Source of the DNA: Ectocarpus siliculosus
Taxonomy: Eukaryota > Sar > Phaeophyceae > Ectocarpales > Ectocarpaceae
Direction: 5' to 3'
DNA length: 64,000 nt
NCBI GenBank assembly: GCA_000310025.1
Contig: FN649737.1
Coordinates: forward strand, 408,180 to 472,179
Position numbers and translations under genes: made by a program. Below are positions 1 through 64,000 of this stretch, piece by piece. A model generated the notes under the pieces. That model was not told the DNA's origin, did not search any database, and was given only the letters and a program-made list of their open reading frames with translations. The first letter of the stretch is position 1. Each line of letters starts with the position of its first letter.

Positions 1-700
1 CGCCTCAAGCATGGACAGTCCCGTCGGGAGCAAGCAATGGCCAAGAAAGCCAAGAACGTTCTCTCAGGAAGGTTGACGCTTGCCTTGCGACTCTCTGTTC
101 CCCGCTCTCCGTCATGTGCGATTGTACCTGGTGCGTAACTCCACGTTTTCTTGTCTCACCGCCGCCGAATTTTAGCGCATGTCGGCTTCTTCCGCTTCTT
201 GTCAACCTTACACCAACAATCCAAGCAGCCCCGGGCTATCATCCCATCATCACAGGTGCGTGGGGGCGGGGATGGTTTGGTCCACGGCAGCTTCCTAATC
301 CGATCTGTAGCCACAGCCGTAGCACCTCGGGTTCCTCTCCATTCAGTAGTCGGGCAAGAAGAGAGAAACGCATACTCCAGGGTTACCGTGCAAGATTGGG
401 CCTTCATGCTGTTACGTCGTGACTGCTGTGTTGCCGCGCTCCCGCCACCCCAGCTGCTGTTGTTTCTCCGTGTTTGTTGTCAGAGAGCGGGAGAACATAC
501 GTTTTGAACGGCAAACAGCAAGCCACCCCCTCTTTATTTCCGTTCACCAAAGAGAGCGAGAAAACAGCCAAGCTCTGCTGCTGCTGTTCAAAGGATTAAT
601 CAACACTGCTGTTCAAAGGATTTATCAAACAAGTGGGCTTCATCAGGGGTCTGCTGTGTCGATACGCGTGTGAGCCTCATAACTTTTGGCTTGTCGGCTT
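1..700 (+). repeat. B repeat, copy 1 (cut by window start)
   Basis: This is a dispersed repeat of which related copies lie near 8.0-8.6/10.5-10.8, 24.6-25.8, 31.1-31.6 and 46.3-46.7 kb. Shared landmarks are a run near 10-40 (GACAGTCCCGTCGG), a stretch near 185-265 ending in an acceptor-like CATCACAGGT, GAGAGAAACGCATACTCC near 360, and a CT-rich end before GCGGGAGAACATA near 490. Several overlapping frames stay open for 80-120 codons, but no frame is conserved between copies. I therefore call it a repeat and not a gene. The pyrimidine-rich tract followed by CACAG suggests that ancestral splice sites were copied. Confidence 0.6.
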
Positions 701-1514
701 TCTATTTATTGTAAACTGGTTGTATGTGTGGTGTGAGCGCGCTCTGCTCACCTACTCCATCCAGGTTACGCACGTACCCAGCGACGTTCGAACACGTCCT
801 GCTGATCCTCGCGAGCAAGAGGGGCGTCTGTCTCAGCCTCGTGCTGAGCGCAGGCGTGCCCATCTTTCCCGAGAAGATACACAGACAGACCCGCGGAGAC
901 GCTGCTCAGAGTGATGTGCACGAACGCAAACTTGCTGCTGTGACGATGCAGCCTCTCTGATGTTGCTGAACGGACAACGGGTCTGGCTCTTGAGTCTGGT
1001 GCTAGGGGTTTAGAGCGGCGGTCGCCTAGCGGTTGCCCAACCTGACGATGCGTGCACGTCAGCTCTCGCTCTCGGTGTCGCCCCACCTCGTGTAGTTCCG
1101 CACCTGCCATTTCGGCAGTTTATTACGGTTCGGGAACGTGCGTCCTGTCGCACCTGCCACTCTGGCGGTGCGAATGTTAAATAGTGTGCGTATTTGTTTG
1201 TTGACCAGATATATATACAGTTTTTTTCAAGTCTGGCGAAGCACAACCGGAGAAACAACGTATGTTTGAGTGGCCCCTTGCCCCTTGCCCTTTCGTTGCT
1301 GCTCACGAACATCGCCCTCACAGAATTACTCCCAAGACGGGCGAGTTATAGACTTTTTGGTTGACGCACCCGCAGTAGGCTGGCGCGCTCGTCTGTTTTG
1401 GAACTCTGGGGGATGACGGTGATTCACAAAGAGGGGGGGGTTTCACCTCCAAAAAAGCAAAAAAACTCGCATGCTCGCCTCATGATGGGTGACCAGACTC
1501 AAATAGCAGGGAAG
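701..1514. other. no gene recognised
   Basis: I see no recognisable gene. Two near-identical short runs, CACCTGCCATTTCGGCAG near 1100 and CACCTGCCACTCTGGCGG near 1152, form a local duplication. A minus-strand frame covering 766-1110 is open for 114 codons, but it resembles nothing I know and has no counterpart in the other duplicated blocks. Confidence 0.4.
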
Positions 1515-1540
1515 GCACAGGTCGCACACAAGATATACCC

Positions 1541-1915
1541 TGACACCCAAGTATAGAGAGGTGTACAGCAGCAGTACGTCGTCAATGATTGTGTCTAGGA
1601 GCGTGTTGGTGATGCCTCTCTCCAACTCTCCAAGGCTCCAAGGTCGATGCCGATGAAAAAAACACCCGACTTGGCGGGAAAACGGAAACATCAACAAGCG
1701 CTTGAATCGAGACCGAGACCAACTAAAGAAATGTTTCTTCTCTCTTCTTGCTTCCTCCACCGCTACAATTGTAGCCAACAGCAGCAGCAGTAGAGGCGAC
1801 AACCTCTCGCACACAGGTGTAGGAAGGTGTACAGCAGTACATGCATCATCAATGGTGGTGTCTAGAAATGAGCGTGTTGTTGTGATACCTCTCTCCAAGG
1901 TTGCTGCCGAGAAGA
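1541..1915 (+). repeat. direct duplication with ~270 bp spacing
   Basis: A ~105 bp stretch at 1541-1650 (AGGTGTACAGCAGCAGTACG...GTGTCTAGGAGCGTGTTG...CCTCTCTCCAA) recurs at 1811-1911 with about 80% identity. The text between the copies (near 1700-1790) also resembles 3125-3185, with a shared GAGACC...TTTCTCTCTTCT...TTCCTCC core. The longest minus frame (1443-1898) simply runs across both copies. Confidence 0.6.
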
Positions 1916-4180
1916 TAGGATAGCTGTGCTACAACGAGCGACAGCTGATAGATGTAACTGTCGTCAGACATGTGTGTCCACGGGCAGAAGTTCGTGTTAT
2001 TGAGGCGTATTCCGACGTATTGACTCCCCAAATATAAACGAATCGGTGAAAAAAATCCCCGAAGGTTAAAAACTAAATCGGCGCAAAAAAACGTTTCCTA
2101 TCGCTGAATGCATGCCTTGCTTGACACACAACAGGTCAAATTAGCTTTGCTCACCATAGAACGGTGGTACAAGCACAAAATGAACATCGAATCAGAGGAC
2201 AGCACACTTTGTGAAGACCCTGTCCACCCGGCCTGCTGTTTTCAGCACTGGGGGCAGGGAACAGTGTCACAAACTGGGTGTCGCCTGCGATTTCTTCAAG
2301 TCATTTCGCTCATTTTTCCCGTGGTGACCCAAGCAAGTGTGACCCCCATTTTTTACCGCTCCCTGTCAAAAGGTAGACGAACTCAACAATCATAGCGAGG
2401 CAGCGGCGCTGAGGGTCAGTGCCATATACATGACCAATCCGAAAAAAATCGCGTGTCGGAGGTCCTACTGCTCTACAGCTGCGTGGTGCCCTGGGTTTGT
2501 CTGGCTGTCTCTGACCCAAAACAGGCCATCTCACCGCATCTTTTCAAGCGGCAGTTTGGCGAGGTGGTACATATCTCTCACACACCTTCTAGAGCAGCAC
2601 CCAAACCCCCAATACCCATGAAGCAGCACAGGGCCGGGAGTGAGGATCATATAGATAGCCGAACCGAAGGAATCAGCGCGTTGGAGGCCTTGGGGCTGCT
2701 GCTGTCCTCATTCTACTGTTTCCGTGTTTGTCATGTGTGGTACAACAAATCCCCGCCCGTCAACAGCAGCAGCAGTCGAAGACGACGGCACCATGCAATG
2801 TCTCGGTTTGGACAAACAACGACCTGAACGCGGCTTTTACCGCTGTTCTATCCGCCGTGCCCGCTGTGCATGTGCCGCTGTGCCCGCTGTGCTTGTGTTG
2901 TCTGCTTTGCGTGTGTGCTCCGAAAAAAAACACCGCGTGCGGTCTGCTGAACCACCTTCTCAACCAAGTGATACATGTAGTCAAAAAACTAGATTAAGCG
3001 GACAGACGTACAAACGTTTTTTTTTGGATGGAGGGCGATATTGCGCTGAAACCTCACAGGCCAGAATAGAAATATCGCTTCGCTCGAATAAAAAACACCG
3101 CTGCACAACAAAAAACAACATGCGGTGAACCGAGACCCAACCAAACGTTTCTCTCTTCTCGTTTCCTCCGCCGATAACTATAAGGCAAACCCTGCTCCCG
3201 TCTCGCTCTCGCTGTGGTGTGTGTCTCCCTCCACCCTTGTCCATGTCTGGCTCTGTGTGTTGTCTTGCGTGAGAACCTACCTCTGGTTCCAAAAAAGAAA
3301 CTAAATACGCCTCCTCCTCCATCAATGGGACGCACGGTCACATGCGTTCTTTCCGACATCAGTTGTTGTGTTTTTCTCGAGCCACCGAGCACGGATCGAG
3401 AAAATAACAATTGGGACAGCTCGGAAAAAATGCAACTTGTTGGGCCCAAGCCTCGGCGTGTAATTGGCGCCTAGAAGGTGACATGGGCTCCAGCGAACAT
3501 GGGTTGTTTTCATGGGCATGCATGGTCCACGTTTAACGCCCCCCTGATGAAATTGTCTTTTTTTGTTTGCGCGCTTACATGTACCTGTGATCCTCAAAAC
3601 AGCCTTTTTCTTGCTAAACCAAGCATGCCACCCCTATCCGCGCGCCTGAAAAAAAGCTATTGAAACTCATGGTTCGCTCCGTCATTTGCTCAGCTTTAAC
3701 ACACAGCGCTCTGCCATGCCTCGTTCATGGTGCATACAGAAACAAAGCAAGCAACACATGGGTATGTCGGGCAGTACGGCATACTCCTCGCATTCTTGGA
3801 CTGCTGTATCCGGAAAATACGCCGGCTCGTGCTCTGACTGCAACACACACGAAACGAAGTACAGGAGTATGTACGTCTCTGTGGCCTCCAATAGCAGTAC
3901 AGTAAACACAGACTAACCTGATTTCCTCGCACAGACGCCCACGTTGCCTTCCTCACGCGTAGAGACTTGACAATAGCGTTCGTCTCCACAGTAATACGGC
4001 AGCAAACCCATGCAGTGTTTTTGTACAAATACTCCCAACGGTCTCATCCGCGATGATGGAAAGCAGAGGATTCCACAGGACTTTCCGGTTGAGGCGCTAT
4101 TCTACGTGTTAGCCTTGCAGTTGTTATCGACAACGTGTATTTTCAACGTTGGCGTGCATACGTTCTCTTTCTTACCACAG
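1916..4180. other. upstream region of G copy 1; no gene recognised
   Basis: No protein was recognised. Near 2700-2790 there is a CTGCTGCTGTCC...TGTTTCCGTGTTTGTCATG run like that of B copy 1. Near 3920-3960 the CACAGACGCCCACGTTGCCTTCCTCACG text matches the U segments at 19.2 and 20.5 kb, so the right-hand part is a degenerate U segment leading into G copy 1. Open frames here reach 134 codons but are not conserved. Confidence 0.4.
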
Positions 4181-5493
4181 GTGGTGTCGACCCCGAGATA
4201 AGCAGCACTGTGTTCGCTCTGGGAGGTGTTGTTTTCAACATCTTCAGTGGCGGTGCACTTCTTCTCCGTCTGGACCTTCTCTAGCTTCCACAGCGACGCG
4301 ATGATGGCACTTCCGACCACAATTGCCAACGCCGTGGTTCGCGGACCCCTGTTCGCTCTCGAAGACGTTGTTCTCTACATCTTCGTGTTCGTACAGCCCT
4401 TCTTCCTCTGGATCTTCTCTAGCTTGTACAGCAGAGCGATGAACGTCCGTGTACTGTCCAACGTTCTCCGTCCACTGGCACCTCCCCGTTTTGCTGCGAG
4501 TTCGCCGGCTTCCCGTCTTCCGGCTGTGGATCTGGCACCAGCACCGCCTCAGTCTTCAGGAAACTATGGCGTAGCAGGTCGGTTTATTCTTGGGTCTATT
4601 CCATAGGGCATGAAGGCTTTGCTATGTGCCCCAGAAGGGATTTTGGAGGAAGGCAGCCCCTTGGTTAACTTGTAGGGTTGTTACGCACAGCAGTAAATGC
4701 AGAGAAATCGCTATAACCGATGGAACCATGGTACGCGTCATGTATCCCACAGGAAGCTGGAGCGCTTGGAGCACTCGTGGGCGCATTGTGGAAGGCCTTC
4801 TCTCCGCCGTTGTCTTAAAGCACGCGGTGGAAGGGTGGACGTTCAGTCCATCCGCCTTGGCAGCACTGCTCGTTGGCGTCATCTTGCGTCTTTCTCTGTT
4901 TTTTGCAGTTCTCCGCGGGTTATCTGAGCTTTGGCGGCTGTGGCACGTTTCGTCACCCCTGGACGGTAGACAGCGATGTGGAACGGGATGGTGTGCCCGA
5001 CAACCCCGTTCTTGATGGTGTAGACCCTTTTGAATATGACTACTTTCAGAAACGTTACAACTTCAATGCACGGATGTGTAAAATTTTGGGAGTATTTTAC
5101 TTTTCGAGTGCGGCCATTGATTTATTGAATAGATTGATGGATGATAGTATCGCTTTTCGAGTAGCGCGTGTCCCTATTGTGTTTCCGGGTTTACGCGTTT
5201 GGTGCAAGTTCCTTTCTGGCGACGAAACCTATCAAGGTACCCAGTTGTTAGCGTTGAAAAGTCTTTGCGTGAACCAGCCGAGGTGTAGACACGTGCAAGC
5301 CTTCCTCCTAGCAACCGGCACGATCTACGCGGTTTTGTTGCACTTGTCTCCCGTGCCTTCCAAGTGGGCCTGGAGCTTGATCGTGACGCACTCCACCAGG
5401 CTATTGAATGTCTTGGTTGCCCTCCGAGGTCATAACCAAGGCGTAGCAGACGCAGCTGCAGAGATGGTGGAGCATGTGCCGGAAGCGTTGTAG
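4181..5493 (+). pseudogene. G-family copy 1 (multi-pass membrane protein), broken
   Basis: The family is unrecognised. By comparison with the intact copy at 20.8 kb, exon 2 starts after an acceptor (TTACCACAG, ending 4180) and encodes a hydrophobic start (ALEDVVLYIFVFVQPFFLWI) and an Ala/Pro linker ending APAPPQSSG. Exon 3 starts after ATCCCACAG near 4753. It encodes the conserved RGRIVEGLLSAVV segment, several hydrophobic stretches, the acidic DGVDPFEYDYFQKRY motif and the C-terminal signature QPRCRHV...LSPVPSKW...VALRGHNQGVADAAAE. Three faults are visible. The donor reads CAGGAAAC in place of CAGGTAAC. A 2-nt deletion near 4970 shifts the frame relative to the 29 kb copy. Exon 2 also carries an internal ~130 bp duplication, so 4210-4300 resembles 4347-4440. 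It is probably a pseudogene, although the last ~170 codons are still open. Confidence 0.6.
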
Positions 5494-6140
5494 GAGAGCG
5501 GAGTCACCAGCGTGCCGGTGCAAATACTTGATCGTCGTCAGTGCGCTCTACAGAAAAATCTATCCGATTTGTGATGGGTGTATGGGCATGTCACGTGACA
5601 GCAGTATTAACCTAAAAATGTATCTGTTTTTTTGTGACTTGGAATGGGTGTCGGTGCGCATATTCTGCCAGGGAAATGAACGGATTGGGACAACGACACA
5701 ATCGTGTGAGTTTCGTTGGCGATGCCAGCTTGAAGAGTTCATGGAGCCACTATGCGTAGGAGCCACTACTAGCACCCTCGCTGGAATAGAAGAACATGAA
5801 GGGACGAGTGTAGGTAGAGCTGTGTTCCAGAGCAGATCGGCGACGTTTTCGGTGATGTTTGGCGTCAGCACAACAAGCACGTCGATATTTGCTACTTTTG
5901 CAGTTGCAGAGTACCATTTAACACGATCGCTCAAGCCTACAGTACGCGTGGTTGCAATACGCACTCGCTCGACGTGTCAGATAGATGATGTTGGGGGTGG
6001 ACCATCGCGACGAGGCAGGTACAGTACCCTGAAAAGGAATATATGTATCCTCGGATATCGCGCTCAAAAGCATGGGCAAGGCTGAAAGCCGGTGGATTCA
6101 CAAAGGCGGTGGGCGCGGGAGGTGGGGTAGGCCTCGAACA
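5494..6140. repeat. D segment, copy 1
   Basis: This conserved flank follows the G genes at 5.5, 21.9, 29.8, 44.2 and 47.1 kb. Shared marks include GTGAGTTTCGTT(G/A)GCG-GTGCC(A/G)GC, GAAGGACACGAAGGTTGTTGCGGACGAGG (altered here) and CCATCGCCACGAAGCAGATA...CCCTGGAA. The plus frame 5474-6085 is open for 203 codons and the minus frame 5560-5964 for 134. The minus reading shares a short DVLVVL-like string with the other copies, so an antisense or convergent gene is possible but unproven. Confidence 0.5.
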
Positions 6141-6149
6141 GAGAGTTAA

Positions 6150-6457
6150 ATCCAAGATATTGAACCTTCTCCCGCGTAATCTTCGTGTAGACTACTTCGC
6201 CCCATTTCTGGACATGACTTTTTCCACACCTTTGGGGGAATGTTTGGTGTGGACAATGTGTACAGAGACGTTCTGAAGGGTCTTAAAACACGATCGATCG
6301 TGTATTACCTCTGAGCGCTTGATGATGCCGTTCAGGCTCCCGACAGAGTCGCACCACTACAGGTAATCGACGTAGGTCTCCTCCACTCAATAGCATGGAA
6401 GGCGTGTTGATAGTCGATCAGTCGCAGGTCGAGGTGCCAACTTTGCGCGGCTTCACC
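6150..6457 (-). pseudogene. phosphoserine aminotransferase exon fragment with its intron
   Basis: Positions 6310-6455 correspond to the aminotransferase exon at 50332-50475, and 6150-6309 to the first part of the following intron (50160-50331). On the minus strand the exon begins after CCACAG. It keeps TINTPSML near its middle and YVDYL.WCDSVGSLNGIIKRSE at its end, against [22 protein letters not shown] in the real gene. The donor side is a GT (GAG|GTAATA). The frame is destroyed by an early stop and indels. Because intron DNA is included, this arose by DNA duplication and not from a processed transcript. Confidence 0.75.
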
Positions 6458-6954
6458 TGTGGCCATTGGTCAATTGGAAAACACACGGGTTTCGAAACTC
6501 AACACGAGAGAGAAAAACGAGATCGATAGAGATAAAATCAAAGGCCATGGGGGGCCAATGGTCACTATTGTATTTTTACAACATACGGGTTTCATACACA
6601 ACACGAGATCTGTACATAGAGAGGCAGAGGAACAAAACGTCCAGGGCACATCGTGAGGCGGCGTTTTGCGATTCTCTCCCAAATGCCGAGTCCGGCGAGC
6701 AGACGGCACGTGTAGGTGTGTGTATGAAACCTGGCTGCTGCTGCCGTAGCGACAAGGTTCTTTGTAGAGTTCAGCTGGCGTACTTTCGCGCAGCGTGCTA
6801 CTACTGCTGCTTCTCTCTGGCATGCTCACTACTGGGTAGTAGCATGGCCTCGCAGCCTCCGCAGTCTCTCGATACGATGGTACACTACTTTGAGAAGGAC
6901 GATGGCCACTATACGACCAGTCGCTGACTGGTGGGGTCCAGCGGAAGGAATTTA
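6458..6954. other. no gene recognised
   Basis: A minus frame (6470-6988, 172 codons, Ser/Thr-rich with a hydrophobic end) and a plus frame (153 codons) overlap. Neither resembles a known family or recurs in sister blocks. A short imperfect duplication (GGCCATTGGTCA...ACACGGGTTTC...CAACACGAGA near 6463-6510, again near 6548-6610) underlies the left part. Confidence 0.35.
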
Positions 6955-7265
6955 GCCCTCCTACGGTAGTTCCTCTGCAAGAAAACAATATCGCGAAACA
7001 TGTTGTCAGTCATGGCGAGGTAGTTAGCCCCCCCCCCAAAATCGGAGAGTGCCGAGCTCCTTGCCAGGCAAAGGGTGACTTGGCTTCAGCGTAAAAGTCA
7101 GCGAATTTTTCAGTACAACCAGGCGATCTACCTTACATCAGTTTTACCACCTAGGGGACACGCGGCTAGGGAGATTGTGCAGATCACGTCAGAGGCCGAG
7201 GAGAGGTATCACACAGCATATCACTCAGCGTACCACCTCACCCAAGCATGATAGACCAAAGGTTC
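6955..7265 (+). repeat. R repeat, copy 1 (pairs with 14.89-15.23 kb)
   Basis: This ~300 bp direct repeat is shared with 14.89-15.23 kb. Common strings are CAAAGGGTGACTTGGCTTCAG, CAGCGTACCACCTCA(C/G)CCAAG and GAGAGG(T/C)ATCACACAGCATATCAC. A C9 run sits near 7031. It marks the boundary between the block containing G copy 1 and the following B repeat. Confidence 0.65.
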
Positions 7266-7544
7266 TCTCGTGCGTTTCACACAGCGGCCTCGGGCGACTA
7301 CGCGCGAAAAACAGATACATTTGAGTGCTGTTCCCCAAGTGTCCCTACCTGGGCGTCCAGTGCTATAATAGTAGAGGGTTAACCCCCACAGGAGCAGATG
7401 GACGCCACACGCGTTGCCCACCCGCTGGTGCATGCTCTGAGCTGCACTCTCTGTAAGGTTGTTTGCTGCATGTTTTTACGGCCTAACGCCGAGTCTGCTC
7501 CATCACTGCTCCTGTTCTCTGCAATTAATTATCTTCCAGGCGAG

Positions 7545-8586
7545 AGTTCTCATTCCTCAGCTCCACCTGGCGCTGAATTTCCTTCTCCAGCGCTGTCAGG
7601 CGTCGCTTCGATCGGCACCGGCCGCCGCCCTGTCCCGCACAATAGACACTCCAACCATCGTCGTTGTCGCTGCTGCTGTTGAATGCCGTGCGCCATCGAA
7701 TATTCAAACTACAACTTTGGTCTTCGTGAGAGAGACCCAAAGGCCCCCCCGAACACTATCCCTACGTGCGCCGATCTCTGAGATAGAAGCAGGGTACACA
7801 GAGAGGAAGCAGATGGACACGAGTAACAGATAAACAAAGAGGGAGTGGATCAAACAGCAGTAGTGCAGCTGTCGACTCCGTGACTTTACAAATGCGACAT
7901 CCATGTGATCAGCCACTCAGCCACACTCTCTCGTCTCGCTCTATCGTTTCACGAAGCACGCCTCACTGCATTGTTGCCTCCAAATCAGGCACGGACAGTC
8001 CCGTCGGAGCAAGCAACGGCCACGAGAGTCACAAATGAAGAGTCAACAAGTCAACAAGCTGGGACGTCAAGAGTCAATCAAGAACGACGAGAAGAAACAC
8101 AAGAACGTTCTCCGGAAGGATGACGCTCGCATCGCGACTCTCTCGCGCCTCCATCACTCTCCGTTCCGAGCTGCTCCGTTCCACACTCCACGTCGTTCTT
8201 GTTCCCTCACAAAACTTCATTTCATCACCGCCGTCAGGTGCTTGGGTCGTCTTCGCTGTGTATCGCCGACCTTACGAAGACCGATCAATCCAAATAACAA
8301 CTCTGGGGCTATCGTCATCACAGGTGCTGGGTGGTACGCTCGACGAAGGCGAACGATTTCATCCGCGCTACTGGTCAAAAGCGTGATGAACGCAACAACT
8401 TTTTCCTGATCCGATATATCCGATACATACATGTGTCGCCAGCCGTATGCTTAGCACCTCGGATACCTTGGGCACAAAGAGAAACGCATACTCCTGTCTT
8501 ACAGTACCGTGGAAGAGAGGACTGATGCTGCTCCTGTTGCCGTGCTCCCGCCCCACCAACTGCTGCTGTTGTTGTCTCGTTTCTGC
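7545..8586 (+). repeat. B repeat, copy 2, left part
   Basis: The left portion (CGCTGAATTTCCTTCTCCAG...CGGCACCGGCCGCC) matches 24.6-24.8 and 46.35-46.5 kb, and the right portion (GACAGTCCCGTCGGAGCAAG, GAACGTTCTCCGGAAGGA, GAGAAACGCATACTCC) matches 1-500, 25.0-25.5 and 31.1-31.6 kb. The copy is interrupted at its CTCGTTTCTGC end by the TRIM-like element and resumes at 10520. Confidence 0.65.
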
Positions 8587-8939
8587 TATTAGATATATTG
8601 GGAGTACTCGTAGCATAGTATGACGGTTGAGATGTCCGGTACGTACGTACGAAAGTAACAGTGATGAGATGCGGAGGGATAGGAACTTTCTACATATATT
8701 CCTTGGTTGCGAGAGGTATTTGGTGGAGATTCAGAGAGATTCGTTGAGTGACAAAGAGTGAAGGCGTGCCCAGATACCGTGAAGGTTTGACGAGCACTGG
8801 CACGCCCCCGATGAATACAATACTTTCCAATACTTTTGCATTACGTTTTCAACACGTTTCCTACCCATCCACGCTCCGCCATGAGCCACCCGCTTTGAGC
8901 TCCAACCACAAAGAACCGAGCCACCCGAATTATCGATCA
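8587..8939 (+). repeat. left LTR of TRIM-like element
   Basis: The copy is apparently identical to the right LTR. It begins TATTAGATATATTGGG and ends TTATCGATCA. The orientation follows from the purine tract next to the other LTR. Confidence 0.85.
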
Positions 8940-9026
8940 CGCTAGCATATGACACGTCGTCTACGAGATTCGCGGTCGAGCTTGGTTTAGGAGCATCGCT
9001 TTGCGGCGATCAAGAGCAGGGTCACG

Positions 9027-9419
9027 ATGACCACCAGGCGCGAAGATGAATCCCGCCGAGCAGCGGAAGCCCGCCAAGCAGCGGAGGACGCCAGGATCGA
9101 AGAACTGGTCAATCAACGAGAGAGTAGCAGCTCGGATGGAGCAGCTGATGGAGGAGAAACTGGCCAAGACGATGGCCGAGATGGAGGCACGGCATCGAGC
9201 CGAGCGGCAGAGATCAGAAGATCTCCGGCGAGGAAATGAGGAACAAGAGGCACCACACCAGCAAGAACCTGGGGGCCAACACCCAACCCTTCCGCAGACG
9301 ATCTGGCCGACGCGATTGCGACTGCCATGGCCGGTCGCCTCCAGACTTCATCAGGGGATATCGGTGCAGTGCCTCACCCTGCAACTCTCCGTATGACTGA
9401 AAGTAGACGAATTGAGCTT
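9027..9419 (+). pseudogene. gag-like coding remnant of the TRIM-like element
   Basis: Two frames overlap. One starts at the ATG at 9027 and runs to a TGA at 9237-9239. The same frame then continues open (ADDLADAIATAMAGRLQ) to 9423. The other (9046-9396) is a highly charged stretch rich in Glu, Arg, Met and Ala (RMEQLMEEKLAKTMAEMEAR), typical of a coiled coil. The position just inside the left LTR suggests a vestigial gag. A frameshift between the two frames would join the coiled coil to the ADDLADA segment. I infer this from heptad-like spacing only. Confidence 0.4.
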
Positions 9420-9420
9420 T

Positions 9421-9992
9421 GAGAATTTTCTGCCCGCCAAGCAGCGGAAGCCCGCCAAGTAGCGGAGGATATTGGTTTTTGTTTGTTTTGAGAATTTTCT
9501 GCCCGCCAAGCAGCGGAAGCCCGCCAAGTAGCGGAGGATATTGGTTTTTGTTTGTTTTGAGAATTTTCTGCCTGCCAAGCAGCGGAAGCCCGCCAAGTAG
9601 GCGGAGGATATTGGTTTTTGTTTGTTTTGAGAATTTTCTGCCCCGCCAAGCAGCGGAAGCCCGCCAAGTAGCGGAGGGATATTGGTTTTTGTTTGTTTTG
9701 AGAATTTTTCTGCCCGCCAAGCAGCGGAAGCCCGCCAAGTAGCGGAGGATATTGGTTTTTGTTTGTTTTGAGAATTTTCTGCCTGCCAAGCAGCGGAAGC
9801 CCGCCAAGTAGCGGAGGATATTGGTTTTTGTTTGTTTTGAGAATTTTTCTGCCCGCCAAGCAGCGGAAGCCCGCCAAGTAGCGGAGGATATTGGTTTTTG
9901 TTTGTTTTGAGAATTTTCTGCCCGCCCAGCAGCGGAAGCCCGCCAAGCAGCGGAGGACACCAGGCGCGAAGATATTGGTTTTTGTTTGTTTT
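9421..9992 (+). repeat. minisatellite, eight ~70 bp units
   Basis: Units start GAGAATTTTCTGCC at 9421, 9490, 9559, 9629, 9700, 9770, 9839 and 9909, with spacing 69-71 bp and a longer last unit of 84 bp. Each carries GCCAAGCAGCGGAAGCCCG followed by CCAAGTAGCGGAGGA. The same core occurs once in the element's own gag-like start (9052-9092), and the last unit keeps ACCAGGCGCGAAGAT from the same place. The long minus-strand frames across it (up to 257 codons) are by-products of the repeat. Confidence 0.9.
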
Positions 9993-10161
9993 GAGAATTT
10001 TCTTGATTGTTTTGGAGAGATGGTAAAGAGGAATTTGGTTTGATGGTTTGTTTTGTTTTGAAGTAAGCAGGACTGCTGACAAGGCATGCCTTCGTGGTAC
10101 GGTCGACTACGGGTCATTTTGGTTTTTCTCGGAGCATGACGATGCATACGAGTAGGGGGGC

Positions 10162-10514
10162 TATTAGATATATTGGGAGTACTCGTAGCATAGTATGACG
10201 GTTGAGATGTCCGGTACGTACGTACGAAAGTAACAGTGATGAGATGCGGAGGGATAGGAACTTTCTACATATATTCCTTGGTTGCGAGAGGTATTTGGTG
10301 GAGATTCAGAGAGATTCGTTGAGTGACAAAGAGTGAAGGCGTGCCCAGATACCGTGAAGGTTTGACGAGCACTGGCACGCCCCCGATGAATACAATACTT
10401 TCCAATACTTTTGCATTACGTTTTCAACACGTTTCCTACCCATCCACGCTCCGCCATGAGCCACCCGCTTTGAGCTCCAACCACAAAGAACCGAGCCACC
10501 CGAATTATCGATCA
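10162..10514 (+). repeat. right LTR of TRIM-like element
   Basis: Matches the left LTR base for base as far as I can read. It is bounded inside by the purine tract and outside by the TCTGC duplication. Confidence 0.85.
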
Positions 10515-10519
10515 TCTGC

Positions 10520-10960
10520 AACCAAGGGAGAGAGGGAACATAGGACACATGCATCTGTGAAATGAAACTTGGTGAAACTTGAAACGAACCTGGTTCGTGA
10601 TACAAGTTCGACAGGCATACATAGACTAGGTGGGAGCACCAGCGAACGGAGCAACGCCAGCCATGCGCCCGGCACATGCATCTACTCGGGCTTCAGTGGG
10701 TGGCCCCGGTCTGCCCAGGCCACAACCACACCAAGCTTCCACAACAGGGCAAGGTGTGTCTAAGACCTAGACTACATACATACCAACTTTTACATGACAT
10801 CACGGTGGTTTTGTGCAACACGTTTTTATGTTTGTTTCCTGTGTGCGCACAACTCAACGTTGTCCTGGCGCGGCTCGGGGTACCGTATTGTGCGTGTTAT
10901 GGCACCCATCGTTGATTTCGCACCCATCAGTGTTACGGCACCGGGGTGCGCAAAAATATC
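10520..10960 (+). repeat. B repeat, copy 2, right part with small ORF
   Basis: This continues the B copy split by the TRIM-like element. It contains a 35-codon frame (10663-10770) starting MRPAHASTRASVGGPGLPR. This parallels MSSARAPTQASAAGPRLPR at 25563 and MSSAPAPTQASAGEP at 39050. The shared QASTTG(H/Q)GVS stretch follows in the 25 kb copy. A short frame kept in three places may mark a real small exon, but here it ends early at TAG. Confidence 0.5.
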
Positions 10961-11000
10961 GAGACCGGCATGATTTAATTGCTTTTCCGCACCCGTATCG
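10879..11000 (+). repeat. GGCACC...GGGGTGCG motif cluster, left
   Basis: The string GTACCGTATTGTGCGTGTTA is followed by GGCACCCATCG, GCACCCATCAGTG and GGCACCGGGGTGCG. The same words recur in both orientations at 13.46-13.79 kb (see there). They probably belong to terminal or subterminal repeats of an unidentified element. Confidence 0.5.
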
Positions 11001-11015
11001 GAACCCCCTTATATA

Positions 11016-12614
11016 GGGTCGGTCTTAACGAAGAAATCAGATCTCGAAATCACATTTCGATGTAAGAATAAAAGAGTCGGATCTACCCAAATCCGGACAT
11101 AAATGGCCTGTGTGTCTTAACGGGAGATCTGCCAAATGGATACGAATCTCTCCAGTCCACCAAGAACAACCCGAGAGGTCCGTAGGCTTTTCCCCCGTAG
11201 GCGATGTTTTTTTTTTTTTTGCGGCGTTTCACGGAATTTCTCGGCTATTTTTTTTTTTAGTGCAAAAAACGTCTTTTTCGGCGACTTTCGGCGCCTTCCA
11301 CATGTTTTTCGGCGAGTCATAGTTCAGTTTCGGTGATTGTTGGCGATTTTCGGCGACGTACATAGCATGTACTTCCAGTAACAAAAACGAGCGGGTCGCG
11401 ACGCGGTTGGAATGCTGCGGAGGTCACCTGTCACCTGTCCGCGAAAACCGAAATGATGTGTCCTTCGTCCTTCTCTTATTTTTCTACAAACTACATCTAT
11501 CTTGCATGTTACGCTGGTTGGTGCGTACATGCAATATTCCAAGCCCTCAGTTATCAAACAAATCAACAACGAAATAGAATACTATGAGATGCTTCGATAC
11601 TTCGACGTTACGCATGGCATGTACGCCTACGTCCGGGCAAAAACATGCATATCATGACAGGTACTGACCCACCAACTACGAAGAAGTAAGACATCTACAC
11701 GAAACTAACCGAAACACAGGTCATTAGTCGCTTTCTTCATCGCTGCCATCGCTCTGGTCGCTACCGCCGCCACCGCTGTTGGCATCTTCGAAATTAATCG
11801 GCACCGTGAAATTAATCGGCGAGAATCGGCGACCTCAATCCATGATTCGGCGTAGCCCCCTCCAAAAACGGCGCTACTTTTTGGTTTTCGGCGACCGTTT
11901 TTTTTTTCGGCGGGCATTTTTTTTTTACGGCGACATATTTCGGAATTCGGTGTTTTCGGCGGTCGCCTACGGGGGAAAAGCCTAGAGGTCCGCCGCTTGC
12001 CAACTGCCAGATTGCTGTTGTGACGTACTGCTATGACGTGGCCACACCACATGGGGAGCTATCGCTGCCGAGAAGCACACACCAAACGCGTACATGGCCT
12101 CTGTGCGGTTCTGACACGATGTCTATGCATGTGACACTTTGAATCGCCCCTCGTCCGACGGAAAGCCGCCAATTCGTCTGTGCATTTGAAGTTCGACAAC
12201 CCACGGGAGATTGCCCCACAGACCAACACATCCCACACATGGTTTTTTTCGGGACCAGTCACGTGCAACAACGATGCGCAGTCACCCTCCCTTTGGGTTG
12301 GCTTTTTGCGCTCTTTCTTTCCTCTGTGCTCGGCGGTGGATGGAGTTCGTGTGGATGGGGGTAGGTGGGCACACGCCGTGTATGCGAGTAGACCGTGGTC
12401 CCGCAACTATGGACGCTGTTCACCCAAATCGGGATCCGATTAAATGATTTCACCTTTTTTCTAATCCCGATTTGGTTTTGGGTCGTCCTGTTATAAGTCC
12501 TCAAGATTCGACGGGTTCCATAACATTTCAGCCAATCAACGAAAGAGTTCTGTGGATCTTCCGGTCTTATAACCAAATGTGAATGTGATTTCGAGATCTG
12601 ATTGCTTCGTTAAG
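11016..12614. mobile_element. Harbinger-like terminal-inverted-repeat element
   Basis: Imperfect terminal inverted repeats of about 43 bp begin GGGTCGGTCTTAACGAAG at the left, and the complement of 12572-12614 gives the same start. Both continue AATCAGATCTCGAAATCACATT. Flanking bases are ATA on the left and TTA on the right, compatible with a damaged 3-bp TWA target duplication as in PIF/Harbinger elements. The interior contains no transposase that I recognise. A minus frame (12259-12576) is open for 105 codons. The element is itself interrupted by a hAT-like MITE. Class assignment rests only on the ends and is tentative. Confidence 0.6.
11183..11984. mobile_element. hAT-like MITE nested in the Harbinger-like element
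   Basis: Terminal inverted repeats start TAGGCTTTTCCCCCGTAGGC at both ends. A perfect 8-bp target duplication GAGGTCCG stands at 11175-11182 and 11985-11992, the length made by hAT transposases. The subterminal regions are rich in TTTTCGGCGA and long T runs. The 802 bp interior has no transposase, so it is non-autonomous. Its position inside the outer element shows that it inserted later. Confidence 0.85.
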
Positions 12615-12772
12615 ACCGACCCTTACCACGCACAGAAAATTCGGCGTTCTTGCGAAATTTCTGAAATGTAAGAAAAAGACCGAACGACGCCTGCTGATTG
12701 GATGGTGCAGACAGTTCCATCCCTGGGTGCAAGTGCAAAGCTGCCTTCCCACTTGAGCCGTCTCTTGTCTAC

Positions 12773-12833
12773 AATCCCTATCAAATGTCCCCTCGTAACG
12801 AGGGGACATACGAGGGGACATTTGATAGGGATT
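12773..12833. repeat. perfect 24-bp inverted repeat (hairpin)
   Basis: The arm AATCCCTATCAAATGTCCCC (plus TCGT) at 12773-12796 pairs perfectly with 12810-12833 around a 13-nt loop. The loop itself repeats ACGAGGGGACAT from the right arm, so the structure looks like a local inverted plus direct duplication. Confidence 0.9.
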
Positions 12834-12839
12834 ATAGAC

Positions 12840-13460
12840 AGCAACTGGCGGGAGCGTGGTAAACGGGGCACGAAAAGGAGGTTTTCAAGATATTTCTCTA
12901 GAGGGAAAGCGAGACCTTCTAACTCAAGCCCTAGGTTGCTCGGTGCCTTCTATCAACGGTGGGCTAAGTACTTCTTCCGCGCTTGCCCCTAGTAGCGCTT
13001 TCCACCCAAGGGTAGACAGACGCGGCGCAACTTCGCTGTTGAACCCGCGGCGCAATCGTCCCGCAATTCGACCTGTTCATTACCCTCTACAAAGCATTCA
13101 TACTAGACTAATAGAGTCGTCCCTGTGTACCCCGGCACCCCCCTGGTCGAGTAGTGCAAAGGAGGAGACAATCATGCCATTCTTCGCGGGGTAAAGCAGG
13201 TGAAGAAGATGGGGACAAAAAGTGTCCCCAAAAGGCGATCCAGCCCTAAAGGCGGTTCGATATCAACGATATAAAACCCGATTAACATGCCCTCGAGGTA
13301 GATAGACAAAGACAGATGGAAACACCGGCTAACAAAGGGGCTTGCCACCAACAAAGAGGTTGGAAGAACACGATACCGTACCGTATGCCTTTCCCAGCAC
13401 GGAGCCAAAGCGCCACACCGTCTGTCTATCCCAAACTAGCATCAGCCGCTTCATTTCAAG
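12840..13460. other. no gene recognised
   Basis: A plus frame (12856-13194) is open for 112 codons with no recognised motif. A short GGGGACAAAAAGTGTCCCC hairpin lies near 13211. Nothing else stands out. Confidence 0.35.
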
Positions 13461-13462
13461 TA

Positions 13463-13790
13463 CCGCATAACACGCATAATTACGGTACTCGTACCAGAAA
13501 CGCCTGTCTGTGTTAGTTTCTTGAGTATCGCTCCTATTGGTGTCATCGCACCGGGGTGGGTGTGTTCACTCAGCACCGTAAAATGGCCAATGTGAGTTCT
13601 TCCGCAGCGCACCCATCGGAGCCATCGCACCGGGGGTGCGTTGGAAATCTATAACGCAATTACCGGACCGGTATCGGCGTTATGGCACCCATCGGTGTTG
13701 TGGCACCGGGGTGCGATAAAAACCAAGAAGGAATGATATGAAAAACGATCGCACCCCGGTGCCATTACACGCACAATTACGGTAGTTACT
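13463..13790. repeat. GGCACCGGGGTGCG motif cluster, right
   Basis: The words GCACCGGGGTG(C/G)G and CACCCATCGG(A/T) occur several times (near 13550, 13612-13640 and 13686-13712), and the reverse form CGCACCCCGGTGCCAT near 13750-13765. The reverse of GTACCGTA-TTGTGCGTGTTA from 10.88 kb is present near 13465-13487 and again near 13766-13787. The inverted placement on either side of 10.9-13.8 kb suggests ends of a larger decayed element family. Confidence 0.55.
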
Positions 13791-13799
13791 GTATAAGGG

Positions 13800-14680
13800 T
13801 AACTTTGCGTAGCTAACAGATGAGGCTAATTTAATAATAGATGGTTTCGGAAGTATTTTTCGAAAAATTTCACGTTCACTTTCAAGAGCACCGTTCCTGG
13901 GACCAGTCCCGTTTTTTCCGAAGGTTTTACTTTTAACGATGTGATGTCACGATGTCACCATGAGGGAATCTGATCAGCATCACGGCCCGCGACCAAGTCA
14001 CCCTATCTATCTCCCGAACACATGCTTGCATTCGGGTGAAACCTTCGACGCTGCGTGCTCCACAGCTCTGAGGTACCTTGCCACCAACCGAGATGGGTCT
14101 GAGTAGAGTGTTGTGAGCGTCTTGTGAGAGAGGACGCGACGTTTTTGGGGTGGAATGCATACGCACACACCCAGACAGGGTGTGCACACGCAGCAACAAA
14201 CGCACGCAGCACACCCAAACGCTCGTCGCTCTCTCGCAACGCATCCTGCCAATCTTCATGCCAGAGCCAACAACGCACGCACAAACAGCAAGATGCCCTA
14301 GGATTTGTTGTGGACCATGCTGCACTACATCGTGTTGGGCGATCGATGCTGCTGTGGGCGGGTGTGTGTGTCCGAAAAAAATAAGAGCGAGCTGTGGCCC
14401 GACATCAATTCGACACATCTGAACCTTCGTCAGCGCCGAAGCAGGAGTCCTCCCACTGCTGGCAGTAAGCTCTACGACCAACCGCGGGCATGCGTTGGTG
14501 GGGTGAGGTGTGCAACAGCACCCATCTTGGTGTGGTGTTTACCAAAGCAACTAAACGCTAAAAGATGGAAAGACTCGAAAAACTTCAGCTTTAACAGACG
14601 CCAGCTGCCCTTCGTGCTAAAAAAGGATTCCTGGTCGAATGTTCATTTTTATGGCGGCCATAAACTGGCTCTTTTCCCTA
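13800..14680. other. no gene recognised
   Basis: The longest frame is on the minus strand (13933-14481, 182 codons). It has no motif I recognise and its composition resembles the surrounding non-coding DNA. TTTAATAATAGATGG-TTTCGG near 13830 echoes the end of the element at 39.63 kb. Confidence 0.35.
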
Positions 14681-15235
14681 AAAAGTGAAAGTGAACTTTC
14701 CCAAACGTACATCCAAAACGATTTTGCTCATGAGCAGCTTGCTTCGCTGGTCCCCATGGAGAGAGTCATCGCTTGACCCCAACCAACATGTACCTCGACC
14801 TGCTGTTTTGGACGCCCTAGCCGCGTACCACTTGCGGCGAATGACCTTTGGAATTTTACTTTGCCTTGGGAAATGGTCAAGCTTTACCCTCCTACAGCAG
14901 TAGTACCCAGTCCCTCCGCAAAAACAGTCTCGCAAAAATGTTTGTCAGCCATTGGTCGAGGGGCTCCAGTCCCTCCAAAGAATCTGAGCTCCTGCCAGAC
15001 AAAGGGTGACTTGGCTTCAGTATGAAAAATGTCCCCACATTTTTCATACTGAAGCCAATTCAGCAAATTTTTCCAGTACCAGGCGATGTACAGTTTTACG
15101 ACCCAGGGGGCACGCGTGTCGGGAGATGTGTACAGCAAGTCAGAGGCCCAGGAGAGGCATCACACAGCATATCACGCAGCGTACCACCTCAGCCAAGAAT
15201 GATTGACCAAGGGTTCTCATGCCTTGGGTGACTCC
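14680..15235 (+). repeat. R repeat, copy 2, with local hairpin
   Basis: The right part pairs with 6955-7265. The left part (GGAGAGAGTCATCGCTTGACCCC...CCTGCTGTTTTGGACGC) resembles 27.25-27.33 kb. At 15011-15058 a perfect 22-bp inverted repeat with a CCCC loop replaces the single TTGGCTTCAG run found in copy 1. Confidence 0.7.
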
Positions 15236-15439
15236 AGCAATGGGTGACTCCAGACTATCATTATCCTCCTTCAAACCTTTTCGTCGGGGATCCCTCTCCT
15301 GCGATGGTTTGGGGGAGTCGTGCTCGGCCGCTGGTATGCATAGGCGTTTCTTTTGTGAGGTCAAAGTTGCTCTTCTTGACAAGCGTGTGTGTAAGAGAGA
15401 TGGTGCTGTCATTGGTTCGGCAGAATGCATGTAGCCTAC

Positions 15440-16354
15440 CAGTGGGAGCGTCGCTCGCAGAGTTTCCTCCTTGTTGTTTTTAGGTCAAGGTCAAGGTTGC
15501 GTGAGTTTGGCACTGGGCACGCACGAAATGGAAGTTGAAATTTGAACAGTATTCGACTAAGAGTTGTGGTTCGATTAAGTTTGCGGGCGGCCGCAGTTCC
15601 TTTTTCTGCGCTACCACAGCCCACAACAGCGAGCTGCTGGAAATATGGCGGAGATTATAAGCTTGACATTCAATAGTTCGGCAAATGGTGTATGTTTGCA
15701 ATGCAGCCGGTTGGACGATGTTGTACGCAGAACATTTGCTCGCGCAAGGGCTACGTACGTACAGTCCCAAACAATGACACGGGCGTTTGACCGGCCACTC
15801 AAGAAGTCCTTGCGGTTCGACCAAACGAAACCAGAACCTTGCTTCGGTGTCAGAATAACGTGCGAAAACTGGATCACCTCCCTCTTTTCCGACATTTTGG
15901 CCAAGGCTGCTGGGGAGAAAGTGTCGTCACGTGAGTGAGTGGGTGGCACGTTCTGCCCTTCCGTTGCTACTCGGGCACATCGCCCTCGCTTAAGAAAAAA
16001 GTCACTTTTTGTCACCTGCGTGCAGCTCTACCTCCTTGACACGACCCATCTTACTGACAAACACGCTGCTCGAACGGTAGTGGGCTTGTTCACGGTGTGT
16101 ACAGAAACGAGACAAACTCTTGCATGCTTCACGCAAGTTCTCTCTGGGACTGACGATCCTACCAAAAACAACAGCCCATTCTCTGTCTGCAATACACACG
16201 TATGTCTCTGTGGTCTCGTCCTTGGATGATATAAACCGGTGGGAACATTAGGAGGTTCCGGTTGGAAGTGCTGTGCTTTGTGTGCGGTCTCGTCTCATTT
16301 TCTGCAAGTCGTTCCAACTGTCGTGTGCGCGCACAAACTCTCTTTCTGCGACAG
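15440..16354 (+). repeat. U segment before G copy 2
   Basis: This is conserved upstream sequence of G genes, matching 18.0-18.6, 20.15-20.4, 28.05-28.3 and 42.15-42.6 kb. Shared words are GGGCGGCC(A/G)CAG and CTACCACAGCC(C/G)ACAAC, then a run related to GACCAAACGAAACCAGAACC. A plus frame at 15645-15938 is open for 97 codons (start MAEIISLTFNSSANGVCLQC). Parts of it can be followed in the other U segments but always with stops, so an ancestral first exon is possible and no functional one is visible. Confidence 0.5.
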
Positions 16355-17649
16355 GTGCCAACTCCGTGATGATCAGGCCCTTGTTCGCTTTCGAAGACGT
16401 TGTGCTTTACGTCTTCGTGGTCGTACAGTCCTTCTTCGTCTGGGTCTTCTCTACCGTCCACAACAGAGTAATGAACGTCCCTGGCGTGTCCAACGTGCTC
16501 CGTCCACTGTCACTCCCCAGTCTTGCTGCGGGTTCGACCTCTGCCCCTCCTGAGCCTGCGGGTCTGGCACCACCACCGCCTCCGTCTTCAGGTAGCAATC
16601 GCGAAGCAGGTCGGCTAATTGGTAAAGTGGTAGGGAGGCAAAATGGTTCAGCTATGTGCCCTGGAAGGGATTTAGGAGAATGCAGCCCTTTGTGTTACCC
16701 TGTAGATAGAGAGTACAGCAGTTGTTACACAGAAGTACAACGCGGAGATACTGCTAACACTGAAGTGATCGAACCATCGTGCGCGCCATGTCCCACAGGG
16801 AGTCGCAGTGCTTCGAGATCTCGTGAGAGTATGGTGGAAAACACCCTTCCTGCAGCTGTCTTTCGCGGACCACGTTCCTACCTTATCTGTGTCGGCGATT
16901 CCCGTCTGCCTGCGGATGTGGCACCAGCACCCCGTCAGGCTTCAGGGATTAAATGGGTAACAGGTCTGTCGAAACTTAGCAGGGAGGCATTGTGGTTCAG
17001 CTCTGTGCCCCGTAAGGGATTTAGCAGGAATGCAGCCCTTAGTTATACCATGTAGACATACTAGAGTGCAACGCGGAGACACTGCAAAAGCTGAAGCGAT
17101 CGAACCATCATGCGTTCCATGTCACAGGAATTTTCTTCGCTTCGACCTCTCATCAGAGAATTGCGAAAAGCATTCTTCCTGCCGCTGTCTTAAGGACACC
17201 AGGCTTCTGGTACATCTACCTCGAAGATTGCCGTCTTGCTGAGGGTTCGCCCGCTCTCCCCTCTGAGCCAGCGGATGTGGCAGCACCGCCTCGGGCTTCA
17301 GGTAAGTATCTTGCAGAAGGTCGGTAAATCGTACTAGGGAGGCAATTGTGGTTCAGCCATGTGCCCCGGAAGGGGTTTTAAGATGCATGCAGTCCTTGTT
17401 TTACCCTGAAGACATATACTAGAGTTGCGAACGCTGAAGTGATCGAACCATCGTGCGTTGCATGTCCCACAGGAAGTCGCAGTGCTTTCAGCTCTCATGA
17501 GCGCAGTGCGGAAAACATCCTTCCTGCCGTTGTCTTAAGGGGACCACGTTTCTGCTATATCTGTTTCAAAGATGTCGGTCTTGCTGCGGGTTCGCCCGCT
17601 CCCCCTCCTGGGCCTGCGGATGTGGCACCAGCACCCCCCCAGGCTTCAG
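16355..17649 (+). CDS. G-family copy 2 with three tandem phase-1 composite exons
   Basis: Exon 2 (16355-16591, ATG at 16369) encodes ALEDVVLY-like residues (AFEDVVLYVFVVVQSFFVWV) and a Pro-rich end APPPPPSSG. Three further exon-like units follow at 16799-16945, 17128-17301 and 17473-17649. Each starts after a CACAG acceptor, is a multiple of three (147, 174 and 177 nt), lies in phase 1 on both sides and is stop-free. Their first half resembles the start of G exon 3 (GSRSA...ILPAVVLRGPR), and their second half the Pro-rich end of exon 2 (PADVAPAPPQASG). The intervening ~180 bp introns are also duplicated. The donors are GTAGCA after exon 2, none (GGATTA) after the first unit, perfect GTAAGT after the second and GC after the third. 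The transmembrane C-terminal half is missing, so a full G protein cannot be made. It could be a decaying or a novel repetitive gene. Confidence 0.45.
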
Positions 17650-19466
17650 GCAACTATCGCGTAACAGGTGGGTTAATGCGTGCTAGGGAGGCATTGTCGT
17701 TCAGCTCTGTGCCCCGGAAGGGATTTGGAGGAACGCAGCCCTTTGTTACACCCTGTAGACATAAATGAGTTGTTGCACAGCATTACAACGCGGGGACACT
17801 GCTAGCACTGAAGGGATCGAAACATCATTGTAAACCTAACAAACCCAAAGAATCATATGGGAGACGCCTTAGAGTGAGAGCTACCCCGCGTCATGCCCCA
17901 CAAACCGGAAAACGCCGAGTTTTCTCGACGAAGATTTTGTCCCCATCAACTAATCGGTGAAGTAGCGGAAGTTTCGTTCACGGAACCACCCTCTCGTCTC
18001 GATCAGCTCGAGATCTAGGCGCTACACGTTTAGCACTAACGCACCCACGATTTGAAATTAATGTACTATCGAACTGAGAGTCGTGCCATTCAGTTCGTGG
18101 GCGGCCACAGCGCCATACTCTTAAGCTTCCACAGCCGACCACGCATTGAGCCATGCTTGCAGAAGGAAGTGTAACGCCGTTTTGGGCTCACCGGTCAAAT
18201 AGATCGGCAAACCCTCGCATGTGCTCGTAGGCACGCGTCAAATGGTATGCATGATGGGATACGCGGAACGTGTAGAGTCTACTTGCTGCCTTAATACCCA
18301 GCGCATGACGGACCAGCTAGAAACGAGCGTGCTTGCGGTTTGACCAACCGAAACCGGGACCTCGCCTTGGTTTCAGAATTACATGCGAAGACGGGATCGT
18401 CCCCCTCCGTTGGTTTCGGTATTTTTTCGTCCACGTCTCCCGGGTGGCCCGTTTTCTCCTTCGTTGCTACTCACGCACATCGCCATCATCGCAAAAATAT
18501 CATGTCACTCTGTCACCTGTACAGTTCCCACAAACGAGAGTATTTCTCATACCCCCATAACCCGTGACCCCTCTACTCAAGACCATCACTTCTGCACGGT
18601 AGCGGTCTTGTTAATGGTGTGCACAAAATTCAGCAGGCAGTTCTCGGGTCCACATAAATGTATGCTTCAGGCAGACTGCTCTGCCCGGAAAAATGCCCCA
18701 GCTCGTGCTCTGGCTGTAGTATCAAATTTTGTTGTCGAATACCGAATAAAATGTGGTTTATTGTGCACGGAAGAATTCGGAACATGTCCCAGATATTCGT
18801 TTGTATTTGGGTTCTTGTTGTGCCGCCCTGGAGGCGTATTGGCTCGGATGTCTTGGTTCGGTTTTCTGGGCTCCCACAAAGAGCAAGGTCCCACAGAGGT
18901 CTCATTCTGTTGCCTCGCTGCTCCTGCAGCAAGAGTTTGGTAGACGCGTGTCCACTGGACCCAAGGGCCACGTGGTGAGGAAGACACAGTGTGTAACATG
19001 CAGCCCGGTTTGGAGGGCCACGCGGCAGAGAAGGGCAGCAGCTAGCTACATCGAATTTCGGACGAAGTAGCAATCATGTCGTATAGCTGTTATTGTACAA
19101 TAAAACACATGTAAATCTATGTCAGCATTGCACCTTCGGTAGTAAGCTGTTGCTGGAGTTTGTGGCGAGGGTTTTAATCGGAGGAAGCACAGCGTGAAAT
19201 CGTATCCCTCACACAGATGCCCAAGCTGCCTCCCTCACGGTTACAGCCTTGGCAAGACGCCTTCACAGTATCACACCAAACTCATTGAGCAGCAAAGGGT
19301 CAGTCTTGTACTATGACGTCTCCCAACAACCTCCTCCCTGAATGGTGGAGAGCGGTTGGAGTTTTGATTTTTGGAGCTTCCGGTTGGAAGCGCCGTTCTT
19401 CGTGGCTCTCATTCTTGCCACGCCGTTCCAACCTACGCGCGCGCGTAATATCTCTTCCTACCACAG
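17650..19466 (+). repeat. duplicated intron remnant and U segment before G copy 3
   Basis: 17650-17830 is the repeated intron sequence (GTGCCCCGGAAGGGATTT...AACGCGG(A/G)GACACTGCTA) without a following exon. 17900-18600 matches the U segments, with GACCAACCGAAACCGGGACC near 18340. 18600-19130 is less conserved; frames of 110-186 codons there are not shared. 19130-19460 matches the promoter-proximal part seen before copies 4 and 5 (GTTTGTGGCGAGGG, AACCTCCTCCCTGAATGG). Confidence 0.5.
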
Positions 19467-19900
19467 GTGACAACCCCGTGATGAGCATACCCTCGATCGC
19501 GCTTGAAGCCACTGTTGTTCTGAACTCTTCCGTGGACGTACAGTCCATCTTTGTTCCTCCCCGTCTCAGTGCGCGTTCGCCCGCTCAACCTGCTGTGCCT
19601 GCGGATGTGGCACCAGCACCACCTCTGTCTTCAGGTAACCATGCGTAACAGGTCGGTTAATTCGTAGTAGGAGGCAATATGGTTCAGCTATGTGCCCCGG
19701 AAGGGATTTAGGACCCTTTGTTTTACCCTATAGCTATATTAGAGGTGTTACACAACATAACAACGCGGAGACACTGCTAAATCTGAAGTGATTACACCAT
19801 GGCCCGTGTCGTATCCCACAGGGGTCGCAGTGCTTGGAGCTCTCGCGAGTGCATCGTGGAAAGCACCCTTTTCACCTTGTCTTCCGTGCACCACTTTTTT
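19467..19900 (+). pseudogene. G-family copy 3, truncated
   Basis: Exon 2 (19467-19634) has an ATG at 19481 and ends APAPPLSSG before a good donor (CAG|GTAACC). The exon 3 acceptor (ATCCCACAG, ending 19821) is present, but the first codons lack one base relative to the intact copy, giving a frameshift (GVAVLGALASASW). Resemblance ends within about 80 bp, before the membrane segments. Confidence 0.6.
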
Positions 19901-20773
19901 TGCCATATCTTGGCCCAAGATTCCTTTCCAGACAACTTCCGTGCAAACCTTTTACGAAGTTCCCATTGCTGGCTTCGCCACGAAAATGCAAATACATATC
20001 CTGGCAAACCAAATGAGTGACATGGAGGCGCGTTGGTTAGAGCTACCCCTTCCTCGAAGACCGAAGGTTGATTCGGAATCGTTCGCGAGGTAGATCCACA
20101 AACCGGAAACGGACAAGTTCGCTCGAGGAAGAGTTTGTCCCCATCAACAATCGGTGATGTACCGGAAGTTTCGTTCACCTTTTCGTACTTTTCAGCTCGA
20201 GATCGATGCGCTGCACGTTATTAACGCGAGGCACCCACGATTTGGAATTAACATACTATGGAACTGCGCCATCCAGTTTTGCCGCGGCCACAGCTCCATG
20301 TTCTAAGCTACCACAGCCCACAACGCCTTGGGCAATGCATGCAGAAGAGTATGGCGGCGTTTTGAGTGTCCCGAAAAATAAGTAGAGCAGTGTGGTAATG
20401 CAACTCAGTGTTCGTAGGAACGACTTCGGTATTCAGATGGTAAGATACGCCGATCGCATAGGGTTTGTGGCGAGGGCTTTTAGTGGAATAAACACAGCGT
20501 GAAATGGCATTCCCCACAAAGATGCCCGAGCTGCCTTCCCCACGGTTACAGCCTTGGCAAGACGTCTCGACAATACCACATCAAACCCATTCACTAGAAA
20601 AGGGTCAGTCTTGTACGATGACCTCTCCCAACAGCTTCCTCCTTGAATGGTGGAGAGCGGTTGGAATTTGATTATTGGGAGCTTTCGGTTGAAAGCGCCG
20701 TTACTCGCGTTGCTCTCATTCTTGCCACGCCGTTCCAACCTTCCCGTGCGCGCAACGTCTCTTTCTACCACAG
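19901..20773 (+). repeat. U segment before G copy 4
   Basis: This carries the conserved ACAAACCGGAAA(C/A)...CGTTCACC...AGCTCGAGATC run near 20100-20210, the GCGGCCACAGC run near 20285, and the GTTTGTGGCGAGGG...AACACAGCGTGAAATGG stretch near 20463-20505. It then has CTCATTCTTGCCACGCCGTTCC before the exon 2 acceptor. In this copy the frame upstream of the acceptor is also open, so the true start of the following gene is not certain. Confidence 0.5.
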
Positions 20774-20787
20774 GTGCTAATATCACC

Positions 20788-21905
20788 ATGATATGCATAC
20801 CCTCGGACGCGCTTGAAGACACTGCTGTTCCCGACACTTCCGTGGACGTGCAGCCCATCTTGGTTCCCCCCCGTCTCAGTGCGCGTTCGCCCGCTCAACC
20901 TGCGGCACCTGCGGATGCGGCACCAGCACCACCTCGGTCTTCAGGTGGCTATCGTGCGGCAAGGGTCGGTTTAGACAGTTCGGGAAGGAAGCTGAAGGTT
21001 TCACTGTGTGGGCCAGAAGGGATTTTAGGGAAATTGCAGCCTTCCTTGTAGGTATGTTGCACAAAGTACGATGCGAGATACTGCTAATACTGATCGAACC
21101 ACGGCGCGTGTCATATCCCACAGGACTTCGCAGCGCTTGGAGCACTCGTGGGCGCATTGTGGAAGGCCTCCTTTCCGCCGTTGTCTTTGTGTACTCGGTG
21201 ATAGAGGTGGCGTCGTTGCTGTTCGTCACTCCGTTCACCTGGCGGGCAGAACTGCCCATTGGCTTCATGGTTACTTTTTCCCTACTTCCCTCTTTGCACG
21301 ATGCGTTTTCCGAGCTTCGGCGACTGTGGAACATTCCGTCAGCCGGTGATGAAGGGAATGGTGTGTCGAAATACCCCGATCTTGGTGGTGTAGACGTTTC
21401 CGAGTTTGACTGTTTTCAGAGCCGTTATAATACCGTTCCATTTCTGTGCGAACTGACCGGGATGCAAATTATTACTTTGATCTCAATGGTCTGTCCGTAC
21501 AAAGCACTTGTTCTGATTGCAACGTTTGTTCTCCCTTCGGTTGATCCTTCAATAGAACTCGTTGTGCACATAGTCAGGATAGGATTGGGGTGCATATTGT
21601 CTATGAGTCTTTATGTTTACTTCGTCGCCACAACAGAAGACAAGCTTTTAGAGTTGTTAAAAAAATGGGAAAAGCATTGCGTGAAGCAGCCAAGGTGTAG
21701 ACACGTGCGAGTGTTCCTTCTAGGAGGTGGCACTATCTTTGCGGTGCTCTTGTACTTGTCTCCCGTGCCTGCCGGGTGGACCTCGAGCTTGATCATGGCA
21801 CACTCCGGCAGGCTATTGAGTCTCTTGGTTGCCCTTCGAGGTGACACCGAAGGCGTAGCAGACGCAGCCGCAGAGGGCGTGGGGCATGTGCTGGAAGCAT
21901 TGTAG
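20788..21905 (+). CDS. G-family copy 4, intact multi-pass membrane protein
   Basis: The function is unknown and I recognise no family. The model is two coding exons, 20788-20944 and 21124-21905, joined in phase 1 across a 179-nt GT...AG intron (CAG|GTGGCT ... TCCCACAG|GA), giving 312 residues. The N-terminus is a Pro/Ala-rich linker (RSPAQPAAPADAAPAPPRSS). Roughly five to six hydrophobic segments follow. Between the first two and the rest lies an acidic motif, DLGGVDVSEFDCFQSRY. The C-terminus carries the family signature QPRCRHVRVFLLGGG, LLYLSPVPAGW, LLSLLVALRGDTEGVADAA. The chosen ATG follows the conserved exon 2 acceptor; an upstream exon or a longer frame from about 20647 is possible. It is the only copy in the window with every junction and frame intact, so it is the best candidate for a functional member. 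It is probably an integral membrane protein. Confidence 0.6.
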
Positions 21906-22660
21906 AAAGAAAGTAAAGACACGAACGTGCCTGTGCAAGTGCGGGATCGCCACAGGTGTGCTCTAGAATGAAGTAGGCGATTTGTGTCAGCATGTGACAT
22001 GGCCGTGCTAAGGTGCAAAATGTAGCTGCTGTTGTTTCGCGATATGGAAAGGGTCTTCAGGTACGCATATGTTGCCAACGAAAATAACGGATTGAAACAA
22101 CGAAGCAACCACGTGAGGTTCGTTGGCGGTACCAGCTTTAAGAAAAGAGTATCCTGCAGCCACCAGTACCGTTGCTGGAGTAGAAGGACACGAAGGTTGT
22201 TGCGGACGAGGTTAGAGACGAGGCGTGATTCGGAGCAGGTTGGCGAAGACTTGTTCGAGGCAGCACGACAAGCACGTCGAAATAACTAGGTTTTTCGCAG
22301 TTACGGGAGGACCTGTCTACATCGATCACCAGTTTACCGTGGCTACGTAAGATCCGTTCGAGGCGTGTCATCGCCGCGAAGCAGATACCCTGGAATGAAG
22401 GATACTCGATAGCCAGAGGTGACACCGGGAGGTGATGTGCTAAGCAAACACTTGTTTTGGCCGACGACGTGGCTTGGTTGTGGTGATGGCGTTTTAGGGG
22501 TCGACGGTGAACGCGTTATTTATGTGGAGACTTGTTTTCATCAGTATACTGGGATTGTTACGCGCGGAAACGTCGCAACAGAGACTTCACACGAAGGCAT
22601 ACTAGAGTATGTTGCCGGGGGTATGTACCAACATGTTGTGTGTGAGGATGGGGAACCCAC
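21906..22660. repeat. D segment, copy 4
   Basis: This is the downstream flank shared with the other G copies, for example GTAGAAGGACACGAAGGTTG, CGTCGAAATAAC on the far side and GGCCGACGACGTGGCTTGG. The minus reading includes YFDVLVVLPRTSLRQPAPN, the clearest form of a string seen on the minus strand of several D segments. Confidence 0.5.
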
Positions 22661-24315
22661 CTGAAACGTTTTTTGTTTGCCTAGTTTGCCACACTACGTG
22701 ACGGGTCCGAATGAACTGATTTTATCCTCTGTTGTTTTTTCATCTCGTTGGAGAATGGGTTTCGTCACTCGAACCTCAGAATGTTCTCCGCAATACGAAG
22801 CAGCGGAACGCAACTCGCAGCATGATGTGTGAGTGAACTCGCGGGTTGTTGAGCTAGCGCTTCTCACCATACAATCAGACGGTGATGTAGGTGACGTGAG
22901 CTGAGTTGAGTGGGTGCCCAGTTCATGCATGTCTCGCCAATTTGTGCGCATGCGTGGTATCGGCAAAAGTGATGGTGCAAGAAGGGATTCGTTCGATTGA
23001 GCTCCGAACAGAAACATTCTTGAGCTCTTGGCTCGCTGGATGTGAGTGCGGTGAACTACAAATGTATGGCAGATTCACGGGGCCGACTACACGACATATG
23101 GGAAGAAACACAGGGACAGAGTATAAGCCATTTCGGTCGTGTCAGCAGAACAGATCTCAACCAAAAAGAGTCAGCGCAATAAAAAAGAGCCCATTCACCA
23201 ATTCCTAGTTGTGTGCATGGTGTGCCGGATCTCTCTGCGAAGCTGTAGGCGCGCCTCTGCTCTCTGCGCCCATTGTTTGAACTTCCTCTCAAGTTGAACT
23301 CTACAAACGGAATCTTACACCACCTCCTGGAGTAGAGCAGTACTGTAGTTGCATGCTCTTCTCGTCAGGATTGTGCAACCGCGGTAGAAGCAAGACTCTG
23401 GTTGGCCCGTCGCGATCGCAGAAGCTTTGCCGCCGCTGTATCCTGTCCTGCTGGTACGCGTCTCAGCCTACAAACTCCGACGAGACTGTTTGCCGGATAG
23501 CCTCCCTCTCTCTCCCCCCCCCACCTCCCTCATGACCCTTCGCCAGATACTTCGCATGTGTTTATCTGTAACCTGAATCAGATACAGAAGCTCTTCATTG
23601 AAAAAAGCATACTTCTACAGACGCAAGAACGCTCGAGAGCATGTAGGCCATCTGGCACGCTATACACAGTACCTACATCGTCGATCGCGCCCCGTGGTAT
23701 CAAAGACGAGGACTACAGAGATCATGCGAACGTGAGACGGAATGCAACAAAAACCAATTTACTCTAAACTCCTGCAATATTTGGTAAACATCTTCTCCCC
23801 CTCCCCCGTGTACAGACAGGCAGTTTGTTGGGCCTGACCGGCACCTAGCATAGCACACAGCTGCCTGGCAAGACCTCCTCTCATTGAACCGTCATGAACA
23901 ACAGGCCACGACGGTGCCCTCTTCGCAGCCCCCGCCCTTCCCCACAGCCCAGGCTAGAGCGAGCACTGCTAGAGCGAGGCACCCGGAGAACTTGTCCGCC
24001 GCAATAGGGAACGATTTCTCTCACATCGTTGGATTCGTGTGGCATTCGTGGCTCCAAAAAGCGCGTGAGCAACCCTCATCAAAACCAACCAAAACCAGGC
24101 TCTCATTCGCCCTTTCTGTGTGTGGGGTTGGTAATCTCCGGCAGATCGAGGACGAGCAGTCGGGATCCTCCAAACAGCAGCGACCAGGCCATCGTCAATA
24201 TTCAGACTATGTACATGCACCCCGACGAAGTCATCCGAATCGATTGACTATGAAAACGTGTGATACAGATGCATCAATGCTCGCCTTCTGCGCCTTTATT
24301 GTTCCGCCCAAGGTA
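22661..24315. repeat. E/F segments following G copy 4
   Basis: 22730-22800 (CTCGTTGGAGAATGGG...CACTCGAACCTCAGAA) has relatives at 30.55, 45.03 and 48.09 kb. 23205-24250 matches 45.33-46.03 and 48.24-48.90 kb (ATCTCTCTGCGAAGCTGTAG, CCGCGG(T/C)AGAAGCAAG, GTCATCCGAATCGATTGAC). On the minus strand of the sister copies a GFKTCQD string is visible. No complete frame is conserved, so I do not call a gene. Confidence 0.5.
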
Positions 24316-24581
24316 TACCTGTAGTAGGTTGCATGAGACATCGCTAGATACATAGACTATGTAGATAGATTCAGAAGTATACCACACACCGTCTGGACCG
24401 ATTTTCAAAAATCGGTTGCTCCACGACGAAGTTGATGCCCATATCAAACGATAAGTTTTCGGAAAGCTGTCCACGAGGCGGTTCCAACGCTCCCATTTTC
24501 GGCACCGTCGCCGCTTTTCTTGCCGAATAATCGAGCTTTGAAAAACGCTCAAGGGGGTGTGATATTAAGCAATCTACGGTA
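24316..24581. mobile_element. TACCGTA-ended MITE, copy 1
   Basis: The right end reads, in reverse, TACCGTAGATTGCTTAATATC then CACCCCCTTGAGCG. The left end matches it after a ~40 bp insertion. Between them stands the family core GGTTCCAACGC...TTTTCGGCACCGTC...CTGC-TTTTC. Sister copies lie at 46.1, 57.0 and 59.7 kb. The element sits at the same place relative to the B repeat as the 46.1 kb copy, so it was present before that block was duplicated. Confidence 0.7.
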
Positions 24582-25860
24582 CTGCCCCAGGTGCCCCTCC
24601 GTCCGGACCCGTGGCGCTGAGTTTTCTTCTCCAGCTCTGTCAGGCCTCGCCGTCGACCGGCACCGGCCGCCACCGCACAGCAGACACGTACACGACAGCG
24701 CATCCTCCAACCAACCGTCGTCGTTGCCGCTGCTGCTGTCGAATGTTGAGTGTCGTCCGCCATCGATCATTCAAACTTATGTTGTAGGCAGGTACCCACA
24801 GAGCAGCAGCACAATCGCACCGCGATCTCTCAGATGGACCCAGGGTAGTGTGCACAGCAGTACATGACCATCACCAACCGGGCGAGTAGATCGCACTATC
24901 GGTAGACAGAAACAACTATGCAGCTCTGTCGGTCTGTTGCATCCCCCCCCCTCTGTGTGTCTGTGTGTCTCTCTCTCTCCCGCCATGCAACAGCGCGACT
25001 CAGAAAAGGTGTTATACAACGTTGTAACGATGAATCGCCCGAAAGAAGACCGTTCTCCAGAACTGTCCTCACGCCTCTCCGCTCCCTTCTCCACGTGTTG
25101 TACATTTCATCCACGCATCGCCGTTTGTGGCGGTGTCGGCTTCTGTCTTCTTCTCGTCAACCATACGAACACCAATCCAAACAGATCCCAGGGCTATCAT
25201 CACATCATCACAGGTAGGTGGGGTGTGCTCCACGAAGAAGGCAGACGATTCATCCTAAACGCCTCAAAATGCAACTTTTCACCTGTAGTTGCACGTACCG
25301 CGGATACCTCTCTCTTCAGCAGTAGTCGGGCCAAGAAGAGAGAAGCGCATACTCCAGACTTCCGGAAGAGAGGGTGCTGATGCTATTGCTTTTGCTGTGC
25401 TCCTGTCCCACCAGCTACTGTACAAGTATTGTCTTCTCTTTTGGGCGCTCAAAGGGAGGGGCGGGAGAACATATTCACAGCACACCGCCGGTGAAACTCA
25501 AGGTGCGGCAAGTTTGGTCGGCAAGTGTAGGTGGGAACAAAGGGAAAGGAGGAACGCCAACCATGAGCTCTGCGCGTGCACCTACTCAGGCTTCAGCGGC
25601 TGGACCACGTTTGCCCAGGTCACAGCTATCCCAAGCTTCCACAACAGGGCACGGTGTGTCTATGTTAGCGTCTATTTCAAGTACTGCATTACCTCCCCTC
25701 AGGAATCAGCCAATGTCGGTCAAACGCATACCTTGAGCTTCAGCCTTTTCGAATACATAAATGCCTGGTACACACAACAGCTCTCCGTTCTCTATACGCT
25801 GCTCGGGGTAGTATGGATAGAGTGCTGTTTCCTGTTGTATTCTTGACACCGTTGTCCATC
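24582..25860 (+). repeat. B repeat, copy 3 (most complete)
   Basis: This runs from the CGCTGAG-TTTTCTTCTCCAG stretch through the CGTTCTCCAGAACTGTCC, TATCATCACATCATCACAGG, AGAGAAGCGCATACTCC and GCGGGAGAACATA landmarks to the small ORF at 25563. No protein family is recognised. A 185-codon frame (25289-25846) is not preserved elsewhere. Confidence 0.65.
25563..25736 (+). CDS. small conserved ORF in the B repeat
   Basis: This 57-codon frame starts MSSARAPTQASAAGPRLPRS and continues QLSQASTTGHGVS, with a Ser/Pro/Ala-rich composition and no recognised domain. Similar starts occur at 10663 (MRPAHASTRASVGG) and 39050 (MSSAPAPTQASAGE), with the purine-rich lead GGAGGAACGCCAACC just upstream here. 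The retained reading frame in three diverged copies hints at selection or a recent origin. It could equally be the first coding exon of a larger gene or a transposon-derived leader. Confidence 0.4.
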   Translation: MSSARAPTQASAAGPRLPRSQLSQASTTGHGVSMLASISSTALPPLRNQPMSVKRIP

Positions 25861-27010
25861 ACTTGATGCAAGCATTCGATTGGATGAGGTCTTCTGGCCC
25901 CCCGGCTGGCGGACCTACCCAAACTTCGGTTGTATGCACAATATACGTCTTCTTCGACGCCAGGCCGGGGAACGGGGTGCGGCCTCAAACCCCACAACTT
26001 ACCAGAACCGTGCCGCCGGGCGCACCGAGAACCGTTCAGCTAAAGTAGGGTCCGACGGCGTATCGGTAGCCTCTGCGGAATCTCGCCGGGTCACTGTTGG
26101 TCGGCCCGACGTCCCGTTCGTTCCCATGCTCCGGGTTCCAAGCGCCCAGTTTCCAGACTGCGCCAATCGCTTTGCCCTACCACGATTGCCCTTCGACGCG
26201 AAAGGAGTGCAAGGTACTCTTTTCGGGCGGGTTCGCTACCTGCAAACTAGCAGGGCGGCCGTCATGCGGGGAACAGCAGTCCGGCCAACAGCATCACGCC
26301 TTTGGTGAAAGGCAAATCGAAGCCACGCGTCATGGAGTGGAATGCCAGAGCGTAGAGCGCAACGTCCGGCGAGATGACGATAAACTCTCCTGGCCAACAT
26401 GCGAGCGCCGTCCCCGTTCGCTGCTCCGCAGAACTTGCTCGGGCTGGAGAATCATGTAGCATTTGCTCCTCGGTAACGAGTGTCAGGTGGGAAGAAACAA
26501 GGGGGGGAATACAGGGGCTTCCCGAGGTGCTGGACGGGTGGTGCGCCTCTACATTACCCAACTGCGCCCCGATGGCCGTATGAGTGTAGACACGAAACTT
26601 TTGTGCCTGTAACAAGCCGGAAATAATCGACGCAGGAGGTGGAGCAACCGTTTCTGGTGCAGGCAAGATCGACGATCGCCCTCGCTGTAGTTGGGGCCGC
26701 GGGAGCCTCGGCGGACTGGCTTGTCGCGGGACTCGGCGACGAGCGCGTGCTAGGCATGGATCATTTGTTCGGTTTTCCTGTCCTTTGCGTTCCTTCGAGA
26801 GGTTTTGGTTGTCCCAAGAGACAAGTGCCGACGGGCGTACCGATTTGAAGTAAATTCGGGGGGCTCTGCAGCTGGTAGCGTTCCGTGCCGTACTGTTCCA
26901 TCTGATCGGCTCCCAATCATACTACCTAACCTATGACGTCGGATGCATTGGCACCGAAAATATGTGGAACGGGTGTGGTTGTTGTTTGTTTTTAGCCTCG
27001 GCCAAGACCG
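25861..27010. other. GC-rich unique stretch, no gene recognised
   Basis: A plus frame (25880-26308, 142 codons) and others of 120-134 codons overlap on both strands, as expected in GC-rich DNA. I see no family motif. A Pro-rich start near 25865 (MMQAFDWMRSSGPPAGGPTQ) vaguely resembles the Ala/Pro-rich small ORF upstream. The stretch does not recur elsewhere in the window. Confidence 0.35.
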
Positions 27011-28670
27011 ACGGTGCGGCAATCGTCGCTCGAAGGCACCAAGTACCAACCACTCTTCCCATCCTTCCTTCCTTCAGTTGAAGGCGACGGATACTTTCAA
27101 ACTTGCGCTGCAATCCAAGCGTTCCAGTCCGTCCAATTTTGGGTACTGCTGATGGAACTACTGGGAGGACTCACTCCCAGGTGGGCTAGCTCCTCATGAA
27201 GACATGTCCTCGCAAAGTACCACGCGATGTTGTCATACATTAAGAGCTGTTTTCGGTGGTGGCCGAGGGGAGAGTCATCTCTGGCCCCAAAGAAATATTC
27301 GCCCTGCCGTTTTGGACACGATTTCACCCGTTCACCCCGTAAGGTTCTCTGGGAATCTCTTGTTGCAGTCGGTTTCCATTACTCGATCCCGGGAAAGGTC
27401 AAGCTCGTGGAAACACGACAGAAGTCTCCTTTGTCCTTCATGCGTTGGTCTCCGTGATAACCACACGAAGGATGTTTCTCCTTGAAACCTCGGGGTCAAG
27501 GATCCGAGTATTTCAATCCGCGTCTCCTCGTGAACCCGGGGATCCGGGGTTCGTGACTTTTCTGGGATGGGGGGGGGCGCTCTGCCTCTTGTAGACATGG
27601 TATGTTAATGTCAGCGGCGAATCGCCCCTCTTGACATATGTGTGTGAGATAGTGCCATTGGAGGAGGCGGAATACCTTGAGACTAATTGTGGGAGCTTCG
27701 TCCAAAGAAGCACCTCCTCGTCGTCTACAGCTCAACGTAGGGTGCTGCACGTTCTGCACTGGGCACGAACGATTTGGCGTTGTAGTAGTACTATTCAAGG
27801 GCTCCCGTTCGGGAGTTAGGTAGCTTGCCTCCCGGGGGCGACGCAAGAGGACACGGGCAATGTCATCGCGGTCGCATCGTTGGATCTCAACGCCATGGCG
27901 TTCGGTAGGGAGTGCTGGTTTTGCGTACAACATGCAGAATTTTCGAGCTTGCATCATGTATGTACGGCGTATTTTGTCTTTCTCGCCGTGACTCTTCATG
28001 TCTACGTGAGTGTGTGCTTTTAGGCTAGTTACGTCTTTGCTGCAGGTCCTACTGCTGTAGCGAAAGTTTTATTCACGGAACCACCTTTTCGCCGTTTTCA
28101 GCTCGAGATCGAGGCTCTGCACATTTTGCACCGGGCACCCACTATTTTGAAACAACACACTGTCGAACTGAGAGTTTTGTCAATTCAGTTTGTGGGCCGC
28201 CATAGCCCCTTGTTCTAATCTACCACAGCCGACAGCACGTCGGGTCATGCTTGCAGAAGGAAGTGTGGCGGTTTTTTGAAATTGATGGGCAAGGCGACTA
28301 ATGTATTCGTAGGGACGAGTTCTATAGCACACATACGTAGATAGGATGCGCAGATCACACAGGGTTTGTGGCGAGGGTCCCAGGTGGAGTAAACACAGCG
28401 TGAAACCGCATTCCACACACAAACGCCTGACCTGCCTTCCTTCACGGCTGCAGCTTTGGCAAGACGCTTTCACAATACCGCATCAAACCATGCAGTAGAA
28501 AAGGGTCGTTATTGTACTGTGATCTCTCCCAACAGCCTTCTCCTTGAATGATGAAGAGAGCGGTTGTAAGTTTAGGAGCTTCCGTTTGGAAGGGTGGGTC
28601 TTCGCATTGCTCTCATTCTTGTCACGGCGTTCCAACTTTCGAATGCGCGTAAAAACGCTTCCTGCCACAG
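27011..28670 (+). repeat. R/U segments before G copy 5
   Basis: 27230-27410 resembles 14.74-14.89 kb. 27380-27720 resembles 41.86-42.18 kb (AAGTCTCC, GGATGTTTCTCCTT, TGACATATGTGTGTGAGATAG against TGACACGTTAGTTGTTTGTG). 28050-28260 is the U core (CAGCTCGAGATCGAGGC, CTACCACAGCCGACAGC). 28360-28560 is the GTTTGTGGCGAGGG...AACACAGCGTGAAA stretch. All open frames are unshared. Confidence 0.5.
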
Positions 28671-29747
28671 GTGACAACGCCGTGATGAGCAGACCTCTGT
28701 CAGCTCTTAAAGACACTGCTGTTCCCAACATTTTCATGGACGTGCGCGTACAGCCCATCTTGGTTCCCCCCCGTTTCAGTACGCGTTCGCCCGCTCAACC
28801 TGCTCCACCTGTGGATGTGGTACCAGCACCCCCTCGGACTTGAGGTGACTATCATGCGGCAGGTCAGCTTTTACGGTGTAGGGAAGCTGAACCTTTCTAC
28901 TGTGTACCCCAGAAGGGATTTAGGAGGAATTCTGCCCGATGTTTACCGGGTAGGGTTGTGCACAAAGTACTGCCGGAGAAACCACTAAAACTGATCGAAC
29001 CACGGTGCGTGTCACATCCCACAGGAGGTCGCAGCGCTTGGAGCACTCGTGGGCGGACTGTGGAAGGCCTCCTTTCCGCCATTGCCTTAGCATACATGTT
29101 GCGTGCGTGGGCGTACAGACCATCCGCATTGGAAACAAATCTATTTGGCTTTATCTTGGTTGTTTCTCTTACACCGGTAGTGGTTACGGCTTTTCCGAGC
29201 TTCGCCAGCTGTGGAACGATTCGTCAGCCGTGAACGGTAGAACCAGCGATGGGGAACGCAATAGTACGTTGCCTGAATACCCCGTTCTTGATGGTGTAGA
29301 CCTTTTCGAGTACGACTACTTTCAGAAACGTTATGTTGGCGATGCGGGAAAGTTAGCAGGTGTTGGGGTACCTCTCCTTCTTCAGCTTTCTACTGTAATG
29401 TTGCTGCTTTCATTTGTCGGTGAGAGTTTTGCTATTGCACTTGGGTATTTATTTCTCAAGGGAAACCTTTCCGTCCGCGGTTTGATTGTGATCTCATATC
29501 CTCCAAGTTGAAAGATCTTTGCGTGAACCAGCCAACGAGTAGACTCGTGCGAGCCCTTTTACTAGCCGGCGGCATGATCTATGCGGTTTTGTTGCACTTG
29601 TCTCCCGTGCCTTCCAAGTGGACCTGGAGCTTGATCGTGACGCACTCCATCAGGCTGTTGACTGTCTTGGTTGCCCTCCGGGGTCATAACCAAGGCGTAG
29701 CAGACGCATGTGCAGAGATCGTGGCGCATGTGTCGGAAGTGGCTTAG
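28671..29747 (+). pseudogene. G-family copy 5, broken
   Basis: Exon 2 starts after TGCCACAG with the ATG at 28684, but its frame ends in a TGA (28840-28842) just before the donor. Exon 3 (from about 29025) has a 1-nt deletion near 29200 (TTTTCCGAGC against TTTCCCGAGC in copy 6) and another frameshift near 29500. It keeps YPVLDGVDLFEYDYFQKRY and the C-terminal signature (LLLAGGMIYAVLLHLSPVPS, VALRGHNQGVADACAE). At least three lesions make it a pseudogene. Confidence 0.75.
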
Positions 29748-31059
29748 AAAGAGTGTACCCAACCACGTCTTCAAGTGCGGGGTCATCCGTCGGTGGGGTC
29801 TAGAACGTAGTGACAGGTGTTTGGCATGTGGCGTCGCCGTATCATTGAAGTACAAGGTCTGGGGTGTGCTGCTAGGGAATTGAACGAATCGGGACAACGA
29901 AACAACCGCGTGAGTTTCGTTAGCGGTGTCGGCTTGACGAGACCCTGCAGCCACTGGTAATACCATCGCTGGTGATTGGAATACGAGTACACGAAGGTTG
30001 TTGCGGACGAGGGTACGTATGGCCTATTTCGGAACTGATGCGGCGAAGAAATATGTGCGGTGTCTTGAGACAGCACGACAAAAACATCGAAATGTAGAAG
30101 CAACAGTCAACAGGACCGTTCTACATCGATCTCAGTTTACTCGTGGCTGGAGTACGCGCTCCCTCGACGCATGAGATTGCTGTATTCGGGGCGTGCCATC
30201 GCCACGAAGCAGATATGTGTATACCCTGGAAAGAAAAACGTGTATCTGGGATAAATATGATGCGCTAAACCCACCCTGCTTGTTGGCCAGGCCAGTGCCG
30301 TGACTTGGTTTTAGTTATGGCGTTTGAGACTTCGATCAATGCATTTTGTGGCGACTCGTCTTCATCAGGGTCTGCAGCGATTGCAAAGTGTGCAAACACC
30401 TTGCAAACTTTGCCAAGACCTGGGAAATTGGGTAGCTGGCGGTACTATGTACGTGGATGGGAAACCTTAGAATGGCGTTCGTTTGTCTTCTTGTTTTCGC
30501 CACGCGGCGGGTACAAGCGCTTTCAGCGGAGTTAATCTCCGTATTATTTGTCATCTCGGTGAAGAATAGCGTTGCCACTCGAACCAACCTTCAGGATTTT
30601 GTCCGGACAAGAGCGGACGTTGTGGCGGAATCAAAACCGTTCATCGAAGCCTGGAATTCCATGAAGAAGTATGCGCATAGCAGCTGAGCATACTCGCAGC
30701 AAAAGGACACGTGAGTAAACCCACTCTTGAACTGACGCTCTTCACCATGTGCACAAGGAGGTGTTGTGAGCATATGGGCTCATACATCCTGAGTTTGCGT
30801 GCTCAGCTCAATCTTTTCGCGCCAATTTCTGCGCTTGTGCGCTTGCGTAGCGGCAGTTAGTGGTGGTGGTGCGAGAAGGACTTTTTCGAGAGCGCTCCCT
30901 GCAGTCGAACTCATGAGTTATCGACTCTTTGGAAGTGTGTGCGTTAGACGGCCGACTGCAAACACGATATGGCAACAATCGTATTCTAAGTTAGCACGAA
31001 GGCCAGGAGCCACTCCCACAATACAAACAGAAATAGCAACATCAACTGCTACATATTCG
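29748..31059. repeat. D and E segments, copy 5
   Basis: This matches 21.9-22.9 kb and 44.2-45.2 kb: GTGAGTTTCGTTAGCGGTG, CACGAAGGTTGTTGCGGACG, CCATCGCCACGAAGCAGATA, GTGAAGAATAGCGTTGCCAC, CGCGCCAATTTCTGCG. The minus frame 29783-30103 is open for 106 codons but diverges from the equivalent frames in sister copies. Confidence 0.5.
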
Positions 31060-31645
31060 GGAGCGTTTCCAAGAGTCAGGAACCAAGAGTCAAGGGTCAA
31101 GAGTCAACCTCCAGAGATATATTACAGTCAAAAAGACCAGAACGTTCTCCGGAAGGACGGACGCTCGTCTCGCGACTCTCCGCTCTCCGTTCCACATTCC
31201 ACGTTCGTTCCTCTTACTCGAAATATGTTCAATTTCGGTTCGTTACCGTCGCCACCGATAGTGCTTGTGTCGCCTTCTGTATGTCTCGGCAACCTTACGA
31301 ACAACGATCTACGCACCCCGGGGTTATTTTCACATACATACTACAAAAAAATGGTGGCTGGTGATAGTTTGTTCCTTCCAGCGAACGATCATCCGCACAA
31401 TAAGTAAGTGTGCAGGCATACATGTTGTTGCCAAAAGCGTGATGAACGCAGGTTCCTGATCCAATCTGTAGCCAGCGGTAGTGCCTCGGGTGTCTACAAG
31501 CTTACCGTGCAACGAGACGGCGTGGATGCTATTGTTGCGCTGTTATTGTCTGGTTGTTCTCTTCTCGTTTTGACGACCAAGGGGGCGGGAGAACGACATC
31601 TTCCCACTGTACAACGAAACATTGGGACTGGAATAAAAAAATGAA
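31060..31645 (+). repeat. B repeat, copy 4
   Basis: Landmarks are CCAGAACGTTCTCCGGAAGG, CGCGACTCTCCGCTCTCCG, CAACCTTACGAACAACGATC and CCAAGGGGGCGGGAGAACG. The last provides the uninterrupted form of the site where the TRIM-like element split copy 2. Confidence 0.6.
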
Positions 31646-31678
31646 GGAAAAAATAAAATAAGGATAAATATTCCACGG

Positions 31679-31776
31679 CGCCCCATGGAATTCCATGGAG
31701 CTCCATGGAGTGCCATGGAGTGCCATGGAACGTTCTATGGAGCTCCATGGAACTCCATGGAGTTCCTCCATGGAAT
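31679..31776. repeat. CCATGG palindrome array
   Basis: CCATGG occurs eight times in about 95 bp, mostly at ~10-bp spacing with linkers AATT, AGCT, AGTG and AACT. Because each unit is a palindrome, the array can pair with itself in many registers. Confidence 0.9.
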
Positions 31777-32274
31777 CGACAAATGATGTGAACGATTGGA
31801 TAAATAAAGCGTTTGGCGTAGCTTCAGCACTGCTTCCAAGTATTGGCATTTTGCCGCTATGCCATTTTTGGTCTTGTGAAGCTTTCTGTCAATTGCCATC
31901 CATACTAAAGATCAAGATATACATGCATACATACATGCTGTAAGTCTACATATATGTCCACTTTTGATTGAATTTGTTGATGAAGTTATTCTATGTATTC
32001 ATCGCTTTCCAGAAGAAAGTACCCAGTTTTGCGTGCGTGCTTGGAAGGATATAACCATCGCAAGGAACTCAGACTTACTTGCGTGCGTAGTAACTAATAA
32101 ATGGGTACTCCACTCTCAGCAGCCGAAGTTGGAAGTTCAGCGCACCCTTCCTTGCGTTTCAGTCGCTCGTACGTCAGTCAGTGCTGTTGCATGTATGGAC
32201 ATAGTATAGGGCTTTGTGTGCGCACATACATACATACATGGCAACTTCGAGAGTATGATGTTTCCGGAATCGTT
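31777..32274. other. no gene recognised
   Basis: This is AT-richer DNA with ATACATACAT runs near 31925 and 32228. No frame above about 80 codons is convincing. Confidence 0.35.
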
Positions 32275-32279
32275 CCGGG

Positions 32280-32696
32280 TGTTGGTAAACTCGTGGCTTC
32301 TGGGGAAAAGATGTTGTATTGATGAGACCTTGGACCAGGAGAACAGGTCAAAAGGTGGAGTGAGCAAGGGTGGGGCGAGCACCGCAGCGCCGCAGCACCA
32401 CCCGTCGCTCGACCAACGGACGAAAGCAGAACACAATATCGGAACACAACGACTCAACAGGGGCCAACGTACTTCACAACGTACCATGAATCCTCTGGTT
32501 GATGCACTATCCATAAAGAATACACTCGGGGAAATGCACCATCCACGAGGAGCATTCCTACAGAACGTTCCTTGCTGTTCTGATAATATGTGGCTACTCA
32601 GCGATCTGCAACATCGACAGTCCCTCAATTCAAACTGTCCAATCATATTGTGCTACGTTACTCTGTCGACACACACAGCAGCAACTATCACGAACA
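32280..32696 (-). repeat. 3' LTR of copia element
   Basis: A 417 bp repeat with TG...CA ends on the element's strand, next to the polypurine tract on its inner side (32697-32710). Confidence 0.92.
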
Positions 32697-32780
32697 CCCT
32701 CCCTTGGGGCTGTTGGTCTTCGGCCAGATCAAATATATAACAGAAAAACAACAAACCAAAATAAAACACGACTCAGACCT

Positions 32781-33563
32781 CTACTTCTCAGATCTCGAGC
32801 CTAGAGCAAAATTACGATGAACTTCAAAAAGATCTCTCGGCAGCGCCTTCGTCAGGATGTCCGCATGCTGTCTTTCGCTAGCGACATGACTGATTTCCAA
32901 CACTCCCTCTTCTGTCAAATTCCTAAGGAAATGGTGCCTCACGTCAATGTGCTTACTGTTACACGAACTAAGTGGATTCTCAGCAAGTGCAATCGCACCC
33001 TCGTTATCCTCGCGTACCTGGATCTTACCAAGCTTCTCACTAGGCCTCAAGAACTCGAGCATTCCATTGACAAACAGAGCCTCTTTCACACCGTCACCCA
33101 TCGCAACATACTCTGCTTCAGTTGTTGAAAGTGTGACACATTTCTGCGTCCTAGAAATCCAAGCAACAAGACAGTCAGCTACAAGAACTAGTGCTCCCGA
33201 AACTGATCTACGGTCAGTGGCCTTACTGGCGAAGTCTGCGTCTACGTACACCAACGTGCCTACGTCTACCATAGTGTCCTGCTTGTACTTCAAAGTTAGA
33301 TGTGCCGTCTCCAGAAGATAATTCAGAATCTTCTGGGCCGCCTTCCAGTGGCTCTTCTTTGGCTCGTGAGAGTGCCTCGCCACCGCCCGCACAGCATTTG
33401 AGATGTCGGGCCTTGTCTGGTTGGCGATCCACATCAGGCTCCCCACCACCTCTCGGAACGGCACATCCCCTGCCGCCTCATCCTCCATCACGGACCTGTA
33501 ATCACTTAACAGGGGAAGCAGGGATCGAGCTGGTGCGACAAACATTGAATCTCTCGAGAACAC
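32781..33563 (-). pseudogene. copia RNase H and end of reverse transcriptase
   Basis: The frame carries the end of the reverse transcriptase (EVVGSLMWIANQTRPDISNA) and the RNase H domain. Visible RNase H residues include VYVDADFAS, the SVSGALVLV stretch, LSTTEAEYVAM and the ENEGAIALAE-like EDNEGAIAL. The C-terminus reads HIDVRHHFLR and HADILTKAL, typical of copia polyproteins. The frame is offset from the preceding segment by what looks like a 2-nt insertion near 33565, within the stretch after MSQESYIR. Confidence 0.85.
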
Positions 33564-33876
33564 TCACTCCTGATGTAACTCTCTTGAGACATCTCAATCG
33601 TACCAGCCTTGCGGTCGCGAACGAATGCGCAACCAAGAAAGAACTTGACCTCGCCCAAATTCTTCGTGGGGGGAGAGTCACCTAGCGGTTCCACAACCAT
33701 CTTGGCAAGCCTCTCAATTCCTGCATACAGAATGCCATCCACATGAATCGCAATCATACCCAACACCTCGTCTCCCATCATGAAACGAAGAACGCAGGGG
33801 TCAGACAGAGACTGTTCGAAACCAATCCTCTTCAGGTCCGACACAAGTCTCTTGTGAAATGTTCTAGATGCCTGTC
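33506..33876 (-). pseudogene. copia reverse transcriptase, catalytic palm with D-to-G change
   Basis: The segment contains FEQSLSDPCVL and IAIHVDGILYAG. Copia reverse transcriptases have a conserved VDD here, with both Asp residues needed for metal binding. The codon at 33734-33736 is GGC (Gly) in place of an Asp codon. The junction with the upstream half lacks about 4 nt: DKSL is followed directly by GLRQA without the usual Tyr, and a stop appears in the upstream frame at 33877. Confidence 0.8.
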
Positions 33877-34320
33877 TCAGTCCAAACTCTTGTCTAAACG
33901 GACTACCTTTCCTGTCATCGACTCACAGCCAGGAGGCAACTTCATGAACACCTCGTGATCCAATTCCGACTGAACAAACGCTTGCTCAATGTTAAAGTGA
34001 AGAAATTCCAAATCATACTTGCACGCCAATGCTACCAACAAACGAATCGATGCAGCATTTGCAGTAGGCGAGAAAGTCTCAAGATAATCCACACCATGCT
34101 TCTGCTTGAAGCCCTTCGCTACAAGCCTAGCCTTGGCCTTCACTATCTTGCCTGTTTCATCTGCTTTCCATTTGTAGACCCATCTAGCATCTATCACGTT
34201 ACAGCCTATCGGAGCCTTTACTGCTAACGCAAACGTTCCTGCTCTTAACAAGCCTTCAAATTCTACAGACATGGCTTCGTCCCAAATCGTGGAATACTTT
34301 GATTGGCGGGCTTCTTGATA
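33877..34320 (-). pseudogene. copia reverse transcriptase, N-terminal half
   Basis: Contains NVIDARWVYKWKADETG, KARLVAKGFKQKHGVDY, ETFSPTANAASIR and FLHFNIEQAFVQSELDHEVF (first catalytic Asp replaced by Asn in FNIEQAF; copia relatives have DV.TAF). The frame is offset by one or two bases from the integrase frame upstream, which ends at a TAG near 34322. Confidence 0.82.
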
Positions 34321-34321
34321 G

Positions 34322-36196
34322 CTACCCGGTTCTGACTCTACATCTAATTAGTACTTTCGGCAATTCCATTGCATCAGATGCTCTCTGTTCGACTAAGAGT
34401 GCCAATATTATTTCTGATGCGGAGATGGGTCCTAGAGTGGCCATGAGGCCGGGTACGCTCTGCTGATTTACTGCCCGAGTTTCCGCACGGGTTCTGCCTT
34501 CTCTGACCTCAACATTCTCATTCATAGCAGTGTTGTAACTAGCAAGCTCATGCCGCGCACGACGATTGGATGGTACGTGCGTAGCAGGGGGAAATGCCTC
34601 CGATTGTACCTCCTGCCCTCCCGGCTCAACCAACTCTTCATCCAAACCTTCCTGACTCTCCGACTCTACCTCCTGCCCTCCCGGACCCGCCGATTCTGTC
34701 TGCCCTGTCTCCGGCCCTCCCTGCCCTCCCTCATCGGAGAACTCGTCTGCTGGAGAAGACACAGGGGGAGCTGCGCTACTAGGGGAATTAATCGCGGGCG
34801 AAGATGGCATAGAGGGGGGTTGACCTACACTGCCTGCATCAACACTGCCAACCTCATCGATTGTTCCACCAGAGATATCACGTCGCAAAAGAATGTGGGG
34901 AACTCCTCTCCCTAAAAGCGGCCATACCTCAGCTTCTATATCGTCGTCACGTTCCTCCCCTCCCTGCTCTGCAACCTCTATCGGCAAGAGAGACGGTTGC
35001 GGTGGAGGGAGCTGTGACGGCAACGCTTCCCATGTCACATTCCTCGTTTCCTGAATAGTTCCAGCCCTCGTAAGTACTCTATGACAGTCACGCGGGTGGT
35101 CTCTCGAAGGACCGACATAAAAGCAAGCCTCACCCTTCGGTAGCAGCTTAGACGGACGCTGCCACCTACAGTACGCCGGTTTCAAAAACGGATACGGTCT
35201 AGCATGACTAGCTTCACCATGCCACATCTCATACGGTGACTTACTGTCGGGGTTAGCGGAACAAGCTGTGTGGTTAATTGCTTCGCAAGCCCAATGCATC
35301 GCCTCAGCCCATAGTCTATCAGTCTTAGGTAATTGCACATGCCCAAACAAAACTTTTGCCTGATTACGAACAGCCATTGCCGCCGCCTCAATCAATCCCA
35401 AACCACGCTCTGCAACACCGTTGTATTGGGGACTGTAAGCCGGGGTGAACTCTTGCTTAATCAAGAGCTCGTTGCACACGGACGCAAATTCTCCTCCGAC
35501 AAACTCCCCCCCATTGTCAGATCTAACAATCTCAACCAATGATGGGATACCATCAGCACGCACACTTGCAAGGAAACTCCGGAAAGCACTCGCAGCGTCT
35601 GATTCACTTTTCAGGAAATACATCCATGTCCGTCTTGTGAAATCATCCTTCACTATCATGGGGTAATGTTTACCCCCTACGGACGCAACGTCCTTCCGCC
35701 CTCCCAGGTCAACAAAAACTCTGCCCAACTTTTTGTCTGATCTGCATTTTGTTTCATGAGCAATCCCTTTCTTGAATGCCTTCGACATCGAACATCCCGT
35801 ACAAGCATGCATTTTACCGGTCAACTCGATACCTAGTCGCTTTGCAGTTGTACGAAGCAATCCCTCATGCGAATGAGCATAAATGTTATGAAACTCGTTC
35901 ACATCCATCTTAGATTCATGCTTGGGGTTCGAAGGAGTGAGGGCAGTTAACACCGAACCAACAGATTTATCTTCAAGACGATACGCAGTCTTAATTAGCA
36001 TGCCATCGAAGCTCTGAAAAATAGTATGTCCGTCGAAAACAGTCATCACACCATCAGGACCACCAAGCAAGGTAATTCCATGACTCACCACCAATCTGCG
36101 CTGGGAGAAAAGAGGTGATATCCCAAGTTGGGAGATTACAATACATGCTCCAACTCTACAGAAACTCAAATCAGCAGTCACAAACACCAACTCCAA
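34322..36196 (-). pseudogene. copia integrase region with HHCC and DDE motifs
   Basis: This is a 624-codon frame. It opens with a segment normally found after the protease, then the zinc-binding H...H...C..C set (FHNIYAHSHEGLL, CTGCSMSK). The DDE catalytic core follows: Asp in VFVDLGG, Asp in VRSDNGGEF, Glu in YNGVAERGLG. A long Pro/Glu/Gly-rich linker leads towards reverse transcriptase. The protease active-site triad (D-S/T-G) and the CCHC knuckle of gag are not visible upstream, which implies an internal deletion around 36196. Confidence 0.88.
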
Positions 36197-37358
36197 GGTT
36201 CCAGACAGTGCTCTGGCTCAAGGGTAGAAAGTGATCTTTCAACACTCGAAATGCCTTGCTGGGGAAACCTGCATGCCTAGCCATGGTTTTGAGAGAGTTC
36301 TTCAAACAGTCGAACAAAATCCACCTTGATATCTCAGTCTGGCACAGCACACCCATGTATGTTGTATCCTTTCTCTACCCAGGGGGTCAGATCGAATTCA
36401 ATGCTTGCAATCGAAATCTCTACATGTAGCACAGAAACAAAAGCCTCATACAGATTATTGTTGTGGGCACTCAGTAGAAACAATTGTGACCACGACGGAT
36501 ATGACACGTCCGTCCCGTCAAAAACAGAAGCTTTGGGAACTTTGAAAAGGACTCCTACCCAAGTTTTCTCCTGTGTTATTAATGCCGACCCCAGGAATAT
36601 ATGTGTTTCCACTGGCGACACATCCCCACCACTCACTCGATGGAGTAGATGGGGGCGGAATGGAAGACTGGCTACCTAAAGCCCCACTAACCATTCCCGG
36701 AATGGAAGACTGACTATCCACCTAAAGTCCCACTAACCATTCCCGAACCGAAAGACTGGCTACTACCCGAAGCCCCACTAACAGTTCCAATCGAACCAAA
36801 GCTTGCAGCACCAGCAGAGGGACGATTTACAGCAGATGCATGAGGGTTCAAGTCTGAGTCTAGAAGACTACTACTCCCAACTCTCACGCTGGACATGCCA
36901 AGGACTTGGGCACTGCTGCCCTTACCTCCCGCAGTCCTGCCAGTAGCATCTACAGGATGCCAACCGGCGTCGGTTCCGCCGCTGGCTCTACCACCAGCAG
37001 AGGAACGACAAACAACAATTGCACGAAGGTTCAAGCCTGAGTCTGCAAGACTACTACTCCCAACCCACATGCTGGACATGCCAAAGCCTTGGACACTACT
37101 GTCCGTACCTCCCACAGTCCTGCCAGTGACATCCGATTGATGCACACCAGCATACTCTGTTCCGCCGCTTCCCGGCGCAGCAGCAAATGAAACAGAGGAC
37201 TCCACCTGATCACCTCGTTGCCCAACAAGCGACTTGATTATGCTCGTGAGCTGGGACAACAGTGTCTCAATCGAATCCAGTCTCTCACCACCAATAACAT
37301 CCCGCGAATCACCCGGAGGTGGGTAATCCACATGATCCCCAGCAGGCCCACTCATCAC
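36171..37358 (-). pseudogene. copia gag, fragmented
   Basis: The 5' part (36714-37358) begins MMSGPAGDHVDYPPPGDSRD and has a short coiled-coil stretch (RLDSIETLLSQLTSIIKSL). It then has two tandem ~60-residue Ser/Gly-rich repeats, GMSSMWVGSSSLADSGLN and GMSSVRVGSSSLLDSDLN. Short ~45 bp tandem repeats near 36655-36785 disturb the frame. The conserved gag core (KASVFDGTDVSYPSWSQLF) is in 36334-36636, and a further helical piece (SRWILFDCLKNSLKTMARHA) in 36171-36356. The frames do not join without indels. Confidence 0.75.
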
Positions 37359-37442
37359 GAAGCAAGGTGATCAATCTTCCTCCGTTCAGTCTTGACGTAC
37401 AGTCCAAGGGGACAAGCAGCAGTCGACTGGTTCGCTATAGCG

Positions 37443-37875
37443 TGTTGGTAAACTCGTGGCTTCTGGGGAAAAGATGTTGTATTGATGAGACCTTGGACCA
37501 GGAGAACAGGTCAAAAGGTGGAGTGAGCAAGGGTGGGGCGAGCACCGCAGCGCCGCAGCACCACCCGTCGCTCGACCAACGGACGAAAGCAGAACACAAT
37601 ATCGGAACACAATAATATCGGAACACAACGACTCAACAGGGGCCAACGTACTTCACAACGTACCATGAATCCTCTGGTTGATGCACTATCCATAAAGAAT
37701 ACACTCGGGGAAATGCACCATCCACGAGGAGCATTCCTACAGAACGTTCCTTGCTGTTCTGATAATATGTGGCTACTCAGCGATCTGCAACATCGACAGT
37801 CCCTCAATTCAAACTGTCCAATCATATTGTGCTACGTTACTCTGTCGACACACACAGCAGCAACTATCACGAACA
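37443..37875 (-). repeat. 5' LTR of copia element
   Basis: A 433 bp repeat, 16 bp longer than the other LTR through a tandem duplication (ATCGGAACACAATAAT) near 37602-37620. Confidence 0.92.
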
Positions 37876-37880
37876 CCGGG

Positions 37881-38955
37881 AACGTTCTGGGAACCAAATA
37901 CCGTTCTGTAAGACCAAAAGCACTGTTTGTTCCGGAAACGTTCCGGGAACCTTTCTCATCTTCTTACTCTGGACTTTTCCCTAGAACATTCCTGAGAACC
38001 GTTCCGTTCTAGGAAAGTATGCCCGATCTAGGAAACATACGAACCGTTGGTTACGGAATCTACCGCGTGGATCGTTCTAGATACATACATACCTGTCCCG
38101 AAATATCGTTCGTCAAGTTGAATTTACTTCCTTGATAGCTTATTGTACCGCGTTTAGTGTGCGTTATCAGGTATAATACTGAAACTGGTGTAGTTTTGTG
38201 CTCCTACTGAAATCGCTCATGATGTATGTGACATCGCATACTACTGTGTTGTACTCAAGAGATTACGAATAACAGCAGTCTTTATCAGTTGATACCACCA
38301 CATCCCGTTCGACTGTGGGTACATCTCGAATGGGTAGTCTTTCTGTGTGTGTTTTTTATTATTGATATTTTTAACAACCTCTGCCAGTAACGTATCTATC
38401 TCAGCTTACCCGTACCGTATTCTGAACACGCACGTGTGATTGGTTGACGTTGCTGAATGCCAGGTGTGCCTGATTCCATGATTTCCCGAGGATGGGCGCG
38501 CACACCCGCCCCATCCTCACTCTGTCTCTCCTCTGGTTTTCTCTCTGCATTCTTTCCCGTCTCCACTCTGATCAAGCAACTACAATTAGTTCCACCAATC
38601 CATCTTCTTCTCCTTCGGACCTCGTGGGTACGCAGAGCCAAAGCCTCTCGCACTACACAACTCCAAGTCCAGCGGTCAACAAGAAGTAAGTGAGTTCGCC
38701 GCCGCGCATGCAGCTACATACAGGTTTTTTCGAACAGGTTCACACGCAGCCTTGCGTTGCGCGCTCTGCTTGTTTTCATCAGCGGTCATTGCTGCATACA
38801 TACGTAAGTAGGGTTCTGCTCGCGAGACACGCTGCGGAGAGAGAACGCGCCAACTCAAGACGAAAAAAAAACGATACATAGACTATACGGGATTATTATG
38901 GTCACAAGCATACAAACAGATCTATCTGCTGGACTTTTGACGGGCTGCTTTTGAC
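37881..38955. other. no gene recognised
   Basis: 37876-38020 has several (T)TCCGG(G/A)AAC and GTTC(T/C)(A/G)GGAA runs, the sequence into which the copia element inserted; the left flank (32262-32279) is of the same kind. The rest shows no conserved frame. Confidence 0.35.
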
Positions 38956-39310
38956 TTGTGAAACTCCAGGTGTGGGGCACACGTTGTTGGTCGTCGGCAG
39001 ATTTGGTGGAACTAAAGCAAAAAGGAGACACTTCAGGGTAGGTTCGACCATGAGCTCTGCACCTGCTCCTACTCAGGCGTCAGCGGGTGAACCAGGTTTG
39101 TCCAACGCCACCAGCGGGTCGCAAGTGGTCATCATCTTGGACCATTTCTCGGAACATTCCTTGGGTACATACTGCTGTGCAGCTCGTGCACAGCCTACAT
39201 TATTATCAAGCGTTGCACAGCGACCTAGCCCTTGGCCCCTCTTGCTCCCCACGGCTTGCCGCGGCCTTGCCGCACGCTCTACACGCTCACCACTGTACGT
39301 ACAGTGACCT
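38956..39310 (+). repeat. B repeat fragment with small ORF
   Basis: Resembles 10.56-10.77 and 25.48-25.70 kb. The frame from the ATG at 39050 starts MSSAPAPTQASAGEPGLSN and runs 85 codons to 39307, but diverges from the 25 kb ORF after about 18 residues. Confidence 0.5.
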
Positions 39311-39402
39311 ACCGCTTACCAAACCAACCTCTGGGTCAGTCAGTCCTGTACCTACAGTGACCTACCGCTTACCAAGCCATACCTTTGGGTCAGTCAGTTG
39401 TT
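39296..39402 (+). repeat. ~55 bp tandem duplication
   Basis: TACAGTGACCTACCGCTTAC followed by a CAAACCAACCT/CAAGCCATACC variant and CTGGGTCAGTCAGT occurs twice in a row. Confidence 0.8.
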
Positions 39403-39629
39403 GGGCTGGGGATAGGGATGATAACGGTGCGAAAAAACTGCCGAACAGCCTGGGTTCGATCCAGGGAGGATTCAGTGTTGTATCTGTTCCTCCTCCGCCA
39501 CACCGACCAACTTACAAGAAGAACTCAAACAAATGAGACCGGATTCAGTGGCACGAAAATTGAGGGAACGGGCCGTTAGTCTTGTGCCTCGCGGTTCTTC
39601 CAGGTGAACACAAAGGATTTTTTTTAATA

Positions 39630-40642
39630 GACAGTTTCGGAACCAAAAAAAAAGCTGAAATAAGGAAAAATATTTTGAGTTAAGCCATCGTTCTGAGGAT
39701 CGTTCCTATCAGTCTCGCCAGAACCCAAGATAAGGGGTAAATAATCAGATTTAACAGCGCGGAGGGAGGCTCGTTTTGTGGAAAATTTTGCCAACTTTTC
39801 GATTTAGCAGCTTTCTTTGAAATAACACATCAGGCACCACACACAACACATCATCAGGCACCACCCACACGCACACACACAGTCTGCAAGGGCATATCCA
39901 GCGGCCGCCCAAATAAAACCCAGCGCCCAGCGCAAAGGCCCTGGAGTTGGCGCGCCACCAACACAGAAAGGGGGAGGCTGCACGGTCAGAAAACCAAGTT
40001 GGGGTTGGTTGTTGCGCGGCTCTAGGTCAGCAACACGCGCCCGTCACACATAGGTTGAAGCAAGGGGGAGAAAGAGCGCCGGAACGAACCGCGGCAACCG
40101 ACGACGTAGAGGAGGTGGCAGCACCGTCAGCAAAGGGCAGAGAGGAGGAAGAGCACGCAGTTGTCTTCTGGTGACGCGCCGCAAGAGTATTCTCTGCTTC
40201 TACTTGAGAGAGCGTGTTTGACTTCGATGTGCCCCCGCCCCCAAAAAAACACCCTCTCCCCAACGCTTGAAATGCGATACACAGCACTTCGTACAGGACT
40301 GCCGGGCAGTATGTATGTGTACTTCCTGTCGCTGTTCTGGTGCGAGTTCGTGTGCTGGGGTTGAGGGGGCAACACAGACACGCACACGCATGCATGCACG
40401 CACACTCAACAGCAGTGGGAGCGCGGTGATCAGGGTGCAGCTGTCACGCAGCGCACCACCACAAAAAACAGCAGTACCTGCGAACAGGGGAAGTTCGTTG
40501 GGTGACTGTCGTCCCACAGCCAATCACATGAAACCGCCTTAAATCGGAAAATATTCGCCTGCAGGAAGTTTCCAGGAAACTTTCTTATCTCAAAATCTGT
40601 TTCCTTATCTCAGCAAATTTGGAGCCCCAGTCCGAAACTGTG
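39630..40642. mobile_element. terminal-inverted-repeat element with TAATA flanks
   Basis: The left end GACAGTTTCGGA and the reverse of the right end (CACAGTTTCGGA) match. Both continue to a shared GCTGA(A/G)ATAAGGAAA and TTTTGAG(T/A)TAAG, so the inverted repeats span about 60 bp with indels. TAATA occurs at 39625-39629 and 40643-40647, a plausible target duplication. The interior has no transposase that I recognise; frames reach 122 codons. Superfamily not assigned. Confidence 0.6.
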
Positions 40643-40765
40643 TAATATATCGCGGGAACATATGGATGGGAGCAAAACAACCAAGGCACAAGTTTAGTCT
40701 AGGCCTTCTAATCCAAAATCGGGGTCCGGGTGATTTTGGGGGGGAGTCAAATGTTTTTCTTTTGT

Positions 40766-41283
40766 TCAAAGGGGGTTCGTGAAACGCAAGGCTTGATGCA
40801 CCGCTCGAAACTGGGTTAAGGCCAGATCAGGGGGTGTAATTTACCGTATATGGTACTTCAATAGGGAATTTAGTATGGTATACTATAACCTATGTATTTA
40901 TTGTATAGGATTTGTACGGCTTCATATTTTGATGTGATGCTCTATTGTAATCTACATACTCCACACGGTCACACACAGACAGACAGCATGCAGCAGCCGT
41001 ACGAACATTTTGGCGGGAGCGGTAGGTAGGAGGAGTGGACTGGGCGGAGACCGGAACCAAGGGTTTTATAATCTCAAAGACAACTAACAACAAGACTTCA
41101 AGCTATAGATGGGGGTTTTATGGTGCGATACTACAGCCTATCTATGCAATATAGAATGAAACTATTTATCACCACACAATATCCTATAGAACGCGCCTTG
41201 AACAAACTTAACCGCCCGAAAAAGAGGGGGGGGGGTCAGCAATACATCAGATCAAAAGGCTTGCGTTTCACGAGCCCCCTTGC
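40766..41283. mobile_element. possible short inverted-repeat element
   Basis: AAGGGGGTTCGTGAAACGCA near the left end is matched in reverse at 41250-41283 (GGGGGCTCGTGAAACGCAAG). No clear target duplication is seen. The interior is AT-rich with TATAC/GTATA runs and no frame of note. Confidence 0.4.
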
Positions 41284-41404
41284 ATGATTGCCTAAGGGGC
41301 ACCATGGATAGAATATCCCCAGCGGTAGGGAGGGTATTGACTTACGTTCTTTCGTGAACGAAGCCCCAATACGAATTCCTATATAATACTTCAAGAGGCG
41401 CACT

Positions 41405-41640
41405 GACTTGTGGTCTAGTGGTCATCGTGCTTCTCAACAAAAGTTGTGTGTGGGGTTCGAATCTCTCCTTGAGCATTTTATCCTTCGAGGATTTTACTTG
41501 CGTCCTACGTGTTCGTGGCTCGAAAGAAAGCTTGACGGACTCGAGCATGAACTTTTGTAAAAGAGGCACGATGACCACTAGACTACTAGTAGGCGCTGAC
41601 TGTTGGTCTAGTGGTCATCGTGCTTCTCAACACTACTTGA
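41405..41640. repeat. tRNA-like sequence in direct and inverted copies
   Basis: 41411-41480 has an A-box-like TGGTCTAGTGG and, about 50 bp on, a B-box-like GGTTCGAATCT, the internal promoter elements of tRNA genes and tRNA-derived SINEs. The candidate acceptor stem does not pair, so it is not a sound tRNA. The words GTCTAGTGGTCATCGTGC recur reversed at 41567-41585 and forward at 41611-41628, with AACAAAAGTT/AACTTTTGT completing an inverted pair. Confidence 0.5.
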
Positions 41641-41849
41641 AAACTGAAATTGAAATTGCCCTCCCGGGGGTGAGGGAGGGGGTGGCCTTACTAGTTGTCC
41701 GGAATTTTTCAGATAGACCCTTGGAGGCATCTCCGACCCGAATCGAGAACTCGACCTGCCGTCCTGTAGACCCTATAATCGCGGCGTATCCCATGCGACA
41801 AAGAATTATAGGGTACTCTCGTTGATGCAGTCGCCTTCCGTTTCTCGAT

Positions 41850-43040
41850 CTCGTGAAAGAAATCGCCAAGGTTGAGGAGACACAACAACAGCAGAAGTCT
41901 CCGTTCGTTGTCCTTACAAGCTGCATGTTTTCCACAACGAACGACAGTCACGCAAGGGATGCTTCTCCTTCGAACCTCTGCATTGGGGATCGGAAGTCCG
42001 TGACTCCCTCTTTTACGATGGTGTAGGGCCCGTGCCCGGCCTCTTGTAGATATGCTCATATTACACACGCTCATGTTAGGGTCGAATTGCCCCTCCTGAC
42101 ACGTTAGTTGTTTGTGTGGGATGATGCCATTGCAGGCGGCCGAATACCTCTAGACAAAGGAGCTTCGTTCACAGAACCACGTCCTCGCTCGTCGTTTTCA
42201 CTTCGAGATGGAGGTGCCGCATGTTTAGCACTGGCCACACACGAAACTGTATATGATTATCCAACCGACAGTCAGTTGTGCTATTCCGTTTGCGGGTGGT
42301 CACAGCTCCTGTCTCTTGTGCGCTACCACAGCCAAAAACGTTGAGCCATCCTTTGAAGGAGAAAAATGTGGGGTGTGGCGGCCGTTTCGGGTTGGTTCGA
42401 CGTATATAGACTGTATAGTCTAAGCTTGCAGAAACAAGTCTGACGGTTGCACACGCGGATCATTTGCTAGCACATGCGCTACAACCCCACATGAAAATAC
42501 TACGCCGTTTGACCGGTCACGTCAGAAAAGAGGGTGCTCGCCGTGTGCCCAACCAAACGAAACCAGACGAAGTAAGGGTGAGGAAACAATATACCACCGT
42601 AGAATTCATCGCCAGGTCTCGTGGTTGAGAAAGATGTCAAGTGGCTGGCTACCCGTTTGTCCTTGCGTTGCTGCTCACGCACACCACCCTCACACCGAGC
42701 TAGTAACTACTCTGCCAACTGTGCAGCCCTTTCTCATGCCTCCGAAGTATGACCCTTGTTCCTGAAGACCACCTTTTTCTGCCCGGCGGCGAGGTTCATG
42801 GCGCCTACAGAACCTATCTAGGCAGCACTTGGGTTCAACAAAGTGCGTGCTGGCCGCATATTCTCGGGAACTAACTGTTGTGCCTCGAAGATACCCCAGC
42901 TTATGCTTGGACTACACATGTATGTGGTAGGTAGGACCTTGATGGGGCTCCGGGTGGACTTGCTGCTCTACGTGTTGTGCTCTCGTTGTTGACACGCCTT
43001 TTCCGCTTTCGCGTACGCGTAGGATGCCTTTCTACCTCAG
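41850..43040 (+). repeat. R/U segments before G copy 6
   Basis: The left part matches 27.38-27.72 kb. The U core (ACTTCGAGATGGAGG...GCGGGTGGTCACAGC...CTACCACAGCC) lies near 42200-42335, and a run related to ACCAAACGAAACCAGA near 42552. No open frame is shared with sister copies. Confidence 0.5.
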
Positions 43041-44216
43041 GTGCCAGGCTGGGCACCATAATGAGCAGGTCCTTGTTCTCTCTCGAAGATATTGTTCTCT
43101 ACATCGTCGTGGCCGTGCGGTCCTACGTCGTCTGGATCTTATCTAGCACCTACTATAGAGCGATGAACGTCCCTGGCTTGTCCGACGTTCTCCGTCAAGT
43201 GTCGTCATCTCCCCGCATTGCTGCGGGTCCGCCCGCGGCCCCTCCTTCTCCTGCGGAATTGTCCCCATCAGCACCGCCTCGATCTTCGTGTAATCATCGG
43301 GTATCAGGTCGGTTTATACATGCTGAAGTAGGGATTGGCACAAGGTTCTAATGTCTGCCCCAGAAGTTGTAGTGCAGCCCTTGAACTACCCCGCAGATGT
43401 GAAGCTGAACTGATCATCGAGCTACGATGATGCGTTTCGTATCCCGCAGAAAGTCGCAGCGCTTGGAGCACTCGTGGGTGCATTGTGGAAGGCGTCCTGT
43501 TCACCGTTGTCTGTGGGTACTGGATGAGGGGGTTGTGGCCGCTCGATCCTCTCACCTTGGGGAAAATGTTCGCTGGCGCAATCTTTCGTCTTCCTGTGCA
43601 GTACATAGTGCACCATGCGTTTCCCGAGCTGCGATGGCTGTGGAGCGCACAGGTAGTATCCGTGGAACACACAAACATCGATGGGGAACGAGTCGTCCTG
43701 TTGAATAGCACCAATCTTGATGGTATAGACCCCTCCGAATACGACTTCTTTCAGAAAGTGTATAGTTTTGTTGTGTTCACATTTGCCCTGGTTACGATAC
43801 CTGGAGATCTTGGGGCGTCAATTTCCGTAGTGTTGATTTCACATCTGTCCCTTGTTTTTAGCGTTTTTCAAGTCGCGGTTGTGATCGTCATATATTTCTC
43901 GTGTTGGACTATTTGTTTGACCCACCTCTTGTATCGACCCTTCATCAAAACAGCCATTTATGGCCGGTTTTTCCAATGGGAGCTGATTTGCATGACCCAG
44001 CCAAGGTGTAGACACGTGCGAGCCTTTTTACTAGCCGGCGGCATGATCTACGCGGTTTTGTTGCACTTGTCTCCCGCACCTTCCAAGTGGACCTGGAGCT
44101 TAATTGTGACGCACTCCACCAGGCTATTGAGTCTCTTGATTGCCCTCCGAGGTGACAACGAAGGCGTAGCAAATGCGGCCGGGGAGATCGTTGCGCATGT
44201 GCCCGAAGCGGTGTAG
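43041..44216 (+). pseudogene. G-family copy 6, long open exon 3 but faulty junction
   Basis: Exon 2 follows TACCTCAG, has its ATG at 43061 and encodes SLEDIVLYIVVAVRSYVVWI and a Pro-rich linker. Exon 3 (43450-44216) is fully open for about 255 codons. It contains RGCIVEGVLFTVV, LDGIDPSEYDFFQKVY, long hydrophobic stretches (ISVVLISHLSLVFSVFQVAV) and the C-terminal signature (RAFLLAGGMIYAVLLHLSP, IALRGDNEGVANAAGE). The donor is altered (TCTTCGTGTAAT where others have TCTTCAGGTAAC). The only good GT in the right phase makes TAA at the junction with exon 3. Either another splice choice is used or the copy is recently dead. Confidence 0.55.
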
Positions 44217-46082
44217 GGGGTGGAGTCGACAACGTGCCTACGCAAGTGCGGAATCGTCATCGGTGTGCAGTAGAATCCACGTTATGATTGCATTTTTGCG
44301 ATAGGTATGTCGACATGTGACGTGTTACTTTGCGATCTTGGAACAATACGGTCTGGGTAATATATGGTGCCAGACAAATTAACGGATTGGTACGAAAAAA
44401 CGTCCGCGTGAGTTTCGTTCGCGGTGCCGGCTCGAAGAGTTCCTGAGCAATTGCCATACTGCTGTGGCTTCGGATAAAACGACACGAGGATTGTTGCGAA
44501 CGAGGTTCGGGTGTAGGTGGGGCTGGAATCGGAGCAATTTGGCGAAGGAATACGGTGGTGTTCGAGGCAGCACGACAAGCACGTCCATATACGCTACCTA
44601 CCAGTGTACCTGGTATAGTCTACGGTTTCTACCAGGACCGTGCTAAATCAATCGCTCGAGACTAGTTTACTCGTGGCTGAAGACCGCCTTCGCTCTCGAC
44701 GTGATATAGATGAGTTCGAAGCATCCCATCGCCACGAAGCACATACACTGTGTTGGTAACCGAACCGAAATCTACTAGGCGATAGGTGACACCGGGAGGT
44801 GAATCGCTCAACCCTCACCGCTTTTGGCCGACGACGTTATGTGGTGTCGATGAAGACAGTTTGTATGTACCATCAACGTAATAATGTCTGAAAATTGTCT
44901 TGAGCAGGGTCTTCAGGGATTCCTGTGAGTATTATGCGCGTAAAACTTCCTGGGATATTCGATGGGTTTTTCCACTAGGCGGAACCGAAGTCTCGAACTA
45001 CTGTACTGCTGACGTGTTTGTAACCTCGCTGGCGAAATGTTCCTCGCCGAACTCGAACCCTCAAACCGTTTTTCACGATGTTAGCGACTTTAGGACGATG
45101 TACTCGATTTCAGCGCGTGAATAGCTCGTATTCGTCTCACCGCACCAATTTGTGCATGGGGATTCTTTCGATCGTGCGCCCTGCAGTCATGGAAAACGTG
45201 TGCGGCGTGCGGTTGCAGATATACGGCCAAGCACACAGCATGGGCACCATCACACGAAGGAGAAACGGAGCCATTGCCACAATAATAGCAGATCTGAGCG
45301 AGCCCACATTGATCAAGTGCTATTGTCATGGTGTGTCAGATCTCTCTGCGAAGCTGTAGTCTATAGGTCTCTGCACCTTCAATTTGAACTTCGTCTCAAG
45401 TTGAACCCTCAAAACGGAATCCTCACCCGACGTCCTGGAGAAAAGTAGTTGCACGCGATATTCGCCACGATTGATTGTGCCGCCGCGGCAGAACCAATTA
45501 TTAGGGTAGCCCGCACGATCAGTAACTTCCGCCGTCGTCTGTCCTGGCATGTTTTAAAGCCTACAAGCTCCACCGGGAACCAAATCGAGTGGAAACTCGG
45601 TTGCCTCAGGAGAAAATGGAAATTCTTCTCCATCCACGTGGTTGGCGGTAGCCTCCCCCACCTCCCTGATGACCCTCCGCCAGAAACCTCGCGTGCACCC
45701 AAGAGTCAGACTACAAAACATTTTAACGCAAAACCCTATATCGGAGAGAGCATGTTGGGAAATTATAGGTAGGACCGTAGGATGGAAAGCAGCAAAAAAG
45801 CCTGTAGATTGTGGAGAACCTCCCCCCCGTTCACATCTGGACCTGACCGACACTTAGAAGATGGTTATCGGACAAACACTCCCCTTCTTGACCCGTCATG
45901 CACAACAGGCCGGTCAAAATGCCTGAACCCACTAACGTGTACAGCAGTGACCAGGCCATCGTCGGCCATCGTCAATAGTCAGACTATGTACGTTCACGTC
46001 GACTACGTCACCCGAATCGATTGACTTTGTAACGCGTGTTACAGATGCATCACGGCTCACCTCTCCCTTTTTTGCGTCCAAA
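44217..46082. repeat. D, E and F segments, copy 6
   Basis: Matches 21.9-24.3 kb and 47.1-48.9 kb. The minus frame 45409-45702 includes GFKTCQDRRRRKLLIV and IGSAAAAQSIVANIACN; the equivalent region at 48.3-48.4 kb also reads KTCQD. The minus string MDVLVVLPRTPPYSFAKLLR is in D (44520-44588). These are the best hints of an antisense coding past, but no frame is intact in two copies. Confidence 0.5.
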
Positions 46083-46322
46083 AACCTTGTAGGTTGCGTA
46101 AGACGTAAGACACCACTCCCCCTGGAACGATTTTCAGAGCTCGGTTGCTCCCACGACGTATAGGATGCCCACATCAAACGACACGCGTTCGGGAAGTTCT
46201 GGTCGAGGCGATTCCAACGCTTTCATTTTCCGCACCGTCGCTGCTTTTCTTACCGAGTACTACTGTAGTCGAGCTTTGAAAAACGATCCCAGGGGGTATG
46301 ATATCTTAATCAATCTACGGTA
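46083..46322. mobile_element. TACCGTA-ended MITE, copy 2
   Basis: The right end, reversed, reads TACCGTAGATTGATTAAGATA. The left end has TTGTAGGTTGCGTAAGAC and CACCACTCCCCCTGGAACGA. The core GGCGATTCCAACGC and CGCACCGTCGCTGCTTTTCT is shared with the other copies. Confidence 0.7.
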
Positions 46323-46760
46323 TATTCTCCCCCTGCCATGTGCCTCAGTTCCACCCCGGCGCTGAGTTTCCTTCTCCAACTCTGTCAGGCCTCGCCTTCG
46401 ACCGGCACCGGCCGCCATCGCACAGCAGACACGTGCACGACAGCGCATCCTCAAACAATCGTCGTTGCCGCTACTGCTGTCGAATGTATAATGTCGTCCG
46501 CCATCGGCTAAACCTACATATTACGTGTACATTACAGGGTACAACGTACATTGGCTGCCAAGTGAGCGAGTAGATCAGAGAGCAACAAATACGCAGCTCT
46601 CTGTCGGCCTGTAGCATCCATCTCGCTCTCTCGTTCTCCCCCCCACACGCAATGTAGCATGCAACGGCGCAACAGCAGCAGTGTAACGACTGAACCCCGT
46701 CTGGAAATCATCGACAGTCCCGTGGGAGCGTTACATCCGACCGTTCTCCAGTCTGGGATT
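46323..46760 (+). repeat. B repeat, copy 5, left part
   Basis: CGGCGCTGAGTTTCCTTCTC, CGGCACCGGCCGCCATCGC and GACAGTCCCGTGGGAGCG identify it. It is truncated soon after GACCGTTCTCCAG, where the next G fragment begins. Confidence 0.6.
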
Positions 46761-46854
46761 ATCTTCCTTTTCCAGTTGTGTTAATAGATCCATTAGCATT
46801 CATATTTTTAATTATCGTTACGGAGCAACTTTTGTTATTAACGTTATTTGGAAG

Positions 46855-47142
46855 ATGGCCGAGATTCATTCAAAGTGGCAGCTTCATCGCAACCAACAGC
46901 CAAGAGGTAGGCACGTGCGAGTCTTCCTCCTAGCAATCGGCGCGATCTACACGGTGTTGTTGCACGTGTCTATCGTGCCTTCCGGGTGGACCTGGAGCTT
47001 GATCATCTCACACTCCACCAGGCCTTTGAGTCTTTTGGTTGCCCTTCGAGGTGACAACGAAGGAAGGCGTCGCAGACACAGACGCAGAAATAGTGGAGCG
47101 CGTGCAGGAAGTGGGATAGAAAGAGTGGAGCCAACGAGATAA
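46855..47142 (+). pseudogene. G-family copy 7, 3' fragment
   Basis: Only the C-terminal signature remains: QPRGRHVRVFLLAIGAIYTV, SGWTWSLIISHSTRPLSLLV, ALRGDNEGR. A few inserted bases (AAGGAAGGCG) then shift the frame. No membrane-domain or N-terminal exon lies upstream, where a B repeat ends abruptly. Confidence 0.8.
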
Positions 47143-48905
47143 CTGTATAATGCGGGGTCGTTGTCAGTGTGCTCTAGCAAATTAGTGACCGGTGTATCTG
47201 CAGGGGACGTGACGGCGTTGTATGAAGTGAGATATTTTACGACTGGGAAACATCTGGTCCATGCGTAGAAGAATAATATACGCGGGAATAGAACGTATTG
47301 TGGCAACCACACAAATCGTGTGAGTTTCATTAGCGGTGCCGGCTTGAAGAGTTTCACTAGCGTACGGTGGCTGAATAGAAGGACACGAAGGTTATCGCGG
47401 ACGAGGTTGAGGACGAGAGGCCTGTTCGGAGCAGATCGGCGAAGAAATACGGTGCACAATTTTTTTAGTTGCAGGACCTTCCTACAATCAGCGCCCAAGA
47501 CCTACTACTTGATCGTGGATGAAATGCGCCCTCTCTCGATGTGTGAGATAGATGCGTTTGGTGAGTGCCATCTCGACGAAGCAGATAACCTGAAAAATAG
47601 TAAGATCCTCCGGTATCCAGAGGCGATACGTGACGCAGGGAGATGACAGACTACTTGTATACAGTGTAGTAAGCACTTTAGTCAGGCGGCAGTTGTTGTT
47701 GTCCTCACATTAAAACCCGTCCCGGTCTCCGCTCAGTACCTTTTGATGATATCCGTACTGGTCCAACTGATGCGGACGCCTCCCGCTGTCACAAGGCCAA
47801 CTAACTACCCACAGAGGGTTACACCCTTCTAGCCAGTAGAGAAGGTTCGGTGATGACCTTTTAAACTACGGCCCATGGTGCTTTGCGGAGGCTTCAAGTC
47901 CTGGGATATTAATTAGTCTATCTAGAGAGAGAGAGAAAAGGTGCCCGCAGTTTTCTGATTGGTCAATTTCTTGAAAGACCGTTCCAAAGGATGGGGAGCC
48001 CTGCAAAAATGTTTTGTGCCTGTTTTTTGTCACTGCGCGGCGGGTGCGGGCGCGTTCAAAGGTGGAGTCTCTGTATTATTGCGTCATCTCGCTGAAAAAT
48101 GGCGTCGTCACTCGAACATTCCTCAGAAGTTTCTCCGCAATATCATGTACGCTGTAGCAAAGACGTGAGAAAAAAAGCGGTTGAACTGATGTACCGAAAC
48201 TCTCAGCGATACACCGCTAGTCTCCGCGTCTGGACTTTGACCTCCTAGGGTAGTTGTACGCGAAGTCGCCACGATTGTCCCGCCGCGGCAGAAGCAAGAT
48301 TCTATTTAGCCCAGCGGGAATCGGTAACATCGTTGCCGCCGTCGTCTCGTGTCCTGGCATGTTTTCAGCCTGCAGACCGCGCCGGGGGCCAAATTGCGTG
48401 AAAACACGGCTGCAACACCAAATTGCGCAACGAATGTTCTTGTCCGTCGACGTTGGCGATAGCCTCCGCCTCTCCGTGCCCCCCCACCTCCCTCATGACC
48501 CTTTGCCAGAAACTTCGCGTGCGCTTCAAAACCTGAACCGGACAAAAAAGGAGGCACGCAACAACCCTCGAAAGCATTTAGGCCATCTGGCACGCTACCT
48601 ACAAGATCGATCCCGCCCTGCGGCAAAGACACTATCACGTGGCGCAAGACGGAATGCAACAAAAATCAATTTACTATTAAACCCTGCAAAATTTGGAGAC
48701 CCTCGTCCCCCCTCCCCCGTCTGCACATCGAGACCTGACCAACACCTAGAAGACGGCTAGGGCAAAAACCTTCCACATCGACCCTCCTGGAGCAACAGGC
48801 CGGTCAACGCCTAAACCCACTTAACATAACCCAAAGCGACCAAGACATCGTCACTACACAGGCAGACGACGTACACCCCGACTATGTCATCCGAATCGAT
48901 TGACA
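47143..48905. repeat. D, E and F segments, copy 7
   Basis: Matches the D (GTGAGTTTCATTAGCGGTGC, GAAGGACACGAAGGTTATCG), E (CATCTCGCTGAAAAATGGCG) and F segments (CGCCACGATTGTCCCGCCGC, CCGAATCGATTGACAA). 47710-47825 (TTAAAACC-GTC-CGGTCTCCGCTCAG) pairs with 53210-53325, inside an aminotransferase intron. No gene recognised. Confidence 0.5.
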
Positions 48906-49289
48906 AATTCAACAAGCTTCTTGCCTCGAAAATATATGGGGCAAGGGACGGGATTTCGACGTGTCAAGCAGCTGCGCTATATGTATCACTCGCCCATCCA
49001 GCGATCCAGGTTGCAGGTATCCTAGGTATCCTCGTCGCAAAATGGCAGGGCGCATGGACCAACCCCCCACCCCTCGCTCAGTCACTCCCATGCCCATCTA
49101 GTCTCCGCCGCAACCTTACAGCCTCCCGTTAGGCCACCCATACAATTCCCACCGGCCTCGGTAGGTCCCGGTACCCTGTTCCAGCCTTGATATACCAGCC
49201 GAACAACAAGAACCCACCCTGCTGCTATGCCGCCCTTACCGTATGTCGATCTGTGCTAGCCTACTCAAGTCGCTATCCTACTGCCCTAC
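48906..49289. other. 3' flank of the PGDH-PSAT gene
   Basis: No gene or repeat identified. On the minus strand this follows the stop codon at 49290-49292 and presumably holds the 3' UTR. I see no unambiguous AATAAA. Confidence 0.4.
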
Positions 49290-52200
49290 TTAGCCGCTCT
49301 TGGCCTCAGTGTAAGCCCACTCCAGCCACGGCATCAATGCCTCCACGTCTTCCTTCTCGACGGTTGCGCCGCACCATATGCGGAGCCCCGCCGGCGCGTC
49401 TCTGTAGCTGCCCACGTCGAACGCTACTCCTTCTGTCTCGAGGAGGCCTACCATGGTCTTCACCTGCGGTCGCCACATGAATACATTGTCCAGGGGAAGG
49501 GGGATGGGGGGGAATTTAAATTTTCAAGACCGCACCGATGCCAATAATCATAGCTTCATAAGGTTCGAACCTTCTTCTTCGTCCTGATCAGTGTCGAAAT
49601 ACAAGGACCACACGTTAGCAACCGCTGTTCTTCTTGTCGATTGGATCATGACGGGATACGTAGAGGTCAAGAAAATCACACGAAAATGACGACGACGACG
49701 ACAGAGACAGCAGCAGCAGCAGCCACAAAAACACAATATGATAGCAGCGGTGGCGGCTAGGGATGTACGTACCTGGTCCTTCTCGAGGTCCAGCGTGAGG
49801 CACACCGACGTGTTGGAAGCTGTGGCCGGGTCCTGGGCAAGGTTCCTGATCCAATCGCGCTCGCCACAGAAATTGTTGATGACTCTTGCGTTCGCCTGAA
49901 ATTCGTGTTCACCCAATCACAATCACGATGTGACGCCCGGGGATTCCATGTTTAGAATGGGGGGGGGGGGGCAGGCCAGGAAGACAAAATTCGTAGTCTG
50001 AGGCAATTTTATCGTGCTATAAATAGGGAGCTGGCTGTCACGTTGCGATATCGAAGAGATTGAACCTTGGTCCGATAACTGAGTATGATGTAACGAGCCA
50101 AAGAGGCCAAACGTCTACTCTTTCGACTAGGAATAGGTCCAAGCTCGTTCGTCTACACGTGGGCTCTAGAACAGGATCAAGATTTGAACCTTCTCCCGTG
50201 TGTAATTTTAGAGTAGACCATGTCACCCCATTTCTGAACAGGACTAGTTTCACACCGTTCGGTGAATGCTTGGTGAGGACAATGTGTACATCGCCATTCT
50301 GATGGGCTCAAAAACACGGTAGTTGTCTTACCTCTGATCGCTTGATGAGGCCGTTCAGGCCGCCCACGGTGTCGCACCACTGCAGGGCATCGATGTAGTC
50401 TTCCACGCACAGCATGGAAGGCGTATTGATGGTCGATCCGTCGAAGATCGAACGGTCAACCTTGCCCTTCTTCACCTGTTGCCGTTGAAAAGGCATTGAG
50501 AACATACACGCCACCAGAGAGAGAGGGGCGGGGGGAGAGAGAGAGACATAGAGCGAGGGAAAGAGAGACAGAAAGAGAGAGAGGTAGCGAGAAACACAGG
50601 AACATAGCGAGAGACAGAGAGGCACACAGAGATAGAGCGACACAGAGAGATAGAGAGACACAAAGAGAGAGACACAGACAGAGAGACAGAGACAAAAGGC
50701 ACAGAAAGGTCATCGACGTGATAGGGGGGGCACGACCAGGTATGTTTAGCGCGAATGAAACTGCGTGCCGAACCAAGGCAGCAAAGATGCCTCTGGTTAT
50801 GACATCACCGCCAATTACTTTCCATCGTGCGAGGTTGCTCGCGCTGGCGGGAGGCGAGTGAAAGCTTATGTCAGAAAGGGGCTGTGAAACTTGGTGAGGG
50901 GAACCCTCCTCCAGCAAAAAAATGAGTAATCTATAATACTCACATCCCCCTCTTCCTTGCGTTCCTTGTAGAACTGTGCATGCAATGCGCCGAAAAACGT
51001 CCGAGTCGAGCTCCAACAATTCCTCTAGGACAACGCAACAGAAAAAAAAAACGCAACATGTTCAACACACGCACCATGCGGAAGATCTTGGGCAACGGTC
51101 TGTCAGGTGTGAAGGACTCGAGCCTCTCCACTGCTCTTGGCGACAGCACCATCACACCGTGCGCACCCTCCCCGCCGAGAACCTTCTGCCACGAGTAGGT
51201 GCTCACGTCACACTGTTCAGAAAGAAGCGAAAACGGGGGTGGGAGGGTGGGCGGGTGGGGCTATTTACTCGCTGTACGTGTCAAACGAGACACGAAAGAG
51301 AAACTTCAGTGTGAGAATTTTCGTTCGAGGGAAAGACATGGCCCTCTCTCCATCTCCTGTTGAACGCTCACACATTCATCGCCCTATGATAGCTGCAAGC
51401 AACAACATTCATGAGTGCCCCTACTCCCTCTTTCATGACCCGAAGTCGAATCTATCCATGTAAAAGCTGATAAATCCCTCCCCCACCCGTTCCCTCAGGT
51501 CCCCGGAGTGGTGAACATCTTGCGCGTGCTGCCCGCAGCGGGGCCTGACATCTGGGACCCTACTCTCATCACCGACATCGATGGGATGGACCACACCGAG
51601 GCATACGTCAACAATGATGACGTGTACTAGTGTGCTACTACTGTTGGAGTGCGGTCAAGGTTGCGAAGGGGAGACGACAGGGGCACACGAGCATCCAGCT
51701 GTAGCTGACCCACCGCCAGCCGGTCAGCCAGCTAGCCCGCCATGCACGTTATTACTCGTTCTGATTTGAGAATACGAGCATGTTGCAGGTGTCAAACGAA
51801 ACACCTACAAACACTGCACGCGAGAAATATTTAGTGACGACAGGTAGAAGGCCCGCTTCTCACGGAAAATCAACTGTATTTTTGTTGTTCGATCGTGTCG
51901 CAAATAAACGATGAGCACGCGCTCTGCCAAAACACATTTCCCTTCAAAACAACGCCCGTATCAACACTCCTGATTCTTCGATCGAAACGCGCAACACGAA
52001 CAGCATGTGTTATTTACACCGATCTGCGCGAAGTACCTTGTTCCACGGAATATCCATGGCGAACGCCGCAGACGTGCAGTCGTTGAACGTCAACCCTGTC
52101 CGATTGTCCGATATCCAGTCTCCGTTAGGTACCTGGCCGAAACAACAGGAAAAAAACAACTGGACAACTAAGCTGATTTGGACAAACGATGCAACACGAC

Positions 52201-55200
52201 GCTTAAGCCAGGATCGGGGGCGGAGGTGCATACCAACCCCTGAAGTAATGCCTCCTTTAAGCACATCCAGCGGCCAGCAGCTCTCGATTCCTAACGACGC
52301 TGATCTCTCTCCATCGAGCACTCCGCCATTCTTCCAGTCCGACTGGACCGCTAGAATACGCACACACAACATCGGGGTCTTCGAGGATAATTGCTACTGT
52401 AGCCCGAACGCATGGCTGACGAAGCCTGGTCGTCAATCGCAGGACCAAAATACACAGCTCAGGAAAGCCCCGACCCATCCACCAATCAGAGCACGGAACA
52501 CTAGAATAAACGGAAAAAATAGCTGAGGCAAGCAGTTGATGGACCAAGAGGTAGACACGTAAGACAGACAGGAAACGTGGTCCATGACCAAAATCGCCGG
52601 CCTACCCTTCGCGCGAGTGCTCCCCTTCTATGGGGAAGAGGAACATACGGCAGCAAGACTCGACAACACGAACACCAAAAAGTCACCCGACAGGCCGACA
52701 GAAAGACAGACAGACAGACAGACAGACAGGCAGGCACGAGACAAAAGTGAACAAGTGTCACCTTAACCCCCGATGTGGTTCCGTTCCAGGTGAAGAGGAT
52801 GTCCGAGTCCGGGTTGGTCTGGCTCAAGTCGGGCAGGTGCCCGTAGTCTGCCGTGTGCTCCGTGACCTGGTCCTTGAGCCCCAAGTGGGTCATTGCGTCC
52901 CCGTGCCAACCCTGATAAACAAAGAGAAAAAACGAAGCAACAGTGGTGATATCATACAGCTTACGATAGGACAGGACGCACGTTTCGCTGTGGGTGGACA
53001 TGCTTCCTCTGGGATCGCCTTCGCGCGATTAATGACTTTATGAGGAAATACAACAGGGAGGGGGGTACGCAGACTCTATTCCCTAACCCAACTTCCCCGA
53101 TTGTATGCGATATACAACATGTTTAATTCATCGAAAGACCCTGCGAAGACCGCTGTTCCTCTGTGGCTGGCGCACGGGGATACCCATATGGTCATTTGTT
53201 CTCGTCGTTGCTGCCTTTACATTAAAAAACCGGCTCGGTCTCTGCTCAGCACCTGCCAACGTCCGTACCGATCCAACTGACGCTGCCGCCTTCCGTAGTC
53301 AGAAGCCAACCGTGTACACTGAACTAAACTAGTGTACGGGTGTACTCATAGCCGTAGTCGTTAGACAATTTACCTCGCATTCCTACATAAAGCCGGGACG
53401 GAGCACGCCGGGTTTTCACCGGACCAGGTTAGCACATCGCCAAGCGCGAAGCGCCGTGAAGTACCGACGAGCCGTTTCGAGTGTGCATCCTGCCAATATT
53501 TAGTATTCAAGTGTAGGCGGCGTAATTTTTTCTGTGTGACCCACCTTTCCGAAGGACTCCCAGTGGCAAGAGTCGATGTCGCGGGGTCCAAGCATGGACC
53601 ACATCGCCATCTCGTACGCCCCGGTGTCCGAAGCGGGTACCTGATGGCAAGAGAGCAAAAAAATAACGCACAAGAAGGGTTTAGCATAAAAAAAAAAAGA
53701 CGGAACCATATCACACAGGGAGGAAACAGGGTGAAAAACGAGTGGTACCTGATCGCAAAGGCACAAAGCATCCGCACAAACAACGTCAACGTACAAACAG
53801 TACGGCAGAATCTCCCATAGCGAAGAAATATGATGAGAAACGAGTGGGTGCCTGAGTGCACACGCACGAGAAACCAGCACACAAACATGGTCAATATACA
53901 ACACACACGGTGGGAGCATATCACATAGCCAGGAGAGTATCGTGAAAAACAAGAACAACACCTGACCGCAGAAACCATCGACTCCTCTCGCTGGTGCCAT
54001 GATGATGTCATTGTTCATCATACGACGCAGAGAACAAAAGATTATCGCTTGATTGTCTTACGATGGTGATAACAATGATTATCGCTATTTGTTGTCCTGC
54101 AATGTGGAGAAAGCTTCAAGAATACCGCTCTTTACTCTTACAGTGCGATTCCCAGAAGGATAGTAACCGCTTTTCTAGTCTTACGATGTCGAGAATCAAG
54201 ACTAGTAGTATCGCTTTCGTCTTACTATGCCGAAAAAATTAAGACACTATCGTATGGTTATTTTCTATGTTCGCCTTACGATGCCAAGAAGGTATAATAG
54301 TCGTCCGGGATACCGAGGGCTACCACGTTCTAGTCTTACGATGTCGAGAAGTAAGACTATTGTATCGCTTGCGTCTTACGATGCCGAGAATTAAGACTAT
54401 CGTACCGCAATTTTCTATTTGCGTCTTACGATGCCAAGAAGGTAGTCGTCCGGGATACCGAGGATGCGCTTGGACTCCTCGATGGCGTACTTGAGACGAG
54501 CCTTCCCGACCTTGGAACGGTGAGAGCGGCCCAGCGACTCCGACTTGAGCTCCGACGCCGACCATCTGGCAGAAAACAAAAAACGAAGCCAGACAAGAAA
54601 AGGGAGTACAGCAGTAGCTTCCTCTTGTCAAGCTTGCAGTCTTCCATGATCACTTCATGACACTCCGACAGAAAAGACCCCACTGAATGAGAACCTCTTA
54701 ATCGCCCTGAGGCTTCTTCCTCGTCTTCTCTGCGGGGTATTATGTACCCCCATCATCGACCAATAAACTCAAAGCGTTTATGCTTACGTCTGTCTAACCC
54801 TGGCCGTTTCTCAAGGGTCTAACGAGGACATGACCTTTCTTTCGTCCCACGACCAACTCCTCCTTCAGTTGCTACTGGGCCAGGGGAGAACAACGCCCAG
54901 GCCCATTATCTCGCAAAGCCGCACTCACAGACTTCCTATCGTTGCTGGAAACCTCACCCCCCCCTCCCGCCCCCCTCGCTCTTCTCACCGTCAATTACCC
55001 CGCCTAATGCCTTCGCGTTCCATGACAGTGCAAGCAACCAACCAACGCCTGCATCCCCTCGTGTCACCAAGATATCGTACGACCACCACCTACTACTAAC
55101 ACCGGGACTAATACAACAACGCCAACTACACACTACGACCAATTCTGTCATGTACCACAATCTCCAATAAGTTGTGCTATTTGACGATGCCGTGCTGTCT

Positions 55201-58200
55201 CTCATCTCACCCTGGGCGCTTCTTGCACGGACCAGACGAAAACTCCGGGTGCTGCGGCTTATCCGGGGGCATGGGGGTTCCGTAGACTTGTCCCTGGGAG
55301 GCCTCGTCCGTGTCCATGCGGAACGAAGGGTCTTCTCTGCTGTCGATGCTGGCCTGTTCGTTCAAGCAGTCACCGCCAAGCGAAAAAAAAATACAAAATG
55401 AGAAACCATGGAGAGGACAGGGGTGCAGTGCAGTGGTGCCCTAAAGACAGCAACAACGATCCATTACGGGTTGGCGTTTTGTATCTGCCAACGACAACTG
55501 AGGGAAGCTGCCCTCTCCCCGTCTGTACGAAAGTAAGGCGGCTTTTTCTCCGAACGGATCTAAACCATATCTGTATCTTGCACGACGCTACATGCGCCTG
55601 TCCGGCAATTTTCTCATGTTTTCTCAAAGTCCATCGACTCAAGCCGTTCCACACGGGCCAAGAGGTGGTGAGAGGCATACGTTGGGTTTACAGACAGGCT
55701 CCCTCGATAGTGCGGTCGACGACATCATATACCGAGTTCTCTCAATAGTCAACACCGGACTATTCTATTGAGGGAGCTTCTTCGCCTGCAGACACAGACA
55801 GTGTTTGCCCAATGAGGGCTAAAGTTACGGTTTGGGTTCGCTTCGCTGTTACTGTATAGTGCCATACATACCTGAACGACGTTGCGGATGTCAGGAATCT
55901 TTCGGATCTCCTCCAGCATGCCCTCCGTGCAAGGGGTGTCGAGGTTGAGGCAGCTCATCGCCACGCCTCCGGTGCGGACACGGCCGAGCGCGAAGGAGGC
56001 GATGTTGATCTGCACGACAACAACAACAACAACAACAACAACAAGCAAGGGAGAGCCGACAAGAAGATCATGAACCGTGCAAAGGCAGATAGGGGGCCCC
56101 GTAGGGGATGAAAAGTCAGAGTGTCTCTCCTCCAGAGTCTGGGGGTGGTAAAGTACAAAATATTGCGTCATCTCCTTTTATTAAAGAATACACCAGTTCG
56201 ATTTAGTATTCCCTCCCTCAAGTATTTGGACCAAACCCCAGTTACGGGCAGAGCGCCCCAACCCGCGTTCCGTGAGTCCGCTTGAGGGTAACGAAATGTT
56301 CAAGCCGAGAGCACACCTTTGAAAGGAATCAAGCCACCGCCAACCTATTATCTCTCTGCCTGTTGCTTGGCAGCCTATACGTGGGCAAGCCTACTGGACA
56401 ACCAGCATATGAAACCATTTCATCGTGATCACTATCGTACATATCATCAGCCACAATCTCCCTTGTGGCCTGATGACCCCGCCCCCCCGTTCAGTTGGCG
56501 TTATGGTCTCACCCCCTGGTCGCCGAGGATAGCGGCCACGGCTCGGAGCATGCCCGGAGAGTCCGGGTTGTTGAACATGAGCATGTGTCCGCTGGGGTTG
56601 AAGTCGATCTCGAGGCCGTCCACGTCCACCACTCGCGTGTCCGTTCCGAAGCACGTTCCTGCATTTCATTTGGCGAAACCCCGCCCGATACGAGCATTAA
56701 AAAAAAAAAGATGACAAAAAAAAAGAAAGAAATTAGATGCACCCCGCCGGCATGTGGGTATGTGCTGCTGAGAACACCCCGTTCGTACACAAGGAGACGC
56801 CACATACTCGGGCACCGCTGTGGACAGAAATAACCAGGTGTAATGACTCGAAAGCGTGTTTGCGTTCTTCGTCCCGCTACAAGGCCAAAGCCATTTCGTT
56901 CGTCAGACGGTCAACGTGTTCGATGCTAAATAACTATTATATAATAGTAATAGGTGAGGCCGCTCGAACGCGTGTTTGCGTTCTTTGCCCCGCTTCAAAG
57001 CCGCAGTCATTTCATTGGCCGGACGGTTACCGTAAGTTGCATAGGATATTACACCCCCTGGACCGATTTTCAAAGCTTCATTACTCCACGACGAATGCAG
57101 AAATCAGATGATGATGATACGTTTTTCGGAAAGCTCTCGACGGGACCGTTCCAACGCCGACACTTTCGGCACCGTCACTGCTTTTCCTGCCGCGATATCG
57201 AGCTTCGAACATCGGTCCAGGGCGTGTGATATCCTACGCAACCTACGGTAACGTGGTCGATGCTAAATACTGTAAAAGTGCACCCACAAACACACACCCT
57301 CTGGGGCTCCAGATCATGGGCTTTGCACGTGTTTCCCGATTTTGGTCTAGCATTAGCGCGGTCGATGCCAACAAAACAACAAAAAAGTATAGGGAAGAGA
57401 GAGAGGGAGAGAGAGAGAGAGAGAGATGGGGCTTACCGGTCATGGTCCTTCTGCCGTTGAGAACGCCGTCGATCTCGAACTCCACGCTGAGCCCGTTGAG
57501 GTAACCCTTAGGGTCCCGCTCCGAAAACGCCACCTCGATCGCCAGACCCGTGTCCTTCGCCACGGCAGCAGCGTTAACGTAGTTCACCTGTCGCGTGCAT
57601 CGACAGCGACATCGACGATCGGACCGGATTTGCCAGAGGGGGGGGAAGTAGAGCGTGTCAGCTTGCGCACGCACAGGGACGACTAGCATCGGGAGGGAGG
57701 GGGAAGGACCCCAGGGGTGGGGGTCAGCTTGCACGAAAAACACATCACCTCCTCCCCCATGCTGGTCTGCGCTGAGAAAAATCACGCAGCGGACGGAATG
57801 TGCCGCCAGCGTTAGCCAAGCCAGACAGGGTACAGGGCATCCCCACACAGGAGCAACACCGCCCCCGCCATGCTTTCGTCTACAGCCGGAATTTAGCAGC
57901 AGTTTGGTGCTCTGTGCGTGATTCGTCATCTCGCCAACTCTGGGCATGAACGAGAAGTAAAAATAACACGGTATGCCCTTCGCGTTCTCCGCAACCAACC
58001 CAGATACAGAACGCCTGTAAAAGGCCTGTTGCCAGGGACAACAACAGCCTTTCGACGACGAGGTCATTGTCGACCAAACCCTTTCCTTCCAACCACAAAA
58101 AAAAAATGCCCCCCCTGCACCCTCTCCTTATGATTCTTCGCCCAAGCCATGAAGCATTTACGTCTGCATGCGTAATTTACCTCCTGGGCGAGAAGGAGGT

Positions 58201-59988
58201 TGAGCGCTCCCTTGATGACAGCGGCGGACATGGGCCCCGCCTTTTCCGGCACTCCCAGGTTCTTGCCGTGAAGAGTCCCCTTGATGCTGGGGACTTTCAA
58301 CACAACAACAACACCAATAAAAACGACAACAAGGCAAAATTGACGTACAGCACATATGGATCAGGAAGAACCGGCAGAACAGGGAGGGGGGGGGGGGGGC
58401 ATCGTTGGAGCTGTCATGCTGGAGTACACCACAACAATATTTTACTGGTGTTTGGAACGTGGAGGGGTACGCCGCGTACGGGCCGGAGGTTGGATCTGAA
58501 GGCATTTTCATGCAGCACATGTACGCACCAAACCAGCGCATCAGCAGCAACAGCAACAACATCAACAACACACATAGCAACACAACATCAGTAACAATAT
58601 CAAGGGCATCATCAACAACGACATCGGCACCAACAGCAGGAGCAGCAGCAGCAGCAGCAACAACAACAACAACAACATCAATAACGCACCTTCCCCTGTC
58701 CCAGCAGCTGCGCCTGGAGTGCCCCCATCCTCTCCCCGAGAGACACGTACGCCGTGAGCTTTGACTTGCGCGCGGCGGCCATGTTCGGCGCGTTGAGCAC
58801 CCCCACGTACTCCCCGCCGTCGAGGACGTCGCACATCTGGATCGCGATGTCCTTCGCCACTCTCACCTTCGACAAAAAACGACAAACCCACAAGACACAA
58901 ACAAACAAAATGTGTGATTCCAAAGGACACACATGTGGGTCTCGCGCGGTCACAAAACGACAAACCACAAGACACAGACAAACAAAAGGTCACAAACCAG
59001 CATCTACCAGCAACTAAAAAAAGTACAAAGGACGCGCATATTGGTCCCGCGCGTTCACAAAGCGACCACTCATAAAAAAGCAACCACGACAAAAAAAAAA
59101 GGTGCACAAATCAGATGGAAGGTACGCAGAACAATCATGTAGGTCTCGCGCTTTACAAAGCGAGCACCAACAAGCAACTAAAAAGGGGTACAAAGGATAT
59201 ACTTAAGGGTCTCGTGCGTTTAAGAATGAGCGCCAACCAGCAACAACCAGAGAGGTACAAAGGACGCAAATATCGGTCTCGCGAGTTAAAACGAGGGCCC
59301 ACAAGCAAAAAATAAAAAAAAGGGAGAACACAAGGAACGACATTGGTCTGGCGCGCTTACAAACGAGCATCCAACACCACCACCAACAACAACACAACAG
59401 GTACTTCGTGAAAGGATATTAGTGGGTCTCGCGCGGATAGTGCGTTCTCGTTTTGCAACCTCCACGCCTTCCGTACACATGTGTCAGCTATCGATCGGTC
59501 TGCGTTGGTCGCAAGCCCCATGGACATCGCCATGAGCGCGCGCTCCGCCGCCCATAACTCACGCTCACGAAAAAGACATACCGCGACAACAAACAACACG
59601 AACTTTGTTGGGCACATTTTTCTGCGTCCATTCATATTCCGTGTTTCGATTTCTAGAAGTAACGGTAGGTGGCCTGCGGCTACGGAAGGCGGTCCGGTAC
59701 GGATGTTACAAGGTACTACCGTATATGACACAAGATAACACACCCCCTGGACCGATTTTCAAAGCTCGATTACTCCACGACGAAGAGGATGCATACACGA
59801 AACAATACGTTTTCGAACAGCTCTCGACGAGACGGTTCCAACGCCGCCGTTTTCGGCGCTGTGACTCTTCCTGCTGTTGAGAAATTGAGCTTTGAAAATC
59901 GGCCAAGGGGGTGTGTTATCTTGTGTCATATACGGTAGGCGGAGACCAGAACTGTTATTGCAACAACACCACCACATAAACACGACGA

Positions 59989-60052
<64 letters not shown>

Positions 60053-60252
60053 AACAACAAACATCCGGCAGCGGGAGTGGTTGCGGGTGCGCTGCGTGAA
60101 CGCATCAACTGCACCGCCCCGTGACGCACCTGAGCGTCTTGCGTCGACGCCCCCAGGTGGGGCGAGCATACGACCTTGGGGTGCGTGACGAGCTCCTTCA
60201 GCTCGGGCGGCGGAGGCTCGCTCGGGTACACGTCCAGCGACGCTCCGGCCAC
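49290..60252 (-). CDS. D-3-phosphoglycerate dehydrogenase / phosphoserine aminotransferase fusion (5' part outside window)
   Basis: This predicted bifunctional enzyme would oxidise 3-phosphoglycerate to 3-phosphohydroxypyruvate and transaminate that to phosphoserine, the first two steps of the phosphorylated serine pathway. Fifteen exons are visible: 60252-60130, 58866-58690, 58294-58181, 57587-57437, 56658-56513, 56009-55872, 55353-55211, 54565-54430, 53640-53545, 52911-52762, 52132-52037, 51212-51075, 50475-50332, 49895-49773 and 49463-49290. Introns are 309-1263 nt, GT...AG where clear, and mostly phase 0. The dehydrogenase half ends IPDIRNVVQ at a GTATGT donor (phase 0). The next acceptor opens, in phase, an exon reading [20 protein letters not shown] and then the aminotransferase N-terminus, with no stop between. 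That 518-nt intron is ordinary for this gene. Two separate genes remain possible if a small terminal exon was missed; the Met in FRMDTDEA could be a start. The dehydrogenase N-terminal half (Rossmann motif, catalytic Arg) and any targeting peptide lie outside. Confidence 0.8.
50505..50705. repeat. GA-rich low-complexity tract in an intron
   Basis: AGAGAGAC/AGAGAGAG repeats of about 200 bp in the intron before the 50332-50475 exon. They produce spurious Arg/Glu or Leu/Ser frames on either strand. Confidence 0.9.
50944..51024 (-). other. candidate 81-nt cassette exon in the aminotransferase
   Basis: On the minus strand a pyrimidine tract and CCTAG acceptor precede an 81-nt open stretch that ends at a strong GTGAGT donor (GAT|GTGAGT). 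It is phase 0 on both sides and would add 27 residues, starting [12 protein letters not shown] and ending [10 protein letters not shown], between PKIFRM and VKKGKV. The family joins these two directly, so the exon would be an insertion. The upstream intron would be only 50 nt, unlike all others here. Confidence 0.3.
53641..53970. repeat. ~107 bp tandem repeat seeded at a 3' splice site
   Basis: Starting at the acceptor of the 53545-53640 exon, the intron repeats units that include the acceptor-like CAG. On the minus strand GCCATCAG|GTACCC is followed by GCGATCAG|GTACCA, CACTCAG|GCACCC and GCGGTCAG|GTGTTG, ending at 53641, 53749, 53852 and 53962. Unit spacing is 103-110 bp. Confidence 0.75.
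54050..54430. repeat. tandem repeat carrying copies of a 5' splice site
   Basis: The plus-strand word CTTAC(G/T)ATG(C/T)C recurs about seven times between 54056 and 54433 with GTCTTACG...AAGACTA(T/G)CG linkers. In the gene's orientation it reads GGCATCGTAAG, the exon end plus donor. The copy at 54273-54319 also repeats the last ~45 nt of the exon itself, with a 5-nt insertion. Confidence 0.8.
56012..56046. repeat. CAA microsatellite next to an acceptor
   Basis: A run of CAA units (GTT on the gene's strand) forms the pyrimidine-rich tract directly before the acceptor of the exon at 55872-56009. Confidence 0.85.
57028..57250. mobile_element. TACCGTA-ended MITE, copy 3, in a PGDH intron
   Basis: Terminal inverted repeats of about 55 bp (TACCGTAAGTTGCATAGGAT left; TACCGTAGGTTGCGTAGGAT reversed right, each leading to CCCTGGACCGAT) bound a 223 bp element with the core GTTCCAACGCCGACACTTTC. 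Flanking TA/TA is compatible with a TA target. It lies in the 57436-56659 intron and would be transcribed as a hairpin. Confidence 0.8.
58540..58690. repeat. CAG/CAA trinucleotide tract in an intron
   Basis: CAGCAGCAA, AACAACAAC and GCAGCAGCAGC runs lie immediately inside the donor side of the exon at 58690-58866. They read as polyleucine on the minus strand. Confidence 0.85.
58870..59435. repeat. degenerate 65-100 bp tandem repeat in a PGDH intron
   Basis: Units start GGTCTCGCGCG (near 58940, 59043, 59142, 59208, 59275, 59346 and 59424) and contain ACAAANCGA, CCAACAAGCAACTAAAAA and GTACAAAGGA(C/T). The array begins at the acceptor of the 58866 exon, and CGACAAACCCACAAGACACA next to the splice site is repeated ~90 bp on. 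Confidence 0.75.
59717..59937. mobile_element. TACCGTA-ended MITE, copy 4, in a PGDH intron
   Basis: The best-preserved copy. Terminal inverted repeats of about 60 bp start TACCGTATATGACACAAGAT on both ends and continue AACACACCCCCTGGACCGAT with few mismatches. The internal core is GGTTCCAACGCCGCCGTTTT. It would fold into a long hairpin in the pre-mRNA. Confidence 0.88.
59960..60062. repeat. ACAGCA/ACAAC microsatellite
   Basis: About 100 bp of ACAGCA then ACAACA units downstream of the first visible PGDH exon. They read as poly-Val/Leu on the minus strand. Confidence 0.9.
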
Positions 60253-60708
60253 CTGAAGCATGCAAGCACCACACACGGGGAAAAGTGACAACGCGAAAGG
60301 GGGAAGGCACAGAAGGGGCGCGGGGGGGCAAGGGGGAGGTTGTGAAAAAAAAAAAAACTGCCTGCGAAGATGCGTACCTGAAGATACACATGACACAACA
60401 GGCCTCACTTTGAACGAGATTCGCAAGAAAAATCGATTGCGCCGCGTATGCCCACGTATTTCGGAACAGGGACTTGAACACGGCACGGAATGGAATGGAA
60501 GGTATGGTGTGGTACGGTACGGTATGTTGTGGTATGGTACGGTATGGTCACTCTTCGAGAAGGGGGGAACACGATCTCACGAGAACGTGCAAACTGAGAA
60601 ATGCCAAGACAGCAAAAACACGAACAACGTCAAAAGCGAGATAAACGTATGTGTATGATTCTGTACAGATGTACCGTCAAATTTTCCAAGTACTCGATAC
60701 ATGCTATT
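60253..60708. other. intron or upstream DNA of the PGDH-PSAT gene
   Basis: Begins with the acceptor (CATGCTTCAG) of the first visible exon. Contains an A12 run near 60346 and a GGTACGGTAT-type microsatellite at 60490-60550. No PGDH coding sequence is visible. Confidence 0.6.
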
Positions 60709-63700
60709 GTGCAGCGGACGCTCTAGTCGTAGGTACATAGATCCATTCTTGCGCGCAGACGCGTACCACAAGAGCCATTCTCTTCATGACACGAGGCACC
60801 GCCGAGATTGTCATAGAACCCAAGCCCACACGATACCGCCCACTTCCCCACCCCGGTCGTTACTGGTAAGCGACACCAAAAATCGAAACAATTGCTATTA
60901 AGCAAACCTACGAATGCCATCGGCGTTTGTATGTATTAGTAGTAGTTCCAAGCTGCTTTATGTTTGCGCTTTTAAGCTGCTTTTATCTTTTGCGCTTGTG
61001 TTGCAGGCTTTGAGAACGGAAGCGGAGAGGGACCCCAATAGCACGCAAGACGATGGAGAGCACGACAGCTACAACTGCCATTATCGAGGCAACAGCGAGG
61101 ATAAACAAACCGGAAAGCTGAAAACAACAGACCCACACCTGATCGTCAACTTGTTTTGAGATGCAGATGGTCCAACCCTCTGTGTCAAAATCCGAACAAC
61201 CTTTGCGTGCGAACAGTAGTGGGCCGACTTGGAAAAAGAGAAGGTGGTGGTACAATAGGACTTATACCACCACTTTATCTTCTTCGAAATCGCCCCACAC
61301 GTACTCGTGTACAAAGGTTCGTCGGATTTGACACACAGGGACCATCCGCATCTCCAAAACAAATGGACGATCGGTGGTCAGGTCAGGCTCGAACACACGA
61401 CAACCAGGAGTGGAGCTTAGCGTGTGCGGGAGCGGGGGGAGGAGTGCACCAAAAGTGCGTAAGGACCCTAAGTTATCCGCAGAGGAACAACAAAAGAAAA
61501 CGAAGCCTTCTTCAAGGGGAAAGCATGCTGAAAGTGGGTCGCATGAGATACCACACGACGCCCTGTACAGCGAACGCTCTTGTGGTGTAGTCCTAGGCAG
61601 GTCGGTTTCTTCGACGTAGACCCTAACTCACCACAGCAGGCAACAGGCACCCTCTTCGTCCACAAGGCACAAGACACCGCAGAGACCGTCACAGAAGAAC
61701 CCAACCCCAAGACAAAACGCCCCGCCCTCTCACCGGTGTCCTCTCTGGTAAGCGACAACCCAAATCGCAACAATTGTTGCTAATCGAGCCAACGAATGTC
61801 GTCGGCGTTTCTATTTAGTCCCAAGGTGCTTTATTTTCGCGCTTGTGCCGCAGGCTTGGAGAACGAAAGCGGAGAAGGACTCCCTGAGCACGCAAGACGA
61901 TGGAGAGCACGACAGGTACACGTACCACTATCCAGGCAACAGTACGAGGGCAAACAAAACGAAAACCTGAAAAACAGCAGACCCACACCTGATCGTCAAC
62001 TTGTTTTGAGACGCAGATGGCCCAACCTTGTGTGTCAACATCCGGGGCAATTTTCGTGCGAATATATGGGTCGACTTCGAACAGGAGGAAGTGGTGGTAT
62101 AACAGGGGTCTTGTTTGACCACACGACAGAAGGGGATTTCGGCCGCAAACCAGTCCATGACGTCCGTTGCCTGGAGCGTCAGAGCAACACAATCGAGACG
62201 CTAGGGTGCAGACTCTTGCACCCTGGCGTTTCGAACGTGTCGTGCTAGCGCTCCAAAGCAACTCACGCCATCGACTGATTTACGGTCGAAGTCTCCTCCT
62301 GTTTCGTGACCAAGTAGGACCCTAGTATACGACCACTTCCTCTTCTTCGAACTACCCCACATGTGCGTACGCAAAGCTCCTCAGCTTGGGCTTGGCCATC
62401 TATCACAAAAACAATTGACCATCGGCCATCAGGCTAGGACACACGACAAACCAGTGAGGCAGGGAGATGTGTGGAAGTGGAAATGAGCGAGTGCGCAGGA
62501 GGGGGAGAGTAACCAAACTGCGGAAGGACCCCGACCCATCCGCAGAAGAACAACCCCAAAAAAATGGAACGCACGCTGAAAGGTGAAACGTAGGTCACGT
62601 GAGATAACCACACACCCGGTACAGCGGACTCTCCAGTCGTAGGAAGGTCGACTCTTGTATGTCGACCCTTGCCACAAGAGCCGCCCTCTTCATCCACACG
62701 ACACAGCGTTCCACCCCGGCCCTTGCCAGCTTGCTGGTAGACCACACCAATATCGGACATTTTTTTTCTAACAGCAAGTCGACGAACATCGTCGGCGTTT
62801 TGCGAAGTAGTCCCAAGCTGCTATGCAGGCTTACTAATTCACGTTGTGCCGTAGGTTTTGAGAACAGTAGCGGGGTGCGAACCCCACGCAGGAACCTGAC
62901 AGCACGACAGGTCGCTCTATTATTCAGGGAAGCGGCATGACGGTACAACAGAAAACGACCCAGACCGATGGACATTTTCTTTGGGGTACATGTCCGACCC
63001 CGCGTGTCCAAAATCCAAGGAAGATTGCGCGCGAATATGTTGGGGGCGTTCCAAGCACAAGGTGGTAAATTACGCGTATAATACAGTATTTGTAGTCGAC
63101 CCTCAACAACGCCGGATGAATAGCGCCGGTGGCACTGTAAAGCGCGTGTGAAATTGCTGCGCACAGTCTCAAGTCTGAATCACCAAGTAATTATGTTCAT
63201 TCAACAGCGCCGGTCGATGCGCCGGGCACATACCGACGTGATTAAAGGCCCTCCACTGCAGTGGTATACTTCTACCGTGTACAGCAGTAGTTGATGACGG
63301 AGATAATGAAATGATAATGAAATGAACGGTACTCAGGTCGACAACGCTCGCTTCCCTGGAGTGCCAGCACGACACGTTCAAGGCACCAAGGCGCAAATAA
63401 GCTTCGAAGAAGACACCTTGAAGGCACCAAGGCGCAAAGAAGCTTCAAAGAAGTCTTCTTCGAAGCTTCTTTGCGCCTTGGTGCCTTCTTCTTCGAAGTT
63501 TCTTTGCGCCTTGGTGCCTTGAACGTGTCGTGCTGGCACTCCAGGGAAGCGAACGTCGTCGACCTGAGTACCGTTCATTTCTTCATGTTCCCCGTGACCA
63601 GCAACTGTTTGCCACTAAAAATGGTACACACTACAATCGCTTGTTCTTGGAACGAACCCCACACGTTCGCTCGCAAAGCGCCCTTGGCTTTGGACGCGGA

Positions 63701-63760
63701 TTTGGCCGTCAATCCCAAGACAACAATTGACGATCGGCGGTCAGGCTCGAAAATGAGTGA
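60709..63760 (+). repeat. ~1 kb repeat in three tandem copies
   Basis: Units begin GTGCAGCGGACGCTC (60709), GTACAGCGAACGCTC (61565) and GTACAGCGGACTCTCC (62618). Shared words are ACGAATG(C/T)C(A/G)TCGGCGTTT, TTTGAGAACG(G/A)AAGCGGAG, CACACCTGATCGTCAACTTG and GAGATACCACACGACG. A pyrimidine tract plus TTGCAGG in each could be a relic acceptor. Both a plus frame (60914-61159) and a minus frame (61255-60983) stay open, and the minus one shares SKQVDDQVWVCCF between units 1 and 2. The DNA identity is high enough to explain either, so I call no gene. Unit 3 is split by the palindrome at 63319-63581. Confidence 0.7.
63319..63581. repeat. 263 bp near-perfect palindrome
   Basis: Two ~125 bp arms starting GAAATGAACGGTACTCAGGT face each other. 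Each arm also contains the tandem word AAGGCACCAAGGCGCAAA with AAGAAGCTTCGAAGAAG spacers. Both strands give related open frames (start MNGTQVD). It interrupts repeat unit 3, so it is probably an inserted fold-back element. Confidence 0.85.
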
Positions 63761-63985
63761 GACAGGACCAGTGTGGCGAGTTCGGGAGTGCAGTTGAGCG
63801 TGTACGTGTCCGAGGGGGGGGGAGGGGGGCTCGTGGACAGGACCAGTGTGGCGAGTTCGGGAGTGCAGTTGAGCGTGTACGTGTCCGAGGGGGGGGGAGG
63901 GGGGCTCGTGGACAGGACCAGTGTGGCGAGTTCGGGAGTGCAGTTGAGCGCGTACGTGTCCGGGGGGGGGGAAAGGGGGTCCTGG
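63761..63985. repeat. 75 bp G-rich tandem repeat, three units
   Basis: Units start GACAGGACCAGTGTGGCGAG at 63761, 63836 and 63911, each with a GAGGGGGGGGGAGGGGGG core. The last unit runs to the window edge with changes. Confidence 0.92.
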
Positions 63986-64000
63986 GTTGCCGCTGCACCA

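Follow-up and report, generated by a model that had tools for sequence, protein, structure and literature searches.

On the minus strand of a 64,000-nucleotide stretch of the Ectocarpus siliculosus genome (contig FN649737.1, positions 408,180 to 472,179; hereafter the window), 15 exons between positions 60252 and 49290 encode parts of two serine-pathway enzymes, the dehydrogenase PGDH and the phosphoserine aminotransferase PSAT (Table 1). When spliced in our gene model, the exons yield a single open frame of 683 residues followed by a stop codon. Along the frame, the last part of the PGDH NAD domain is followed by the intervening domain, the ACT domain, a linker and a complete SerC_2-type PSAT, so that both enzymes are found in one open frame with PGDH first. 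All 14 introns have GT-AG ends. The exon 2 donor (GC/GTTATT), which is the weakest donor of the gene, was picked by its fit to homology. Apart from the intron at the junction of the two enzymes, the 13 introns are 309–1263 nt long.

Table 1. Features of the PGDH-PSAT gene, with positions in the window
Feature	Position	Strand	Supporting match
Region 5' of first visible exon, degenerate repeats and 75-bp tandem array reaching the N run	60253..64000	-	
Exon 1 (first visible), PGDH NAD-binding domain end	60130..60252	-	TIGR01327 247-290, paralogue identity
Exon 2, PGDH NAD domain end and intervening domain start	58686..58866	-	
Exon 3, PGDH intervening domain	58181..58293	-	PF19304
Exon 4, PGDH intervening domain	57437..57587	-	PF19304
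Exon 5, PGDH ACT domain start	56513..56658	-	PF01842, TIGR01327 425-477
Exon 6, PGDH ACT domain end, VVQ, phase 0, without stop codon	55872..56009	-	
Junction intron, 518 nt, GT-AG, phase 0	55354..55871	-	
Exon 7, 34-residue linker then PSAT N-terminus	55211..55353	-	
Exon 8, PSAT	54430..54565	-	Alignment to bacterial genes
Exon 9, PSAT	53545..53640	-	Alignment to bacterial genes
Exon 10, PSAT	52762..52911	-	Alignment to bacterial genes
Exon 11, PSAT	52037..52132	-	Alignment to bacterial genes
Exon 12, PSAT with conserved SWQK lysine	51075..51212	-	Aligned with APQK of 2fyf
Exon 13, PSAT	50332..50475	-	Alignment to bacterial genes
Exon 14, PSAT	49773..49895	-	Alignment to bacterial genes
Exon 15, PSAT C-terminus and stop codon (AKSG*)	49290..49463	-	Alignment to bacterial genes

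The introns of this gene also carry short dispersed and inverted repeats of ~62–71 nt that are 77–92% alike (window positions 56847–57095 and 59716–59938), among them one 63-nt inverted pair. These repeats are possibly small mobile elements.

We compared the first part of the frame to PGDH profiles. Residues 1–283 match positions 248–521 of the 525 positions of the PGDH model TIGR01327, and Pfam identifies an intervening domain (PF19304, PGDH_inter) and an ACT domain (PF01842). Judged by these domains, the predicted PGDH is of the long form. The visible part of the enzyme comprises profile positions 248–521 only, and the first ~247 positions, which make up the catalytic N-terminal half, fall outside the window. 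Immediately past the end of the window begins a run of 32,790 N in the assembly, which extends to C12:504969. Degenerate repeats with units ~850 nt apart occur in the 3.75 kb that precede exon 1 (within 60950–64000), and a 75-bp tandem array runs to the edge of the 32.8-kb N run. The presence of this array at its edge suggests, albeit tentatively, that the N run reflects a gap in the assembly rather than a withheld stretch. At 63314–63586 there is an inverted repeat with 129-nt arms.

We searched for the 5' exons of the PGDH between exon 1 and the window's end (3.75 kb), in the 5.2 kb past the N run and genome-wide, and did not find them. The intron before exon 1 must exceed 3.7 kb, well beyond the range of the other introns. 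Together with the repeats found in the upstream region, these results would fit a 5'-truncated or broken PGDH, in which case the locus would encode a PGDH regulatory region and a PSAT but no dehydrogenase activity. We regard this as very unlikely. The 32,790 N positions at the window's end leave room for the missing exons, none of the visible exons is disrupted, and exon 1, which is part of the NAD domain, shares 66% identity with the corresponding exon of a PGDH paralogue on contig C40, a level of conservation that is not expected of a dead remnant.

The PSAT half was assigned to the SerC_2 type (TIGR01365) with a score of 559.1 bits against a cut-off of 448.2, and with 603 bits it also exceeds the cut-off of NF002841. 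The bacterial SerC_2 proteins nearest to it share 60–67% identity with it. The alignment with the intronless bacterial genes is unbroken across all PSAT exon joins, and the length differences are single residues only, located away from the joins. The predicted exon joins of the PSAT half are thus confirmed by the intronless bacterial genes. The catalytic core, including the lysine of the SWQK motif, is invariant with the bacterial SerC_2 members. From what is known of the family, this lysine is expected to bind PLP. It aligns with the lysine of APQK in the solved enzyme 2fyf. Because SerC_2 is divergent, a genome-wide search with the Pfam class V aminotransferase model (PF00266) missed the fusion locus and matched only other places; the locus was recovered with the NCBIfam models.

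The central question is whether the two halves belong to one gene, as had been proposed in a preliminary description of this DNA. That description placed the end of the dehydrogenase exons in phase 0 at VVQ with a GTATGT donor, followed by an acceptor that opens a phase-0 exon running through a linker of ~30 residues into the aminotransferase. Our gene model agrees on both sides of the junction: exon 6 ends with ...RNVVQ at 55872 in phase 0 (donor CAG/GTATGT), and exon 7 starts at 55353 in phase 0 (acceptor ...GAACGAACAG/GCC) with a linker of 34 residues. We scored the splice sites by a leave-one-out procedure. The junction donor scores 6.5 (other donors of the gene, −1.6 to 8.5) and the junction acceptor 2.7 (other acceptors, −0.5 to 14). 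Both lie inside these ranges, the acceptor below the gene's median. In length, as had been noted previously, and in splice scores, the 518-nt junction intron is thus similar to the other introns. The linker is hydrophilic, and its third-position GC content of 0.79 resembles the values of the exons of the gene (0.72–0.92).

The preliminary description also took the absence of a promoter-sized spacer as a sign of fusion. The distance of 518 nt is correct, yet it is weak evidence because a compact promoter could fit into a stretch of this length. Better arguments for a fusion are the lack of a stop codon and the matched phase. In a stand-alone PGDH, a stop codon would be expected only a few codons after the end of the profile. 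Here, 284 residues precede the junction donor and the match to TIGR01327 reaches model position 521 of 525 at residue 283, and when the frame is read through the donor into the intron, the first in-frame stop comes 40 codons on. Two adjacent genes, with a PGDH that reads on past the junction donor and a PSAT that starts at an internal methionine (FRMDTDEA... or MPPDKPQH...), would be consistent with these 40 open codons, which could give an unspliced PGDH a short tail, and with the fact that bacterial SerC_2 proteins start at about the MPPDKPQH position; we nevertheless consider such an arrangement most improbable, as there is no stop where the PGDH profile ends, at the donor, the junction donor and acceptor are phase-compatible with ordinary scores, no AATAAA or ATTAAA occurs within the 518-nt junction intron, and brown-algal homologues have been published as fused.

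The continuous frame, the phase-compatible junction and the published brown-algal and oomycete fusions all support the original proposal of one fused polypeptide. On the basis of the DNA sequence, the locus is very probably a spliced nuclear gene that encodes one protein, with PGDH at the N-terminus and a bacterial-type SerC_2 PSAT at the C-terminus, joined by the 34-residue linker.

We searched the genome (189 Mb in 492 contigs) for other copies of both enzymes using profiles, with scores for the best candidates only. Among these candidates, SerC_2 matches occur at the fusion locus only and there is no SerC_1 match, and the fusion is the single PSAT detectable in the genome. A second PGDH gene is located on contig C40 (L035, C40:165000-174900). 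It has 5' exons, an exon 66% identical to the first visible exon of the fusion and with the same boundaries, and apparent later exons, and a 100-N gap lies inside it. This PGDH appears to stand alone because no PSAT match was detected on C40. A more distant dehydrogenase is found on contig C23. The search for phosphoserine phosphatase returned weak partial matches only.

We compared the fusion to previously described proteins. A bifunctional PGDH-PSAT of oomycetes was described in 2009 (PMC2705460), and fusions of oomycetes and of the brown algae Ectocarpus and Cladosiphon were reported in 2017 (PMC5715807). Compared by published description, the brown-algal fusion shares with the gene studied here the order of PGDH then PSAT, the SerC_2 type and the stramenopile lineage, and no difference between the two emerged at this level. 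The oomycete fusion (Phytophthora infestans PITG_00133; P. sojae Ps142688) comprises the same two enzymes in the same order, and P. infestans also keeps separate stand-alone PGDH genes, much as the genome analyzed here appears to keep one. The fusion is therefore of an already known kind, real but not new, and our analysis confirms a published stramenopile fusion at exon resolution.

To place the fusion relative to bacterial genes, we examined 65 bacterial loci with a SerC_2 relative. Many of these loci have a PGDH (serA) match within a few kb. In most of the loci with a match, serA lies downstream of serC on the same strand, and it is divergent in four (L054, L056, L058 and L059). In none of the 65 loci is a PGDH encoded in frame upstream of the PSAT, and we thus rejected the idea that the gene came from bacteria in fused form. 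One locus (L088) has a long open frame upstream of the PSAT, but its PGDH match is downstream. Whereas bacterial serC and serA are separate genes, mostly with serC first, the fusion has the opposite order. This reversal bears on how the fusion arose. The fusion looks eukaryotic in origin, because bacterial serA is never fused to serC and the bacterial order is mostly the opposite.

In our tree, the PSAT of the fusion is located beside a group of gammaproteobacteria, deltaproteobacteria, Verrucomicrobiota, Lentisphaerota and Bacillota and apart from the alphaproteobacteria (support 82/95). We note that this placement is tentative because the fusion branch is long. It agrees with the published placement of brown-algal and diatom PSATs, which group with gammaproteobacterial rather than alphaproteobacterial relatives, whereas the oomycete PSAT is reported to cluster apart from those of brown algae and diatoms (PMC5715807). 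It is conceivable, although we hold this only tentatively, that the brown-algal fusion arose apart from the oomycete fusion or that its PSAT half was replaced. A SerC_2 of gamma- or deltaproteobacterial or verrucomicrobial affinity would then have been fused behind a eukaryotic PGDH, the reverse of the bacterial serC-serA arrangement.

The predicted protein would oxidize 3-phosphoglycerate to 3-phosphohydroxypyruvate and transaminate this product with glutamate to phosphoserine. The fusion would fix a 1:1 ratio of the two enzymes and keep both in one place, and it may channel phosphohydroxypyruvate between them. Channelling and a fixed ratio are suggestions in the 2017 paper as well (PMC5715807). 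A mitochondrial location has been predicted for the brown-algal homologues, and by analogy the fusion protein is probably mitochondrial. With no other PSAT detectable in the genome, serine synthesis by the phosphorylated pathway would depend on the fusion.

Two further observations concern other sequences. A 631-codon open frame on the minus strand of the window (34325–36217) contains an integrase core domain (PF00665, E 4.6e-11) and is likely part of a retroelement or another integrase-bearing element. The genome contains 87 light-harvesting-family matches, which together with the long introns fit a photosynthetic stramenopile, most likely a brown alga, with clustered copies of identical scores on contigs C92, C232 and C488, outside the window.
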